Shown here piece by piece: positions 1 through 64,000 of a DNA stretch of 64,000 bases. The notes beneath the pieces were generated by a model. It was not told the DNA's origin. It saw only the letters and a list, made by a program, of their open reading frames with translations, and searched no databases. The number at the start of each line of letters is the position of its first letter. Position 1 is the first letter of the stretch. The stretch comes from Saccharospirillum sp. (lineage in GTDB: Bacteria > Pseudomonadota > Gammaproteobacteria > Pseudomonadales > Natronospirillaceae): assembly GCA_018402545.1 (NCBI GenBank), contig JAGYIL010000001.1:1860001-1924000 (forward strand), in the 5' to 3' direction. A program made the position numbers and the translations under genes.

Positions 1-1521
1 GCGCGCGCACTGGGTGGTTTTGGCCAGCGGGTTATAACCGTTACCGTGGGCTTGCGAGTGGTAACCGGCCTGCAAAAAGACATGCTTAGCCACCTGGTTC
101 GGCTCGATTCGGGGTTCTTCGGCACCCATTCGCCCGGTGCGCTGATTGAACGGGTTCGTGGCGATACCCAGGCGCTAAAAAGCTTTGCCAGCACAGCGCT
201 GATCAACCTCGGGCGGGATTCCATTTCGCTGATTGCCCTGTTAACCGTCGCCATGCTGGTCGACTGGCGCTGGACGTTGTTTGCCCTCTTTGGCCTGCCG
301 TTGCTGTCGTTTCCCATTGCCTTGTTGCGCCGGCTTATTCTGAAGACTACGCGCAGTTCGCGTGAAGTGTCGTCGTTGCTGTCTATGCGTCTCGACGAAA
401 TTTTTCACGGCATTAACGCCATTAAACAGAACAACCTGGAAGCGCACGAAGACGGCCGTTTCCAGAAGGAAACCGAGCGGTTTTTCAAATACCAGCGACG
501 CTCTGAAATCGGCAAGGCGGCGATGCCGGCGATGATTGATCTGGTCGCTGGTTTTGGCTTTGTGGCGGTTGTGATTTATGGCGGGCATCAGATCATCGAG
601 GGTGAAAAAACCATTGGTGAATTCATGAGTTTTTTCACCGCCATGGCGCTGATTTTTGACCCGCTGCGCCGGCTGAGCAACATCAGCGGTGCCTTCCAGG
701 CGGCCAGTGCCAGCCTGGAGCGTATTTACAGCGTTCTGGATTTGAAAGCGAACATCGTTACACCACCGAACCCGGTGCCGGTGCCTGCGAATGTAGGCGA
801 GCTGGACATCGTGATGGATCACCTCAACTTTGGCTATGCCGATAAATCGGTGTTGCACGATCTGAGCTTAATCGCCCCGGCCGGGAAAATGACGGCCCTG
901 GTGGGTGCCTCGGGCGCGGGTAAAACCACGCTGTTCAACTTGTTAACCCGGCTGGTGGATCCGCAATCGGGCACTATTCGGCTGGGCGATGTGCCGATTA
1001 ACCAGTTGGATCTGATTGAACTGCGGCAGTTGTTCGCCGTGGTCAGTCAGGATTCAGCATTGTTCGATGAAAGCATCAAGCAGAACATTCTGCTGGGTAA
1101 ACTCGATGCCGATATGGCCAGCGTCGACAAGGCCGCCAAAGAGGCGCTGGTGGATGAGTACACCCGCCAGCTGGAAGCCGGGCTGGATACACTGGCTGGG
1201 CCGCGCGGTACGAACCTTTCGGGCGGTCAGCGCCAGCGCGTGGCCATTGCCCGGGCGCTGCTGCGCGATGCGCCAATTCTGCTGCTCGACGAAGCCACCT
1301 CAGCGCTCGATACCCGCACCGAAAAACTCATTCAGGAAACCCTCGAAGACCTTGCCAAGCGCAAAACCACCCTGGTGATCGCGCACCGGTTAAGCACGGT
1401 GATGAATGCCGATTTGATTCACGTGCTGGAAGAAGGGCGGGTGATTGAGAGTGGTACGCATGATGAGTTGCTGGCCAAACGTGGGGCGTATTTTAATTTG
1501 CATTCTACGTTTGAGGCGTGA
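1..1521 (+). CDS. ABC exporter, MsbA-like half-transporter (5' end missing)
   Basis: The reading frame is open from base 1, so the start lies outside the window. What remains is most of a transmembrane exporter domain followed by a complete nucleotide-binding domain. The latter shows Walker A GASGAGKTT, signature LSGGQRQR, Walker B ILLLDEATSALD and the switch histidine in IAHRLST. This is the architecture of fused homodimeric exporters such as MsbA, which flips lipid A-core across the inner membrane. Neighbouring lptFG and sugar genes fit a lipid or LPS role, but the substrate cannot be read from sequence and a multidrug-type exporter is the alternative. The stop codon lies 6 bp before the first repeat array. 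Confidence 0.88.
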   Translation, partial: ARALGGFGQRVITVTVGLRVVTGLQKDMLSHLVRLDSGFFGTHSPGALIERVRGDTQALKSFASTALINLGRDSISLIALLTVAMLVDWRWTLFALFGLPLLSFPIALLRRLILKTTRSSREVSSLLSMRLDEIFHGINAIKQNNLEAHEDGRFQKETERFFKYQRRSEIGKAAMPAMIDLVAGFGFVAVVIYGGHQIIEGEKTIGEFMSFFTAMALIFDPLRRLSNISGAFQAASASLERIYSVLDLKANIVTPPNPVPVPANVGELDIVMDHLNFGYADKSVLHDLSLIAPAGKMTALVGASGAGKTTLFNLLTRLVDPQSGTIRLGDVPINQLDLIELRQLFAVVSQDSALFDESIKQNILLGKLDADMASVDKAAKEALVDEYTRQLEAGLDTLAGPRGTNLSGGQRQRVAIARALLRDAPILLLDEATSALDTRTEKLIQETLEDLAKRKTTLVIAHRLSTVMNADLIHVLEEGRVIESGTHDELLAKRGAYFNLHSTFEA

Positions 1522-1527
1522 TCTTTC

Positions 1528-2662
1528 GTAGGAAGCCAGTCCTCTGGGTGACGGGGAGAATAACCAACCGGTGACGTTGGCCTTTTAGGAAGTGGTTCTA
1601 ATCACCGCTCAGGATGCTACCAGTCGCCCAGGGGACTGGCCTCCCACTGGTGGGATGGTTGTTTCATCTTTTGTGGGAAGCCAGTCCTCTGGGTGAAGGG
1701 GAGAGTAACCAACCGGTGACGTTGGCCTTTTAGGAAGTGGTTCTAATCACCGCTCAGGATGCTACCAGTCGCCCAGGGGACTGGCCTCCCACTGGTGGGA
1801 TGGTTGTTTCATCTTTTGTGGGAAGCCAGTCCTCTGGGTGAAGGGGAGAATAACCAACCGGTGACGTTGGCCTTTTAGGAAGTGGTTCTAATCACCGCTC
1901 AGGATGCGACCAGTCGCCCAGGGGACTGGCCTCCCACTGGTGGGATGGTTGTTTCATCTTTTGTGGGAAGCCAGTCCTCTGGGTGACGGGGAGAATAACC
2001 AACCGGTGACGTTGGCCTTTTGGGCAGTGGTTCTATTCACCGCTCAGGATGCGACCAGTCGCCCAGGGGACTGGCCTCCCACTGGTAGGATGGTTGTTTC
2101 ATCTTTTGTGGGAAGCCAGTCCTCTGGGTGACGGGGAGAATAACCAACCGGTGACGTTGGCCTTTTGGGCGGTGGTTCTATTCACCGCCCAGGATGCTAC
2201 CAGTCGCCCAGGGGACTGGCCTCCCACTGGTAGGATGGTTGTTTCATCTTTTGTGGGAAGCCAGTCCTCTGGGTGACGGGGAGAATAACCAACCGGTGAC
2301 GTTGGCCTTTTGGGCAGTGGTTCTAATCACCGCTCAGGATGCGACCAGTCGCCCAGGGGACTGGCCTCCCACTGGTAGGATGGTTGTTTCATCTTTTGTG
2401 GGAAGCCAGTCCTCTGGGTGACGGGGAGCATAACCAACCGGTGGCGTTGGCCTTTTGGGCGGTGGTTCTATTCACCGCCCAGGATGCTACCAGTCGCCCA
2501 GGGGACTGGCCTCCCACTGGTAGGATGGTTGTTTCATCTTTTGTGGGAAGCCAGTCCTCTGGGTGACAGGGAGCATAACCAACCGGTGACGTTGGCCTTT
2601 TGGGCGGTGGTTCTATTCACCGCTCAGGATGCGACCAGTCGCCCAGGGGACTGGCCTCCCAC
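1528..2662. repeat. REP/BIME array 1: eight 145-bp units
   Basis: Eight nearly identical units begin at 1528, 1673, 1818, 1963, 2108, 2253, 2398 and 2543. Each is a palindromic element of about 120 bp plus a 25 bp linker. The left end reads GTGGGAAGCCAGTCCTCTGG (GTAGG in the first copy). The right end is its imperfect inverted complement, finishing CTGGCCTCCCAC. Inside, CCAAC and GTTGG form one short hairpin and GGGCGGTG/CACCGCCC (in some copies) another. The array fills the space between two convergent genes, 6 bp after one stop codon and 25 bp from the other. Short open frames of 60-104 codons across it follow from the repeat and are not genes. Confidence 0.95.
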
Positions 2663-2687
2663 GGATGTGGCATGGTCAACATGGTGC

Positions 2688-3755
2688 CTACAACCTTGCT
2701 TTAACCAACCACACCGTCACCCCCAAAAATAGCAACGATGGCGCCAGTGCAGCCAGCACCGGGGTCAGCCCCATCACCATCAACAAACTGCCGCTTGTAT
2801 CCGTCACCAACTGAACCGCAATGGCCAGCGCCACGCCCTTGAAGGCAGCATCGCCCAGCGTTTTCTGCCTGAAACTGCCAAAAGAAAACACCAGCGCCAG
2901 AAACAACATGGCAATGTACTGCACCGGAAACCAGAGCCGGCTCCAGAAAGAGAGCTCCAGGCGGGGGTCGGGCAGGGCTTGTTCGAGTGAAAAGCGCACC
3001 TGAACCCACAGCTGTTGCAGGGTCAGCTCGCGCTCGCGCTGGCTAAGAATGCTGAGCAGGTCGGCGTTGAAGTTGGCCGGCTGCCAGTTCAGCGTTTCGA
3101 AGTTACTGTGCTGCACCGAGTCGTCAAAAAACGCTACCTGCTTAACATCGTTCAGCTTCCACCCCTGGTCGATGGGGCTGGCGGTGGGAGCGTAGGTGAC
3201 CATCGCCAGGTTATTGCGGTCGTCCATTTCGAATATGGTGAGGCCGGTGATGTCGCGGTCGGGCGAGACCAGATCGACGTTGATGACCCATTGATTGTCG
3301 CGGTACCACTGGCCACTCAGGGTTGGCAGGCTGCGGTCGAGTTTCATGGCCCGGGTCACTTCGGCTTGCAAGCGCAATTGCGGCGCAGCCCATTCGCCGA
3401 TGAAGTAAACAATGGGCAGCAGCATCAGCCCGGGCAGAATCAGCCGCACCACCAGGCCATAGGCACTGCGCGAGGCCAGCTGAATAACCACCAGTTCGCT
3501 GTTTTTGGCCATGCCGGCCACCGAGAGCAGGGTGCCGAGCAACACCATGGGGCCAATGAACTGGTAGACCTCGAGCGGCAGGCTGTAAAGCCGGTACAGG
3601 AAGGCATCGAAAGGGGTGTACGTCTCGCTGCCGCGCCGGCTGATTTCATCGGCCACACCCATCACCAGCAAGAGCCCGCCAATGGCCAGTACCACTATGG
3701 TGATAAACACGGCGGTACGCTTCAGAATGTAGCGGTTGAGTATCGACAAGCCCAT
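2688..3755 (-). CDS. lptG: LPS export permease LptG
   Basis: The 355-aa product is an inner-membrane subunit of the LptB2FG transporter, which extracts LPS from the inner membrane and passes it to the LptC-A-DE bridge. It has a YjgP/YjgQ-type layout: N-terminal membrane helices (MGLSILNRYILK onward), a periplasmic beta-jellyroll middle, and C-terminal helices. The start was set at the ATG that overlaps the upstream lptF stop (TGATG), which is typical translational coupling; a longer frame begins at 3812 inside lptF. The stop lies 25 bp from repeat array 1. Confidence 0.93.
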   Translation of the reverse strand: MGLSILNRYILKRTAVFITIVVLAIGGLLLVMGVADEISRRGSETYTPFDAFLYRLYSLPLEVYQFIGPMVLLGTLLSVAGMAKNSELVVIQLASRSAYGLVVRLILPGLMLLPIVYFIGEWAAPQLRLQAEVTRAMKLDRSLPTLSGQWYRDNQWVINVDLVSPDRDITGLTIFEMDDRNNLAMVTYAPTASPIDQGWKLNDVKQVAFFDDSVQHSNFETLNWQPANFNADLLSILSQRERELTLQQLWVQVRFSLEQALPDPRLELSFWSRLWFPVQYIAMLFLALVFSFGSFRQKTLGDAAFKGVALAIAVQLVTDTSGSLLMVMGLTPVLAALAPSLLFLGVTVWLVKARL

Positions 3756-4801
3756 CAGCCAGGCCTCCGTATCACTACAAGCCCCAGTGCCGCCAGCACA
3801 ATCAGCAACCACCAGGGGCTGGCAATGAGCGGAAGCTGGCCCTTTTCAACGGCGGTTTGGAGGGTATCCAGGGAAAACGTAAATACGATGTACAAGATGA
3901 TGCCAAACGCGATGGCCCCCACCTTGGCTTTGCGGGGTTTCACCCGGGTGAGGCTGACGGCCCACACAGCCAGTACCAGTATCATTCCGGCGGTTAGAGT
4001 GCGTTCTATCACTTCACTGCGGTTGGTCTGGCTGCCGGTTTGCCAAAGTACATCGGAGCCAATGGCTTCGCGCGGGCTGCTGCGCGAACCGGCTTCATCG
4101 GTAGGGATGTAAAGCGCGTAGCTCTGGTAGTTGATGCGTTCGGTCTCGTCCGGGTCGAGGCTGAAAACGGTTTGCCGGCCGGAAAACAGAGTTAAGTACT
4201 GGCGTTGGTCTTCCAGTTGAATGCGTGCCGAGGGCGCGGTGTTGACGGAGATGCGTTCACCATCAACCTGAGCCACAAAGAGGTTAAGCAGGGATTCCTG
4301 CGCCGGGTTGGAAGACCGGGCATACAAGGTGGCATCGCGCTGGTTCAGAGAGAAAAACTCACCGGGGGAAACAATGTCGGTCAGCGGGCGGTTCTGTTGG
4401 CTGAACAGGTAATCGGAAAGGCCCCGTTCGGCCATGGGCGTAACAAGGTGCGTAAAGGCCAGCATGATTACCATGGCCGGCAGGGCGGTGTAGGCCAGCA
4501 CTTTGGTCAGTATGCCGGTATCGGAGACGCCAATGGCATGCAACACGGTGCGTTCGGAGTCTTCGCTAAGCCGGTTCAGGGTGGTCAGAGCGGCGAGAAA
4601 ATACGCTGCTGGCAACAGTTCGGGCAGCAGGATGGGCAGTTGAAAGCCGATGATAGCGACAATCGCCCAGTCGGAATATTGGCCGGATACAACGCGGCCG
4701 AGCGTTTCACTCATTTCCCCGGCGATGAGCAACGCCATCAGAATGGCGGTGATCAGCGCGAAGGGCTTGATGATTTCTCGGCAGATATACCAGGTGAACA
4801 A
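3755..4801 (-). CDS. lptF: LPS export permease LptF
   Basis: The 348-aa partner of LptG belongs to the same YjgP/YjgQ permease family. It begins MFTWYICREIIKPFALITAI, with N-terminal transmembrane helices, a central periplasmic domain and C-terminal helices, and matches the usual length. It is the first gene of the lptFG pair and overlaps lptG by one base. In many gammaproteobacteria the region upstream of lptF holds a divergent pepA; here there is instead a short spacer of about 90 bp and then 1 kb of palindromic repeats, so its promoter must lie in the spacer or transcription must cross the array. Confidence 0.94.
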   Translation of the reverse strand: MFTWYICREIIKPFALITAILMALLIAGEMSETLGRVVSGQYSDWAIVAIIGFQLPILLPELLPAAYFLAALTTLNRLSEDSERTVLHAIGVSDTGILTKVLAYTALPAMVIMLAFTHLVTPMAERGLSDYLFSQQNRPLTDIVSPGEFFSLNQRDATLYARSSNPAQESLLNLFVAQVDGERISVNTAPSARIQLEDQRQYLTLFSGRQTVFSLDPDETERINYQSYALYIPTDEAGSRSSPREAIGSDVLWQTGSQTNRSEVIERTLTAGMILVLAVWAVSLTRVKPRKAKVGAIAFGIILYIVFTFSLDTLQTAVEKGQLPLIASPWWLLIVLAALGLVVIRRPG

Positions 4802-4891
4802 TGTTGAATCCGAATGTGACGAGCTGGCCCGCAGTATAGCGGGTTAGGGGGCGTCACCCAATATGCAACCCACCCAGAGGAGCGGTCTTTT

Positions 4892-5943
4892 GTGGGAAGC
4901 CAGTCCTCTGGGTGACGGGGAGAATAACTAACCGGTGACGTTGGCCTTTTGGGCAATGGCTCTATTCACCGGCGAGGATGCTTCCAGTCGCCCAGGGGAC
5001 TGGCCTCCCACTGGCATGATGGTTGTTTCATCTTTTGTGGGAAGCCAGTCCTCTGGGTGAAGGGGAGAATAACCAACCGGTGACGTTGGCCTTTTGGGCA
5101 GTGGTTCTATTCACCGCTCAGGATGCGACCAGTCGCCCAGGGGGCTGGCCTCCCACTGGTAGAATGGTTGTTTCATCTTTTGTGGGAAGCCAGTCCTCTG
5201 GGTGAAGGGGAGAATAACCAACCGGTGACGTTGGCCTTTTGGGCAGTGGTTCTATTCACCGCTCAGGATGCGACCAGTCGCCCAGGGGACTGGCCTCCCA
5301 CTGGTAGGATGGTTGTTTCATCTTTTGTGGGAAGCCAGTCCTCTGGGTGACGGGGAGAATAAGCAGCCGGTGATTTTAGCCTTTATAGGCAGTGGTTATA
5401 TTCACCGGCGAGGATGCTTCCAATCGCCCGGGGGACTGGCCTCCCACGACTGATCCTTTATTCATCCTTCCTGGAACGAATCGTCGCCCAGGGGGCTGGC
5501 CTCCCACTGGTAGGATGGTTGTTTCATCTTTTGTGGGAAGCCAGTCCTCTGGGTGACGGGGAGAATAACCAACCGGTGACGTTGGCCTTTTGGGCAGTGG
5601 TTCTATTCACCGCCCAGGATGCTACCAGTCGCCCAGGGGGCTGGCCTCCCACTGGTAGGATGGTTGTTTCATCTTTTGTGGGAAGCCAGTCCTCTGGGTG
5701 ACGGGGAGAATAACCAACCGGTGACGTTGGCCTTTTAGGCAGTGGTTCTAATCACCGCTCAGGATGCTACCAGTCGCCCAGGGGGCTGGCCTCCCACTGG
5801 TAGAATGGTTGTTTCATCTTTTGTGGGAAGCCAGTCCTCTGGGTGACGGGGAGAATAAGCAGCCGGTGATTTTAGCCTTTATAGGCAGTGGTTATATTCA
5901 CCGGCGAGGATGCTTCCAATCGCCCGGGGGACTGGCCTCCCAC
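4892..5943. repeat. REP/BIME array 2: seven units plus one fragment
   Basis: These units are of the same family as array 1, starting at 4892, 5037, 5182, 5327, 5533, 5678 and 5823. A right-end fragment at about 5484-5507 interrupts the 145 bp rhythm. The copies at 5327 and 5823 are a distinct subtype (AAGCAGCCGGTGATTTTAGC inside). They are followed by the same roughly 36 bp of flanking DNA, which at the second site is the 3' end of the wzz-like gene. The array lies upstream of lptF and directly downstream of wzz, both on the minus strand. Confidence 0.94.
5448..5483. repeat. Duplicated 3' end of the wzz-like gene inside array 2
   Basis: Bases 5327-5483 repeat bases 5823-5979 with no difference seen by eye. 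The last 36 bases are not part of the repeat family: they are the 3' flank, stop codon and last codons of the wzz-like gene. The copy then joins directly to the right half of another unit (TCGCCCAGGGGGCTGG). This records a segmental duplication in which the array captured adjacent coding DNA. Confidence 0.85.
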
Positions 5944-5953
5944 GACTGATCCT

Positions 5954-7102
5954 TTATTCATCCTTCCTGGAACGAATCGCCATGCGGATCAGTGCGATGA
6001 ACAGGGCGGCAAAACCAGCCAGTACCGTGGCGGCAATGGCGATCAGCGGCCGGTTCGGTTTTTCGGCATTGCTGGGGATGCGGGCAGCGGCGTCTTCATC
6101 GAGCAGGTTCACGTCGCTGAGGGCGAAGGTCTGGTTACTCAGGGCCCGAATCTCGCCCTGTAACTGGCTGGGCGTGGTGGTAATGACCATTTGGTTGCCG
6201 TTCAAGTCAAACACGGTTTCCTCGACGCCTTCGAGGAACAATTCGGCCGCGCCATCGGCCGAGAGGCTCTCCAACTGAGCAGTCAGAAAACGGCTGCCGT
6301 TGAGAAAGAGTTCATCGTTAGCCAGCTGGTTGATCATCTGCACCTGGCCATCGCCCAATACCAGGGCCTCCCAGCTGGTGGGTTCTTCCAGACCCAGGGA
6401 ATTGGCGATGCTCAGCGCTTGCTGCACCCGTCGGCGTTCGCGCGCCAGGCTGGCTTCGGCCCCGGCTAGCAGCTGGTCGTATTGGGACTGGGCGCTTTCA
6501 ATGCGAATCGCCTTGGTGGCGTTAATGTTACTAATGGCTTCGCGCAGTGTGCGTTCTTCGGCCAGAACCAGCAGCTGATCAATAAAGGCCTTGGCCCGGC
6601 GTGGCTCGCTGCTGAGCAAATTGACAGACAGGCTGTTCAGCGGGGTTTTCTCATCGGCTCCCAACTGGTAAAACTCGTAGCGCACCGGGCCGACGGAGAG
6701 AGCATCGGCAACGCTTTGAATCTGGGAAAAGGCTTCTTCTTCCGAGAGGGAATCGAGATCCTGATCACCGCCGAGGTCCGCTTGGCTGTAAGCCTGTTCA
6801 ATGAGGCTGAGTGATCGAAGGTTGAGCAGAAAGCGTTCAGACAGCTCATCGAGCGTGAGCGGGGCAATCTGTTGCGCCAGCAAAGGTTGTACCGCACCGC
6901 GAGAGGGTTGGTTGATGATCGCCTCAACCCGGTATTGTTTTGGCAACAACAGCGCAACGGCGACGCCAATGACCGCACCGAGTACCGTAATGCCGACAAT
7001 CAGTGGCCACTGGGCAATGAGCCCGCGCAGCAATTCACCCAGGTCGATGGTGTCGTCTTCGATATAGCGCGGTGCCGTGTGGTACGGGTCTGATGAACTC
7101 AT
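5954..7102 (-). CDS. Wzz-type polysaccharide chain-length determinant
   Basis: The 382-aa protein has a membrane helix near residues 30-55 (LIVGITVLGAVIGVAVALLL), a long periplasmic region rich in predicted helices, and a C-terminal helix (IAIAATVLAGFAALFIALI) ending in a short basic tail RSRKDE. This is the Wzz/FepE topology of inner-membrane proteins that set O-antigen or capsule chain length. The start at 7102 (MSSSDPYHTAP) has a GAGGGA Shine-Dalgarno sequence. The frame stays open upstream for another 63 codons, with an ATG at 7291 inside the miniature element, but that extension does not look like protein. Neighbouring cpsG and galE supply nucleotide-sugar precursors. Confidence 0.87.
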   Translation of the reverse strand: MSSSDPYHTAPRYIEDDTIDLGELLRGLIAQWPLIVGITVLGAVIGVAVALLLPKQYRVEAIINQPSRGAVQPLLAQQIAPLTLDELSERFLLNLRSLSLIEQAYSQADLGGDQDLDSLSEEEAFSQIQSVADALSVGPVRYEFYQLGADEKTPLNSLSVNLLSSEPRRAKAFIDQLLVLAEERTLREAISNINATKAIRIESAQSQYDQLLAGAEASLARERRRVQQALSIANSLGLEEPTSWEALVLGDGQVQMINQLANDELFLNGSRFLTAQLESLSADGAAELFLEGVEETVFDLNGNQMVITTTPSQLQGEIRALSNQTFALSDVNLLDEDAAARIPSNAEKPNRPLIAIAATVLAGFAALFIALIRMAIRSRKDE

Positions 7103-7215
7103 GTATTCCCTCTGTACTGCGTGGTAATGGCGACCGGCCGGGTGTATGGCCGGCCGCCGTTCTAACTGTTGGCTGGCATCAGACGACGGGCGCGGTATTG
7201 CCACACAAATGCCGA

Positions 7216-7481
7216 GGGAGCCTCTGAACAATTCCCCCAGGGCTCTGCGCGAGCTAAAACGTTCTGCCACAAGGCGCACTTCGCAGCGCAATGGCCGTAG
7301 CCCTTGTCAAGAAGTGCAACGCCGGGGCAGGACGTTTTAGCCGCGCCCTCCGGGGCTTTCCGAGGAACGTTGCCACCGCGTTGGACTCATTTGAAAGGTC
7401 TAGACATTCCGGCATGAGTCCGCCTTGTGGCAACGTCCCTCGGATAAGCCAGAGCCCAGGGGGAGTTGTTCAGAGGCTCCC
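7216..7481. mobile_element. Miniature inverted-repeat element, copy 1
   Basis: This 266 bp element has terminal inverted repeats starting GGGAGCCTCTGAACAATTCC. Between the termini are two long imperfect hairpins. One is bounded by GCTAAAACGTTCTGCC and GGGCAGGACGTTTTAGC, the other by CCGAGGAACGTTGCCAC and GTGGCAACGTCCCTCGG. It encodes no transposase. A near-identical copy of equal length, inverted, lies at 30892-31157. The flanks here (GA on the left, TA on the right) do not give a clean target duplication. It sits between wzz and cpsG, which are divergent. Confidence 0.9.
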
Positions 7482-7641
7482 TAACCGGCGCAGTATACGG
7501 GACGCCAGTGGCCGAGCCAAGCGGGCGGGAGCAGGCTGCCGGAGTAGCGAGCCCGGGGCTGGCAAAAACCGATTTTAAAAAAGACTGCAAGGAGGGCCTT
7601 TTGCAACCTATAATCGGGGCACATCTAAAACGGAGCACCTC

Positions 7642-9009
7642 ATGACTGAACTGACCTGTTTTGGCGCTTACGATATCCGCGGTGAGCTGGGTGTCGAGCT
7701 GAATACGGACATTGCCTACAGGATTGGACGGGCCTTTGCAGCCTACCTGAAACCCAAGACCGTGGTCGTCGGGGGCGATGTTCGCCAGACGTCTCCGGAG
7801 CTGAAGCAAGCTTTTGCCGACGGCGTGTTGGATTTCGGGGCCGATGTGATCGACATCGGGCTGTGCGGCACCGAAGAGGTGTACTTCGCCACCAAACACC
7901 TCAAGGCCGAGGGTGGGTGCATGGTCACAGCCAGCCACAACCCCATTAATTACAACGGCATGAAGATGGTGCGTGAGGAATCCAAACCGATTTCCCGCGA
8001 CACCGGCCTCGACGACATTCGTAAAATGGCCGAAACCGGTGAGTATGGCGAAAAAGCCGCCAAACGCGGCACGCTTACTGAACACGACAACAGCCAGGCC
8101 TACACCGAGCATTTAATCGGTTACCTGGATCTGACCGACCTGCGCCCGACCAAACTGGTCACCAATGCCGGCAACGGCGCCGCAGGCCCCTCGCTCGACC
8201 GTCTTGAAGCCGCCCTGAAAGCCAGTGGCGCGCCGATTGAGCTGATTAAAATCAACAACGACCCCGATGGCACCTTCCCGAACGGCATTCCCAACCCCTT
8301 GTTGCACGAACAACAGCCGGTGACCAGTAAAGCGGTTAAAGAGCACGGCGCCGACATGGGCATCGCCTGGGATGGCGATTTCGACCGCTGTTTCCTGTGG
8401 GATAACGAAGGCCAGTTCATTGAAGGCTATTACATTGTGGGTTTGCTGGCAGAGGCGTTTCTGGTCAAGCAGCCGGGCTCCAAGGTGGTGTATGACCCGC
8501 GATTGACGTGGAACACCGTCGAAATCGTTGAAGCCAACGGTGGCGAGGCCATCATGTGCAAATCGGGCCATGCCTTCATTAAAGAGAAAATGCGCAAGGA
8601 AGATGCCGTCTACGGCGGCGAGATGAGCGCCCACCACTACTTCCGCGATTTCGCCTATGCCGACTCGGGCATGATTCCCTGGTTGCTGGTGGTCGATTTG
8701 CTGAGCAAGAAGAAGACCTCGCTCAAGGCGCTGGTCAGTGAGCGAATGGCGAAGTTCCCGTCACCGGGCGAGATCAACAGTAAAGTCGCCGATGCCGATG
8801 AAACCATGACCCGGGTCTACGACGCCTACAAGGCCAACGCCATCGCCGAAGACCACATCGACGGCCTGTCGCTGGAGTTTACCGACTGGCGCTTTAACCT
8901 GCGCAAATCGAACACCGAACCGGTCATTCGCCTGAACGTCGAAACCCGGGGCGACAAATCACTGATGGAAGAGAAGACTCAGGAACTGCTGGCGCTGATC
9001 AGGCAGTAG
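7642..9009 (+). CDS. cpsG: Phosphomannomutase (CpsG/ManB type)
   Basis: The 455-aa protein interconverts mannose 6-phosphate and mannose 1-phosphate, feeding GDP-mannose and derived sugars for LPS and exopolysaccharide; some family members also act on glucose phosphates. The N-terminus ([14 protein letters not shown]) and length match CpsG/ManB. The phosphoserine loop TASHNP (Ser98), the metal loop WDGDFDR and the sugar-phosphate loop [14 protein letters not shown] are all present. A GGAG sequence precedes the ATG. The gene is followed by galE, so two sugar-precursor genes are paired, with a LacI-type palindrome between them. Confidence 0.93.
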
Positions 9010-9040
9010 GGTGCCTGCCCGGAGAACCAGAGTACCTTGT

Positions 9041-9056
9041 CTGAAAACGTTTTCAG
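9041..9056. promoter_or_regulatory. LacI/GalR-type operator palindrome upstream of galE
   Basis: CTGAAAACGTTTTCAG is a perfect 16-bp palindrome with the central CG typical of LacI-family operators. It lies 52 bp before the galE start and 31 bp after the cpsG stop. No regulator of this family is encoded in the window. There is no T-run, so a simple terminator is less likely. Confidence 0.5.
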
Positions 9057-9108
9057 TGGTAGGTTTTCCGGGATTACTTCTTCTTGAAACCTTGCAATGG
9101 AGTTTGCT

Positions 9109-10125
9109 ATGACTGTTTTGGTGACCGGCGGTGCCGGGTACATTGGCAGCCACACCTGCATAGAACTGATACAGGCCGGGCATACCGTGCTGGTGCTCGA
9201 TAACCTGGTAAACAGCTCGCCTGAATCGCTGCGCCGGGTTGAGGCCATCGTGCAGCAACCGGTCGATTTCGTGGAAGGCGACATTCGCGATACTGCCTTG
9301 CTCGACCGGGTGTTCAGCGAACACGACATCGACGCCGTGGTGCATTTTGCCGGCCTGAAAGCGGTGGGCGAGAGCACCGAGAAGCCACTCGACTACTACG
9401 ACAACAACGTTTACGGCACTCTGTGCCTGCTGCAGGTGATGAAACGCCACGGCTGCAAGAACCTGGTGTTCAGTTCATCGGCCACGGTCTATGGCGACCC
9501 GCATACGGTGCCCATTCAGGAACATTTTCCGCTCAGCGCGACCAACCCCTATGGCCGTTCCAAGCTGATGATCGAAGACATTCTGCGTGACCTCCATGCC
9601 TCTGATTCTGAATGGCAGGTGGCGCTGTTGCGTTATTTCAACCCGGTCGGGGCGCACGAAAGTGGCACCATCGGTGAAGACCCGAACGGCATTCCCAATA
9701 ACCTGATGCCCTTTATTACCCAGGTGGCCATTGGCAAGCGCGAGGCGTTGTCTGTTTTCGGGAGCGATTACAACACGCCCGACGGCACCGGCGTGCGCGA
9801 CTACATTCATGTGGTGGACCTGGCAAAAGGCCATGTCAAAGCCATCGAGAAGCTGAACAGCAACCCCGGCTGTGTTGCCTACAACCTGGGCACCGGTGTG
9901 GGCTACAGCGTGCTCGATATGGTGAAAGCACTGGAAAAAGCGTCGGGCTGCAAGGTGCCCTACAAGCTGGTCGACCGCCGCCCCGGCGATATCGCCTGCT
10001 GCTACGCCGACCCGGCCCATGCCGAACAGGAACTGGGCTGGCGCGCCGAGCGGGGCCTGGAAGACATGATGGCCGACTCCTGGCGCTGGCAAAGCCAGAA
10101 CCCTGAGGGTTACCAGCGTAAGTGA
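9109..10125 (+). CDS. galE: UDP-glucose 4-epimerase
   Basis: The 338-aa protein interconverts UDP-glucose and UDP-galactose, supplying galactose for LPS. It is a short-chain dehydrogenase-type epimerase with the NAD loop [10 protein letters not shown] at the N-terminus, the SSSATVYG serine region and the catalytic YGRSK (Tyr-x-x-x-Lys). The length equals E. coli GalE. The ATG at 9109 was chosen over one at 9097 because TGGAG sits just before it. The stop overlaps the next gene in a GTGA junction. Confidence 0.95.
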
Positions 10126-10889
10126 AGGACTACGTAAATTTCGACCCGCTGGCGGAGCGGTTTTCAAAAAACATCTATGGCAGCCTGAAAGGCCGCATTC
10201 GACAGACACTGCTGGAAACGCTGTATCCGAAGTATGTGCCCGGGTTACAGCAACCGGGCCTGAGCGTGCTTGATGCCGGTGGTGGCCTCGGGCAAATGAC
10301 GTTGTGGCTACTGGGCATGGGGCACCGGGTCGAGTATTTCGATGTAGCGGGTGATCTGGTGGCCCAGGTGCAGCAAGACGCGGCCCAATGGATTACCAGC
10401 AGCCAGTGCCAGGCAAGCCAGGCCTCGATATTTGATTTCGACACCGGCCCGAACCGGGATCTGGTGGTCGTGCACGCCGTGCTGGAATGGCTGGAGCAAC
10501 CCCGGGCCGCACTGGACAGAGCCATGGGCTGGGTAGCGCCGGGCGGCGTGATCGGTGTCATGGTTTACAATCGTCACATGCTCGAACTGCGCAACCTGAT
10601 GCGCGGCACGCTCGCTAAAGTCAAAACCGGCCAGCTGCAAGGCCTGGCCGGCGGACTGACGCCAATAACCCCCCTAAGCCCCGAACCCGTGCGCCAGCAA
10701 TTGGTGGATAACGGCTTCGAGATTCTCACCCAGGCAGGTATTCGAACCTTTACCGATTTAACCGAACCGACGGTGCTGAGCTGGTATTCCGATGAAGACA
10801 TCATCGAGATGGAGCAGCGCCTGTGTGAGCAGGCACCCTATCGGGACTTGGGGCGGTATGTGTTGTTGCTGGCGAGGAAGCCAAAGTAA
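10122..10889 (+). CDS. cmoM: tRNA 5-carboxymethoxyuridine methyltransferase CmoM
   Basis: The 255-aa class I SAM methyltransferase converts cmo5U34 to mcmo5U34 in wobble positions of tRNA. The N-terminus ([18 protein letters not shown]), the SAM loop [20 protein letters not shown] and the C-terminal [12 protein letters not shown] match the CmoM (former SmtA) family closely. It starts with GTG, overlapping the galE stop by 4 nt, so the two are translationally coupled despite unrelated functions. The first palindromic repeat starts 17 bp after the stop. Confidence 0.9.
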
Positions 10890-10906
10890 GCTGAGTTCTA
10901 AGTTTC

Positions 10907-11231
10907 GTAGGAAGCCAGTTCCTGGGCGACAGGGAGTACCCGGGCCTGTGATGATAACGCTAGCCAACAAGGTGACCTCTCCGGTGGTTATTTCCGCAGG
11001 TCACCCAGGGGACAGGCTACTCACGGCATAAAAAGCCCGAGCCCTGGTCACAAAGTGGGAGGCCAGTCCTCTGGGCGACGGGGAGTACCCGAGCCAGAGG
11101 TAATAGCGCTAGCCAACAAGGTGACCTCTCCGGTGGTTATTTCTACAGTTCACCCAGGGGACTGGCTTCTCACGGCATAACAAGCCCGAGCCCTGGTCGC
11201 GAAGTGGGAGGCCAGTCCTCTGGGCGACGGG
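10907..11231. repeat. REP/BIME array 3a: two units plus a left half
   Basis: A variant subfamily begins at 10907, 11055 and 11204 (period 148-149). Ends are GTAGG or GTGGGAGGCCAGTCCTCTGG and inverted, but the interior differs from arrays 1 and 2 (CTAGCCAACAAGGTGACCTC, GGTGGTTATTTC). Linkers carry GGCATAAAAAGCCCGAGCCC. The third copy stops after its left end, about 65 bp before the RAYT gene, so the transposase is preceded by a lone REP-like half. Confidence 0.88.
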
Positions 11232-11295
11232 TAATAAAAGCAACCAGTGACTTCAACATCAACCTAACCTGCGGGCCAATCGCACAGGAGACAGC

Positions 11296-11739
11296 ATGCT
11301 CAAGGAGAGCAGAGGTTACCAACAGCTCCGACGTAATCGTTTCTCATCACCGGGTAATTTTTACCACATAACCTGCGTAACCAATAACAGAAAGCCTTTA
11401 TTTAACAACTTGTCGAGTGCCAGAACATTCATCCATATCCTGGCAGATGATCATAACCACGGCACTGTTGATATCCTCGCATTCTGTGTCATGCCCGACC
11501 ACTTCCACTGGCTTTTTGAGCTAAAAAAGGGTGACCTTTCCCAGGTCGTAAAGCGCGTTAAATCGAAATTCTCTAAAACCTGTGACTACCCGGCCTGGCA
11601 AGATGGATTTCATGATCATTACCTGCGCTCTGATGAGGATCTGGTTAATGTTGCACGCTATATCGTGGCGAATCCGCTTCGGGCAAAGCTGGTGACAGAT
11701 GTTGGTGACTATCCCCATTGGTTTGCGAAGTGGTTATGA
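11296..11739 (+). CDS. REP-associated tyrosine transposase (RAYT, Y1_Tnp/IS200-like)
   Basis: The 147-aa protein is a single-domain HUH nuclease of the RAYT group. Visible motifs are YHITCVTNN near the N-terminus, the metal-binding pair His69-x-His71 in MPDHFHWL, the W-x2-GFHDHYLR stretch and Tyr122 in RYIVANPLRAKLV, the likely nucleophile. RAYTs cut single-stranded REP hairpins next to a GTAG-type tetranucleotide and are thought to spread REPs. Here the gene is bracketed by repeats of that form: a GTGG half-unit 65 bp upstream, a GTAG unit 21 bp downstream, and about 22 copies within 11 kb. A GGAG-type site precedes the ATG. All key residues are intact, so it may be active. Confidence 0.93.
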   Translation: MLKESRGYQQLRRNRFSSPGNFYHITCVTNNRKPLFNNLSSARTFIHILADDHNHGTVDILAFCVMPDHFHWLFELKKGDLSQVVKRVKSKFSKTCDYPAWQDGFHDHYLRSDEDLVNVARYIVANPLRAKLVTDVGDYPHWFAKWL

Positions 11740-11759
11740 GGCCCGGTTTTTAGTCTTTA

Positions 11760-12308
11760 GTAGGAAGCCAGTCCTCTGGGTGACGGGGAGAATAACGAAC
11801 CGGTGACTTTGGTTTCTTAGGCAGTGGTTATATGCACCAGCCAGGATGCTTCCAGTCGCCCAGGGGACTGGCCTCCCACTGGTAGGATGGTTGTTTCATC
11901 TTTTGTAGGAAGCCAGTCCTCTGGGTGACGGGGAGAATAACGAACCGGTGACTTTGGCTTCTTGGGCAGTGGTTATATGCACCAGCCAGGATGCTTCCAG
12001 TCGCCCAGGGGACTGGCCTCCCACGGGTGTGGTAGTTTTGTCTTTAGTAGGAAGCCAGTCCTCTGGGTGACGGGGAGAATAACGAACCGGTGACTTTGGC
12101 TTCTTAGGCAGTGGTTATATGCACCAGCCAGGATGCTTCCAGTCGCCCAGGGGACTGGCCTCCCACAAGTGTGGTGGTTCTGGCTTTTGTAGGAAGCCAG
12201 TCCTCTGGGTGACGGGGAGAATAACGAACCGGTGACTTTGGCTTCTTAGGCAATGGTTATATGCACCAGCCAGGATGCTTCCAGTCGCCCAGGGGACTGG
12301 CCTCCCAC
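11760..12308. repeat. REP/BIME array 3b: four units plus a fragment
   Basis: Units start at 11760, 11905, 12047 and 12189 (period 145, 142, 142), all with GTAGGAAGCCAGTCCTCTGG at the left and the inverted CTGGCCTCCCAC end at the right. The interior (ACGAACCGGTGACTTTGGC, TATGCACCAGCCAGGATGC) marks a third subfamily. A truncated left end (GTAGGAAGCCTGTGCCAG) follows at 12330-12347. The array starts 21 bp after the RAYT stop and ends near the 3' end of queE. Confidence 0.92.
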
Positions 12309-12374
12309 GGGTGTGGTTGTGTTGTCTTTGTAGGAAGCCTGTGCCAGGAGTTTGGTGGTTTATATAAAATGGGG

Positions 12375-13046
12375 TCAGGCTATGTTAACCACTTTATGCG
12401 ACTGCAGCGTCAGCCGCCACTCGGGGTGTGCCCTGCAGTAGGAGATAGCCGCCTGGGTGCTGGTTTCCCGCGCCGGGTGCAGGGTTTCGATGTCGAAGGG
12501 GTTTAGCGGGCTCAGGTAGCGAACCCCGGCTTCGATGTGCGCAAACCGTTCCGGCGGCGCTTCCGGCTGGGGGTAAACCAGCTTCAGTTCATCGCACCGT
12601 TCTATGATCACCTCACTGCGCCCTTTGGGGCTGATGCATACCCAATCGAGGTTAGCCGGCAGCGGGCGGGTGCCGTTCGATTCTACGGCACATTCGAAGC
12701 CGCGCTGGTGCAGGGCGTCGATCAGTGGTTCGGTCAGTTGCAGGGCCGGTTCGCCGCCGGTGAATACCACGTAGGGTTTTACCCGCTGGTCAGCAGAGGG
12801 TGTGGCGGTTGGCCAGAGCGCGGCTATGGCGTCGGCCAGGTCGGTTTCGGTGGCGAATTTGCCACCGCCTTCGCCATCGGTGCCAATGAAGTCGGTATCG
12901 CAGAAGGTGCAGATGCTGGTGGCGCGGTCTGATTCGCGGCCACTCCAGAGATTGCAGCCGGTAAAACGACAGAACACCGAGGCGCGGCCGGTGTGGGCGC
13001 CTTCGCCCTGCAAGGTGTAGAACATTTCTTTAACGGAGTAGGTCAC
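12375..13046 (-). CDS. queE: 7-carboxy-7-deazaguanine synthase
   Basis: This 223-aa radical-SAM enzyme converts 6-carboxytetrahydropterin to 7-carboxy-7-deazaguanine in queuosine synthesis. The cluster cysteines are Cys31, Cys46 and Cys49, a CX14CX2C arrangement also found in E. coli QueE instead of the usual CX3CX2C. The N-terminal FYTLQGEG, SAM-binding GGEPALQ and ESNGTRP are present. No queC or queD lies nearby. A GGAG-like site precedes the ATG at 13046. Confidence 0.92.
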   Translation of the reverse strand: MTYSVKEMFYTLQGEGAHTGRASVFCRFTGCNLWSGRESDRATSICTFCDTDFIGTDGEGGGKFATETDLADAIAALWPTATPSADQRVKPYVVFTGGEPALQLTEPLIDALHQRGFECAVESNGTRPLPANLDWVCISPKGRSEVIIERCDELKLVYPQPEAPPERFAHIEAGVRYLSPLNPFDIETLHPARETSTQAAISYCRAHPEWRLTLQSHKVVNIA

Positions 13047-13074
13047 GGGGTTTTGAATCTCGAAAATCGGGGTG

Positions 13075-13098
13075 AAAAAACGGCCTCGTCTGAGGCCG
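13075..13098 (-). terminator. Rho-independent terminator after the GGDEF/EAL gene
   Basis: Read on the minus strand, a perfect 7-bp GC stem (CGGCCTC/GAGGCCG, 4-nt loop) is followed by six T. It lies 13 bp beyond the stop of the c-di-GMP gene and ends the long minus-strand gene run that begins near 23.5 or 25.3 kb. Confidence 0.9.
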
Positions 13099-13111
13099 TG
13101 CTATCGGCAAA

Positions 13112-15586
13112 TTAAGGCGCGGCTGCGGCTGCCTGGGTGTTGTTGTCTTGCAGCAGGCGCATGAAATCGTCGGTATTCAGCGGGGCGGAGAACAAATAGC
13201 CCTGGTAGCGCAGGCAACCGATCGACTCCAGAAACGTCAGTTGTTCTTCGGTTTCAACGCCTTCGGCAATGGTTTTGAGGTTCAGGTGCTGAGCCATGGC
13301 GAGAATGGTTTCGACAATGGCGGCGTCGTTGTTGTCGGTGGTGAGATCGCGCACGAACGACTGGTCGACTTTAAGCACATCGAGCGGCAGCCGCTTCAGG
13401 TAGCTCAGGCTCGAATAGCCGGTGCCGAAATCGTCGATCGAAAACGAGACGCCGTACTGGCGAATTTCGTTCATCCGGATGATGGTTTCTTCCACTTCGT
13501 TGATCACCATGCCTTCGGTGATTTCGAGGTCGATGCAGCGGGCCGGAATGTCGTATTGCTTAATGGCCTGTTTCACCTGGGCAAAAAACTCCAGCTGGGA
13601 AAACTGCTGTGGGCTGACGTTGATGCCCAGTACCTGGTCTTCGTGCCAGAGGCCGGCGTCCATCCAGCGGCGCACGGTGGCGCAGGCTTCATCGAGCGCC
13701 CATTCGCCGACCTTGACGATCAGCCCCATGTTTTCCAGCACCGGAATGAACTCAACGGGAGATACCGTTCCCCGGGTCGGGTGCTGCCAGCGCATCAGCG
13801 CTTCGGCGCCGAGGATGCTGTTGTCGCGCACATCGACCTGAGGCTGGAAGGTTAGGTAGAACTCGCGGCGTTCTACCGCCAGGCGCAGGTCTTTTTCCAT
13901 GCTTAACCGGAAGGCGGTGGCTTCAGCCATGGCCTGTTCGAACTGGATGGCGTTGTCTTTGCCGTGGGCCTTGGCCTGGTACATGGCGGTGTCGGCATTG
14001 CGCAACAGATCGGAGGCGCTGGTGGAGCCCTCCGGATAGAGCGCGATGCCCAGGCTGGCGGTGACCGTCAGTTGCTGCCCGCCAATGAAGAACGGCTCGG
14101 CCAGGGCTTTGCGCAGACGTTCGGCGCGCTGGTAGGCCAGAATGCCGACTTCGCTTTTATCATTCCCGAGATCAGCCATGCAGATCACGAATTCATCGCC
14201 GCCGAGGCGCGATACAGTGTCTTCGCTGCGTACCGCATCCATTAACCGGGAGGCGGCTTCACGCAGCAGCGAATCGCCCGCACTGTGGCCCATTGAATCG
14301 TTGATGTTCTTGAAGTTATCGAGGTCGATAAACACCAGGGCGCCGAACTGGCCGGAACGCTCGGCACGACGCAGCGACTGGCCCAGACGGTCGAGGAAGA
14401 GGTGCCGGTTGGGCAGGTCGGTCAGCGGGTCGTGATAGGCCATGTGTTGCATGCGCGACTGGTTGCGCTTGCGCTCGGTAATGTCCACACCGACCGACAA
14501 TACGGCGGGCTCGCCGCGAAATTCGATGGGTAGAATGCGCAGCTCCAGCGCAGTCAGGGTGCCGTTGCTGTTCATCCAGTCCAGTTCCGGGATGAACAGG
14601 CTGTTCTGGTCGGTCATCACCTGCTCGTCGGCTTCCACAATCAGTTGGCGCGACTTTTCATCGTATTCATTGAGAATGCGGCTCTGGTGCTGGCCGGTCA
14701 GTTCTTCGACCGAGGTCTGAAAGGCGCGGGCAAAGGCTTCGTTCACCAGCGCCAGCTCGCCCTGGCGGTTTTTAACGTAAATGAGGTGCGGCAGGTTATC
14801 GATCAGCCGTCGCATGTTGGTGTAAGACTCTTCAACTTCGTGCTTGGCCAGAGTCTTGTCGGTGATCAGCCGTTCTGCGTTGCTCAGGTAATGGTTAATG
14901 TGAGCGGTCAGTTGGCCGAGTTCGTCACGTTCATGGCCACGGGGTGGGGTTAACCGCTGGCCGTTGGGGTTTTCGGCATCGATGCTGTCGAGTGAACTGG
15001 ACATCATGTTGATCGGTTTGGTGACCAGCCTGTAGAAGACGATAAGGAACAGCAGAATCAGGATGAAGTTTTTAACCACCCCGAGCAGAAAGGTCGAGAT
15101 CGCCCGGTCGGCAAAGCTCTGGTAGGCCAGTACCGTATCGATCTCCATGCGTAGCAGGCCATAGACATCGCTGCCCAGGGCATTGGTTTCAAGCCGTGTT
15201 TCCAGGGTTTGCACGGGCCGGGTAACGAAGAGTTCGTACCAGTGTTGCTGACGCTGGTCTTGCTCGGCAGAGCGTTCGGCCAGCGGCGAGCCGAGTTCGT
15301 CGATAATCGCAACGTAGGTGACAAAGTCGTACACGAACATGCCGTTGGCCACTTCGCTGGCCAGGTTGTAGTCGAGCGTATGCACGGCGCGTGAGGCAGC
15401 AAAGCGGGAGGCGTCCATCACCCGTTCAATGGAAGCGTCGAGTGAGTTCTGTTCTACGCGAAAGTCGTTATAGACCTGATAACCCGAGCTAACCAGACTG
15501 ACGAGCAGGGCCAAAATGACACCGCTGCGGGAAAGCCGAAACGACAGGCGATGTAAAAACTTGGGCTTGAAAACCTGTGAAGACAT
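13112..15586 (-). CDS. Membrane-bound GGDEF/EAL protein with PAS domain
   Basis: The predicted 824-aa protein has an N-terminal membrane helix, a periplasmic region of about 130 residues, a second helix (FILILLFLIVFYRLV), a HAMP-like linker, a PAS domain (NLPHLIYVKNRQGELALVNEAF), a GGDEF domain and an EAL domain. The GGDEF active site RLGGDEF and the EAL motif AEALMRW are both intact, so it could make or degrade cyclic di-GMP. The start at 15586 (MSSQVF) is preferred because a membrane helix follows at once; an ATG at 15625 would add 13 residues. It lies 60 bp downstream of the lipid/photolyase operon and may be its last gene. Confidence 0.9.
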   Translation of the reverse strand: MSSQVFKPKFLHRLSFRLSRSGVILALLVSLVSSGYQVYNDFRVEQNSLDASIERVMDASRFAASRAVHTLDYNLASEVANGMFVYDFVTYVAIIDELGSPLAERSAEQDQRQQHWYELFVTRPVQTLETRLETNALGSDVYGLLRMEIDTVLAYQSFADRAISTFLLGVVKNFILILLFLIVFYRLVTKPINMMSSSLDSIDAENPNGQRLTPPRGHERDELGQLTAHINHYLSNAERLITDKTLAKHEVEESYTNMRRLIDNLPHLIYVKNRQGELALVNEAFARAFQTSVEELTGQHQSRILNEYDEKSRQLIVEADEQVMTDQNSLFIPELDWMNSNGTLTALELRILPIEFRGEPAVLSVGVDITERKRNQSRMQHMAYHDPLTDLPNRHLFLDRLGQSLRRAERSGQFGALVFIDLDNFKNINDSMGHSAGDSLLREAASRLMDAVRSEDTVSRLGGDEFVICMADLGNDKSEVGILAYQRAERLRKALAEPFFIGGQQLTVTASLGIALYPEGSTSASDLLRNADTAMYQAKAHGKDNAIQFEQAMAEATAFRLSMEKDLRLAVERREFYLTFQPQVDVRDNSILGAEALMRWQHPTRGTVSPVEFIPVLENMGLIVKVGEWALDEACATVRRWMDAGLWHEDQVLGINVSPQQFSQLEFFAQVKQAIKQYDIPARCIDLEITEGMVINEVEETIIRMNEIRQYGVSFSIDDFGTGYSSLSYLKRLPLDVLKVDQSFVRDLTTDNNDAAIVETILAMAQHLNLKTIAEGVETEEQLTFLESIGCLRYQGYLFSAPLNTDDFMRLLQDNNTQAAAAAP

Positions 15587-15645
15587 CCGCTGCACGCCAC
15601 CATGGGGCCTGAGAAAGGGCCGCAAACATACTGAATGCTTACAGG

Positions 15646-15993
15646 TTAGTCAAAATCCCGCTGTGCCGCCATGCGTTTTAGGTGTTGCCAGCGGGATACA
15701 CACCAAATTGCCAGAACCGGGTTACCCAGGGTTGGCAGGGTGATCAATAACAGCAGGCGCACCCAGGGGTTGGGTTCGAATAGCCAGGCGAGCGCCAGGG
15801 CAATGAAAAAACCGCTGTACAGGTCGAGCAGTGAAATTTGCCCCCAAACCTGGCTGGTCAGCCACTGGCCCTGTTCCGAGAACAGGGGCCAGGGGTTGTA
15901 AATCAGCATCCAGGTAATGAGGGTAAGCGAGAGGCCGGTGCCCAGAATCAGAAACACCAGTGCCAAACGGCTTTTTGCCCGGTTTGGTTTCAT
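15646..15993 (-). CDS. Small membrane protein, DUF1475-like
   Basis: The 115-aa protein has three or four predicted membrane helices. The central SLLDLYSGFF and the C-terminal LGNPVLAIWCV resemble the DUF1475 family, recognised from memory of short motifs, so the family name is tentative. Its ATG overlaps the stop of the preceding gene (ATGA), making it the last gene of a coupled string that includes a fatty-acid methyltransferase and an FAD oxidoreductase. Function is unknown. Confidence 0.65.
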   Translation of the reverse strand: MKPNRAKSRLALVFLILGTGLSLTLITWMLIYNPWPLFSEQGQWLTSQVWGQISLLDLYSGFFIALALAWLFEPNPWVRLLLLITLPTLGNPVLAIWCVSRWQHLKRMAAQRDFD

Positions 15994-16736
15994 GGCTGGT
16001 TACCCTCCGGGTAGCTGTATTCGATGTTGGCGCTGTAGTTGCCACCGCCGGGCTTGGGCAGGTTGGTGAGCCCGGCGTAGCGCAGCAGTCGCTGGGTTTC
16101 TATATCGTAGGTCAGTTCAATGTCGCTGATCACCAGGCTGAGCAGGCGGTTGCGAACGTTGAGTTCGAGCAGCAACTGGCCATCGGCCTGCTCGATGGGG
16201 CGCAGGCGCAAGCCCAGCCAGCGGGTTCGGGTGGGGGCCAGAAACTGGAACTCGACACTGTCGCCATCGAGCAGGGTGTCGAAATGGTCGAGAATGAAGT
16301 AGTGAAAGCCTCCGTCAATGACGTAGTTTTCTTCGTCGGACCAGTCGAGAAAACCGGATTCGACAGACTCTACCGACACGCCATCGGTTTCGGGTTCAAC
16401 GGTTTCGGTTCTTTCCGGGTCGATGACCGTCAACCGATAAGCCGGGCGAGCCGGTTCCCAGTAAGTCATGTCTTTTTGGGCGAGCTCATCGCCTTCGGGC
16501 GTTACATAACGAACGGTTTCCCGCTGGGGCACACCGTCGACTCGCTCCAGGCGGTGCTCTTCGGTATACAGCAGGTCGCCGCTGTCCGGATCGTAGGCCT
16601 TGCCGGTGAACTCTGTCGTGTCGGACGCTTCGGCCACACTGTTCAGTGCCAGCCCGGCCAGAAGCAGGCCCAATAGCAGGGCGGTGGTGGCTCTGGCCCG
16701 GTGGACTGGGGTGTTGCAAACTAACAGGGATGTCAT
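15990..16736 (-). CDS. Predicted secreted/periplasmic protein of unknown function
   Basis: The 248-aa product has a hydrophobic segment at about residues 18-35 ending in a plausible signal-peptidase site (VAEA-S). The rest is acidic and rich in predicted beta strands, as in an outer-surface or periplasmic lipid-handling protein. I do not recognise the family with certainty. It overlaps both neighbours by ATGA junctions, so it belongs to the same transcript as the DUF2878 and cyclopropane-synthase-like genes and probably acts with them at the envelope. Confidence 0.75.
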   Translation of the reverse strand: MTSLLVCNTPVHRARATTALLLGLLLAGLALNSVAEASDTTEFTGKAYDPDSGDLLYTEEHRLERVDGVPQRETVRYVTPEGDELAQKDMTYWEPARPAYRLTVIDPERTETVEPETDGVSVESVESGFLDWSDEENYVIDGGFHYFILDHFDTLLDGDSVEFQFLAPTRTRWLGLRLRPIEQADGQLLLELNVRNRLLSLVISDIELTYDIETQRLLRYAGLTNLPKPGGGNYSANIEYSYPEGNQP

Positions 16737-17251
16737 GACGCCTCTATTTGAGTTGGATGCGTGTGATTCGGTCGATCAATCCACCAGTAGAACAGGGGCA
16801 GCCAGAGCCCCCAGGCCAGCGGCACGGCAATCAGGGCCCAGGGTTCCATAGTAGCAGCCCCGAACTGGGTGCCAGCGACGTAACTGCCACCACCGCCGAC
16901 TACACCAAGTACGATCTGCAGGCTAAGACGGCCTTTCAGCCAGGCCAGTGAATGGTTCAGCGTCAGCGGAAACATCAGCCAGAGCCCGACCAGCCAGAGC
17001 GGTACCGGTTGCCCGGTACCCAGAAACTGAACGGCTGGGGTCAAATGCCAGATAAGATCCACCAGCAAACCCAGAATCATGATCGGGATCACCGCCTGCC
17101 ATTCGCGCCGGTTGCCAAACAGGGCGGCGTGCATGGCCACAAAACCCAGCGCCCAGAAAATCGCCCAGGCCGACTGGGTGAGCACCAGCAGGAACCAGCC
17201 GATCTGGAAGCCCGCGTAGTTGAGTACCGCTTTGCCTGCGTTCAGTTTCAT
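16733..17251 (-). CDS. DUF2878 family inner-membrane protein
   Basis: The 172-aa protein has about five membrane helices (YAGFQIGWFLLVL; VIPIMILGLLVDLIWH; LWLVGLWLMFPLTLNHSL; IVLGVVGGGGSYVAG; LIAVPLAWGLWLPLFYW). NHSLAWLK and the overall pattern fit DUF2878, a family usually found beside DUF1365 and cyclopropane-synthase-like genes. The start at 17251 (MKLNAGKAVL) overlaps the upstream stop by 4 nt. A longer frame to 17365 is antisense-like, arginine-rich sequence and was not used. Confidence 0.8.
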   Translation of the reverse strand: MKLNAGKAVLNYAGFQIGWFLLVLTQSAWAIFWALGFVAMHAALFGNRREWQAVIPIMILGLLVDLIWHLTPAVQFLGTGQPVPLWLVGLWLMFPLTLNHSLAWLKGRLSLQIVLGVVGGGGSYVAGTQFGAATMEPWALIAVPLAWGLWLPLFYWWIDRPNHTHPTQIEAS

Positions 17252-18498
17252 TGGGCCGGGTCTATCCAGGTCTGACGGTTTTTGTCTTTGGCAAACATCA
17301 CCTGATGCGTGCCGATGGCGCGTTCGGTAAAGCCGCCTTCGCAGTAGGCAAAGTAATAGCGCCACAGGCGGTAGAAGGTGTCGTCGTAGCCTAGCTCCAG
17401 AATTTGATCACGCGCAGCCACAAAGCGGTGATGCCAGTCTTTGAGGGTGCGGGCGTAGTGATCGGTCATGTCTTCGAGGTGCACCAGTTGCAGGTCGGTG
17501 TGGCGCTTCATGTTGTCCATCAGAATCGACAGCGAGGGCAGGTGGCCGCCGGGGAAGATGTACTTGCGAATGAAGTCGACCGAGGAGCGATACTCCTGGT
17601 AACGCTGGTCGGGCATGGTGATGCACTGGATCAAGGCGGCACCGTCGTCGGTCAGGCGCTCCGACAGTACTTTGAAATAGCTTGGCAGGTAGTCGTGACC
17701 GACCGCTTCGATCATTTCGATAGACACCAGTTTGTTGTATTGCCCGGTGAGGTCGCGGTAATCCTGCTTGAGCAGGGTGATCTTGTCGGCCAGACCCAGT
17801 TCGTCGATGCGCTTGCGGGTGTAGTCGTGCTGCTCATCGGAAATGGTGGTGGTAGTCACCTTGCAGCCATAATGCTGAGCCGCATGAATCGCCATGCCGC
17901 CCCAGCCGGTGCCGATTTCAAGCAGATGATCGCCTGGCTTCAGATCCAGCTTCTGGCAGACCCGGTCGAGCCGGTGACGCTGGGCTTCTTCGAGGGTGGA
18001 CTCAGCGCTTGGGTAAATGGCGCTGGAGTACATCATGCTGTCGTCGAGGAAGGCTTCAAACAGCTCGTTGCCGAGGTCGTAGTGGGCGCGGATGTTTTTG
18101 CGCGACCCGGCCTTGTCGTTGCGGTTGAGCCAGTGCGCCAGGCGCAGAACCGGCTTGGTCACCAGCCCCAGTGTTTTATTCAGTTTTGACGTGGTGTCGA
18201 GGTTGACCGCGAACACTCGAACCACGGTGGCCAGGTCTGAGGTGTCCCAGAATCCGGCGACGTAGCATTCAGCCGCAGCGAGCGCGCCCCCGGTGAGCAT
18301 TTCCCGGTAGGTGCGGGTGTTGTGGATGTGGACGCTGGCGTGGGGGCCGTCCTGGTCCGGGTTGCCGAATACATAGGTGCCAGACTCATCGTGCAGTGTC
18401 AGTGACCCGGTGTGGAAGCGGTTCAGAGCCTTGAACAGCAGGCGCTGAGCCAGCGGACCCTGGGTCCCGTCAAAACGCGTCGGAGTGGCCGTTGTCAT
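17248..18498 (-). CDS. Cyclopropane-fatty-acid-synthase-like SAM methyltransferase
   Basis: The 416-aa CMAS-family enzyme methylates double bonds of phospholipid acyl chains at the membrane. It shows the SAM loop EIGTGWGGMAIHAAQ, VSIEMIEAVGHDYLPSYF, and the C-terminal DWHHRF and LWRYYFAYCEGGF typical of the family. Members in this setting may form cyclopropane rings or, like Rhodobacter UfaM, leave a methyl-branched unsaturated chain that leads to furan fatty acids. Its position beside an FAD oxidoreductase and DUF1365 favours the second role, but this is inference. The start at 18498 (MTTATPTRF) makes an ATGA overlap with DUF1365. Confidence 0.87.
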   Translation of the reverse strand: MTTATPTRFDGTQGPLAQRLLFKALNRFHTGSLTLHDESGTYVFGNPDQDGPHASVHIHNTRTYREMLTGGALAAAECYVAGFWDTSDLATVVRVFAVNLDTTSKLNKTLGLVTKPVLRLAHWLNRNDKAGSRKNIRAHYDLGNELFEAFLDDSMMYSSAIYPSAESTLEEAQRHRLDRVCQKLDLKPGDHLLEIGTGWGGMAIHAAQHYGCKVTTTTISDEQHDYTRKRIDELGLADKITLLKQDYRDLTGQYNKLVSIEMIEAVGHDYLPSYFKVLSERLTDDGAALIQCITMPDQRYQEYRSSVDFIRKYIFPGGHLPSLSILMDNMKRHTDLQLVHLEDMTDHYARTLKDWHHRFVAARDQILELGYDDTFYRLWRYYFAYCEGGFTERAIGTHQVMFAKDKNRQTWIDPAQ

Positions 18499-19316
18499 GC
18501 CGTTGTTTCCTTTTTCTCTTTGTTCGGGTGTGGGATGAAGGGAACCTTCTTCAGCCACAGTTTTAAGGCTTGCCAGTGGATGCCCGTTACCACCTTTACG
18601 GTCATCGCCGGGAAACGGATGAGGGCGCGGCGCATGGCCCGGGCGCTGATCGGTGCGGCCTCCATGACCAGGGTGGCATCGAACACCTTATGCTGTTCAC
18701 GATGGTTTTCCAGGTGAATGCGCAGCGTCGGTTCCGGCAGGCCGAATACCCAGCGGTAATCCATGTCCATTGGCAAAAAGGGCGATACATGAAACGCCTT
18801 GCCCAGCCGGTATTCACGATAGTGCCGGTGAACCCGGTGCGGTTCGTAATGGGGGTTGGTGGGTGGTGGGCGCGTATCGGACCGTTCGGCCAACAGTACG
18901 TAGGCGTGGCGCTCTTTCCAGGGCGTATTGGTGACTTCGGGCATCACCGCCAGCAAATTGTCGCTGTGGTCGAACACGTAGTAGACCGACACCGGGTTGA
19001 ACACGTAGCCGAGGTAGCGCACATGGGTCAGCACCCGTACTGAGGCAATTTGCCGGGGTTCCAGATCGCTGTGTGTGCAGACCTTGTTGATGACGGCCTG
19101 TTTCAGGTCGGGCGTGTTCGGGTCGAAATAATCAGCCCGGCGAAAACTGGCCCAGTTAAATCGCTCGATCGACCAGAATCGCGAGCTGCCGAACACCTCG
19201 TCGATTTCATCGAGATCGAGATAGAGCATGAACAGCGGGTAGGTGAAACGGTGCTCTGCCGGGCTGTAGCGGCGGTGACGCACCCAGCCCTCGTAGAGGC
19301 AACTGTTCAGTGCCAT
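18495..19316 (-). CDS. DUF1365 family protein
   Basis: The 273-aa protein opens CLYEGWVRHRRYSPAEHRF and carries YLGYVFNPVSVYYVFD, FHVSPFLPMDMDYRW and the terminal FIPHP, all hallmarks of DUF1365. The family is almost always next to an NAD(P)/FAD-binding oxidoreductase and a CMAS-like methyltransferase, as here, and is presumed to act on modified acyl chains; no reaction is established by this sequence. The start overlaps the preceding oxidoreductase gene by 10 nt. Confidence 0.88.
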   Translation of the reverse strand: MALNSCLYEGWVRHRRYSPAEHRFTYPLFMLYLDLDEIDEVFGSSRFWSIERFNWASFRRADYFDPNTPDLKQAVINKVCTHSDLEPRQIASVRVLTHVRYLGYVFNPVSVYYVFDHSDNLLAVMPEVTNTPWKERHAYVLLAERSDTRPPPTNPHYEPHRVHRHYREYRLGKAFHVSPFLPMDMDYRWVFGLPEPTLRIHLENHREQHKVFDATLVMEAAPISARAMRRALIRFPAMTVKVVTGIHWQALKLWLKKVPFIPHPNKEKKETTA

Positions 19317-20572
19317 GGTTCAACTCCAAAACTGGATGCGACGCGCAAGGCACTGTTAACACCGTCTTCGTGAAAACCATTGAACCAGTAGGCCCCGCAA
19401 AAATGGGTGCGGTTCTTGTTACCAATCTGATCGTATCGGTTCTGGGCGTCAATACCGGCTTTGGTAAAGACCGGATGGGCGTAGGTGAAGCGGTCGATGA
19501 TTTTCGCCGGGTCGATGTCGGCGGTGCGGTTTAGCGTCACGCAAAAGGTGACCGGCGCGTCGTTGAAGTTCTGCAAAATGTTCATGTTGTAAGTCAGCCC
19601 GACCGCGTCGGCAGGGTTGCGCGGAATGTGGTAGTTCCAGGCGGCCCAGGCTTTCCTGTTTTTGGGCAACAGGGTCTCGTCGGTGTGCAGCACCACATCG
19701 TTGTTGCTGTAGGGCAGGGCACCGAGAATGTCGCGTTCGTCGTCGGTCGGTTCGGCCAGCATGGCCAGCGCCTGGTCGCTGTGGCAGGCAAAGACGACCT
19801 GGTCAAAACGTTCGGTCTGGTCGTCGCCAAAGGTAAGTGTTACGCCCTCGGCATCGCGCTCGACCCGGGCGACACCCCGGTTCAGATGAATGCGGTCTTT
19901 GAACGGTTCGGTCAGCGGGGCAACATAGGCACGCGACCCGCCGCTGATGACATACCACTGCGGCCGGTTCTTGACCGACAACAAACCATGGTTCTTGAAA
20001 AACCGAACGAAAAACAATGCCGGGAAGGCTTCCATGTCGGTCTCACCGGAAGACCAGATGGCCGCTCCCATGGGCACGATGTACTTGCGGATAAAGGTTT
20101 TGCCAAAGCCTTTTTGCTGAAAGTATTCACCCAGCGTCAGCTCAGGCGTCAGCTTGCCGGCCTCGAGGTCTTCGAGGCTTTCTTTGTTGAAACGCAGAAT
20201 GTCGCGAATCATGCCCAGAAAACGGGGGTTCAGCAGGTTCTTGCGCTGCGCAAACAGGGTGTCGAGGTTGTGGCCGTTATACTCGAGGCCCGAGGCGTCG
20301 TCGCGCACGCTGAAGCTCATTTCGGTCGGTTCACGGTTCACGGCCAGAGGCGCCATCAGTTTATTAAAATTGTGATACACCCAATCGTTATAGACGATAA
20401 ACCCGGTATTCACACCCCAGGTGCGGCCGTCGATGGTGACATCCCGGGTATTGGTGTGGCCGCCGATGTAATCGTTTTGCTCGAACACCTGAATATCGTG
20501 ATGCGGGTGCAACAGCCGGGCGGTGGTCAGGCCCGCGATGCCGGTTCCAATGATGGCAATGCGTTGTTTCAT
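19307..20572 (-). CDS. FAD-dependent amine-oxidase-fold oxidoreductase
   Basis: The 421-aa protein starts with a dinucleotide-binding loop (AIIGTGIAGLTTARLL, then EQNDYIGGHTNT) and ends with the FAD-contact stretch FCGAYWFNGFHEDGVNSAL. It matches the oxidoreductases found with DUF1365 and CMAS-like genes. In Rhodobacter sphaeroides an FAD desaturase (UfaD) from a comparable gene set makes a diene in furan-fatty-acid synthesis, and this is a candidate functional counterpart. The start at 20572 is preceded by AGGAC at proper distance; an in-frame ATG at 20611 lacks such a site. Confidence 0.85.
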   Translation of the reverse strand: MKQRIAIIGTGIAGLTTARLLHPHHDIQVFEQNDYIGGHTNTRDVTIDGRTWGVNTGFIVYNDWVYHNFNKLMAPLAVNREPTEMSFSVRDDASGLEYNGHNLDTLFAQRKNLLNPRFLGMIRDILRFNKESLEDLEAGKLTPELTLGEYFQQKGFGKTFIRKYIVPMGAAIWSSGETDMEAFPALFFVRFFKNHGLLSVKNRPQWYVISGGSRAYVAPLTEPFKDRIHLNRGVARVERDAEGVTLTFGDDQTERFDQVVFACHSDQALAMLAEPTDDERDILGALPYSNNDVVLHTDETLLPKNRKAWAAWNYHIPRNPADAVGLTYNMNILQNFNDAPVTFCVTLNRTADIDPAKIIDRFTYAHPVFTKAGIDAQNRYDQIGNKNRTHFCGAYWFNGFHEDGVNSALRVASSFGVEPWH

Positions 20573-20617
20573 TAAGTGTCCTGTCGGTTTTAGCGATAGT
20601 GTGTTGTTCAATTCAAA

Positions 20618-21034
20618 TCAGTTTAGCCGGCCTTTCAGCCAGCCTAGCAGTGAGCCCAGAACGGGTACGTGATCGAAGATCATCTGGTTGCTGTCGAAAT
20701 AATCCTGATGCCGGGTGATTTTTTCAGCAAAAGTCAGGTAAGTGACACCGGGTATCAGAACCGGCGCGCCGCCTTTGAGTTTGGGGTGACGAAACGTCAT
20801 CTCCCAGCGCAACATGGCCTCATTGTTGTGTTCCCACTCGGTCAGGTACCGGAACGAGATTTCATCGACGTTTTTGTACATGCCCTCGAAATAGCGTTGC
20901 AGGTTATCGAGGCCTTCAATCTTGTGCAGCGGGTCGATAAACACGATGTCGCGGTCATAGATGTCGCCGAGCAGGCCGTCTTTCACCGTATCCCGGTTTA
21001 ACCGGTTATACACATCCTGCATTCGTTCAAGCAT
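20618..21034 (-). CDS. NTF2/SnoaL-like protein
   Basis: The 138-aa single-domain protein (DVYNRLNRD; YDRDIVFIDPLHKIEGLDNLQRYFEGMYKN; WEMTFRHPKLKGG) has the look of an NTF2-like fold, common among small stress and isomerase proteins. It lies 45 bp before the FAD gene in the same direction, and such proteins recur in photo-oxidative stress clusters with photolyase. A GGGAG site precedes the ATG at 21034. No substrate can be assigned. Confidence 0.8.
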   Translation of the reverse strand: MLERMQDVYNRLNRDTVKDGLLGDIYDRDIVFIDPLHKIEGLDNLQRYFEGMYKNVDEISFRYLTEWEHNNEAMLRWEMTFRHPKLKGGAPVLIPGVTYLTFAEKITRHQDYFDSNQMIFDHVPVLGSLLGWLKGRLN

Positions 21035-21058
21035 AGGAATCTCCCAGGAGATGGTTTT

Positions 21059-21113
21059 GAGCTGCGAGCTTCGAGCTGCGAGTTTTTAGCTAACAGCTCG
21101 AAGCTCGCAGCTC
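21059..21113. repeat. Perfect 20-bp inverted repeat across the photolyase stop codon
   Basis: GAGCTGCGAGCTTCGAGCTG at 21059-21078 is followed, after 15 bp, by its exact complement at 21094-21113. The second arm overlaps two bases of the phrB stop codon. Neither strand has a T-run after the stem, so it is more likely a palindromic insert, mRNA-stability hairpin or partial attenuator than a classical terminator. Confidence 0.85.
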
Positions 21114-22494
21114 ACAGCTGTTTAAACAACTCCAACGTCTCTGCGCGGGCGCGTTTGTAGTCGATCAGCGGCCGTGCATAGCCCAGGTGTCTGGCCAGTT
21201 GCTGCGTTGGTTCGTGTATGGCGTCGGCTGGCACGCTGGCCAGTTCCGGTACCCAGCGGCGAATATAATCGCCAGTGGGGTCAAAGCGTTGCGACTGGGT
21301 ATGGGGGTTAAAAATGCGGAAGTAAGGTGCCGCATCGACCCCGGTAGAGGCGCACCACTGCCAGCCGCCGTTGTTGCTGGCGAAATCGATGTCGAGCAGT
21401 TGCTGTGCAAACCAGCGTTCGCCCTGGCGCCAATCAATTTTCAGCAGTTTGACCAGGTACATGGCGACGATCATCCGCACCCGGTTGTGCATCCAGCCGG
21501 TCGCGGCGAGCTGGCGCATGCCGGCATCGACAATCGGTACGCCCGTCTGCCCCTGTTGCCAGTGGTGCAGGGCGGTTTCATCCTGCTGCCAGGGAAAGGC
21601 ATCCCAGCGCGGGTAAAAGGGTTTATGCCGGGCGATGTCGGGCCGCCAGTAGAGCAGGTAGTGGTAAAACTCACGCCAGATCAGTTCGGACAACCAGGTT
21701 TGCACGCCGGCACTGTCGAATTTGGGGTGCGAAAACGCACTGTGCATGCACTGGCGCAGGCTGATGGCGCCGCTGGCCAGGGCAGCCGACAAGCGCGATG
21801 TGCCTTCGGTGGCGGGCAGATCGCGCTGGTCTTTGTAGCGTGGCATGGCGTCAGCGAACTGGCCTAGGTGCTCATGGGCGTCATGTTCGTTCAGCGGCAG
21901 TTCGGCGGTGCCGGACCAGTCGACCTCGGGGATATCAGGCAGTTCGGTCAGCGCCGGTGCCCTGGCCGTGGGCACTGGCAAGGGTACGGCCAATGGCGTC
22001 TCGGCATGCTGGCTTAGCCAGCGTTTCTTGAACGGGGTGAACACCCGGTACATCTCACCCTGGCCGGTTAACAACGTGGCCGGGTCGAAGCCGACCCGGT
22101 CTTCTCCGACCCAGGTGGCGATGCCGGCTAACCGGGCCTGCTCGATCGCATATTGGTCGCGCTGTACTTCATCCCAGCCGAATTCGCGGTGAAAGGTGAT
22201 TTGGCGAACGCTGTGCTGGCGGGCAAACTCGATCAGCTGATCGACGCCGGAAAGCCAGGTGTCGGCCTGCAGGATGGTCAGTGGAATGCCGAGCTGGGCC
22301 AGATCGCGGGCGACGGTGACCAGAGCCGAGCGAATACTGTATTGGCGGGCCAGACCGTAGTCGTGCTGTTGCCATTGCTCTGGCGTCCACAGAAAAATCG
22401 CTTTCACCTCAGCCCCGGCTGCCTGGCAGGCCTCCGTCAGGGCGCTGTGGTCGCTGACGCGTAAATCGTTTCGGAACCAGACTAGTTGGGTCAT
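21112..22494 (-). CDS. phrB: Deoxyribodipyrimidine (CPD) photolyase, class I
   Basis: The 460-aa flavoprotein repairs UV-induced cyclobutane pyrimidine dimers using blue light. It begins with the cryptochrome/photolyase motif LVWFRNDLRVSDHSAL. The C-terminal FAD domain carries WLSELIWREFYHYLL, GWMHNRVRMIVAMYLVK, DFASNNGGWQWCASTG and FNPHTQSQRFDPTGDYIRRWVPEL. Its length is normal. As with E. coli ybgA-phr, a DUF1722 gene lies directly upstream. It heads the run into lipid-modification genes, which points to a light-responsive operon. Confidence 0.95.
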   Translation of the reverse strand: MTQLVWFRNDLRVSDHSALTEACQAAGAEVKAIFLWTPEQWQQHDYGLARQYSIRSALVTVARDLAQLGIPLTILQADTWLSGVDQLIEFARQHSVRQITFHREFGWDEVQRDQYAIEQARLAGIATWVGEDRVGFDPATLLTGQGEMYRVFTPFKKRWLSQHAETPLAVPLPVPTARAPALTELPDIPEVDWSGTAELPLNEHDAHEHLGQFADAMPRYKDQRDLPATEGTSRLSAALASGAISLRQCMHSAFSHPKFDSAGVQTWLSELIWREFYHYLLYWRPDIARHKPFYPRWDAFPWQQDETALHHWQQGQTGVPIVDAGMRQLAATGWMHNRVRMIVAMYLVKLLKIDWRQGERWFAQQLLDIDFASNNGGWQWCASTGVDAAPYFRIFNPHTQSQRFDPTGDYIRRWVPELASVPADAIHEPTQQLARHLGYARPLIDYKRARAETLELFKQL

Positions 22495-22582
22495 TAAAAA
22501 CTCTAGACAGAAGTTAGACGTATCATAGATACGCCTAATGATTGCGATTGGTTCAAATTATTTAACAGGCGGGTCAGTCAAG

Positions 22583-23533
22583 CTAAATCGGGTTTCTCAA
22601 CCCCAGGGCTTCCGGGTAGGGGTTCAGGAACGTCTGATTCATCAGATAGGGGAACTGGTCGCCGTGCAGAAAGGTGTAGTGCTTGAGCAGGGCGACCGGA
22701 ACGATGAAGGGGACTTCACTGGCTTTGTACTGGTCGATCGAATGAATCAGCGAGGCTTTTTCTTTTTCAGACAGCTGGTTTTTGAAGTAGCCCATCACAT
22801 GTTGCAGCACGTTGACCCGGTGACCCCGTTTGGGGATGTTCGAGAGGGCTGACATCAATTCTGCCAGATATTCCTGGCCAAAGGCCTCCCGGTCTTCGAT
22901 GTCTTTTAAGTTGGAAAGCTTCTGCCCCAGGCGTTTGTAAGTGGGGTAGTCGTGCATCATCAACAGGTATTTCTGCCGCGCGTGAAAGTCGATCAGCCCT
23001 TTGGCGGTGCGCCAGGGTTGTCCGGTGCGCCACTCGTGGTAGACGTAAACGCGCTGTACGAAGTTTTCGACCAGGTTCGGGTCGCTCAGGCGGCCGCTTT
23101 CTTCAAAGGGCAGGGCCGGGGCGTGGCGTTGCAGCACCTCGGTGTACAAACCGGCGGCGATTTTTTCGGGGATCATGTTTTTGTTGTACAGCTTTACCCG
23201 TTCCATGCCGCAGCTGGGTGAGCCTTGCATGACGACGTAGCCGTCGAGTGCATCGAGCTCGGGGACAATGCTTTCGGCGTAGTGCTGTAATTTTTCGGTG
23301 TAGTCGTCAGTCAGGTTGTCTGAATCGACGGCCCGGGTGCCCCGGTCGGTGCTGATCAGTCGGATCGGGTTGCGCGGTATGCCCATGCCGATGGCGACTT
23401 CCGGGCAGTAGGGCACGAAATCGGCGTACTGGCCAAAGGTTTGAGTCAGCCAACGGTGGTGTTTGTGCCCGCCGTTGAAGCGGACTTCATCGCCCAGCAG
23501 GCAACTGCTGACGCCCAGTTTCAGTTTTGTCAT
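22583..23533 (-). CDS. DUF523 (TudS-like)-DUF1722 fusion, YbgA type
   Basis: The 316-aa protein has an N-terminal DUF523 domain with cysteines Cys11 (SSCLLG), Cys43 (PYCPE) and Cys108 (SPSCG). These match the three cluster ligands of the TudS thiouracil desulfidase family, so an iron-sulfur cluster is likely. The C-terminal half (LLMMHDYPTYKRLGQ; HVMGYFKNQLSEKEK) is DUF1722 as in E. coli YbgA. It is the first gene of the run containing phrB. The substrate of the fusion form is unknown. Confidence 0.88.
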   Translation of the reverse strand: MTKLKLGVSSCLLGDEVRFNGGHKHHRWLTQTFGQYADFVPYCPEVAIGMGIPRNPIRLISTDRGTRAVDSDNLTDDYTEKLQHYAESIVPELDALDGYVVMQGSPSCGMERVKLYNKNMIPEKIAAGLYTEVLQRHAPALPFEESGRLSDPNLVENFVQRVYVYHEWRTGQPWRTAKGLIDFHARQKYLLMMHDYPTYKRLGQKLSNLKDIEDREAFGQEYLAELMSALSNIPKRGHRVNVLQHVMGYFKNQLSEKEKASLIHSIDQYKASEVPFIVPVALLKHYTFLHGDQFPYLMNQTFLNPYPEALGLRNPI

Positions 23534-23576
23534 TGCGTTAGAGGTTCCTGTCGCCCGGTTATGGGTGGCCGTTTCC

Positions 23577-23620
23577 TGAGGTGCGTGATCGGTTTATATC
23601 GTCGGGCGATACGCACCTCA
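23577..23620. repeat. Hairpin between chemoreceptor and TudS-like genes
   Basis: TGAGGTGCGT at 23577-23586 and ACGCACCTCA at 23611-23620 form a perfect 10-bp inverted repeat with a 24-nt loop, located between the chemoreceptor stop and the ybgA-like start. No T-run follows on either strand. It could be an operator or hairpin for the operon below. Confidence 0.55.
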
Positions 23621-23633
23621 AGTCCAGCCTGGA

Positions 23634-25265
23634 TCACTGTGCGCCAGCGCGCAGGCTTTGTAGCTGCCGTTGAAAGTCGCTGGCCAGGGTCGAGAGTGTA
23701 TCGCTGAGCGTTGTGGCTTGCTGGCTTTCGCTGGCGGTTTCTTCCGACAGGTTGCGGATCTGAATGATCAGTTCAGCCAGCGAGCCAGCGACGCTGGTCT
23801 GCTCTTCGGCAGCGGTGGCGATTTGCTGGTTTTTGTCGTTGATGGTGCGAATTGCCGCGAGAATATCCGTCAGTTGTTGCTCGGCCTGGGTAATGTGTTC
23901 ACCGGTGGAGCGGGTTTGTACCAGGCCGGTTTCCATCGCCTGGTTGCTGTTGCGCGCACCGGTCTGAATGGTCTCGACAATGGCGCGGATCTCGATGGTC
24001 GACTGCTGGGTTTTCTGCGCCAGCTGACGCACTTCGTCGGCGACTACCGCAAAGCCGCGGCCCTGGTCCCCGGCCCGGGCCGCTTCAATGGCGGCGTTCA
24101 GGGCGAGCAAGTTGGTTTGCTCGGCGATGCCCTGAATCACGCTCAATACCGACCCGACGTTTTCAGACTCCTGTGCCAGGCTGTTGATCAAACCGGCGGT
24201 GGTCTCATTGTCGCTGGCCAGTTTGGCCATGGTGCTCTGGGCGGTATGCATGGCCTGACTGCCCTGTTCGGCTAGCTGGCCGGTGTGGCGGGTCGAATCG
24301 GCGGTATCGGCGGCATTGGCGGCGACTTCCCGTGATGCAGCTTCCATTTCTTCAATGGCGGTGGCGACCTGCTGGCTGAGATCATGCTGCTGGGCGGTGG
24401 CCGAGGTGATGGACCCGGACATGACGTCGAGCCGGTTGGTCGCATCGCGCAAGGCGTTACTGTTGCGCTCCAGATCGGTCACCATGGTTTGCAGGAACTG
24501 GCGCAGGTAGTCGAGTGTCTGGCCCAGGTGGCCGAGCTCGTCTTTGCGTTTCATCGTTATCGGCTGATCGTAACGCCCGTTGCGGATGTGGTTAACGCCG
24601 TCGGTCAGGCCATGTATGGGTTTGATGATGGCGCTGCGAACAAACAGGAAGATCGCCGCCAGAATGACCAGGCTAAGCGCTATGGCAACGGCGACCGCCA
24701 GTCGCACGGTCTGGCTGGCGCTGGCCTGGGCCTCGGCATTTGCAGTGATGGCCAGGCGAGACAACTCGTTGCCCAGTTCGGTCATCGCGGCCGAGGGTGC
24801 CCGGTCTATGCCTGAGACGGCCGCGTCGCCTGCGGTGTGATCGAAATTGCTGTCTACAAAAGCCTGCCGGCCTTCGGCGTAAGCGGTGGCCATGGTTTGG
24901 TGATCTTCAAGAAACTGGGTGGCAATAGCCTGCAGCTCGGGGTACGCCCGTAGGTCGTTCGCCAAATCGGCGACCAGGGTACTGACCCGGTCAGATTGTT
25001 CGTTAAAGGCCGACCAGTAGCGATCCATACGATCACTGTCGTGGCCTCGCAACAGGGTGTTCTTCCACTCCTGCACCTGAGTCTTGAATTCAAGATGAGC
25101 TGTATCGGCCTGTTTTTCCAGCTGCTTGACGCCCTGGGCAACTTCCACGAGGCGGTTGACCGACTGATTCATCGAGAAAATACCGGCAAAGGCAACGATG
25201 GCCATGGCCAGTATGCTGAGCATAATGCTCATTAACAGACGAAACTGGATGGAACCTTTTTTCAC
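23634..25265 (-). CDS. Methyl-accepting chemotaxis protein
   Basis: The 543-aa chemoreceptor has a membrane helix at residues 9-32, a periplasmic helical-bundle sensor of about 150 residues, a second helix ([21 protein letters not shown]), a HAMP domain and a long cytoplasmic coiled coil. The signalling tip contains [40 protein letters not shown] in full. A GTG start at 25265 is chosen because CGGAGG lies 8 bp before it and the membrane anchor follows; the frame extends upstream to 25376 without that support. No methylation-docking pentapeptide is seen at the C-terminus. The ligand is unknown. Confidence 0.92.
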
Positions 25266-25418
25266 GGTGCAACCTCCGTGTTGTGACCGTTTTGACAACG
25301 GGGCGTTTTTGATAAACCAGCTTTCTGAAATCAGGCTGGCACTGCTTATACGGGGGTTATCGACCCGTTCGATCAAAGCTGTAGCCGTATCAAGGTTAGT
25401 TCGTTTCGCGCCATGCCC

Positions 25419-25446
25419 TTGAGTTTTTTTAAATCATAGGCATAAT
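25419..25446 (+). promoter_or_regulatory. Sigma-70-type promoter of the SRP RNA gene
   Basis: TTGAGT (25419-25424) and CATAAT (25441-25446) are separated by 16 bp and lie 17 bp before the predicted 5' end of the 4.5S RNA. The expected start of transcription is near 25453. Confidence 0.55.
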
Positions 25447-25462
25447 GCCGCGCTCTGCGTTA

Positions 25463-25577
<115 letters not shown>

Positions 25578-25762
25578 ATCTTTGTTCTCTTTGGTGTACT
25601 ACCTTGCTGTTTTTTGCGATGTCCGGTACTACCCGGTTTGATTGGGCTGCCCGGTCATGCTTAACGACTAACTTCTTGTTTTATAGACTCTTTTTTTATT
25701 CTGGCAGCCTTTCTTGTTCCAAGTTAGGATACGGTTTCGTTTCTCCGGTTTCATGAGCCTTC

Positions 25763-27979
25763 ATGTCTTATCAGGTATTGGCCCGTAAATGGCGTCCCGC
25801 CACCTTTGAGCAAATGGTGGGGCAGACCCACGTCTTGAAAGCGCTGGTCAATTCGCTCGATCAACAGCGATTGCACCATGCCTATCTGTTCACCGGCACG
25901 CGCGGGGTGGGCAAGACCACCATCGCCCGTCTGCTGGCGAAGAGCCTTAACTGTGAAGTGGGCGTCAGCTCCAAACCCTGTGGCAAATGCTCGGCCTGTA
26001 CTGAAATTGCCGAGGGCCGCTTTGTCGACCTGATAGAAGTGGATGCCGCCTCGCGCACGCGGGTTGAAGACACCCGCGAGCTGCTCGAAAACGTTCAGTA
26101 TGCGCCCACGCGAGGCCGTTATAAGGTCTACCTGATCGACGAAGTGCACATGCTCTCGGTCAGCAGCTTTAATGCTCTGCTTAAAACGCTGGAAGAGCCA
26201 CCGCCGCACGTCAAGTTCCTGCTGGCCACCACCGACCCGCAAAAATTGCCGGTGACCGTGTTGTCGCGGTGCTTGCAGTTCAACCTGAAGAACATGACGC
26301 GCGAGAGCATCGTCAGCTACCTGAACTCCATTCTGGGGCAAGAGCAGGTGCCGTTCGATGAACCCGCCCTCTGGCTGCTGGCCGAAGCAGCCAATGGCAG
26401 TATGCGCGACGCCCTGAGCCTGACCGACCAGGCCATTGCCTATGGCGAGGGCGAACTGAACGAGACCGACGTGGCCACCATGCTGGGCACGGTTGATCTG
26501 AAACGGGTGTTGCACCTGGTGAAAGGGCTGATCGAGAAAGATGCCGACAGCCTGATGCAGCAGGTTGCCGGCATCGCCGAACACGCGCCGGATTACCGCA
26601 CCCTGCTGAATGAGCTGTTATCGACTTTGCATCGGGTGGCCATTGCCCAGGCTGCCCCCGCGGCGCTCGATAACAGCAAGGGCGACCGTGACGCCATTGC
26701 GGCACTGGCGGCGCAGGCGCAGGCGGAAGACATTCATCTGTTCTACCAGATCGGCACCCTGGCCGCCAAAGACCTGGCGCTGGCCCCCAGCGAGCGGGCC
26801 GGGTTCGAAATGGCGCTGTTGCGCATGCTGGCCTTCAGCCCAAGCCCGGCGCGTAATGTGAATGATTTGCCCGCGCTGGAAAGCCGCGTCAGTGCCGTGG
26901 GCCTGGGTGATACCTCCCCAAAGCCACAAGCCGCTCCGCAGACACCTGAGGAGCCGGCTGCCGTTGCAGCACCAGAGCCAGCGCCTGTTGCTGAACCGGG
27001 CGGCACTGCTACAGAATCACCCGACACCCGCGCTGCGGTAGCCGATGAGCCGGCCAGTTCGCATGGTCCAATGACTGCAGAGCCGGTCGAACCGGAAGCA
27101 GACGTCGCAGAGACGGTAACGGAACCAGCGGCTGCCGTGGCCGAAGCAGAGCCCGACGTACCCACCAGCCCGGCTCAGGCGGCGGCCAGTGAAGCACCCC
27201 CCGAACCTGCCAGTCAGGAAGAAGACCGGGCACCCTGGGAAGGTGACGATGACGTAACCGACTGGGCACCTGCTCCCCGGCCCGTAGCCGATTTGCTGGC
27301 CGATCAGCCAGCTGCAGAACCCCAGGCCCCGGTAGATGCCCCAGAACCTGTTGCAGAGGCAGCAAGCCCGGCGCCCGCCCGCCCGTCGCCGCTCGATGCG
27401 CTGACTCAAGCCGGGGAGATGGACCCCGAGCCGTCGCCGGTCAGCGAACCCGAGGCAGCGCCGACACCCAAAGCGGCTGAGCCAGTGCAAAGCCCGGTGC
27501 CGGTCAACCATGACCCGAACCAGTTGATTCACCCGGAAACCAACCCGGCGCGCTGGCCGGATACCGACCTCGAAGCCGACCCGGTGTTCTGGTGGCAGGT
27601 GACCTTGCACAAGCTGGGGCTTTCCGGCATGACCAAAACGCTCTTTGCCCATTCCACCTGGGCTGGTTTTGAGAACGGCCGTTTACAGCTGATTATCTCC
27701 GACAACTATCGAAAACTGATGAATGAGACCCATATAGAACGTCTGATGGCCGTGCTCGGTGACTTTCTGCCGGGCGTGACCGGGCTCGATTACCAGTTTG
27801 GCGTGGCCGAGAAAACGCCCCAGGCCTGGTTCGACCGCTTGCATCATGCGGCCTATGAAATGGCGGTGACGGCATTGCACGACGATCCGTTCGTGCAATC
27901 GCTGGTATCGCGTTACGACGGCGACTTGCAGGCCGATACGGTAAAACCTGCGTATAGCCCGTTGCCGTCGGTGTCCTGA
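25763..27979 (+). CDS. dnaX: DNA polymerase III subunits tau/gamma
   Basis: The 738-aa clamp-loader ATPase has Walker A GTRGVGKTT (residues 44-52), the four-cysteine zinc module (from CEVG through CGKCSACTEI), Walker B VYLIDEVHML and the sensor LSRCLQF. A long, low-complexity Ala/Pro/Glu-rich linker (about residues 380-590) precedes the C-terminal tau domain that contacts the polymerase and DnaB. I saw no A-rich slippery heptamer with a following stop like the one that produces gamma in E. coli, so a separate gamma product is not supported here. It is followed by ybaB and recR, the usual order. Confidence 0.96.
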   Translation: MSYQVLARKWRPATFEQMVGQTHVLKALVNSLDQQRLHHAYLFTGTRGVGKTTIARLLAKSLNCEVGVSSKPCGKCSACTEIAEGRFVDLIEVDAASRTRVEDTRELLENVQYAPTRGRYKVYLIDEVHMLSVSSFNALLKTLEEPPPHVKFLLATTDPQKLPVTVLSRCLQFNLKNMTRESIVSYLNSILGQEQVPFDEPALWLLAEAANGSMRDALSLTDQAIAYGEGELNETDVATMLGTVDLKRVLHLVKGLIEKDADSLMQQVAGIAEHAPDYRTLLNELLSTLHRVAIAQAAPAALDNSKGDRDAIAALAAQAQAEDIHLFYQIGTLAAKDLALAPSERAGFEMALLRMLAFSPSPARNVNDLPALESRVSAVGLGDTSPKPQAAPQTPEEPAAVAAPEPAPVAEPGGTATESPDTRAAVADEPASSHGPMTAEPVEPEADVAETVTEPAAAVAEAEPDVPTSPAQAAASEAPPEPASQEEDRAPWEGDDDVTDWAPAPRPVADLLADQPAAEPQAPVDAPEPVAEAASPAPARPSPLDALTQAGEMDPEPSPVSEPEAAPTPKAAEPVQSPVPVNHDPNQLIHPETNPARWPDTDLEADPVFWWQVTLHKLGLSGMTKTLFAHSTWAGFENGRLQLIISDNYRKLMNETHIERLMAVLGDFLPGVTGLDYQFGVAEKTPQAWFDRLHHAAYEMAVTALHDDPFVQSLVSRYDGDLQADTVKPAYSPLPSVS

Positions 27980-28074
27980 AACAACAGCGGGTCAGTTAAA
28001 CCCAAAACCGAATCCATGATCAGTAGCAAGCCAGTTGCCATGGTCAGTAACACCGATAACAGGAGCCTTGAGCG

Positions 28075-28401
28075 ATGATGAAAGGTGGCATGGGAAACCT
28101 GATGAAACAGGCCCAGAAGATGCAGGAAGACATGAAGCGCATGCAGGAAGAAGTGGCACGCGCTGAAGTGACAGGCGAATCGGGCGCTGGCCTGGTTAAA
28201 GTCACCATGAACGGCCGGCACGATGTAAAGCAGGTATCGCTGGACGAATCAGTGATGCAGGAAGACAAAGAGCTGCTCGAAGACCTGCTGGCAGCCGCCG
28301 TGAACGATGCCGTGCGCAAGGTGGAAGCCCTGAGCCAGGAAAAAATGTCGTCGGCCACGGCCGGTATGCAGTTGCCCCCCGGCTTTAAAATGCCGTTCTG
28401 A
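28075..28401 (+). CDS. ybaB: Nucleoid-associated protein YbaB/EbfC
   Basis: The 108-aa protein binds DNA as a dimer. It has the family pattern: a methionine-rich N-terminal helix ([21 protein letters not shown]), the beta-strand core [22 protein letters not shown], and the C-terminal helix ending [14 protein letters not shown] lies before the ATG; a second ATG follows immediately. It sits between dnaX and recR as in most gammaproteobacteria. Confidence 0.95.
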
Positions 28402-28416
28402 CGAACGAGGTCTGGC

Positions 28417-29028
28417 ATGGCGTACAGCCCGCTTACAGAGCAATTGATGGAAGCCCTGCAGGTATTGCCCGGCGTGGGTTCACGCTCGGCCGAGCGCATG
28501 ACGCTGCATCTGCTGGAGCGTGACCGCGAGGGCGGTCAGATGCTGTCGCAGGCACTGCAGCGCGCGCTCGATGGCGTGATGCACTGTGCCCAATGCCGGG
28601 TGCTGACCGAGCAGGCCGTCTGTGATCTGTGCCAGAATGACGACCGCGACCACAGCCGCCTGTGCGTGGTGGAAACCCCACAGGACCGCGAAGCCATCGA
28701 GGTTTCCGGTGGCTACCTGGGTGACTACTTCGTATTGCAGGGCCATCTGTCGCCCATCGATGGCATCGGCCCGGATGAACTGGGCGTGCCCTTGCTGCTG
28801 GAGCGGGTGAAAGGCGGTATCATCGAAGAAGTGATACTGGCGACCAATGCCTCGATGGAGGGGGAAGCCACCGCGCACTATCTGACTGAACAGTTGCAAC
28901 CGCTAAAGGTGGTGGTATCCCGGATTGCCCGGGGTATCCCGGTCGGGTCGGAATTTGGCCGCATCGACAGCCACAGCCTGTCGCAGGCCCTGCAAGATCG
29001 CAAACCACTGGGTTTTGAACATGATTGA
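28417..29028 (+). CDS. recR: Recombination protein RecR
   Basis: The 203-aa protein acts with RecF and RecO to load RecA at gaps. It shows the N-terminal helix-hairpin-helix (LPGVGSRSAERMTLHLL), a four-cysteine zinc finger (CAQCRVLTEQAVCDLC), and the Toprim domain (LCVVETPQDREAIE to IARGIPVGSEFGRIDSHSLSQAL). The stop overlaps the start of rnd by 8 nt. Confidence 0.96.
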   Translation: MAYSPLTEQLMEALQVLPGVGSRSAERMTLHLLERDREGGQMLSQALQRALDGVMHCAQCRVLTEQAVCDLCQNDDRDHSRLCVVETPQDREAIEVSGGYLGDYFVLQGHLSPIDGIGPDELGVPLLLERVKGGIIEEVILATNASMEGEATAHYLTEQLQPLKVVVSRIARGIPVGSEFGRIDSHSLSQALQDRKPLGFEHD

Positions 29029-30160
29029 ACACTACCACTGGGTGGGCGATAACGACGCGCTGCGCCTGGCCTGCCAACGCTGGAAAACGGCTCCGGTACT
29101 GGCGATGGATACCGAGTTTGTCCGCACCGAGACCTTTTTTGCGAAACTGGGGCTGATTCAGGTCGGTCTGGACGGTGAGGTCTGGCTGATTGACCCACTG
29201 GCGATCAGCGACTGGCAGGCGTTCGCCGCCGTGCTGGAAGACCCGGCCATTATCAAGGTGTTTCATTCACTGTCTGAAGACGCTGAAGTTTTATTCAATG
29301 GTACCGGTGCCCAGGTGGCGCCGGTGTTTGATACCCAGATCGCCGCGGCCCTGCTGGGCAACGATCTGCAAATGGGCTTTGCCCGGGCCGTTGAAGCGGA
29401 ACTTGGTGAAAGCCTGCCCAAAGATGCAACTCGCTCCAACTGGTTATTGCGCCCGCTGGCTGAAGAGCAATGCCAGTATGCGGCGGCCGATGTGTTCTGG
29501 CTGGAACAGCTCTACGAGCGATTCGCACCCCGGCTACAGGAACTGAACCGTTTTGACTGGGTGCTGGAAGACAGCCAGCGCGCCGCGCTCGACAGTTTTC
29601 CACCCAGCCCAGAACAGTATTACCTGAAATTGCGCGGTGCCTGGAAGCTCAAGGGAACCCGTTTGTATTGCCTGCAACAGCTGTCACAGTGGCGCGAGCA
29701 ACAGGCCCGGGAGCAGGACGTGAACCGCTCGCGCATTCTATCGGACGCCGAAATCATCCAGATCGCCCAGGCCATGCCTACCCAGCGCAGCGTCGTGGCT
29801 GGTCTGAAAGGCCTGCACCCGCGCAAGGTTCGCCTTTATGCCGATGCGGTGGTCGATATTGTACGTCGCTGCAACGAGGCCAGCCGCGAACTCTGGCCCG
29901 AGCGGCTGGCCGGGCCGTTACCGGCCGACCAGGCTGCCCTGTACAAGTCGGTCAAAGACCTGATCGCTGATCTGGCCCGGGAAACCTCGGTACCGGCTGA
30001 AGTGCTGGCCCGGCGCAAGCCGCTGGAACAACTGGTACGCAGCGGCTGTTACACGGGCGACTATGAGTGGCCGGAAATGATGACCGGCTGGCGCAAGCCG
30101 TTACTGGTCGATCCGCTGACCCGCCTGCTGGAGGAGCATCACCGTGAAGCCAACGACTGA
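29021..30160 (+). CDS. rnd: Ribonuclease D
   Basis: The 379-aa 3'-5' exoribonuclease trims tRNA and other RNA 3' ends. The DEDD catalytic residues appear in AMDTEFVRTETFF, FHSLSEDAEVL, and YAAADVFWLEQLYERF (the tyrosine of DEDDy). Two HRDC-type domains follow, the first including SRILSDAEIIQIAQAMP and KGLHPRKVRLYAD. The ATG at 29021 overlaps the recR end, and the frame upstream of it is the recR shadow. It overlaps ycgL by 17 nt. Confidence 0.94.
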   Translation: MIEHYHWVGDNDALRLACQRWKTAPVLAMDTEFVRTETFFAKLGLIQVGLDGEVWLIDPLAISDWQAFAAVLEDPAIIKVFHSLSEDAEVLFNGTGAQVAPVFDTQIAAALLGNDLQMGFARAVEAELGESLPKDATRSNWLLRPLAEEQCQYAAADVFWLEQLYERFAPRLQELNRFDWVLEDSQRAALDSFPPSPEQYYLKLRGAWKLKGTRLYCLQQLSQWREQQAREQDVNRSRILSDAEIIQIAQAMPTQRSVVAGLKGLHPRKVRLYADAVVDIVRRCNEASRELWPERLAGPLPADQAALYKSVKDLIADLARETSVPAEVLARRKPLEQLVRSGCYTGDYEWPEMMTGWRKPLLVDPLTRLLEEHHREAND

Positions 30161-30452
30161 CCGGGTACTGGCCAGTATTTACCGCTCTTCGGCACGTCAG
30201 GACATGTATCTCTATGTGTCCCGTCATGAAGGGCTGGCCCGGGTACCGGAGCCACTGCGCGAGCGCTTTGGCACCCCCATTCCGGTGATGGATTTGTTGC
30301 TGACACCGGCCCGCACCCTGGCCCGGGTAGAAGTCGATAAAGTCATGGCGAAGATCGTCGAACAGGGCTACTACCTGCAAATGCCGCCACCGAGGGAAGA
30401 AGGCATGCTCGACCTGTACCGTGAACCCACCACTCCGGTGCACCCCCGCTGA
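30144..30452 (+). CDS. ycgL: YcgL family protein
   Basis: The 102-aa protein contains IYRSSARQDMYLYV, VPEPLRERFGTPIPVMDLLLTP and GYYLQMPPPREEGMLDLY, characteristic of the YcgL domain (UPF0745). Its function is unknown. It starts with GTG inside the end of rnd and its stop overlaps the ycgN start (TGATG). The rnd-ycgL-ycgN order is conserved in Pseudomonas-like genomes. Confidence 0.92.
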   Translation: MKPTTDRVLASIYRSSARQDMYLYVSRHEGLARVPEPLRERFGTPIPVMDLLLTPARTLARVEVDKVMAKIVEQGYYLQMPPPREEGMLDLYREPTTPVHPR

Positions 30453-30892
30453 TGGCTGCTCAACCTTTCTGGAAGCGCAAGACGCTGGCGCAGATGACGA
30501 CCGACGAGTGGGAATCGCTTTGCGACGGCTGTGCCAAGTGCTGCCTGCAAAAACTCGAAGACGAAGACAGTGGCGATGTATTCTATACCCGCGTGGTATG
30601 CCAGTATCTGTCCGACAGTTGCCGGTGCACGGTCTATCAGGAACGGCAACAGAAAGTACCCAACTGCGTCTGGCTGAAACCGGAAGACGTCGATCAGTTT
30701 TTCTGGCTACCCAGCACCTGCGCCTACCGGCTGATTGCCGAAGGCGAAGACTTGCCGGAATGGCACCCGTTGCGGGCGTACGACAGCCAGCGCATTCATG
30801 CGGTCGACGCCTCTGTGTTGCACCTCGACCCGGTACGGGACAATGAAGTGCCGGAAGAAGACTGGGAAGACTACATCATCGATAACGTCTAG
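30452..30892 (+). CDS. ycgN: YcgN family cysteine-cluster protein
   Basis: The 146-aa protein belongs to UPF0260/YkgJ, with the cysteine cluster CDGCAKCC near residue 24-31 and further cysteines at VVCQYL, CRCTVY, NCVW and TCAYRL, suggesting metal binding. The WLPSTCAYRL and LPEWHPL motifs are diagnostic. The last base of its TAG stop is the first base of the miniature element, which evidently inserted in the stop codon; without the element the frame would still stop (TAA) at the same place, so the protein is intact. Confidence 0.92.
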   Translation: MAAQPFWKRKTLAQMTTDEWESLCDGCAKCCLQKLEDEDSGDVFYTRVVCQYLSDSCRCTVYQERQQKVPNCVWLKPEDVDQFFWLPSTCAYRLIAEGEDLPEWHPLRAYDSQRIHAVDASVLHLDPVRDNEVPEEDWEDYIIDNV

Positions 30893-31157
30893 GGAGCCTC
30901 TGAATAATTCCCCCTGGGCTCTGGCTTATCCGAGGGACGTTGCCACAAGGCGGACTCATGAAGGAATGTCTAGACCTTTCAAATGAGTCCAACGCGGTGG
31001 CAGCGTTCCTCGGAAAGCCCCGGAGGGCGCGGCTAAAACGTCCTGCCCCGGCGTTGCACTTCTTGACAAGGGCTACGGCCATTGCGCTGCGAAGTGCGCC
31101 TTGTGGCAGAACGTTTTAGCTCGCGCAGAGCCCTGGGGGAATTGTTCAGAGGCTCCC
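30892..31157. mobile_element. Miniature inverted-repeat element, copy 2
   Basis: This is an inverted twin (266 bp) of the element at 7216-7481, with the same terminal repeats and the same two internal hairpins and only a few differences. It is flanked by TA on both sides (TCTA-element-TAAC), consistent with a TA target duplication as made by IS630/Tc1-mariner-type transposases. It separates ycgN from the next small gene. Confidence 0.9.
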
Positions 31158-31195
31158 TAACTCATCACAGCGATTTATTGGAATTCAAATACCTC

Positions 31196-31564
31196 ATGAT
31201 TTATCAAGACATCTACTGGACGGCTGCCGTTGCCTACGGCCTGGGTGTGATCGGCTTCTGGCTGGTTGTGTGGCGGATTGGCCGGTTTCTGCCGTGGCGC
31301 CCTTTGCGCTGGTGGATCACCTGGATCTACCTCTGCGTGGTGCTGACCCCCTGGCAAGGCACTGAGCCGGAGCCCTATTACGCGCCCGCGATTATCGTCG
31401 CGGCGTTCGATTTCATGGATGTGGGCCTGGATGCCAGCCTCGCGATACTGATGCCCATGTTGCAGGCCATGGTGGTGGGAACGCTGGGGATCGTGATTCT
31501 GGGCATCGTAATGCGACTGCGCAGCATGAAACAGGTCGATGAGACTCCCCGGGAAGCCGGTTAA
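31196..31564 (+). CDS. Small inner-membrane protein of unknown function
   Basis: The 122-aa protein has three or four predicted helices (AVAYGLGVIGFWLVVW; ITWIYLCVVLTPW; MPMLQAMVVGTLGIVILGIVM). I do not recognise a named family. The start MIYQDIYW lies 38 bp after the miniature element. An upstream ATG inside that element (31082) is in frame with no stop between, but is unlikely to be native and ribosome-binding support is weak for both. Genes like this often precede the two membrane/VWA genes that follow here, so a shared role is possible. Confidence 0.75.
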   Translation: MIYQDIYWTAAVAYGLGVIGFWLVVWRIGRFLPWRPLRWWITWIYLCVVLTPWQGTEPEPYYAPAIIVAAFDFMDVGLDASLAILMPMLQAMVVGTLGIVILGIVMRLRSMKQVDETPREAG

Positions 31565-31726
31565 AGTGTAAAAACACCGTCAGGTCTGTTATATCTACAC
31601 GCCGTTTGAATGGCTTGCGGTTCCGTCGGCAGGCATCAACAGATTCATGATACCGCTGCCCGTGCCGATAGCGCCGGGCAGGGGAGTCAACAATATTAAT
31701 ACCCGCAGTGGTGGTAAGGAGTAGGC

Positions 31727-32392
31727 ATGGCCCTTCATATTTTCGTTCTGATCGCCGTAATGCTGATGTCGGGCGTTTTTGGTGGCCTGGTCAACTACTA
31801 CATGTTGTCCCAATACGACCCGGATACCACCAGCCTGCCGCGCAGCCTGGTGGTCGGCATCGGGGCGGCCTTTCTGGTGCCGGTGGTACTGGCACTGGTC
31901 AACAGCGACCTGATCGCCCAGAGCCAGGAAGATTCGAGCCGTTTTCTGATTTTCACCGGCTTCTGTTTGATCGCGGCCATTGCCAGCCGCTTTGTGGTAA
32001 CCAGCGTGTCCGACAAGATTCTGGCCGAAGCCAGAACCGCGCGTCAGCAGGCCGACCGGGTGATGCACGAGCTCTACCTGGTTCAGGCAGAGATCAAGCC
32101 GTTAATTGAAGCCGAAACCGAAGATGACCAGCCGGTACCGGCCGAAGCGCTGACGCCCGATGAAGAACTGGACGTCACCACGGCCCAAGTGCTGAAAACG
32201 CTGGGTAACGGCCGCTATATTTTCCGTTCCTTGCAGGGCCTGTGCGACGAAACCGATGCCACTGAAGCGACCATGATCAAAACTCTCGATATCATGGTTG
32301 CCCGCAATCTGGCCGGTCGCATCATGGGCAAACACGGCATTCGCTGGCACATCACTGAGGCGGGCCGACGCATGCTGGCCAGAATGGGGTGA
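31727..32392 (+). CDS. Membrane protein with C-terminal winged helix (YEATS-associated helix type)
   Basis: The 221-aa protein opens with membrane helices (VLIAVMLMSGVFGGLVNYYML; RSLVVGIGAAFLVPVVLAL; FLIFTGFCLIAAIASRFVV), then a helical linker (SDKILAEARTARQQADRV). The C-terminal domain of about 70 residues (ATMIKTLDIMVARNLAGRI and GIRWHITEAGRRML) looks like a winged helix. The N-terminal half resembles proteins annotated as YEATS-associated helix-containing, recalled from motif memory. AGGAG precedes the ATG. It could sense an envelope or ligand state and pass it to the cytoplasm, but this is inference. Confidence 0.65.
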   Translation: MALHIFVLIAVMLMSGVFGGLVNYYMLSQYDPDTTSLPRSLVVGIGAAFLVPVVLALVNSDLIAQSQEDSSRFLIFTGFCLIAAIASRFVVTSVSDKILAEARTARQQADRVMHELYLVQAEIKPLIEAETEDDQPVPAEALTPDEELDVTTAQVLKTLGNGRYIFRSLQGLCDETDATEATMIKTLDIMVARNLAGRIMGKHGIRWHITEAGRRMLARMG

Positions 32393-32505
32393 TGACCTGC
32401 CAATGGCCCGTTGATTGCACAGCAGCTGTAATACAACGATCGTCGGCGACTGACCGGTAAAGAACGGCAACAAGTCGCCGATGTTATAGCCATGGGAATT
32501 TTTGG

Positions 32506-34785
32506 ATGACAGCTATGCTGGGACAGTCAGGTCGGCCACGCCTTATCCGTATGCGGGTGTTTGGTGTGCTTTTGGGGTTGATGCTGGCCTCGCTTGTGCC
32601 CGCACAGGCAGAAACCCCGCCGCAACCGACCGCCAGTGACGTGCGTATTCTGATCGATATTTCCGGCAGCATGCGCGACACCGACCCCCAGAATCGCCGG
32701 ACACCGGCGATCAATTTGCTGATAGACGCCATTCCCAATGAAGCGACCGCCGGGATCTGGAGCTTTGGCCGCTACGTTAACCTGCTGGTACCTCACGACC
32801 CGGTCACCGCCGACTGGCGTGCCCAAGCACGCAGCCAGGTAGCCGGTTTGCGCGCCATCGCCCAACGTACCAACCTCGGCGCCGCCCTTGATGATGCCGC
32901 CTACGATTTTGGCTTCTCGACCTACAGCCCGCCGACCGACGTCATTCTGATCACCGACGGCCAGGTTGATATCGCCCCCAATACCGATGTGAATCGGGTC
33001 GAACGCGACCGGATTCTCGATACCGTGATTCCCCGATTTGCCGCTGCCGGTGCCCGCATTCATACGCTGGCATTGGGCGATGCGGCCGATGCGGGCTTGC
33101 TGGAACAAATGGCGAGTCAGACCGGCGGTGTGTTTGCCGAAGTGCGCCAGCCTTCAGAGATGCAATCGTTCATCGTGCGGGTGCTGAACTCGGTTCGTCC
33201 GGGCAATGAACTGCCGTTCGATGGTCGCGGGTTTAGCGTTGATGACCAGGTCACCGAACTGACCGCGCTTGTGATGCATGATGCAGGCGAGGTCGAATTG
33301 CGTCAGCCTGATGGCACCCTGAATTCGGTCACATCACCCGGGTCACAGCGCTGGCAAGCCGGGCAGGGCTATACCCTGATCAGTATCGACAACCCCGAGA
33401 CCGGTCGCTGGGAAGTGCTGGGCGACATTAACGACGATAGCCGCATTCAGGTGGTCTCTGACGTTAATCTGTACTGGACTCAGCCAACCGGGTCAGTGGT
33501 GCTGCAAGATCAGCCGCTTATTCTGGAACTGGGCGTTGCCGACGCCTCCGGTGAGGTGGTGCCCGATGCGCTGATTGACGTCATGACCCCGGCGTTGCGA
33601 ATCAATGGCAGCCAGGTCGATGGTCTGCGCTGGGATGGCCGGCAGCTTCGGGCTCAGGTACCCAACACCTACGGTGATGCAGATATCGAGCTGGAAGTGA
33701 CGCTCGACGGCGGCACCTTTCAACGCCAGATCCGCAAGACCATCGTGAACCGGCCGGCCTTGCTGTCTGAGCTGCTGGTGACGGATCAGGGTATTCAATG
33801 GCGCCTGTACCCGGCCGACCGCGGGCTGGTGTTTGAGCAGGTCGATTTGCGGGCGATCATTGAAGGCCCGGTGAATCGCGAGCAAGGCTTTCAAACCCAC
33901 GCCAGCGGCTACTTTTACATCAATCTGCCGACTGACCTGCCTGACGGCAACTTCCGGCTGAGTTTAAATGGGGAAGCCGACGTTAATGCCCGACGCGTCT
34001 CTCAATTCGGTGTCGCTCCGATAGAGCTCACCTTGCCACTGCCTGCTGACTGGCCCCGTATCCTGAACCCCGAAGCGCTTCCGGCCGAGCCGGTGACGAT
34101 GACCGGGCCCGAAACCGAAGCGGCTTTCGTTAAAGAGCCGATGCCCGAGTTCGAGGAATTGAGTGCGCAGACACCGGTTGCGACCGATAACGCCCAAACC
34201 GACCCTGTGACAGAGCCCCAGGAACCGTCAGAACCCTTCCCCTGGCTGCGCTATCTGTTGCTAAGCCTGCCAGGGTTGCTGATACTGGGAGCCTTCTTTC
34301 TGGTTTACCGTCGGCTCGACCAGCGCAGCAAGGGGGAAACGGAAGACCTGCTGGCCGAAGACCGGGGTATGGCGGACGTTGCCATGGATGATCTGGGACT
34401 GACTGCTGATCTCGACGATGCCAGTATGGATCAGGGTATCGACCAGGCCCGGAACAGACCGGCCAGCGATCAGGATGCGCCCGTCATCGACGATGTGTTC
34501 GACGCCGAAGAGGCTGAGCCCTCACCACCGGAACGCACCGAAGCCCCGCGTGTCAGTATGGAAGACAGCCTCGATACCCGGGCGCTGGATGAAGATGTCT
34601 GGGGTGAGCTGGACAGCGAACCCGACCCACTCGATGACCTCGATGCCGGTGAAGACGACGACCTGTTCGACATCAGCAACCTGGAAGATGGCCTGTCCGA
34701 TCTTGAGAATCTGAACCTCGACGAGGACGATCCGTTCAAGGACGACCCGTTCGACGACGCCGATAACGACCCCGCCAAACGCTGA
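32506..34785 (+). CDS. VWA-domain membrane protein, TIGR03503-like
   Basis: The 759-aa protein has a long N-region followed by a signal sequence (MRVFGVLLGLMLASLVPAQA) and a von Willebrand A domain with an intact MIDAS start Asp51-x-Ser53-x-Ser55 (DISGSM) and later TDGQVD. About 300 residues of beta-rich periplasmic sequence follow, then one membrane helix near residues 580-600, and a very acidic cytoplasmic tail of about 150 residues (DEDDPFKDDPFDD). Layout and motifs match the gammaproteobacterial family TIGR03503, of unknown role. A start at 32551 would give a cleaner signal peptide, but no ribosome-binding site supports it. Confidence 0.8.
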   Translation: MTAMLGQSGRPRLIRMRVFGVLLGLMLASLVPAQAETPPQPTASDVRILIDISGSMRDTDPQNRRTPAINLLIDAIPNEATAGIWSFGRYVNLLVPHDPVTADWRAQARSQVAGLRAIAQRTNLGAALDDAAYDFGFSTYSPPTDVILITDGQVDIAPNTDVNRVERDRILDTVIPRFAAAGARIHTLALGDAADAGLLEQMASQTGGVFAEVRQPSEMQSFIVRVLNSVRPGNELPFDGRGFSVDDQVTELTALVMHDAGEVELRQPDGTLNSVTSPGSQRWQAGQGYTLISIDNPETGRWEVLGDINDDSRIQVVSDVNLYWTQPTGSVVLQDQPLILELGVADASGEVVPDALIDVMTPALRINGSQVDGLRWDGRQLRAQVPNTYGDADIELEVTLDGGTFQRQIRKTIVNRPALLSELLVTDQGIQWRLYPADRGLVFEQVDLRAIIEGPVNREQGFQTHASGYFYINLPTDLPDGNFRLSLNGEADVNARRVSQFGVAPIELTLPLPADWPRILNPEALPAEPVTMTGPETEAAFVKEPMPEFEELSAQTPVATDNAQTDPVTEPQEPSEPFPWLRYLLLSLPGLLILGAFFLVYRRLDQRSKGETEDLLAEDRGMADVAMDDLGLTADLDDASMDQGIDQARNRPASDQDAPVIDDVFDAEEAEPSPPERTEAPRVSMEDSLDTRALDEDVWGELDSEPDPLDDLDAGEDDDLFDISNLEDGLSDLENLNLDEDDPFKDDPFDDADNDPAKR

Positions 34786-34818
34786 CTGGGAACAACTCCG
34801 GAAACTGAACATCGGTTT

Positions 34819-34842
34819 AGGCTATTTACTCACAGATAGCCT
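34819..34842 (+). terminator. Possible terminator after the VWA gene
   Basis: AGGCTAT and ATAGCCT form a 7-bp stem with a 10-nt loop 34 bp after the VWA stop, followed by a weak GTTTACT tract. It is suggestive only. Confidence 0.45.
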
Positions 34843-34918
34843 GTTTACTGTGCGCTCTATTCATTAAAGAGTTGAATTCTGCTCGGTAAAAAAGAGACAA
34901 TCGGGTCAGCAAATAAAA

Positions 34919-34928
34919 CAAACGTTTG
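34919..34928. promoter_or_regulatory. CAAACGTTTG palindrome upstream of fadD
   Basis: A perfect 10-bp palindrome within AAACAAACGTTTGAATG lies 94 bp before the fadD start. It resembles operators of the fatty-acid repressor PsrA (CAAAC-GTTTG half-sites), although the half-sites here have no spacer. This is a candidate site only. Confidence 0.35.
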
Positions 34929-35021
34929 AATGAGGCCGGTGTCAGCCAGGGTACATAAAGGCAACCGGGCGCAGACAGGCGCTATACGCATTGATCGACA
35001 ATAAGAACGAGAGGAGTGTCC

Positions 35022-36686
35022 ATGAGCGACGTTTACACCCATACGCAATACCCGGGCGGTATGAAAGCCACGGTAGACCCGGAAGCCTTCGACACAGTGC
35101 TCGATCTGTTCGACCAGAAAACCAAGGAATTCGCTGACAAGCCGGCCTACAGTTGCATGGGTCAGACGCTGACCTACGCCGACATCGATCGTCTGTCGGG
35201 CAACTTTGCCGCCTATCTTCAGAACGAGACCGACCTGCAGCCGGGCGACCGCATTGCGGTGCAGTTGCCCAACATCCTGCAATACCCGATTGCCGTCTTT
35301 GGCGCATTGAGGGCAGGGTTGATCGTGGTTAACACTAACCCGCTGTACACCGATCGCGAACTCGAACACCAGATGAACGACTCGGGTGCCAAGGCGCTGG
35401 TGGTCTACGCTGGCATGGCTGCCCAGGCTATTCGGGTTCAGCCAAAAACACCGGTACAACGCATTATCGTTACCGAAATTGCCGACCTGCACCCGGGCCT
35501 GAAGCGCGTACTGGTCAACACCGTGGTCAAGAAGGTCAAGAAAATGGTGCCGGCCTACGACACCAGCAAAGTTGGCAGCTTCCGCGATGCCCTGAAAAAA
35601 GGCAGCACCAAGACCTACAAGCGCGCCGCCAGCGGTCACGATGACACCATTATTCTGCAGTACACCGGCGGCACCACCGGTGTGGCCAAGGGCGCGATGC
35701 TGACCAACCGCAACCTGATCGCCAACATGCTGCAGTGTTACGAGTTCTTCAAGCTGACGCTTAAAGACGGCCAGGAAACCTTCGTGGCACCGTTGCCGCT
35801 GTACCACATCTACGCCTTTACCGTGAACTGCATGACCATCATGCTGACCGGTAACCACAACGTTCTGATTCCGAACCCGCGCGATATTCCCGGTTTCGTC
35901 AAGGAGCTGGGCAAGCACCGGTTCACCGGTTTTGCCGGTTTGAACACCCTGTTCGTGGCGCTGATGAACAACGAAGACTTTAAGAAAGTTGACTTCAGCG
36001 CCCTGAAACTGACCATCTCCGGTGGCATGGCACTGACGCATGCGGCCGCCGAGCGCTGGGAAGAAGTGACCGGCTGCCCGATTTCGGAAGGCTACGGCAT
36101 GACCGAATCGTCCCCGGTGATCTCCTTTAACCCGGCAGGTCACCAGCAACTGGGTACCATTGGTATTCCAGCGCCGAATACCGAAGTTCGCATTGCCGAC
36201 GATGATGGCAAATTGCTCGGCTTCGACGAAGCAGGTGAACTGCAGGTACGCGGACCCCAGGTCATGAAGGGCTACTGGAACCGCCCTGACGACACCGCCA
36301 AGACCATCGATGAAGACGGCTTCCTGAAAACCGGCGACATTGCCGTGCTGCAAAAAGACGGTTACCTGAAAATCGTAGATCGCAAAAAAGACATGATCGT
36401 CGTCTCCGGGTTTAACGTTTACCCGAACGAGATCGAAGACGTGCTGACGCGCCACCCGAAAGTGGTTGAATGCGCTGCCGTTGGCGTACCCAGCGAGAAA
36501 ACGGGTGAGGCGGTGAAAGTCTTTGTGGTGACCAACGGACCGGTTGAAGAGAAAGAGCTCTCCGACTTCTGCCGTGAGAGCCTGACTGGTTACAAGGTGC
36601 CGAAACAGTTTGTCTTCCGGGATGAACTGCCGAAGACGAACGTGGGCAAGGTGCTGCGCCGCGAGTTGCGTGACGCTGAAGGCTGA
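35022..36686 (+). CDS. fadD: Long-chain fatty-acid-CoA ligase
   Basis: The 554-aa AMP-forming acyl-CoA synthetase activates long-chain fatty acids for beta-oxidation or lipid synthesis. It shows the ATP loop YTGGTTGVAKGAM, GYGMTESSPV, KTGDIAVLQKDGYLKIVDRKKDMI and the C-terminal lysine region ETGEAVKVF...PKTNVGKVLRREL. The N-terminus DVYTHTQYPGG fits FadD of gammaproteobacteria. ATG 35022 follows GAGGAG at ideal distance; GTG at 35016 is less likely. Confidence 0.93.
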   Translation: MSDVYTHTQYPGGMKATVDPEAFDTVLDLFDQKTKEFADKPAYSCMGQTLTYADIDRLSGNFAAYLQNETDLQPGDRIAVQLPNILQYPIAVFGALRAGLIVVNTNPLYTDRELEHQMNDSGAKALVVYAGMAAQAIRVQPKTPVQRIIVTEIADLHPGLKRVLVNTVVKKVKKMVPAYDTSKVGSFRDALKKGSTKTYKRAASGHDDTIILQYTGGTTGVAKGAMLTNRNLIANMLQCYEFFKLTLKDGQETFVAPLPLYHIYAFTVNCMTIMLTGNHNVLIPNPRDIPGFVKELGKHRFTGFAGLNTLFVALMNNEDFKKVDFSALKLTISGGMALTHAAAERWEEVTGCPISEGYGMTESSPVISFNPAGHQQLGTIGIPAPNTEVRIADDDGKLLGFDEAGELQVRGPQVMKGYWNRPDDTAKTIDEDGFLKTGDIAVLQKDGYLKIVDRKKDMIVVSGFNVYPNEIEDVLTRHPKVVECAAVGVPSEKTGEAVKVFVVTNGPVEEKELSDFCRESLTGYKVPKQFVFRDELPKTNVGKVLRRELRDAEG

Positions 36687-36706
36687 ACGAACGTACAACA
36701 TCAACT

Positions 36707-36875
36707 GACGCTAGACAGAAACAGACGCAGGACATGAAGGGACGCGGGACATTGAAAGACGTAAAAAACGTCAGTCGATGTTCTGCGTCTTTTTTATGTT
36801 TCACGTCTTTTACTGTTTTGCGTCCCTCGACGTCTCACGTCTTGCTCTGTTTCATGTCCTTCAATGTTTTACGTC
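36707..36875. repeat. Dyad-symmetric array of degenerate 17-bp repeats
   Basis: GAC marks recur at 36707, 36724, 36741 and 36758 (every 17 bp). After the central GACGTAAAAAACGTC, the mirror mark GTC ends at 36772, 36789, 36807, 36824, 36841, 36858 and 36875 (17, 18, 17, 17, 17, 17). Units approximate TTCAATGTTTTACGTC and its complement. The whole lies between the fadD stop and the hrpA promoter, whose -35 overlaps the last unit. AGACGCAGGACAT pairs with ATGTTCTGCGTCT just before a T-run, so part may also act as the fadD terminator. Confidence 0.85.
36723..36795 (+). terminator. Possible fadD terminator with long loop
   Basis: A 13-bp stem with one G-T wobble (36723-36735 with 36778-36790) is followed by TTTTT. 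The 42-nt loop contains a smaller GACGT/ACGTC hairpin. It is made of the 17-bp repeat units, so it may be a by-product of that array. Confidence 0.45.
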
Positions 36876-36896
36876 CTTTCCCCAGATGCCTATAAT
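36868..36896 (+). promoter_or_regulatory. Sigma-70-type promoter for hrpA
   Basis: A perfect -10 TATAAT (36891-36896) lies 17 bp after TTTACG (36868-36873), 30 bp before the hrpA ATG. The -35 is inside the last 17-bp repeat. Confidence 0.55.
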
Positions 36897-36925
36897 GCCG
36901 TCCCTTTTGGCAGACAGGTCCATGC

Positions 36926-39900
36926 ATGCCGTCCAGCGCAGTATCAACCACGGAAATGACGCCCGATCTGGTTCAGCAGAACCTGTCGCAGTGCCTTGTT
37001 CGTGACCGGCATTATCTGACACAGCGCTGCAAGACCTGGCGTCAGCAACTGAACAAAGGGCAGGCATCGCCTTCCCTGGTGGCGGCCATTGAAAAAGCCT
37101 TTGTTCGGTCGCGGGAAGGGTATGCAGCCCGTGATCAGCGTGTTCCCGAGATCCGACTGAACGAGACCCTGCCTGTCTCTGAGCGGGCCGAGGACATTCT
37201 TGCCGCCATTACCGAACACCAGGTGGTGGTCATCGCCGGTGAAACCGGCTCGGGCAAAACGACGCAGATTCCCAAATTGTGTTTTCGGGCCGGGCTGGGC
37301 CGCTCCGGGATGATTGGTCATACCCAGCCACGCCGGCTGGCGGCTCGCTCGGTTGCCGATCGTTTATCCGAAGAATTGAACGTTGAGCTCGGGCACCAGG
37401 TGGGCTACCAGGTGCGGTTCACCGACCAGTCCAACGACGACACCCTGATCAAGCTGATGACCGACGGTATTCTGTTGAACGAGATTCAGCAGGACCCGTT
37501 CCTCAACAAGTATGACACCCTGATCATCGACGAAGCCCACGAGCGCAGCCTGAACATCGACTTTCTGCTGGGTTATCTGAGGCAGTTGTTGCCACGCCGG
37601 CCGGATCTGAAACTCATCATCACCTCGGCGACCATCGACGTTGAGCGTTTCTCGGAGCATTTTAGCCAGGCCCCGGTGATCGAAGTAGCCGGGCGCAGCT
37701 ACCCGGTTGAGCATCTGTACCGCCCCATGAGCCCGGATGAAGACGATTACGCCTCTGACCTGCCCAGCGCCGTGCTCAATGCCGTTGAAGAGATAGAGCA
37801 ACTCGAACGCGCCGGAAAGACCGCCAACAGCGGTGGCGATGTGCTGGTGTTTTTACCCGGCGAACGGGAGATCCGCGAGACGTTCAACACCCTCAAACGC
37901 GCCCAGTTGCGTCATACCGAATTGTTACCGCTTTATGCGCGGTTAAGCGCCAGCGAACAACAGCGTATTTTTGCCAGCCACAGTGGCCGGCGCATTGTGC
38001 TCTCGACCAACGTGGCCGAAACCTCGCTGACGGTGCCGGGCATTCACTACGTGATCGACAGTGGCCTGGTGCGCATCAGCCGCTACAGTTACCGGTCCAA
38101 GATTCAACGCTTGCCGATCGAACCGATTTCCCAGGCGTCGGCCAACCAGCGGGCAGGGCGGTGTGGTCGCATTGCGCCAGGCCTGTGCATTCGCCTTTAC
38201 GACGAAGAAGAGTTCCAGCAACGACCCGCCTTTACCGACCCGGAAATTCTGCGCACCAACCTGGCCTCGGTGATTCTGCAGATGTTGCATATGCGGCTTG
38301 GCAAGGTGGAAGACTTTCCGTTTCTGGAACCACCCGACAGCCGGATGATCCGCGATGGCTATACCCTGCTGACCGAACTGGCCGCCGTGACCGACAAGGG
38401 TCATTTAACGCCGCTGGGTAAAGAGCTGGCGCGCCTGCCGGTGGACCCGCGCCTCGGGCGCATGGTGATCGAAGCCAACCGGCAGAAATCGCTGAGCGAG
38501 GTACTGGTGATTGCGGCAGCACTGTCGATTCCCGACCCGCGCGAGCGCCCACAGGAAAAACAGCAGGCCGCGGCCGAAAAGCACGCCCAGGATAAAGACA
38601 AGGATTCCGACTTTCTGGCCTTCTGGAACCTCTGGCAACGCTATGAAGAAGAGCGCCAGACGCTCAGCCAGGGGCAATTGCGCAAATTCTGCAAGGCCCA
38701 GTTTCTGAACTATCTGCGCATGCGCGAATGGCGCGATATTCACCGCCAGTTGCACCTGCTTGCCAAGTCACTCGGCTTTCGGCTGAATGAGCAGGCCGCC
38801 AGTTATGAGCAGGTGCACAAGGCACTGGCTTCCGGCCTGTTGTCACAGATCGCGAACTACAAGGAAGACAAGCTCTACACGGCTGCCCGGGGCCGCCAGT
38901 GCCGGATTCATCCGTCATCGGCCCTGTCGCGCAAGGGCCCCAAATGGCTGGTGGCCGCCGAACTGGTGGAAACCACGCAGGTGTTTGCGCGCACTGTGGC
39001 ACGCATTGAACCGGCCTGGCTGGAGCCGCTGGCAATGCATCTGGTAAAACGCAATTACACCGATCCGCACTGGGAGAAAAAGCGCGGTCAGGTCGTGGCC
39101 AAAGAAACGCTGATGCTCTACGGCCTGCCCATTGTGGCGCAACGGCCGGTGCATTTCGGGGCGATTGACCCGGCACAGGCGCGTGAGATTTTCATCCGCT
39201 CGGCGCTGGTGGAAGGCGAGTTTCAAACCAAAGCGGCGTTTTTTCAGCGCAACCGGGCCATGCTGGCTGAAGTAACCGGCCTGGAAGACAAGGCCCGTCG
39301 CCGCGATATTCTGGTCGATGATGATCAGTTGGTGGCGTTTTACGACCAGCGCATACCGCACGACATCGTTAACGCGGCCGGCTTTCATGCCTGGCTCAAA
39401 AAACAGCCACAGGATGCGCTGGACCTGACGCCGGAAGCGCTGATGCAGCATTCGGCCGATCAGGTCACCGAGCAGCAATACCCCGATTTCATCACCGTCG
39501 GCCGCATGAAACTGCCGCTCAAGTACCAGTTTGAACCGGGCACCGACGCCGATGGCGTCACCATGACCGTGCCCGCGGGTGCGCTGGCGCAATTGCCCGC
39601 CGGTCGGCTGGAGTGGCTGGTGCCAGGCATGCTGCGCGACAAGATCATTGCGCTGATCAAGGCGCTGCCAAAATCCTACCGGCGCAACTTTGTACCGGTA
39701 CCGGATTTTGCCGATGCGCTGATGAACAGCCTGGCCGTCGATGACACGCCGCTGACCAAAGCCATCGGGGAACGCCTGTTCCGCATGACCGGCATTCGCG
39801 TACCTCAGGATGAGTGGCAGCCCGACAAGCTTGAAGCCCACCACCGGTTCCGGTTCGAGGTGGTTGACGATTCCGGTAAGGTCATCGCCTCGGGTCGTGA

Positions 39901-40852
39901 CCTCGATGCGCTGAAATCACCCGCCAACGCCCAGGCGGCGAAAGACCGGGCGACCGCTGGCAAGAGCCAGGAGCAAGACACCGGCCCAGCTCACTACACC
40001 GAGTGGTCGTTTGCCGATCTGCCCGAGGTGGAGCATCGCATTCAGGCCGGTATTCACATCGATGTCTTCCCGGCGCTGGCCGACAAGGTGAACGCGGTCG
40101 CGATTGAATCCTTTACCCAGCAACCCTGGGCGGAACAGCAACACCGCCAGGGGCTGCTGCGTCTGGCCTGGTTTCAGCTGGAGCAGCCGCTGGGGTATCT
40201 GGCCAAACGTCTGCCTGCCTTCAAGGAAAGCGCCCTGCTGTTTGCGCCCTATGGCAAAGCCGACCCGTTGCGACAGGACATACTGTGGGCGACGCTGGCG
40301 CGCACGCTGGACCGCGGCGGCACCTTGCCGCGCACCCGGTCAGCGTTCAATGCCTGGGTCGAAGCAGGGCGGGGCGATCTGGTCGAGCAGGGCGAACAGC
40401 TGGCCCGCCAGGTGCACGAGGTGCTGCACCGCCATCACCAGGTTCGTAAACAATTGAAAGGGCGCGTGACCTTTGCCACGGCCTTCCTATACGCTGACGT
40501 GGCTGCGCAGCTTGATCAATTGGTATACCCCGGGTTTGTCAGCGCCACTCCGGCCGAGTGGTTTACCGAATTGCCCCGCTATCTGGAAGGCGCCGACCGG
40601 CGCCTGAACCGGGCCGGGGGTATTCCCGCCCGGGAGCAGTTCTGGGTGGATGAACTGGCCGGTTTCTGGCAACGTTACCAGAGCAAGCAGCGCACCCTGG
40701 CCGAACAGCAAATGGTCAGCCCGGCATTGACCGAGTTTCGCTGGCTGCTGGAGGAATATCGGGTCTCCCTGTTTGCGCAAACACTGGGAACCCGGGTGCC
40801 GGTCTCGGCCAAGCGACTGGAAAAACAATGGCAACAGGTACTCGCTGAATGA
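36926..40852 (+). CDS. hrpA: ATP-dependent RNA helicase HrpA
   Basis: The 1308-aa DEAH-box helicase is close to the E. coli length of 1300. It shows Walker A AGETGSGKTTQIPK, IIDEAHERSLNIDFLLGYL, SATID, STNVAETSLTVPGIHYVIDSGL and QRAGRCGRI, followed by the HA2 and OB regions and the long DUF3418 C-terminal part. HrpA acts on stalled or colliding ribosomes and mRNA processing in E. coli. The stop overlaps the next ATG (ATGA), coupling it to a hydrolase-like gene. Confidence 0.95.
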   Translation: MPSSAVSTTEMTPDLVQQNLSQCLVRDRHYLTQRCKTWRQQLNKGQASPSLVAAIEKAFVRSREGYAARDQRVPEIRLNETLPVSERAEDILAAITEHQVVVIAGETGSGKTTQIPKLCFRAGLGRSGMIGHTQPRRLAARSVADRLSEELNVELGHQVGYQVRFTDQSNDDTLIKLMTDGILLNEIQQDPFLNKYDTLIIDEAHERSLNIDFLLGYLRQLLPRRPDLKLIITSATIDVERFSEHFSQAPVIEVAGRSYPVEHLYRPMSPDEDDYASDLPSAVLNAVEEIEQLERAGKTANSGGDVLVFLPGEREIRETFNTLKRAQLRHTELLPLYARLSASEQQRIFASHSGRRIVLSTNVAETSLTVPGIHYVIDSGLVRISRYSYRSKIQRLPIEPISQASANQRAGRCGRIAPGLCIRLYDEEEFQQRPAFTDPEILRTNLASVILQMLHMRLGKVEDFPFLEPPDSRMIRDGYTLLTELAAVTDKGHLTPLGKELARLPVDPRLGRMVIEANRQKSLSEVLVIAAALSIPDPRERPQEKQQAAAEKHAQDKDKDSDFLAFWNLWQRYEEERQTLSQGQLRKFCKAQFLNYLRMREWRDIHRQLHLLAKSLGFRLNEQAASYEQVHKALASGLLSQIANYKEDKLYTAARGRQCRIHPSSALSRKGPKWLVAAELVETTQVFARTVARIEPAWLEPLAMHLVKRNYTDPHWEKKRGQVVAKETLMLYGLPIVAQRPVHFGAIDPAQAREIFIRSALVEGEFQTKAAFFQRNRAMLAEVTGLEDKARRRDILVDDDQLVAFYDQRIPHDIVNAAGFHAWLKKQPQDALDLTPEALMQHSADQVTEQQYPDFITVGRMKLPLKYQFEPGTDADGVTMTVPAGALAQLPAGRLEWLVPGMLRDKIIALIKALPKSYRRNFVPVPDFADALMNSLAVDDTPLTKAIGERLFRMTGIRVPQDEWQPDKLEAHHRFRFEVVDDSGKVIASGRDLDALKSPANAQAAKDRATAGKSQEQDTGPAHYTEWSFADLPEVEHRIQAGIHIDVFPALADKVNAVAIESFTQQPWAEQQHRQGLLRLAWFQLEQPLGYLAKRLPAFKESALLFAPYGKADPLRQDILWATLARTLDRGGTLPRTRSAFNAWVEAGRGDLVEQGEQLARQVHEVLHRHHQVRKQLKGRVTFATAFLYADVAAQLDQLVYPGFVSATPAEWFTELPRYLEGADRRLNRAGGIPAREQFWVDELAGFWQRYQSKQRTLAEQQMVSPALTEFRWLLEEYRVSLFAQTLGTRVPVSAKRLEKQWQQVLAE

Positions 40853-41808
40853 AGCATGGCATCAAGGAATATCGGCTTAAAGTGCCGACCTGGCAGGGCG
40901 GCCAGCTGTTCGTGCGTCAGTTTTTACCGGAAGCCCCCCAGGCCCTTGTAGTGCTGTTGCATGGCCTGGGTAATAAAGGCGACGTTTTTTGTCATCAGGG
41001 CCATGGGCTGGCGCAGTTTCTGGCCGATATGGGCTTTCATTGCCTGGTTCCCGACCTGATCGGCCACGGCCAAAGCTGGCCCAACCTGAGCCGACGGCTC
41101 GACCACGACGCCAATCTGATTATTCGCGAAGACCTGCCCCGGCTGATGGCTGAAGCCCGTCGCCAGGCCGATGGTTTGCCGATTTTCCTGATTGGACAGG
41201 GGTTTGGCGGGGTGTTGCTGGCGTCCTCGTACGCGCGCGAGCCGGGTGTCCGTCCGGGCGTTCTGGGCATGATCCACCTGGGCACCCGGCGCAATGCCAC
41301 GCTGGGCGGGGTGCATCATTCAACCCTGGCCCGCCTGACGACGGACGCGCTGTTACCCGCTCTGGGCACACTCAAGGGTGCCGTCCCCATGCGCTGGCTC
41401 GGCAAGGGCCCGGAGCCCGAATATCTGACGCTCTATCGGGATTACCTGCGCTGGTCCAACGGCCCCTGGGTCGCAAACGACGATACCGGTTTCGACTATG
41501 CCGCCGCCGCCCAACACCTCGACTGGCCGCCCAGCCTGTATCTGGCCCGGCGCAACGGTGGCTACGCCGACCACGTCGCCGATGTTCGTGAATTCATGCG
41601 CGAGCTGGGCACCCACAACGGCCGACTCTGGGTGCTGGGCAAGCGCGATGGCAATTTGCGCAACTACAGTGCCCAATCCATGCTGATCCACGATGACGCA
41701 TGGGTAGACCACTTTCCCGTTCTGCTCGACTGGATCAACGAGCGCCTGCGCCAGCTCCCAAAGGGTGTACGCATCCGTCACCTGGTGTCGGTGGATAGTT
41801 CTAGCTGA
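40849..41808 (+). CDS. Alpha/beta-hydrolase-fold protein lacking the nucleophile serine
   Basis: The 319-aa protein resembles the monoglyceride-lipase-like (Hydrolase_4) group, with the oxyanion HGLGNKGD and PDLIGHGQS. At the nucleophile elbow the sequence is G116-Q-G-F-G120, so Gly118 stands where the catalytic serine should be (GxSxG). Unless another residue serves, the protein is unlikely to be an ordinary serine hydrolase and may be a binding or scaffold protein. It is translationally coupled to hrpA by an ATGA overlap. The reading frame is otherwise intact. Confidence 0.8.
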   Translation: MKHGIKEYRLKVPTWQGGQLFVRQFLPEAPQALVVLLHGLGNKGDVFCHQGHGLAQFLADMGFHCLVPDLIGHGQSWPNLSRRLDHDANLIIREDLPRLMAEARRQADGLPIFLIGQGFGGVLLASSYAREPGVRPGVLGMIHLGTRRNATLGGVHHSTLARLTTDALLPALGTLKGAVPMRWLGKGPEPEYLTLYRDYLRWSNGPWVANDDTGFDYAAAAQHLDWPPSLYLARRNGGYADHVADVREFMRELGTHNGRLWVLGKRDGNLRNYSAQSMLIHDDAWVDHFPVLLDWINERLRQLPKGVRIRHLVSVDSSS

Positions 41809-41839
41809 TGGCTTGGCCACCGAATCGTACTTCTTGCTT

Positions 41840-41938
41840 CCGTTCGCCCTGAGCCTGTCGAAGGGTCTTGGGGAGTATCACCAACCGCCGGTTAATCCCA
41901 ATCCCCAAGGGGGTTCGACAGGCTCACCCCGAACGGAA
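41840..41938. repeat. Palindromic element between convergent genes
   Basis: CCGTTCGCCCTGAGCCTGTC near 41840 is mirrored by GACAGGCTCACCCCGAACGG near 41938, with further pairing of CCCCAAG and CTTGGGG inside. The TTCGACAGGCTCA signature is one I know as a dispersed palindrome in many proteobacteria. Lying between tail-to-tail genes it could serve as a bidirectional terminator. Confidence 0.75.
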
Positions 41939-41964
41939 TTTGGCTAGGGGCTAATAACTGACCT

Positions 41965-42309
41965 TTAGTCGCCAGAATCCGACCCCGAATACGCCTCCCG
42001 AACCTTCTGATAGGCCGAGCGGGTCGCTGTGGGCGAGAAGCCTTCCGGCACTTTATCGCGCAGGAAGAACGAAAACGCGAGGATGCCAGCGACCCATTCG
42101 TACAGGGCAGGTGGAATGTCCTGGCCGGTGTTGAGGCGAGTCAGAATATTGACCAGGTCTTCATCCTGATAGATGGGAACATCGTGCTCTTTGGCCAGGG
42201 CGACAATGGCGTCGGCCATCTCGTCGGTGCCCAGGGCACTGACGATGGGGGTTTTCTGGCCCTTGTATTCGAGCGCAGCGGCCTTGTTGCCAGGCGTTTC
42301 TTCGGTCAT
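41965..42309 (-). CDS. FlhB-like short export-switch homologue
   Basis: The 114-aa protein aligns with the C-terminal cytoplasmic part of FlhB/EscU after its NPTH self-cleavage site (AALEYKGQKTPIVSALGTDEMADAIVALAKEHDVPIYQD and DIPPALYEWVAGILAF), but has no NPTH and no membrane helices. Such FlhB2-type proteins occur beside FliK-like genes outside the main flagellar operon in pseudomonads. It overlaps the FliK-like gene by ATGA. A longer upstream frame to 42417 is a shadow of that gene. Confidence 0.85.
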   Translation of the reverse strand: MTEETPGNKAAALEYKGQKTPIVSALGTDEMADAIVALAKEHDVPIYQDEDLVNILTRLNTGQDIPPALYEWVAGILAFSFFLRDKVPEGFSPTATRSAYQKVREAYSGSDSGD

Positions 42310-44228
42310 GTGCGAACATCCACCAGGGGTTTGAATTGGTCGGGTTCCGGCGTGGTCTTTTTCGGCGGCATGCCGTGCCGGGTTTGCAGAGCGCGCTCGC
42401 CGAGGCCCTGAGTCCACTGTTCCAGAGTGCCCAGGTTGTTATTGATGATGCTCAGGGTGCCCTGATCCTGCGACCAGAAGATTACATCGGTATGGTCGGG
42501 CGTCCAGTGCAGGTCGGCGCACAATGGCGCCAGCGGCGCGAGCTCAAAGAACAGGCGGAAGCGAAACGGGCGCTTGCCGGGTGCATCGGATTCTGTCTCC
42601 TCACCCTCGGGCTTCTCCTGCCACCATTCCATGTTCAGCCAGTGGTTCGGCCCCAGCCAGAGCATCGGAATGCTCAGTTGTTGCACTGGCGGTGCCTCGG
42701 GGTTGGCCAAAGCGCCGAGTGCCTGCTGGATAGCGTTGTTCTGCGTCTTGCCCTGCAAGCTTTCCAGCAGTGTTCTTAGCTGCAACAGCGGTTGCAGGTC
42801 GTCCTGCTTAATGGCTGAGCCACCGCTCTGATTTTGCACAGTGACGCCCGGCCCATACCCGGTCGGTGGCGCATTCAACAGGCGCTGAGCCTGCTGGGCC
42901 AGGGCTTGTTGCAAGCTGGCCGGGTGCTGTTGAATGCGGCTGTCGAGCACGGCCAGCCACTGAGACAACCGAATCTCCACAGGTATTGATTGCATCGGGT
43001 CGCGTCCCTCTTGAGAAGAAGCTCCGGGAGGCGGTGCCAGGGTGCTGAACCGGGTAGGCGCCAGCAACGGATCCGCAGGCGTGGCCGTTGGGTTAGGGTT
43101 ACCCGACAGGTTACCCGGCTGGCCTGATGGAGCGGTCGGGGTAGGGGGTAGACTGGCACCACCTGTCGAGCTGGCCGTTGGTTGAACGGCTGCCGCTGGA
43201 GAACCGGTCGGTAACGAGACCGGTGCCGATTGCGCCGCCGACATCATTGGATTTACCACGACAGCGATGCGCAACGCAGTGGGCGCGGCCTGGTTACCAT
43301 CGGCAGACGTGCGTTGAGGCGTTGGCAACCCACCCGGAGTCGGGAGGTTTGACTGGGCTCTGTCTGCAGCAATTGTAATCACCAGCGATGTGCCAGCGGG
43401 TAGGGCCGGAGCTCCGGGTGTAAACGGGATCAGCATAACCGGCGCCCCAGTGCCGGGCGCTGTAGGTGTCAGATTGTGCGGATTTCCAGGCAAGGGCGTA
43501 CTGGCCGAATACACAGAAGCTATGGCACTCAACAATGGCGCCAGGGGTGCCGTGTTTAATGGGTTGGCGGCAGTACTGACCAACGGAGCAGATGGCGCGC
43601 CTGGGGTACCAAGGGCTGGTTGTGCCTGTGACGGTATCAGCGGGGTCGCCGGCAAGCTGGCAACCGGCGGCCGCAACTGTGCCAGCGGGCTGAACACCTG
43701 CATCCACTGGGCCACGGTGCGTGCCGACAGAGCGGGCTTCTGACTCAGCCATTGCACCAGCGACTGCAACTCGGGGGCGTCACCGGCCAGTGTTTGCAAG
43801 GCCGGGAAGGCGGGAGGGGCGGGCATTAGAGTGGTGTGCGCCCGCGGCAACGAATGCGCCTGCCAAAACTGCAGCGAGGCCTGCATCATCCGGTTGAGCT
43901 GAGCCGTATCGACCTGGGGCAACACCCGTAACTGGTTCTCCGGCGTGGCTTCCACCATCAACACCGTACCCGGCGGAAAGGCACGCTCACTCTGCACCCG
44001 AACCCACTGCTGATTCAGCGAAAGCACCAGGTCATACAAGGGCTTGTCCCGACTGCCCATGACGGTTTGTTCCACGACAACGGCGAGCGCGGGCAGGGAA
44101 GGCCGCAGCGCGTCGAGGCTATCGGCACGCACGCGAACCACAGGCTCACTGCCACGATCGAGCGTACGCGGTGTCAGGGTACTGTCTGTAGGACGCTTGA
44201 TCGCGTCGGTCCGATCTATGCCAGCCAT
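42306..44228 (-). CDS. FliK-like hook-length control domain protein
   Basis: The 640-aa protein has a long Pro/Ala/Thr-rich central region (about residues 170-430) and a folded C-terminal region (LSIPMLWLGPNHWLNMEWWQ; FRFRLFFELAPLAPLCADLHW; DVIFWSQDQGTLSIINNNL) typical of Flg_hook/FliK C-termini. FliK proteins measure hook length and trigger the FlhB switch. Here the gene pairs with a short FlhB-like gene but no flagellar genes are near, so it may be an accessory copy. Start at 44228. Confidence 0.85.
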   Translation of the reverse strand: MAGIDRTDAIKRPTDSTLTPRTLDRGSEPVVRVRADSLDALRPSLPALAVVVEQTVMGSRDKPLYDLVLSLNQQWVRVQSERAFPPGTVLMVEATPENQLRVLPQVDTAQLNRMMQASLQFWQAHSLPRAHTTLMPAPPAFPALQTLAGDAPELQSLVQWLSQKPALSARTVAQWMQVFSPLAQLRPPVASLPATPLIPSQAQPALGTPGAPSAPLVSTAANPLNTAPLAPLLSAIASVYSASTPLPGNPHNLTPTAPGTGAPVMLIPFTPGAPALPAGTSLVITIAADRAQSNLPTPGGLPTPQRTSADGNQAAPTALRIAVVVNPMMSAAQSAPVSLPTGSPAAAVQPTASSTGGASLPPTPTAPSGQPGNLSGNPNPTATPADPLLAPTRFSTLAPPPGASSQEGRDPMQSIPVEIRLSQWLAVLDSRIQQHPASLQQALAQQAQRLLNAPPTGYGPGVTVQNQSGGSAIKQDDLQPLLQLRTLLESLQGKTQNNAIQQALGALANPEAPPVQQLSIPMLWLGPNHWLNMEWWQEKPEGEETESDAPGKRPFRFRLFFELAPLAPLCADLHWTPDHTDVIFWSQDQGTLSIINNNLGTLEQWTQGLGERALQTRHGMPPKKTTPEPDQFKPLVDVRT

Positions 44229-44365
44229 TTACAGGTCCGTGCGTGCAGGGAAATTTCACCATACCCCCGTTTATCGGGAATATCAGTGGTACACCTAACC
44301 ATAAAGCAAAACCACCTGTCGGTATTCAGCGTTTGTAACACCCAGTTTAAGCGTGCCAAGGTACC

Positions 44366-44493
44366 GTGTCGGCCACCGGGTATACCTATCCGGGGTAGTC
44401 CGCAGCATGGATGCTGCGGTCTAGGCTCCATGGATGGATTTACGCCGAGCGATGTGTCGCACCACCCGTATAGGTATACCCGGTGGCTGACAC
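44366..44493. repeat. Core-sharing palindromic element A
   Basis: Arms of 28 bp (44366-44393 and 44466-44493, starting GTGTCGGCCACCGGGTATAC) are near-perfect inverted repeats. Between them are a perfect hairpin CCGCAGCAT-GG-ATGCTGCGG and the core CATGGATGGATTTACGCCG (44429-44447), also found in elements B, C and D. It lies in the divergent space between the FliK-like gene and ccmA, upstream of the ccmA -10. Confidence 0.85.
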
Positions 44494-44635
44494 ATGCTCG
44501 TCCACCAAGTTGAATTCAACGGTAAAGCAACAAACGATCGAGTGGCTAAGAAAGTTAGCGGCCCGCGGTCAATAGACTGTAGTTTTTGAACTGTCTAATA
44601 CAGGCCAGACTTTCGTATTCCAGCCTCTGAGTGGG

Positions 44636-44641
44636 TATAAT
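44636..44641 (+). promoter_or_regulatory. Likely -10 box of the ccm operon
   Basis: TATAAT lies 28 bp before the ccmA start. No convincing -35 hexamer is visible at the right distance. Confidence 0.4.
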
Positions 44642-44668
44642 CCCGCGACCTTTTTTCAGAGACAGACC

Positions 44669-45304
44669 ATGGCCCGAGTGTTGTCCGCATTGGGACTGGA
44701 TTGCGAGCGTGATGACCGGCATCTTTTCAGGGATTTGTCGTTTGATGTGGCAAGCGGCGAGATCCTGCATCTGACCGGCCCAAACGGGTCCGGCAAGACG
44801 ACCCTGTTGCGTCGACTGGTGGGCATTAGCTCTGTGGTTGACGGGGACGTTTCCTGGTTCCCCGATTCTCCTGAACGCACCGCCGAACCCTGTGAAAAGA
44901 TTTGGTATATCGCCCATAGGCCGGCAGTGACGTTGTTACAATCGCCGCTCGAAAATATGGCTTATGCACTGGCATTGCACGGGATACAGGCGCCGGAGTC
45001 AGTGGTTTGGGACGCATTGGAAACCGTCGGCCTGCGTGGCTTTGAAGACGTGCCCAGTCACCAATTGTCGGCCGGGCAGCAGCGTCGGGTCGCACTGGCC
45101 AGGCTTTATCTGCCGCTGGAACCGGATCGGGTGCGCGCCTGGGTGTTGGACGAACCGCTCACGGCCCTGGATATAGAGGCTGTTGACCGCCTCAAGGCCA
45201 GAATTATTGACTACGCCCGGGCCGGTGGCAGCGTGATTATGACCAGTCACCACGGACTGGACAGCGAAACAGTGCGAACACTGGAACTGGGGGCCGCGTC
45301 ATGA
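44669..45304 (+). CDS. ccmA: Cytochrome c maturation ATPase CcmA
   Basis: The 211-aa ABC ATPase powers release of holo-CcmE from CcmC in system I cytochrome c biogenesis. It has Walker A GPNGSGKTT, signature LSAGQQRRVALARL, and Walker B WVLDEPLTALD. It is the first of nine contiguous ccm genes and overlaps ccmB by 4 nt (ATGA). Confidence 0.94.
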   Translation: MARVLSALGLDCERDDRHLFRDLSFDVASGEILHLTGPNGSGKTTLLRRLVGISSVVDGDVSWFPDSPERTAEPCEKIWYIAHRPAVTLLQSPLENMAYALALHGIQAPESVVWDALETVGLRGFEDVPSHQLSAGQQRRVALARLYLPLEPDRVRAWVLDEPLTALDIEAVDRLKARIIDYARAGGSVIMTSHHGLDSETVRTLELGAAS

Positions 45305-45978
45305 CGTTCTTGCCCCTGCTGAGATCCGTGTTCCGGCGGGAAATGCAGCTTGCGTATCGGCGTCGTTCAGACCTCGCCAATCCACTCCTGTTTTTCCTGA
45401 TCGTAGTGGTGTTGTTCCCGCTGGGCGTGACACCCGATATGACCAAGCTGGCTGACATGGCGCCCGGTGTGCTTTGGGTTGGTGCCTTGCTGGCGAACCT
45501 GCTGTCACTCGATCTGCTGTTTCGCAGTGACTACGAAGACGGCTCGCTGGAACAGATGCTGCTGGCCTCGTTGCCACCGACCTCGCTGGTGCTCTGTAAA
45601 GTCTGGGTGCACTGGCTGGTGACCGGGTTGCCGCTGACGATAATGGCACCGCTTTTATCGATCATGCTGGGCCTGCCGGGCAGCGCCTTGCCACTATTGA
45701 TGCTAACGCTGGCACTGGGCACCCTGAGCCTGAGTCTGATTGGCAGTATAGGCGCCGCTCTGACCGTGGGATTGCAAAAGGGAGGGTTGTTATTGACCCT
45801 GCTCATCATGCCCTTGTTTGTACCGGTTATTATCTTCGGAACCGGTGCCGTGCAGGCTCAGGTGGCCGGTTTACCCTGGCAGGCACATCTGGCCATGCTG
45901 GCGGCGATGACCACCGGGTCGCTGGCATTGTCGCCACTGTTGACCGTTGCCGCCCTCCGCATTGCGGTGGGCGATTGA
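45301..45978 (+). CDS. ccmB: Heme exporter membrane protein CcmB
   Basis: The 225-aa protein has about six membrane helices and the family N-terminus FRREMQLAYRRRSDLANPLLFF. It forms the CcmABCD complex with the ATPase CcmA. Its length is normal. Confidence 0.94.
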   Translation: MTFLPLLRSVFRREMQLAYRRRSDLANPLLFFLIVVVLFPLGVTPDMTKLADMAPGVLWVGALLANLLSLDLLFRSDYEDGSLEQMLLASLPPTSLVLCKVWVHWLVTGLPLTIMAPLLSIMLGLPGSALPLLMLTLALGTLSLSLIGSIGAALTVGLQKGGLLLTLLIMPLFVPVIIFGTGAVQAQVAGLPWQAHLAMLAAMTTGSLALSPLLTVAALRIAVGD

Positions 45979-46026
45979 ATTCGAACAGGCTGCCCGGATG
46001 GACCGGGTAGTGGGAGTACCTCTAGC

Positions 46027-46788
46027 ATGTGGCAAGCCTTTGTCCGGTGGTTTCATAAATGGTCGTCGCCGAAATGGTTTTACACCATGAGCCAGCCCTG
46101 GAGCTTCTGGCTCGGCTGGGCCGCGACGCTGATCATCGCCGCAGCGCTGGTTTGGGGGCTGATGTTCGCACCCGTTGAACGCCTTCAGGGCAACAGCTAC
46201 CGCATCATCTTCATTCATGTACCCTCAGCGTTTCTGTCACAGGCCATCTATGCCGCCATCGCTGTGCTGGGGCTGGTCGGCCTGGTCTGGAAAATGAAAC
46301 TGGCGTTTTTTGTCGCCAAGCAGTGCATTCCAGTTGGTGCCAGCATGGCGCTACTTGCTCTGGTAACCGGCGCTATCTGGGGCAAACCGACCTGGGGTAC
46401 CTGGTGGGAATGGGATGCCCGTCTGACCTCAATGCTGGTGCTGTTATTGCTCTATTTCGGGTTGTGGGCCCTGCACAATGCCATGGAGCGCCCCGAAAGC
46501 GGCGACCGCGCAGCGGCCATCCTGGCGCTGGTGGGGGTGGTGAACTTGCCGATCATCAAATTTTCAGTCGAATGGTGGAACACCCTGCATCAGCCAGCCA
46601 CCCTGAAGTTTACCGAAGCGCCGCCCATGCACCCGAGCATGCTGATTCCGTTTTTAATGGCCATTGTCGGGTTTTACCTGGCCAGTATGGCCTGGGTGCT
46701 GATGCGTACCCGGCTCGAAATTCTGCAGCGCGAACGCAAATCGCGCTGGGTTGAAGATGAGCTGAACCGTTTTGCTGAGGGGCAGTAA
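46027..46788 (+). CDS. ccmC: Heme handling protein CcmC
   Basis: The 253-aa protein has six helices, the tryptophan-rich WGKPTWGTWWEWDARLTS heme motif, and flanking histidines (IHVPSA and the second external loop). It attaches heme to CcmE. The ATG follows GGGAG. The stop overlaps the ccmD start by one base. Confidence 0.95.
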   Translation: MWQAFVRWFHKWSSPKWFYTMSQPWSFWLGWAATLIIAAALVWGLMFAPVERLQGNSYRIIFIHVPSAFLSQAIYAAIAVLGLVGLVWKMKLAFFVAKQCIPVGASMALLALVTGAIWGKPTWGTWWEWDARLTSMLVLLLLYFGLWALHNAMERPESGDRAAAILALVGVVNLPIIKFSVEWWNTLHQPATLKFTEAPPMHPSMLIPFLMAIVGFYLASMAWVLMRTRLEILQRERKSRWVEDELNRFAEGQ

Positions 46789-46964
46789 TGGGCGCTTTTG
46801 ACTCTTTTTCGGCCTTTCTGGCCATGGGCGATCACGGTCTCTATGTCTGGTCTGCCTATGCCGTGGGTGCAGCGGTTATCGCGTTTAACGTCATAACGCC
46901 GCGTTTGCACCGTCAACGACTGATTTCCGATCACAAACGCCGGATGCGGCGGGAGCAACGATGA
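46788..46964 (+). CDS. ccmD: Heme exporter protein CcmD
   Basis: This 58-aa protein has the family pattern: a short periplasmic N-terminus ([18 protein letters not shown]), one membrane helix ([12 protein letters not shown]) and a basic tail ([18 protein letters not shown]). It joins CcmC and CcmE. It starts in a TAATG junction with ccmC and its TGA stop overlaps the ccmE ATG (ATGA), exactly filling the gap between the two. Confidence 0.93.
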
Positions 46965-47452
46965 ATCCAAAACGTAAACAACGACTGATGCTGATTTTAC
47001 TCGGGACTGGCGGTGTCGCGGTCACTGTATTGCTGGTGTTGTTTGCTCTGGGGCAAAACATGAACTTCTTCTATTCACCGTCGGACATCGCCCGGGGTGA
47101 AGCGCCGCTGGATCGTCAGATCCGCGCGGGGGGGATGGTACGTGAAGGGTCCGTCAAGCGCGAAGGTGAGACCCTGAAGGTGCAGTTTGTGGTCACCGAT
47201 TTTGCCGCCGACGTTACCGTCGAATACGACGGCATTCTGCCAGATCTGTTCCGCGAGGGAGATGGCGTGGTTGCCATTGGTCAGTTGAATGGCGATGGCA
47301 TCGTGGTGGCCAGTGAAGTGCTGGCCAAGCACGATGAAACCTACATGCCGGTAGAAATTACCGATGCACTGGAGCGGGCCGAACAGGCATCCAATGCAAC
47401 TGGCAGTAATGCCGAAGGCAACAGCACCCCCACCAGCAGCTACGGTTACTGA
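46961..47452 (+). CDS. ccmE: Heme chaperone CcmE
   Basis: The 163-aa protein is membrane-anchored by an N-terminal helix and has a periplasmic OB-fold. The heme-binding histidine is His124 in the KHDETYMP motif, followed by Tyr128. It carries heme from CcmC to the CcmFH ligase. Confidence 0.95.
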
Positions 47453-47460
47453 GGAGTTTT

Positions 47461-49413
47461 ATGTTACCGGAATTTGGACAGTTTGCCCTGATCCTCGCGT
47501 TTCTGATGGCCATCGGTCTGGCCACTATGCCGCTGTATGGTGTGGTTGCCGGTCATCCGGGGTATCAGCGTACCGCGCCCGCCTGGACCTGGGGGCTTTT
47601 CGTCTTTCTGAGTATTGGGTTTGGCTTATTGGTCGCCAGCTTTGTAAACGACGACTTCTCTGTACGCATCGTTACGGAAAACTCCAATACCCGACTGCCC
47701 TGGTTTTACAAGATATCGGCCACCTGGGGCAACCATGAAGGCTCCATGCTGTTGTGGATTCTCATGCTGGCCGGCTGGGCCGTCGCCGTCAGTTTGTTTG
47801 CCCGCAGTTTGTCGCTCGAACTGAAGAGCGCCGTGCTGGGCGTTATGGGTATTATTGCCGTCGCCTTTCTGTTGTTTTTACTGCAAACCTCCAACCCTTT
47901 CGACCGCCTGTTGCCGATTCCCCCGGGCGACGGTGCCGATCTGAACCCCTTGTTGCAGGATATCGGGTTGATTTTGCACCCACCGACGCTCTACATGGGC
48001 TATGTGGGTTTCTCGGTGGCTTTCGCCTTCGCCATTGCCGCTCTCATTACCGGTCGGTTTGATGCAGGTTGGGTACGCTGGTCGCGCCCCTGGACCAATG
48101 TCGCCTGGGCCTTTTTGACGATCGGCATTGCACTCGGCAGCTGGTGGGCCTATTACGAACTCGGCTGGGGCGGCTGGTGGTTCTGGGACCCGGTGGAAAA
48201 CGCCTCCTTCATGCCCTGGCTGGTCGGTACAGCGCTGATTCACTCCCAGGCGGTGACGGAAAAACGCAACCTGTTTAAATCCTGGACGTTGCTGCTGGCG
48301 ATTATGGCGTTCTCGTTCAGTCTGCTCGGTACCTTTCTGGTGCGCAGTGGCGTGCTGACCAGTGTGCATTCCTTCGCGACCGACCCCGAACGCGGTGTCT
48401 TCATTCTGGCGATCCTGCTGGTGACCGTCGGTGGTTCGCTGCTGCTCTACGCATTGCGCGCCTCGCAAATACGCGTTGCCGGGGAATACCAGTTGTTGTC
48501 GCGCGAAACCTTCTTGCAATTCAACAACATCATTCTGGTGGTCATCACCTTCATGGTATTGCTGGGAACCTTGTTCCCGCTGGTATTTGATGCGCTGAAC
48601 CTGCGCAAGATTTCGGTCGGGGCTCCCTATTTCAACGCCATGTTCAATTTCTTTATGGTGTTCCTGCTCTCGCTGGTCGCTGTAGGGCAACTGCTGCGCT
48701 GGAAGCGACACCCGGCAGACAACCTGTCGACCTTGCTGAAAGTCGGCATTCCGGTTGCCATAGTGGCGGGCCTGGTATTGCCGTTGTTGATTTCAGGGCG
48801 TTTTCACTGGCAGGTATGGCTTGGCCTGGCCCTGGCATTCTGGTTGCTGGCCGGTCTGGTGCGTTTGCTGCTTGATCGTACCCGCAATTCCAGTAACCCC
48901 TGGCAGGCACTGGCACGGGCCGGTGGGGGCTTCTGGGGTATGTGGCTGGCGCACCTGGGGCTGGTGTTTTCAGTCATCGGGGTGGTGCTGGTCTCCAATT
49001 ATGAAGTAACCCGCGATTACCGGATGGGGCCTGACGACCGCGTCACCATGGGTAACTATCAGTTTGAATTTGAAGGTACGCGGCCAATCACCGCTTCCAA
49101 TTACCGCAGTGACGAAGGCATTTTGAATGTGTTCCGAAATGATCGGCAGGTAGCCACGCTGACACCCGAGAAACGATTTTATACCGTCCAGTCGAGCACC
49201 ATGACTGAAGCAGGCATTGATGCCGGTCTGTTCCGCGATCTTTATGCGTCGATGGCAGAGCCATTCGACGACAACCGCCAGGTCTGGTCATTGCGGTTGC
49301 AGGTGAAACCCTTTGTCCGTTGGATCTGGCTTGGCGCCATCTTCATGGCGCTCGGTGGTGTGGTCGCGGTGCTGGACCGACGCTACCGCAGAAAATCGGG
49401 GGTAACGTTATGA
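47461..49413 (+). CDS. ccmF: Heme lyase subunit CcmF
   Basis: The 650-aa polytopic protein forms the cytochrome c heme ligase with CcmH and CcmI. It contains the tryptophan-rich WAYYELGWGGWWFWDPVENASFMPWL motif across the conserved loop and multiple helices. Its length is normal and it overlaps ccmG by ATGA. Confidence 0.96.
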   Translation: MLPEFGQFALILAFLMAIGLATMPLYGVVAGHPGYQRTAPAWTWGLFVFLSIGFGLLVASFVNDDFSVRIVTENSNTRLPWFYKISATWGNHEGSMLLWILMLAGWAVAVSLFARSLSLELKSAVLGVMGIIAVAFLLFLLQTSNPFDRLLPIPPGDGADLNPLLQDIGLILHPPTLYMGYVGFSVAFAFAIAALITGRFDAGWVRWSRPWTNVAWAFLTIGIALGSWWAYYELGWGGWWFWDPVENASFMPWLVGTALIHSQAVTEKRNLFKSWTLLLAIMAFSFSLLGTFLVRSGVLTSVHSFATDPERGVFILAILLVTVGGSLLLYALRASQIRVAGEYQLLSRETFLQFNNIILVVITFMVLLGTLFPLVFDALNLRKISVGAPYFNAMFNFFMVFLLSLVAVGQLLRWKRHPADNLSTLLKVGIPVAIVAGLVLPLLISGRFHWQVWLGLALAFWLLAGLVRLLLDRTRNSSNPWQALARAGGGFWGMWLAHLGLVFSVIGVVLVSNYEVTRDYRMGPDDRVTMGNYQFEFEGTRPITASNYRSDEGILNVFRNDRQVATLTPEKRFYTVQSSTMTEAGIDAGLFRDLYASMAEPFDDNRQVWSLRLQVKPFVRWIWLGAIFMALGGVVAVLDRRYRRKSGVTL

Positions 49414-49943
49414 GCAAACGACTGGTTTTGTTTATGCCGTTGGTGGCCATTGCCGCCATGATGGCGCTGTTCGCCTTTGCCCTGTTGACCGGGGTCAACC
49501 CACAGGAAATGGATTCAGCGCTGGAAGGGCGGGAAATGCCCGCATTCCGGCTGACCGATGTGAACGACAGTCAGCGAACCCTGACCGAAGAGAGCCTCGA
49601 CGGCGAACCTTATCTGATGAATTTCTGGGCAACCTGGTGCCCCTCATGCAAGTTTGAGCACCCTTATCTGAACAGCCTGGCCAGTGAAGGGGTGCGCATC
49701 ATTGGTGTCAACTACAAGGATGACCGGGAACTGGCGGTTACCTGGTTGCGCGATTACGCCAACCCTTACGACATTGACGTGTTCGACCCCAATGGCGACC
49801 TGGGTTTTGAGCTGGGTGTCACCGGCGCACCGGAAACCTTCTTTGTGGATTCATCCGGCATTATTCGCCACCGGTTTCAGGGGCCGATTGATTCTGCCCT
49901 GTGGGAAAACAAGTTAAAGGCTGTATACGATGCGATGGAGTAA
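49410..49943 (+). CDS. ccmG: Thiol:disulfide oxidoreductase CcmG/DsbE
   Basis: The 177-aa membrane-anchored thioredoxin-fold protein has active site WCPSC (Cys77, Cys80) and GVTGAPETFFVD with the cis-proline. It reduces apocytochrome or CcmH thiols. The start at 49410 (MSKRLVLFMP) follows GGGGG and overlaps the ccmF stop; the frame upstream is a ccmF shadow. It overlaps ccmH by 14 nt. Confidence 0.94.
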   Translation: MSKRLVLFMPLVAIAAMMALFAFALLTGVNPQEMDSALEGREMPAFRLTDVNDSQRTLTEESLDGEPYLMNFWATWCPSCKFEHPYLNSLASEGVRIIGVNYKDDRELAVTWLRDYANPYDIDVFDPNGDLGFELGVTGAPETFFVDSSGIIRHRFQGPIDSALWENKLKAVYDAME

Positions 49944-50391
49944 CCGACTGATCGCGGCGGGTTTGCTGTTGATTTCGCTGTTTGCCGTGGCCGAGCAGGA
50001 AACCCTGATATTCGACAACGACACCTTGCGCGAGCGATATCTCGATCTTACCCAGCAATTACGCTGTCCCAAATGTGAAAACCAGAACATTGCCGGCTCC
50101 AACTCGCCCATAGCAGAAGACATGCGCAACAAAACCTACGAACTGTTGCATCTGGGCTACAGCGACGATGAGGTGGTCAGTTACATGGTTGACCGTTACA
50201 CCGAATTCGTGATCTACCAGCCTCGTTTGAACTGGGGCACGGTCTGGCTCTGGCTGGGACCGGTGCTGGCGCTGTTGCTGGGCGCCCTTATGGTGACCTG
50301 GCTGGCACGACGTTCGGGAACCGAACCGCCCGATGAACTCAGTGACGATGAACGATCGCGTCTACAGACCCTGCTGGATAAGGATTCTTGA
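49930..50391 (+). CDS. ccmH: Cytochrome c maturation protein CcmH
   Basis: The 153-aa protein has a signal sequence, the redox motif LRCPKCENQNIAGSNSP (Cys46, Cys49), and a C-terminal membrane helix (WLWLGPVLALLLGALMV). It is the short CcmH/CycL form, with CcmI encoded separately next to it. Confidence 0.95.
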   Translation: MRWSNRLIAAGLLLISLFAVAEQETLIFDNDTLRERYLDLTQQLRCPKCENQNIAGSNSPIAEDMRNKTYELLHLGYSDDEVVSYMVDRYTEFVIYQPRLNWGTVWLWLGPVLALLLGALMVTWLARRSGTEPPDELSDDERSRLQTLLDKDS

Positions 50392-50396
50392 CCCCT

Positions 50397-51611
50397 ATGG
50401 CCATTCTTGTATTTGGCGCACTATTGCTGTTAGCACTGCTGTTTGTGGCGACGCTGGCGCGGCGGCGCGGCAATGCCACAGAGCGAGACTCGGTTGCCGA
50501 GTCTATCCGCATTCACAAGGACCGGTTGCAGGCGCTTGACGAGGAGCATCAGAGCGGTGAGCTCGAAGACACCGACTATCAACAGTTCCGGGCAGAAACC
50601 GAGCGGGCTTTGCTGGAAGATACCCGCAAGGCTGGCGATACAGACCCCGGCCGAGCCGTGCCACTGGTTGTGGTGGTGGCTGTTGGTGTAGTCATGTCGG
50701 CTTCAGCCTGGTGGCTTTACGGAGCGTGGGGCGCTGCAGACGCAGTAGAGGTTCGCAACAACTTTATTGAACTGGCGACAGCCCCGAACCCGACAGAAGC
50801 CCAGCTGATGGAAACACTCGACGGCTATGAAGCCCTGCTGCAGGAGCATCCGGACGACATGGAAGGCTGGTTTCGTCTGGCCAACATGCAAATGGAGTTG
50901 GGGCAGTTCAGCCGTGCACAGCCTACTCTGGAGCGGGTGTTGACGCTGTTGCGCGAGGGGTCGCGCAACGCCGAAGACGAGTCGATGATTCTGGCCTACC
51001 TCGGCCAGACCCTCTGGGCTCAGGAGCAAGCCGAACCAGCGCTGGAACGGTTTCGGGAAGCGCTCGAATACAACGCCCAGAACACGCTGGCACTGGGCTT
51101 TGCCGGACGCCTGACGTTCGAGCTGGCGTCCTACCGGTCGTCCATAGATTACTGGACCCGGCTGAAGCGTCTGGCAGGCGAAGAAGCAGACACCCAGTTG
51201 ATCGATGAATTCATCAGCCGGTCTGAAGCGGCCCTGTCAGAGCAGGGAATCGACTACGAAGCGGATGTCGGCCCCAGTATCGATGTAAGACTGGCGCTGC
51301 CAACGGCCTGGGAAGGTTTACCGGAAACGGCAGTGCTGTTTGTGTATGCACGACCGGCTGATGCGCGCATGCCCCTGGCTGTGAGGCGAGTGCCGGTTTC
51401 CGCCCGCCAGATGAGAGTCGTGCTGACCGATGCTGACGCCATGGGCGGAATGGGCGGTCTGAGTGGTCAGGGTGAAGTGGTTATTACGGCCCGGGTGTCC
51501 TTTGAGGGGGTTGCCGAACCGGCACCAGGCGACTGGGTGGCCGAAGACGTGACACTCAACCTCAGCGAACAGAACAGCTTCCAGGTCGACCTGGAGGTAC
51601 GCCAACCCTGA
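50397..51611 (+). CDS. ccmI: Cytochrome c maturation protein CcmI
   Basis: The 404-aa protein has two N-terminal membrane helices around a cytoplasmic leucine-zipper-like loop (IRIHKDRLQALDEEHQSGELEDTDYQQFRAE in part). A periplasmic TPR region holds apocytochrome c C-termini, and a beta-rich C-terminal domain follows. The ATG at 50397 is preferred; a TTG at 50388 would overlap the ccmH stop. It is the last gene of the ccm operon. Confidence 0.9.
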   Translation: MAILVFGALLLLALLFVATLARRRGNATERDSVAESIRIHKDRLQALDEEHQSGELEDTDYQQFRAETERALLEDTRKAGDTDPGRAVPLVVVVAVGVVMSASAWWLYGAWGAADAVEVRNNFIELATAPNPTEAQLMETLDGYEALLQEHPDDMEGWFRLANMQMELGQFSRAQPTLERVLTLLREGSRNAEDESMILAYLGQTLWAQEQAEPALERFREALEYNAQNTLALGFAGRLTFELASYRSSIDYWTRLKRLAGEEADTQLIDEFISRSEAALSEQGIDYEADVGPSIDVRLALPTAWEGLPETAVLFVYARPADARMPLAVRRVPVSARQMRVVLTDADAMGGMGGLSGQGEVVITARVSFEGVAEPAPGDWVAEDVTLNLSEQNSFQVDLEVRQP

Positions 51612-51808
51612 TCGCGGGTCTGTTGTCTGGATGCGGGTTGACCGGAGTCACATTTTTGCGGGAAATCTAAGTCCTTGATCTGGCACTAAAAATCGACGCC
51701 GGGAGACGGTTTCAACCGGCCGCGATTGACGCTAGAATCGAACGCATTGATTCGATCGTGGGGCCTGGCATGATGCCGGGCCCGCCAGCCCTGGACTGAC
51801 ATCGCCCT

Positions 51809-54800
51809 ATGCGATTGAAAAGCATTAAAATGGCCGGGTTTAAATCCTTTGTCGACCCGACCACCATCCCGTTCCCGACCAATTTGTCGGCCATTGTTGG
51901 CCCGAACGGCTGTGGTAAATCCAACACCATCGATGCGGTACGCTGGGTGATGGGCGAGTCGTCCGCCAAGCACCTGCGTGGCGAGTCGATGACCGATGTT
52001 ATCTTCAACGGCAGTAACGCCCGCAAGCCGGTCGGCCAGTGCTCGGTCGAACTGGTGTTTGATAATTCAGACCACTCCCTGAAAGGCGAGTACGCCGCCT
52101 TCAACGAAATTGCGATTCGCCGCCGGGTCACGCGGGATGGCCAGTCCACCTATTTTCTGAACGGCACCAAATGCCGCCGCAAAGACGTCACCGATCTGTT
52201 CCTGGGCACCGGCCTGGGTGCGCGCAGCTATGCGATTATCGAACAGGGCATGATATCCCGGCTGATCGAAGCCAAACCGGAAGACCTGCGCAACACCATT
52301 GAGGAAGCTGCGGGCATCTCCCGCTACAAGGAACGCCGCCGCGAAACCGAAAACCGGATGCGTCGCACCCGCGAAAACCTGGAACGCCTGACCGACATCC
52401 GTGAAGAGTTGGAGCGCCAGCTGCAGCACTTGCACCGCCAGGCTCAGTCCGCCGAGAAGTACAAGGAATTCAAGCAGGAAGAACGCACCACCCGGGCGCA
52501 ACTGGCCGCGTTGCGCTGGCAGGGGCTCGACCGCGAGGTGGCCGAGCAGGACATGCGCATCGCCGAGTTTGAGACCCGCTACGAAAGCTTCGTGACCGAG
52601 CAGCGCCGCATTGATGCTGACATCGAAGCCTTGCGCGAAGCGCACCACACCGCCACCGAAGCCTTCAACGACGTGCAGGCGCAGTACTACCAGCTCGGCA
52701 ACGAAATCGCGCGCTTTGAACAGACCATGCAGCACCGCCAGGAGCAAAGCCACCAGCTGGTTCAGGATATTCAGGACGCCGAGCGCACGCTGCAGGAAGC
52801 CACTCAGGCCAGTCAGTCCGACAGCGACCGGGTGGAAGAAGCCCGCGAGACACTGGAAATGCTGGCCCCCGAGCTGGAGGCCGCCGAAGAACAGGTGATG
52901 CTGGCCGCCGATGAGCTGGCCGATCTGGAACAGCGCCAGCAAGACTGGCAAAGCCGCTGGGATCAGTTCAACCAGAATGCTCAGGGCCCGAAACGCCAGG
53001 CCGAGGTCGCCCAATCGCGCATTCAGCACCTTGAGCGAGTGATCGAGCAGTTGCACCGCCGTCAGGAAACCCTGTACCGCGAACGAGACCAACTGGCGGC
53101 CGATCCGGACGCCGAAAACCTCGAAGCCCTGATCGACCAGACCGATGAACTGGAAATGCGCGCCGAGCAGTTCCAGACGCGCATGGACGAACTGGCCGAA
53201 CAGCAGCAGCGCAGCCGCGTTCAGGCCGAAGCCAAACGGCGTGAACACGACAGCGTGCGCCAGCAATTGCAGCAGAAACAGGGCCGTCAGGCGACCTTGC
53301 AGGCACTGATCAAGGCTGCCATGGGCGATGAAGCCCAGGGCGTGCGCGATTGGCTGGCGAGCCATCAGTTGCGCGAAGCACGGCGTCTGGCACAGGAGCT
53401 GAGTGTCGAGCCTGGCTGGGAAGCGGCAGTCGAAGCGGTATTGGGCGATCGCTTGCAAGCCATCGCCATCGACTCGCTCGATTCAGTCAGCGGCGCCATC
53501 AGCCGCTTTCAGGACGGTACCCTGACGCTGCTGTCGACCGAGCGCGCCCGTGACGTGGGCGATGCCAGTCAGTCGTTGCTGCGAAAAGTACAGTGCGATC
53601 GTGACCTCTCGCCCTGGCTCGCCTCGGTTTATACCGCCACCAGCCTCGACGAAGCGCTGGCGCGCCGGGACAGCCTGGCCCCGCACGAAAGTCTGATAAC
53701 CCCGGATGGCGTCTGGATCAGCCATAACTGGCTGCGTATCCGGCGCGGGGAGGGCGGCTCCGACGGCTTGCTCAGCCAGCAGCAGGAGCTGGAAACCCTG
53801 GTCGATGAACTCGATGAACTCGAAGCGGTAGAGGAAGACCTCGAGGTCAGCCTGAACATGGCGCTGATGCAGCAGAAAGCCATTGAAGAAGAGCGGGAGC
53901 AGGTGCAGCGCGATAACCAGCAGCTGTCGCGTCAGTTGGCCGAAGCCAAATCGGAACTCAGTGGCCGCCGGGTACAGGCCGAGCAGATGCGCGAGCGCCG
54001 CGCCCGCCTGAATGAAGACATTCAGGAAGTCGAAACGCAAATGGCTGCCGAGCGCGAAACCCTGGCCATGGACCGCGAAGAACTGCAGCAGTCACTCGAT
54101 TCCATGGAAGAAGACGTGGACGAGCGCGAAGCCCTGATGGCCGAGCGCGAAGAGCACCGCATCACCCTTGATGAAAAGCGCGATGCAGTGCGCCAGGCCC
54201 GCGATGCCCAGCATCAGTTGCAATTAAAGCAGCAGACGCTGCAGACCGAAGTGAATTCTCTGAACGGCGCCCTGGAACGCGCTGCTCAGCAAAAAGAGCG
54301 CGCACAGGAACGCCTGGAGCGCCTGAAATCACAGATGGACGACCGCCAGGACCCATTGGACGACCTGCGCGAGACGCTCGAGATCAAACTCGAAGCGCGG
54401 CTGGAACTGGAAGAATCATTGCAGGAAAAACGCACCGCCATGGAAAGCTCAGATGCCGAAATGCGCTCTCTTGAGCAGCAGCGAGTGGTGGCTGACCAGC
54501 AGGCGATGTCGGTGCGTACCGAGCTTGAACAGCACAAGATGGCGGCCCAGACCCAGATTACCCGGCGCGCGACCCTGGCCGAGCAGCTAGCCGAACAGCA
54601 GTTCGACCTGGATACCGTCATCGCCAATTTGCCAGAAAATGCCAACGAGACCGAATGGGAAGAGGGGCTTGAGCGGCTGGCGGCGAAAATTCAGCGGCTG
54701 GGGCCGATCAACCTGGCGGCCATTGAAGAGTACCAGACGCAAAGTGAGCGTAAACGTTACCTCGATGAGCAGGATCAGGACTTGCAGCGAGCGCTGGAGA

Positions 54801-55312
54801 CACTGGAGAATGCCATTCGTAAGATCGATCGTGAAACCCGTACCCGCTTCAAGGAAACCTTCGATCGGGTGAACCAGGGTTTGCAGGAGCTGTTTCCCAA
54901 GGTCTTCGGTGGTGGCCATGCTTATCTGGAGCTGACCGGCGATGACTTGCTCGACACCGGTGTGGCCATTATGGCCCGGCCGCCGGGCAAGCGGAACAGC
55001 ACCATTCATTTGTTGTCCGGGGGCGAGAAGGCGCTGACCGCTATTGCCCTGGTGTTCAGTATTTTCCGGCTGAATCCGGCGCCGTTCTGTATGCTGGATG
55101 AAGTGGATGCGCCGTTGGATGATGCCAACGTCGGACGCTATGCAAAATTGGTGGAGGCTATGGCCGAACACGTACAGTTTATCTACATCACCCACAACAA
55201 GATTGCGATGGAAATGGCGCACCAGTTGATGGGTGTGACCATGAATGAGCCGGGCGTGTCACGCCTGGTGTCTGTGAATGTTGAGGAGGCTGCCGAACTG
55301 GCAGCCATGTAA
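51809..55312 (+). CDS. smc: Chromosome condensation protein SMC
   Basis: The 1167-aa protein has the N-terminal ATP site GPNGCGKSNTIDAVRWVMGE, two long coiled coils, a hinge around residues 500-640, and the C-terminal signature LLSGGEKALTAIAL with Walker B FCMLDEVDAPLDDANV. It organises the chromosome together with ScpA and ScpB, which are not in this window. The order smc-zipA-ligA is as in Pseudomonas. Confidence 0.96.
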   Translation: MRLKSIKMAGFKSFVDPTTIPFPTNLSAIVGPNGCGKSNTIDAVRWVMGESSAKHLRGESMTDVIFNGSNARKPVGQCSVELVFDNSDHSLKGEYAAFNEIAIRRRVTRDGQSTYFLNGTKCRRKDVTDLFLGTGLGARSYAIIEQGMISRLIEAKPEDLRNTIEEAAGISRYKERRRETENRMRRTRENLERLTDIREELERQLQHLHRQAQSAEKYKEFKQEERTTRAQLAALRWQGLDREVAEQDMRIAEFETRYESFVTEQRRIDADIEALREAHHTATEAFNDVQAQYYQLGNEIARFEQTMQHRQEQSHQLVQDIQDAERTLQEATQASQSDSDRVEEARETLEMLAPELEAAEEQVMLAADELADLEQRQQDWQSRWDQFNQNAQGPKRQAEVAQSRIQHLERVIEQLHRRQETLYRERDQLAADPDAENLEALIDQTDELEMRAEQFQTRMDELAEQQQRSRVQAEAKRREHDSVRQQLQQKQGRQATLQALIKAAMGDEAQGVRDWLASHQLREARRLAQELSVEPGWEAAVEAVLGDRLQAIAIDSLDSVSGAISRFQDGTLTLLSTERARDVGDASQSLLRKVQCDRDLSPWLASVYTATSLDEALARRDSLAPHESLITPDGVWISHNWLRIRRGEGGSDGLLSQQQELETLVDELDELEAVEEDLEVSLNMALMQQKAIEEEREQVQRDNQQLSRQLAEAKSELSGRRVQAEQMRERRARLNEDIQEVETQMAAERETLAMDREELQQSLDSMEEDVDEREALMAEREEHRITLDEKRDAVRQARDAQHQLQLKQQTLQTEVNSLNGALERAAQQKERAQERLERLKSQMDDRQDPLDDLRETLEIKLEARLELEESLQEKRTAMESSDAEMRSLEQQRVVADQQAMSVRTELEQHKMAAQTQITRRATLAEQLAEQQFDLDTVIANLPENANETEWEEGLERLAAKIQRLGPINLAAIEEYQTQSERKRYLDEQDQDLQRALETLENAIRKIDRETRTRFKETFDRVNQGLQELFPKVFGGGHAYLELTGDDLLDTGVAIMARPPGKRNSTIHLLSGGEKALTAIALVFSIFRLNPAPFCMLDEVDAPLDDANVGRYAKLVEAMAEHVQFIYITHNKIAMEMAHQLMGVTMNEPGVSRLVSVNVEEAAELAAM

Positions 55313-55325
55313 CGGGGACCGGCGA

Positions 55326-58557
<3,232 letters not shown>

Positions 58558-58608
58558 CGGCCGGCGTAACCGCCGATCTAAACCGATTGCCGCGGGAGGG
58601 TTACTGAA

Positions 58609-59046
58609 ATGGATCAGGAAACCCTGGTGTACGGCGTCATTCGCGATGTGCCGTCAAACGACACTCGCTTTCTGCTGAACAGCCGGCTGGTCAATTGCGA
58701 CGCCATTCTCAGCCTGACCGATCTGGACAGCTTTCCCTACCTGACCACCAGCATGTTCTCGATACCGACCGAAGAACTGGAGCAGGGCACTTACCAGACT
58801 CAGGTCATCCACTTTGCGGCTTCCTATCAGGCGGTGGAATACCACTGGGAAGCCTGGATCGCCAAGTTCGAACAGCTGTTGAAGAAAATGTTCTGGGTCT
58901 CGGCCACGGTGCACCTTGAAACCGAGCTGTCCGGCAACCATACCTTTCAGTGGGACAGTCCCGGGGCCTACCACGCCCCGAGTGATGATCTGTCCGTACA
59001 CTGCGAATGGGAGCATGAAGTGTCGTTTGGACGAGCCCGACCGTGA
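58609..59046 (+). CDS. Conserved-looking protein of unknown function
   Basis: The 145-aa protein is rich in aromatic residues (YLTTSMFSIPTEELEQGTYQTQVIHFAASYQAVEYHWEAWIAKFEQLLKKM in part), soluble and slightly acidic. I recognise no family. A GGGAGG site precedes the ATG, and its stop overlaps the GTG start of the next gene (GTGA), supporting real translation in one operon with yheU. Confidence 0.75.
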   Translation: MDQETLVYGVIRDVPSNDTRFLLNSRLVNCDAILSLTDLDSFPYLTTSMFSIPTEELEQGTYQTQVIHFAASYQAVEYHWEAWIAKFEQLLKKMFWVSATVHLETELSGNHTFQWDSPGAYHAPSDDLSVHCEWEHEVSFGRARP

Positions 59047-59339
59047 TTATACCCGCTGAAGAGCTGGCGCCCGAAACGCTGGATGGCATTGTCCGCGAGT
59101 GGCTGATGCGCCAGGGCGAAGACTGGGGTCTGGTCGAGGGTGGTCTCGATGACGCCATTCCGCTGGCCCGGGCTCGTGTGCTGAAAGGCGATCTGGTGAT
59201 TCTGTGGAGCGAGACCGAAGAGACGCTGAACATCCTGCCTCGCGACGAAGTCCGCCGCAGCGATCAGAAAGAGGCCTGGGAAGACCAGACTGGCAGCGGT
59301 TCTGATGAGTACGACAGGGATCAGTCGGGCGATGCCTGA
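59043..59339 (+). CDS. YheU family protein (UPF0270)
   Basis: The 98-aa protein starts with GTG. Its first 70 residues (IIPAEELAPETLDGIVREWLMRQGEDWG and VILWSETEETLNILPRDE) match the YheU/UPF0270 family, and an acidic 25-residue tail is added beyond the usual length of about 72. Function is unknown. It is coupled to the upstream gene by a 4-nt overlap. Confidence 0.85.
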   Translation: MIIPAEELAPETLDGIVREWLMRQGEDWGLVEGGLDDAIPLARARVLKGDLVILWSETEETLNILPRDEVRRSDQKEAWEDQTGSGSDEYDRDQSGDA

Positions 59340-59431
59340 CAAAATCCGTAACTGACCTTTAACCGCCGCTCAGCCGTATTTACAGCAAGCCCTTCATTCA
59401 TCACCACCCAATCGAATCAGAGGTCGTTCCG

Positions 59432-59911
59432 ATGAATTCCTGGATACTCTACAGCCTGGCGCTCGTCGCCATAGTCATCATTGCCGTTCTAGCCACCGTT
59501 GCCTGGCGCCTGCAGCGCCAGGTTCGCGAGCAAGAGCTCGCCCGCGAGAAAGCCCAGGCCGCTTACGATCAGAAAACCGAAGCGCGCCGGGCGTTTGTGC
59601 TGCAAAGCCTGGAAATCATTTCGACTAACGTGCTCGAAGAAGACCTGAACCTGACCGAGGCGACCATTCGCTGCAAGATCCTGCTTGACTCACTGGAGCT
59701 GCCGGAAGCAGAGCGTCAGTCGTATCAGGTACTCGATCAGGTATTCGACCAGGTGCAGGGGTTCGATACCCACCAGGCCCGCAAAGACCTGACCCCGGCA
59801 GAGCGCCATCGCCAGGATCAGCAACGCGAAAAGATAGAGTCGGAATTTGAAGCCGCACTGAAAGACTGCTTCACTCGCCTACAACAAATCAACCGGGCGA
59901 CGATTCAATAG
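59432..59911 (+). CDS. DUF2489 family membrane-anchored protein
   Basis: The 159-aa protein has an N-terminal membrane helix (WILYSLALVAIVIIAVLATVAW), a basic coiled-coil start (RLQRQVREQELAREKAQ), and a helical domain with TEATIRCKILLDSLELP and VLDQVFDQVQGFDTHQARKDL. It resembles the gammaproteobacterial DUF2489 family. Its function is unknown. It stands alone, with palindromic element B just downstream. Confidence 0.75.
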   Translation: MNSWILYSLALVAIVIIAVLATVAWRLQRQVREQELAREKAQAAYDQKTEARRAFVLQSLEIISTNVLEEDLNLTEATIRCKILLDSLELPEAERQSYQVLDQVFDQVQGFDTHQARKDLTPAERHRQDQQREKIESEFEAALKDCFTRLQQINRATIQ

Positions 59912-59918
59912 CAGAATC

Positions 59919-60030
59919 GCGAAGGGCGGCATGAGTGCTTATGTGGGGGCGCCGTGAATACGTCCATGTAGGCTTAACTTCGGCTCCATGCCTCAGATAC
60001 CCCCACATAAACACTCATGCCGCCCGTCGC
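59919..60030. repeat. Core-sharing palindromic element B
   Basis: Arms starting GCGAAGGGCGGCATGAGTGC (59919) and ending CACTCATGCCGCCCGTCGC (60030) are inverted repeats of about 30 bp. The core CGCCGTGAATACGTCCATG (59950-59968) is the complement form of the 19-mer in elements A, C and D (15 of 19 match A). It lies between convergent genes. Confidence 0.85.
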
Positions 60031-60071
60031 TTAGCTCTAGCCAATTTGAGAATCATAAAGCCAAACCTAGT

Positions 60072-60548
60072 CTATTCACCTGCCCTTGGCACCCTCAAAC
60101 GATAACTAAGCACAGCGCGTTCACCAGCAGGCAAGCTGTAGATCAGCCACTGGATATAGCCAATCTCATTGGCGGGCATCTCGACACCGGCCGGGAAGAA
60201 CGTATTGCCGTTGCGTGACAGGCGAAACTCACCGTCGCGACCGTCCAGCTTGAACGAGCCTTCTATTAGCTGAGCGCCACCGGTTGGTACGGTATTCACC
60301 AGCAATAAATCCGTGAGTGTCTGATTACCAATATTAACCGCCTCGACTTCCAGCTCCAGCAGATCGCCAGGGCGGGCTTCGGTGATTTCAGCACGATTAA
60401 AATTGGTGTCACCTTCTGCTTTGGTTAAGCGGTAGAAGGTTTCTTTTACCTCGATCTGGCTTTCAGCAAGGGCGCCGACACTGATCAGGCACAGCAGGGT
60501 TACCAGCCAGAGGCGGGGGTGTTTCGTCCAATCGAGCGTCCACTTCAT
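60072..60548 (-). CDS. Secreted DUF11-like protein
   Basis: The 158-aa protein has a signal sequence (LWLVTLLCLISVGALA) and an Ig-like beta domain of the DUF11/conserved-repeat type (ARPGDLLELEVEAVNIGNQTLTDLLLVNTVPTG). It is probably periplasmic or surface-exposed. There is no recognised function and no operon partner. Confidence 0.75.
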   Translation of the reverse strand: MKWTLDWTKHPRLWLVTLLCLISVGALAESQIEVKETFYRLTKAEGDTNFNRAEITEARPGDLLELEVEAVNIGNQTLTDLLLVNTVPTGGAQLIEGSFKLDGRDGEFRLSRNGNTFFPAGVEMPANEIGYIQWLIYSLPAGERAVLSYRLRVPRAGE

Positions 60549-60689
60549 GAGTCCCTCCCGAGAATCTGCACGGTCACTATAAAAACATAGTATCCATATA
60601 TGACCGACTTTACACCGGTTGCACTCAGCTTAACGAGCTCTGGTGACATGAGTTGGAAACTCGCCATCAATCAACCACCTAATACTCAA

Positions 60690-60867
60690 GGACCATCGGG
60701 TGCGCCTACTGGAGGCCGTTAGACAACAGGGACTAAAACGCCAGGAGCGTTTTAGCACGAGCGCAGTGAGCCCGAAGGGTGAACCCCATGGATGGGGTTC
60801 ATATCTTGTCTCCGAGCCCCCATGGAAGGGTTTACGGCGTGCCTCCAGTAGGCGTGCGCGATGGTCC
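60690..60867. repeat. Core-sharing palindromic element C
   Basis: Arms at 60690-60716 and 60841-60867 (GGACCATCG...CCTACTGGAGG and complement) enclose three features: hairpin CTAAAACGC/GCGTTTTAG, the palindrome GAACCCCATGGATGGGGTTC, and the core CATGGAAGGGTTTACGGCG (60821-60839). It lies between rdgC and the DUF11-like gene, both on the minus strand. No convincing gene is present in 60549-60953. Confidence 0.85.
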
Positions 60868-60953
60868 GACTGGCTACCAATTAAGGGTTGGCAATAGACC
60901 AAGTTACCCTGCGAATTTCTGACTCATGGCACCAGAGCGAACCACTAGACGAA

Positions 60954-61841
60954 TCAGATACCGGTGTCACGCCATTGCGGGGCCAGTTTGACCAGCCAGT
61001 CGGTCAGGGCGTCGGACATCAGCAGCGCATCGGTGCGGGGGTCATCGGAGTCGGCGCTTTGCTCGATCAGGGTGTCGGTGAACTTCAGGCGCTTCAGCGT
61101 GAAGGTATCGTCGATGACGGCCTGGCAGTTATCGTTCAGCACGATGCCCATCTGGCGGATACGCATGCCGCTGTCGAGCGAATGGGCGATTTCCGGGGCA
61201 TCCAGATCGAGGTTGCGGTAGCGTGCCTTGATCGTCGGGTCGTCGGCCATCACCAGTTCCAGGTCTTCCAGCAGTTCGGTGCCTTCCGGGCGGCGTTCGG
61301 GCTGCTGAAACCACTCAGTCAGAATGGCGCTGCCAGCGACGGATTTGCCAACGGGAATGACCGGCAGCGAACCTATGCTTTCGCGCAGGTGAGCGGTGAA
61401 GTCATCGGCATTTTTTTCGCTGGCGGCGTTGATCACCAGCCACTGGTGCTTCAGGTCGATCCAGGCGCTGGTGCGGCGGGTTTTGTGAAAGGCCCGGGGC
61501 AGCAGCTCGGCACGCAATTGCTCTTTGAGAGCCTCTTTTTCCTTGCGTCCCGGGCGGCGGCCTTCGGCTTCTTCGACGGCGTCTATTTTTTCCGCCAGTT
61601 GTTCGTTTAGCACACTCGCCGGGAGTATTTTTTCCTGAACCTGGGCGGTGATGAACAGGCGATCGCCGACTTCCTCGCACAGCATCTGGCTGTCCTTGAA
61701 TGGGGCGACCCAGCCAAAAGCGCTTTCCTGAAGGGCCGTCAGGCCAGTGAAGGGCGTTTGAGCCAGTTTTTCGTTGAGTTGGTCTTCAGAACCAGACCAG
61801 GCGTCGGTGAAACGATACACACGTGCGTTTTTAAACCACAT
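60954..61841 (-). CDS. rdgC: Recombination-associated protein RdgC
   Basis: The 295-aa ring-forming DNA-binding protein limits RecA activity. The start MWFKNARVYRF, the segment GRRPGRKEKEALKEQLRAELLPRAF and the ending RFTDTLIEQ-like region (KFTDTLIEQSADSDDPRTDALLMSDALTDWLVKL) are typical. ATG 61841 was chosen because it carries the conserved N-terminus; the frame extends upstream to 61925 without homology. Confidence 0.94.
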   Translation of the reverse strand: MWFKNARVYRFTDAWSGSEDQLNEKLAQTPFTGLTALQESAFGWVAPFKDSQMLCEEVGDRLFITAQVQEKILPASVLNEQLAEKIDAVEEAEGRRPGRKEKEALKEQLRAELLPRAFHKTRRTSAWIDLKHQWLVINAASEKNADDFTAHLRESIGSLPVIPVGKSVAGSAILTEWFQQPERRPEGTELLEDLELVMADDPTIKARYRNLDLDAPEIAHSLDSGMRIRQMGIVLNDNCQAVIDDTFTLKRLKFTDTLIEQSADSDDPRTDALLMSDALTDWLVKLAPQWRDTGI

Positions 61842-61978
61842 TAAGCCAGCTTCCCATCGGCAGTCGAAATCGAAAGGGGGGCAGTGTACTGGGTTCGCCC
61901 GGCCAGCAAAACCACTTTGCCGCATCCTGCCCAGGGTTTACCCTGAGGCTGTGATGAAGCACTAAACAGGAATCTTAA

Positions 61979-62587
61979 ATGACCGTTTTACCCGGGCGCG
62001 GCTGGCCGCAGTCAGTCTCCTTGACGATCAGAATACTGCTGTCGATCTCCGGACTGTGCCTGCTGGGTTCTCTGGCCGGCGTGTCCGACTGGCTGGAGTA
62101 TCACCGCTTTGCCGTTGCCAGCGGAGACCTGTGGCGCCCGCTGACGGCCTGGGTAGCCCAGCTAAACCCGTCCCATTGGCTGGTTAACCAAGGTGGCCTG
62201 GTGTTATTGGCGTTGTTGCTGCCGGGCCAGTGGCAGCGTCAGGATACATTGGCCTTTGTATGGGTGTGGCTACTGTGCAGTCTCTGGCTGACATTCGGGC
62301 CCTATACCCAGTACGCCGGGCTCTCCGGCCTGCTTTATGGCTGGCTGATTTGGGGGCTATGGCGCAGCCCGCACTACAGCGGGCTGATTCGTTTGGTGGT
62401 AGCGCTGGTTCTGGTGACTAAAGTCGTCACTGAAAACTTGTCGGGGCCCTATCAAGGCGGGGCCAGTGGGGTCTCGGTTTTTATTCGCGGTGACATCGCC
62501 GTGCAATCGCATCTGGCAGGGCTGGTTGCCGGCTTGGTCGCCGTACTCCTAGCCTGGGGCTGGGGTGTTGCGCGCAATCGCCATTAG
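61979..62587 (+). CDS. rrtA: Rhombosortase (rhomboid-family GlyGly-CTERM protease)
   Basis: The 202-aa rhomboid-fold membrane protein has five or six helices. The likely catalytic residues are Ser116 in YAGLSGLLYG and His178 in QSHLAG, with His66-x3-Asn70 (SHWLVN) as the oxyanion loop. Size and motifs fit the rhombosortase group, which processes C-terminal GlyGly-CTERM tags on surface proteins. No GlyGly-CTERM protein is seen in this window. It overlaps the convergent LysR gene by 39 bp. Confidence 0.85.
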   Translation: MTVLPGRGWPQSVSLTIRILLSISGLCLLGSLAGVSDWLEYHRFAVASGDLWRPLTAWVAQLNPSHWLVNQGGLVLLALLLPGQWQRQDTLAFVWVWLLCSLWLTFGPYTQYAGLSGLLYGWLIWGLWRSPHYSGLIRLVVALVLVTKVVTENLSGPYQGGASGVSVFIRGDIAVQSHLAGLVAGLVAVLLAWGWGVARNRH

Positions 62588-63430
62588 TGCCTCGGCCCCT
62601 CGGCTCAGCGTCCGCCCCTGATGCCAGATCACCCCCAGGTGTCGGGTAAGCTGCAATTGCTCAACCGGCAACACCCGCACGCTGTCGTCGATCAACCGCG
62701 GCGGCAGCAAGCTCCAGCCCAGGCCGCTGGCCACCAGCGCTCGAATGGTTTCCAGGTAGTTCACCGCCAGGGTGCGTGACAGCGGCAGGTGGTGGCGCTG
62801 GAAAGTCTGTTCGATCAGGCGGTAGGTGGTGGTCTGGGCATCCGGCAAAATGGCCCTGAAATGCACCAGTTCGTTCAGGCGTATCTTGCCCTTGCGCTGG
62901 GTCAGAGGGTGATCGGGGCTGACCACAAACTCGAGTTTGTCCGTCCACAGGGTTTCCTTGCGTAATTCCCGCGGCAGGGTCGTCGGCAGAGTAATGAACG
63001 CCAGTTCCAGGTCGCGCCGGGCGATGGCCTGCAGCGTCTGTTCGGATTCCAGAAACTGCACATCCAGATGAGCATCCGGGAACTGATCGGTCAGTGACCG
63101 CAGCAGAGGCCCGAGGTAGTGCAGGCCAATGTGATGGCTACTGGCAATGCTCAACTGCCCAACCTGATTACTGCCAGCCTGGCTAACGGCGAGGCGGGCG
63201 TCGCGAATGTCTTCCAGAATGCGACTGGCCCGGTCAACCAGCAGGCGGCCACTTTCCGTCAGATAAACATCCCGGCCTATCCGGTCGAACAGTTGCACCC
63301 CAAGCGATTGCTCCAGATTGGCAACCCGCTTGGAAATGGCCGGCTGAGTCAGAAACAGGCGTTCGGCGGCCCGGCTGAACGAGCCGGTCTCGGCCACGGC
63401 CAGAAAGGCTTCCAGGCTGGTGTGATCCAT
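62549..63430 (-). CDS. LysR-family transcriptional regulator
   Basis: The 293-aa protein has an N-terminal winged helix-turn-helix (LEAFLAVAETGSFSRAAERLFLTQPAISKRVANLEQSLG region) and a substrate-binding domain. It is divergent from leuC, as is the LysR gene beside leuC in Pseudomonas, so control of leucine synthesis is plausible. The start ATG at 63430 is 6-23 bp from a TTCC/GGAA dyad that may be its operator. The 3' end overlaps the rhombosortase gene on the opposite strand. Confidence 0.9.
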   Translation of the reverse strand: MDHTSLEAFLAVAETGSFSRAAERLFLTQPAISKRVANLEQSLGVQLFDRIGRDVYLTESGRLLVDRASRILEDIRDARLAVSQAGSNQVGQLSIASSHHIGLHYLGPLLRSLTDQFPDAHLDVQFLESEQTLQAIARRDLELAFITLPTTLPRELRKETLWTDKLEFVVSPDHPLTQRKGKIRLNELVHFRAILPDAQTTTYRLIEQTFQRHHLPLSRTLAVNYLETIRALVASGLGWSLLPPRLIDDSVRVLPVEQLQLTRHLGVIWHQGRTLSRGAEALMAIARNTPAPG

Positions 63431-63435
63431 ATGTA

Positions 63436-63453
63436 TTCCAAATAGTTATGGAA
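63436..63453. promoter_or_regulatory. Candidate LysR-type operator
   Basis: TTCCAAATAGTTATGGAA has interrupted dyad symmetry (TTCCA-N8-TGGAA) and sits just upstream of the LysR start in the divergent LysR-leuC space, the usual place for an autoregulatory site. Confidence 0.45.
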
Positions 63454-63604
63454 AATATAAAAATAATAAATTTGTATTATTCATCAGTCTACATAGACTG
63501 TGCAGCACAGACAAATACCGTGACAAAAACCAAAAATCACCAGGCGTTGAGGCCTTTGGTTACACAAGTTTCGGGGTTAAGTTCACCTCGCTGGCATTGG
63601 TCCG

Positions 63605-63703
63605 CACCGGATACCGGGTATGCCTCTGTGGGGTCGGCGTAAATCCGTCAATGGCGGTCCGACGTCTCGGGCCTAGGCCACAGAGACACACCGGTACCCG
63701 GTG
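63605..63703. repeat. Core-sharing palindromic element D
   Basis: Arms 63605-63631 and 63678-63703 (CACCGGATACCGGGTATGCC; CACACCGGTACCCGGTG) are imperfect inverted repeats around the core CGGCGTAAATCCGTCAATG (63635-63653), which in complement matches element A at 17 of 19 positions. It lies between the LysR gene and leuC, about 75 bp before the leuC start. Confidence 0.82.
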
Positions 63704-63777
63704 CTAGTCTTCTGAGCGAATTTCGAAACTGGAGTAAACGGAGGCGTCGAAGGTGGTACTCCGCAGGAGGGGACGGC

Positions 63778-64000
63778 ATGGCCGGCAAGACCTTGTACGA
63801 CAAGTTATGGGATGCTCATAAAGTATCCGAGCGTGAAGATGGCACGGCGTTGATCTATATCGACCGCCATCTGCTGCACGAAGTGACCTCGCCGCAGGCG
63901 TTTGAGGGCTTGCGGCTGGCGGGTCGCAAGCCCTGGCGGCTGGATACCAACCTGGCGACGCCGGACCATAACGTCTCTACCGATCTGGCTGAACGCCAGG
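63778..64000 (+). CDS. leuC: 3-isopropylmalate dehydratase large subunit (5' part)
   Basis: The first 74 residues ([46 protein letters not shown] in part, then [15 protein letters not shown]) match LeuC, the aconitase-family subunit of the leucine-pathway isomerase. GGAGGGGA precedes the ATG. The gene runs off the window. Confidence 0.95.

Follow-up and report, generated by a model that had tools for sequence, protein, structure and literature searches.

A RAYT transposase gene and the tandem arrays of GTRG-tagged palindromes around it, found in a 64-kb stretch of DNA (hereafter the window), very probably form a REPIN/RAYT (REPtron) system in which the repeats serve as non-autonomous substrates of the RAYT. 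Our reading is that the repeats multiply near the gene and that the arrays turn over quickly. The unexpected part is a one-way difference in the tag of one repeat arm, arm B, at sites that this genome (G000) shares with a close sister species (G001). The gene and the repeats occupy the following positions in the window.

1528–2662, plus strand: array A, eight REPIN units at 145 bp, the first arm A tagged GTAG and the remaining seven GTGG.
4892–5943, plus strand: array B, seven full REPIN units and one fragment (a lone arm B at 5507), with identical end-type units at 5327 and 5823.
10907–11024, plus strand: degenerate REPIN unit upstream of the RAYT gene, starting GTAG and with a far arm tagged GTGA.
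11055–11173, plus strand: REPIN unit of the 149-bp-spaced subtype upstream of the RAYT gene, with tags GTGG and GTGA.
11204–11228, plus strand: half-unit, a single REP tagged GTGG without a clear partner, 67 bp before the RAYT start codon.
11296–11739, plus strand: RAYT/TnpA-REP gene, 147 aa, with HUH motif H69-F-H71 and catalytic Tyr122.
11760–11879, 11905–12024, 12047–12166 and 12189–12308, plus strand: array C, four REPIN units of 120 bp, arm A tagged GTAG and arm B GTGG.
12330–12345, plus strand: truncated next REP that closes array C, as read from the sequence.

The RAYT reading frame has no internal stops and places the HFH motif at residues 69–71 and Tyr122 within YIVANP, which bears out the intact HUH/Tyr enzyme described in an earlier interpretation of this DNA made from its letters alone (the sequence-only reading). 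The HUH motif is thus accompanied by one catalytic tyrosine in the Y---NP context (Y122-IVA-NP) given as a mark of RAYT/TnpA-REP proteins (PMC6006769, in part). Across the aligned RAYT rows the catalytic positions are occupied by H in 91/94, H in 94/94, Y in 92/94, N in 93/94 and P in 93/94. The protein belongs to NCBIfam family NF047646 (REP_Tyr_transpos; 139 bits, cut-off 80), while its score against the IS200/IS605 model NF033573 is below the cut-off (26.6 bits, cut-off 55); the broader Pfam family Y1_Tnp does match (46.7, cut-off 23). Its closest solved structure, and the sole good match among solved structures, is TnpArep 4er8 (E 3e-9). A search of the genome with the RAYT protein returned one gene copy only. 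As judged from its sequence, the gene product is a TnpA-REP, a predicted HUH/Tyr single-strand nuclease akin to the RAYTs of Pseudomonas. A promoter and terminator scan of 10880–12400 returned one of each, a count no higher than in shuffled sequence.

REP arms, called with 5 or fewer substitutions over 24 nt, number 43 in the window (21 plus, 22 minus), and every one lies within 1528–12308. They form 22 units in ~11 kb, with eight at 1528–2662, seven full units and one fragment at 4892–5943, three at 10907–11228 (one degenerate, one full and one half unit) and four at 11760–12308, a count that agrees with the ~22 palindromes within 11 kb noted in the sequence-only reading. Each REPIN unit consists of two inverted GTRG-tagged REPs, arm A (GTRGGAAGCCAGTCCTCTGGGTGAC) and arm B (GTRGGAGGCCAGTCCCCTGGGCGAC), and measures ~120 bp from tag to tag; the tag-to-tag coordinate difference, 118–120 in most pairs of the 145-bp type, is that of a REPIN/BIME. 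The tandem spacing is 142–149 bp, and a spacer of 22–25 bp comes after the unit at most array junctions. Two units were folded, and each is predicted to form one long single-stranded hairpin (z −3.5 for the second unit of array C; z −8.7 for the fifth unit of array A). Rfam gave zero matches at the gathering threshold for positions 1–13500 of the window. Inverted REPs flank the gene, with REP(+) before it at 11204 and REP(−) after it at 11879; the REPs nearest to it on each side (11204 and 11760) are both plus, i.e. in the same orientation and not inverted. The gene is bracketed, as had been stated, by a half-unit that starts GTGG (11204) and a first full downstream unit that starts GTAG (11760), and two details of the interval are corrected here: the opening unit at 10907 starts GTAG and is degenerate, and, of the five tags that precede the gene, two are GTGA.

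The 17-nt REP core CCAGTCYYCTGGGYGAC occurs 112 times in G000 at up to 1 mismatch (52+60), and the control, the same pattern read backwards, occurs 0+0 times, so the core exceeds chance. Relaxing the limit to 3 mismatches brings up matches to the control as well (100+109 for the core vs 38+41 for the control). The catalogue of G000, which leaves aside site C1:158 kb, holds 113 arms over 29 sites. Counting the repeat genome-wide and in sister genomes, a check put forward in the sequence-only reading, gave 112 cores in G000, 28 in G001 and zero in the remaining four genus members examined (G002–G005), all at up to 1 mismatch; the contrast between a genome with the RAYT (112) and one in which none was found (28) is a single pair, and G001 is a 150-contig draft.

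The pairing of the gene with the repeats is observed by comparison with related RAYTs. The RAYT protein was searched in 57 genomes (G000 and 56 relatives), with matches at E 1e-5 or better in 24. Beside the nearest of these RAYTs, in G010 (57% identity), and beside that of G011 (45%), lie REPs in which one arm, GTAGGAGGCCAGCC-CTGGCCGA, is close to arm B of G000 and the other arm has a different stem, and nearly the same GGCCAG hairpin is common to the REPs of all three genomes. Exact copies of the GTAGGAGGCCAGCC-CTGGCCGA pattern number 63 in G010 and 24 in G011, against 0 in the controls. Since related RAYTs have REPs with nearly the same hairpin alongside, the pairing is well supported; the proposal of a RAYT embedded in its cognate REP/BIME family holds on the strength of this near-identical stem, the nesting of the gene among the repeats and its single copy.

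A repeated GTRG hairpin was called within 500 bp of 75 of 93 RAYT relatives (48 mostly GTGG, 27 mostly GTAG) and was absent at 18, by a detector run without a random control. This set combines 80 loci from one homologue collection with 13 of the 29 loci from the relatives' genomes, and 14 of the 75 tagged loci have mixed tags and were assigned by majority. On the RAYT tree, which is built from few columns and in which two of 94 rows (L120 and L121) look badly translated, the tag label changes 20 times compared with 22.2–22.4 after shuffling, a value as low being reached in 74 and 87 of 500 shuffles. No RAYT residue predicting the tag was found, the best of 300 tests giving P 2.5e-4 before correction. 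Across these relatives the tag position looks labile. G004, which belongs to the same genus as G000, encodes a distinct RAYT (47% identity) at C7:239373–239801; this one has its own REP family, GTAGGAGCGCACGCCGTGCGCGA, with 25 copies at 1.2–20 kb from that gene and 0 at 20–40 kb.

REP sites are crowded near the gene in G000. Ten of the 29 other sites lie within 90 kb of the RAYT locus, where 1.2 are expected (P 2e-7), and 4 of 21 do so after sites under 10 kb apart are merged (P 0.01), the site list being hand-compiled with a lone 1-mismatch match at C1:780.8 kb left out. The crowded sites are all on the low-coordinate side of the RAYT, and among the matches listed there are none for 955 kb on the other side. 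Crowding was clear in five of 14 RAYT regions examined (G004, G010, G011, G057 and G062) and weak or absent in six (G059, G060, G063, G065, G069 and G073), and three (G064, G066 and G067) contained no usable REP. Of the 39 Zobellella (G058) REPs among the matches listed, 16 are no more than 20 kb away from the RAYT. Local crowding was rejected as a novelty, since it has been reported for three marine gammaproteobacteria and Thauera (PMC2817692, in part).

The close sister species G001, whose queE product is 92% identical to that of G000, differs in both gene and arrays. A RAYT of this clade was not found in G001, where the best match, to a 243-aa frame, has 30% identity along 131 residues; beyond this 30% relative, the search for a remnant returned two matches at E 1.7 and 4.5. 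At the orthologous place of the RAYT locus, the aligned ends of a methyltransferase gene and queE are ~108 bp apart in G001 and enclose no REP, compared with 1.49 kb in G000. The places of arrays A and B have ~176 and 5 bp between aligned ends, with no REP core there among the matches listed. The absence of arrays from these orthologous places, together with the homogeneous tandem units in G000, supports the recent amplification suggested in the sequence-only reading. That reading had also held that genomes with the repeats and without a RAYT of this clade would speak against the pairing, and at face value G001, with its 28 cores, is such a genome. The G001 assembly comprises 150 contigs, one of which ends 188 bp after a REP start, and one of its arrays contains a run of N; with such breaks at the repeats, an array-enclosed RAYT could be missing from the assembly. 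Loss of the RAYT is a published model (PMC3686654, in part), and G001 fits it. We attribute the G001 repeats to RAYT loss or to a gap in the draft, either of which explains them better than a false pairing does. The methyltransferase–queE gap of G001 (L176 4092–4201) contains a CCCTCTCCC/GGGAGAGGG-type palindrome unlike the REPs of G000. In G004 and G005 a long ORF, which looks aconitase-like, stands between the same two genes. At the G001 counterpart of the 1804.8-kb site (L190 3394–3645), an unrelated ACGTC-rich repeat lies between the aligned flanks, where G000 has a single REPIN.

Left-arm tags are mixed in five G000 arrays: array A, those at 1398 kb, 1784 kb and 1796 kb, and also the degenerate trio that lies before the RAYT gene, in which two of the three left arms are B-like. 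The outermost left arm is GTAG (once ATAG) in all five, with a chance of ~0.001, or 0.003 without the trio, figures that are optimistic because the test was drawn up after the pattern had been seen and the arrays are related. Array B, uniformly GTGG on these arms, and array C, uniformly GTAG, lack the edge pattern. A CT dinucleotide is positioned before arm A, at −5/−4 of the tag: of the distinct 12-nt upstream flanks, 16 of 24 in G000 and 4 of 8 in G001 have it there, against 0 to 3 at other offsets; arm A flanks hand-sorted as array edges or single sites carry it in 8 of 12 cases. At arm B flanks it is found in 3 of 44 in G000 and 0 of 17 in G001. The positioned CT resembles the CT adjoining the REP that is the cleavage dinucleotide of E. 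coli TnpA-REP (PMC8266576, in part), and is consistent with arm A as the candidate cut end. A guide code in which GTAG is cut at CT and GTGG at CC (after PMC8266576, in part) was considered and rejected: in both species CC is found close to arm B under either tag, and CT persists at the GTGG-tagged inner A arms.

In the mechanism that we propose, the RAYT would bind the tagged hairpin on exposed single-stranded DNA, cut at the CT 4–5 nt before the arm A tag and join the freed end to another such place, giving new copies preferentially near the gene. Once two units are adjacent, 142–145-bp units could be gained or lost either by unequal recombination or by repeated rounds of excision and insertion at the regularly placed CTs. 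We infer the binding, cutting and strand transfer, as well as the cause of array growth, and the RAYT may be the driver of that growth or of the tag change described below. There is an even chance that the tandem arrays instead arose by ordinary duplication, through homologous recombination or replication slippage, and that the RAYT only seeded the first unit, which would leave the pairing itself unaffected. In-place multiplication of this kind is expected to produce what the mixed arrays display, an outermost arm whose tag is unlike most inner ones; moreover, a block ending in an identical unit is repeated in array B, and the array at 147 kb has a different number of units in the two species at the same site. 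However, nearly the same 25-bp spacer, TGGTAGGATGGTTGTTTCATCTTTT (few changes), joins units at 1784 kb and at the first junction of array C as well as in arrays A and B; unit and spacer therefore seem to have moved together between loci, although conversion between arrays could do likewise. Recombination alone also gives no account of the CT placed before arm A at the edges of different sites.

The location of arrays A and C between convergent genes and of array B in an intergenic region, by the ORFs listed, would suit repeats that are retained because they serve the host, such as in transcription termination or as gyrase sites, with the RAYT as a passenger, and such roles are known for REPs and BIMEs of other bacteria (PMC2817692, in part). 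A host role of this sort nevertheless seems quite unlikely here, given that the orthologous places in G001 have neither array A nor array B nor the RAYT locus (about 176, 5 and 108 bp between aligned ends) and that a single genus includes genomes with 112, 28 and 0 REP cores. It is highly improbable that the gene and the repeats are unrelated neighbours: G001 has repeats and its gene was not found, but the REP stem is common to the nearest related RAYT loci, the repeats crowd near the gene, and tagged hairpins lie beside 75 of the 93 relatives.

The tags of the two species differ. B arms in G000 carry 51 GTGG, 17 GTAG and 1 other tag (n = 69), while those in G001 carry 0 GTGG, 17 GTAG and 2 others (n = 19); for A arms the numbers are 24 GTGG, 16 GTAG and 4 others in G000 (n = 44) and 1 GTGG and 8 GTAG in G001 (n = 9), the G001 counts being made without three of its 28 cores (C11, C20 and C86). 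Sites with one or more GTGG B arms make up 20 of 28 in G000 vs 0 of 16 in G001 (Fisher P 3e-6). Seven shared sites were resolved, and at four of them (147 kb, 1488 kb, C6:127 kb and 1784 kb) the B arm is GTGG in G000 and GTAG in G001. Both species have GTAG at 766 kb and 1441 kb, where the G001 arm at 1441 kb is A-like; at 1803 kb the G001 tag is GCAG and the A arm has the reverse trend (GTAG in G000, GTGG in G001). These comparisons are site by site, as array units do not correspond strictly one to one. The REP sites at 1849–1853 kb, a neighbourhood only partly syntenic with contigs C56 and C68 of G001, are outside the seven. In the aligned B arms of the four differing sites the 20-nt core is identical save one base in one of the two arms at 1784 kb. 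The shared arrays have changed independently: the one at 147 kb has five units in G000 vs two in G001, and the spacers at 1784 kb differ between the species.

Because four of the seven sites differ one way with the hairpin core almost unchanged, and the outermost arm of mixed arrays is GTAG with GTGG on most of the inner ones, we tentatively raise the possibility, itself doubtful, that the tag was switched in place after the sister species split. Inherited copies would then have been rewritten by RAYT-catalysed strand transfer or by inter-repeat conversion, not merely outnumbered, and inner GTGG tags might stabilise arrays against excision. No outgroup carrying these repeats was found among G002–G005 (zero cores), and the change could run in either direction between GTAG and GTGG. 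A simple alternative would be drift at tag position 3, with either purine tolerated there, which would fit the 20 tag changes on the RAYT tree; plain drift sits less easily with the four B-arm sites that differ by a purine, all of which go the same way, and with two species' populations that are each almost uniform, one in the opposite sense to the other. The available parts of PMC2817692, PMC3686654, PMC8266576, PMC3733652, PMC3116915 and PMC6006769 and the literature listings yielded no in-place tag switch, and the statement extends to those texts.

The locus has clear counterparts among known systems. In Pseudomonas, Stenotrophomonas and marine gammaproteobacteria, as here, an HUH/Tyr RAYT lies among GT(A/G)G REPs; BIMEs adjoin the gene in one third of cases, as at this locus, REPs are crowded near the gene in some genomes, and REPs remain where the RAYT is missing (PMC2817692 and PMC3686654, both in part). 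In the orthoswitch model (Nunvar 2013, PMC3686654, in part) old copies stay and decay, whereas here the tag differs between sisters even at shared sites. The REPINs of P. fluorescens SBW25 (PMC3116915, in part) are likewise inverted REP doublets that form tandem clusters including flanking sequence; the largest such cluster has 4 units, compared with up to 8 here, and SBW25 also has single-REP tandem arrays of up to 12. Unlike the SBW25 REPINs, the units described here have two dissimilar arms and a placed CT on arm A only. The TnpA-REP enzymes of E. coli (4er8), S. maltophilia and Marinomonas act on a tag-plus-hairpin substrate with HUH and Tyr chemistry (PMC8266576, in part), a likeness that for the present protein is drawn from its sequence. 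G dominates tag position 3 here, and with the Marinomonas enzyme G gives poorer cutting at CA and allows cutting at CC (PMC8266576, in part). With the present system, the usual Pseudomonas and enteric models are joined by a well-resolved REPIN/RAYT pair from outside those groups. The contrast between the sisters, with the gene and arrays in G000 and, in G001, only a few copies, a different tag and no sign of the gene in the search, makes it possible to test whether array growth needs the RAYT and how a repeat family changes its recognition tag.

Two further repeats were observed in the course of the analysis. A near-match to the REP core, CTAGTCTCCTGGGCGAA (2–3 mismatches), recurs in G000 at C1:139465, 2441048, 57192, 494783 and 1039530, among the matches listed, and may represent another, related repeat family. 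A 269-bp element at 7215–7483 of the window, separate from the REPs, carries inner inverted repeats between 33-nt inverted ends that are 94% complementary and looks like a miniature inverted-repeat element; eight further near-full copies, with 80–96% identity, are present in G001.
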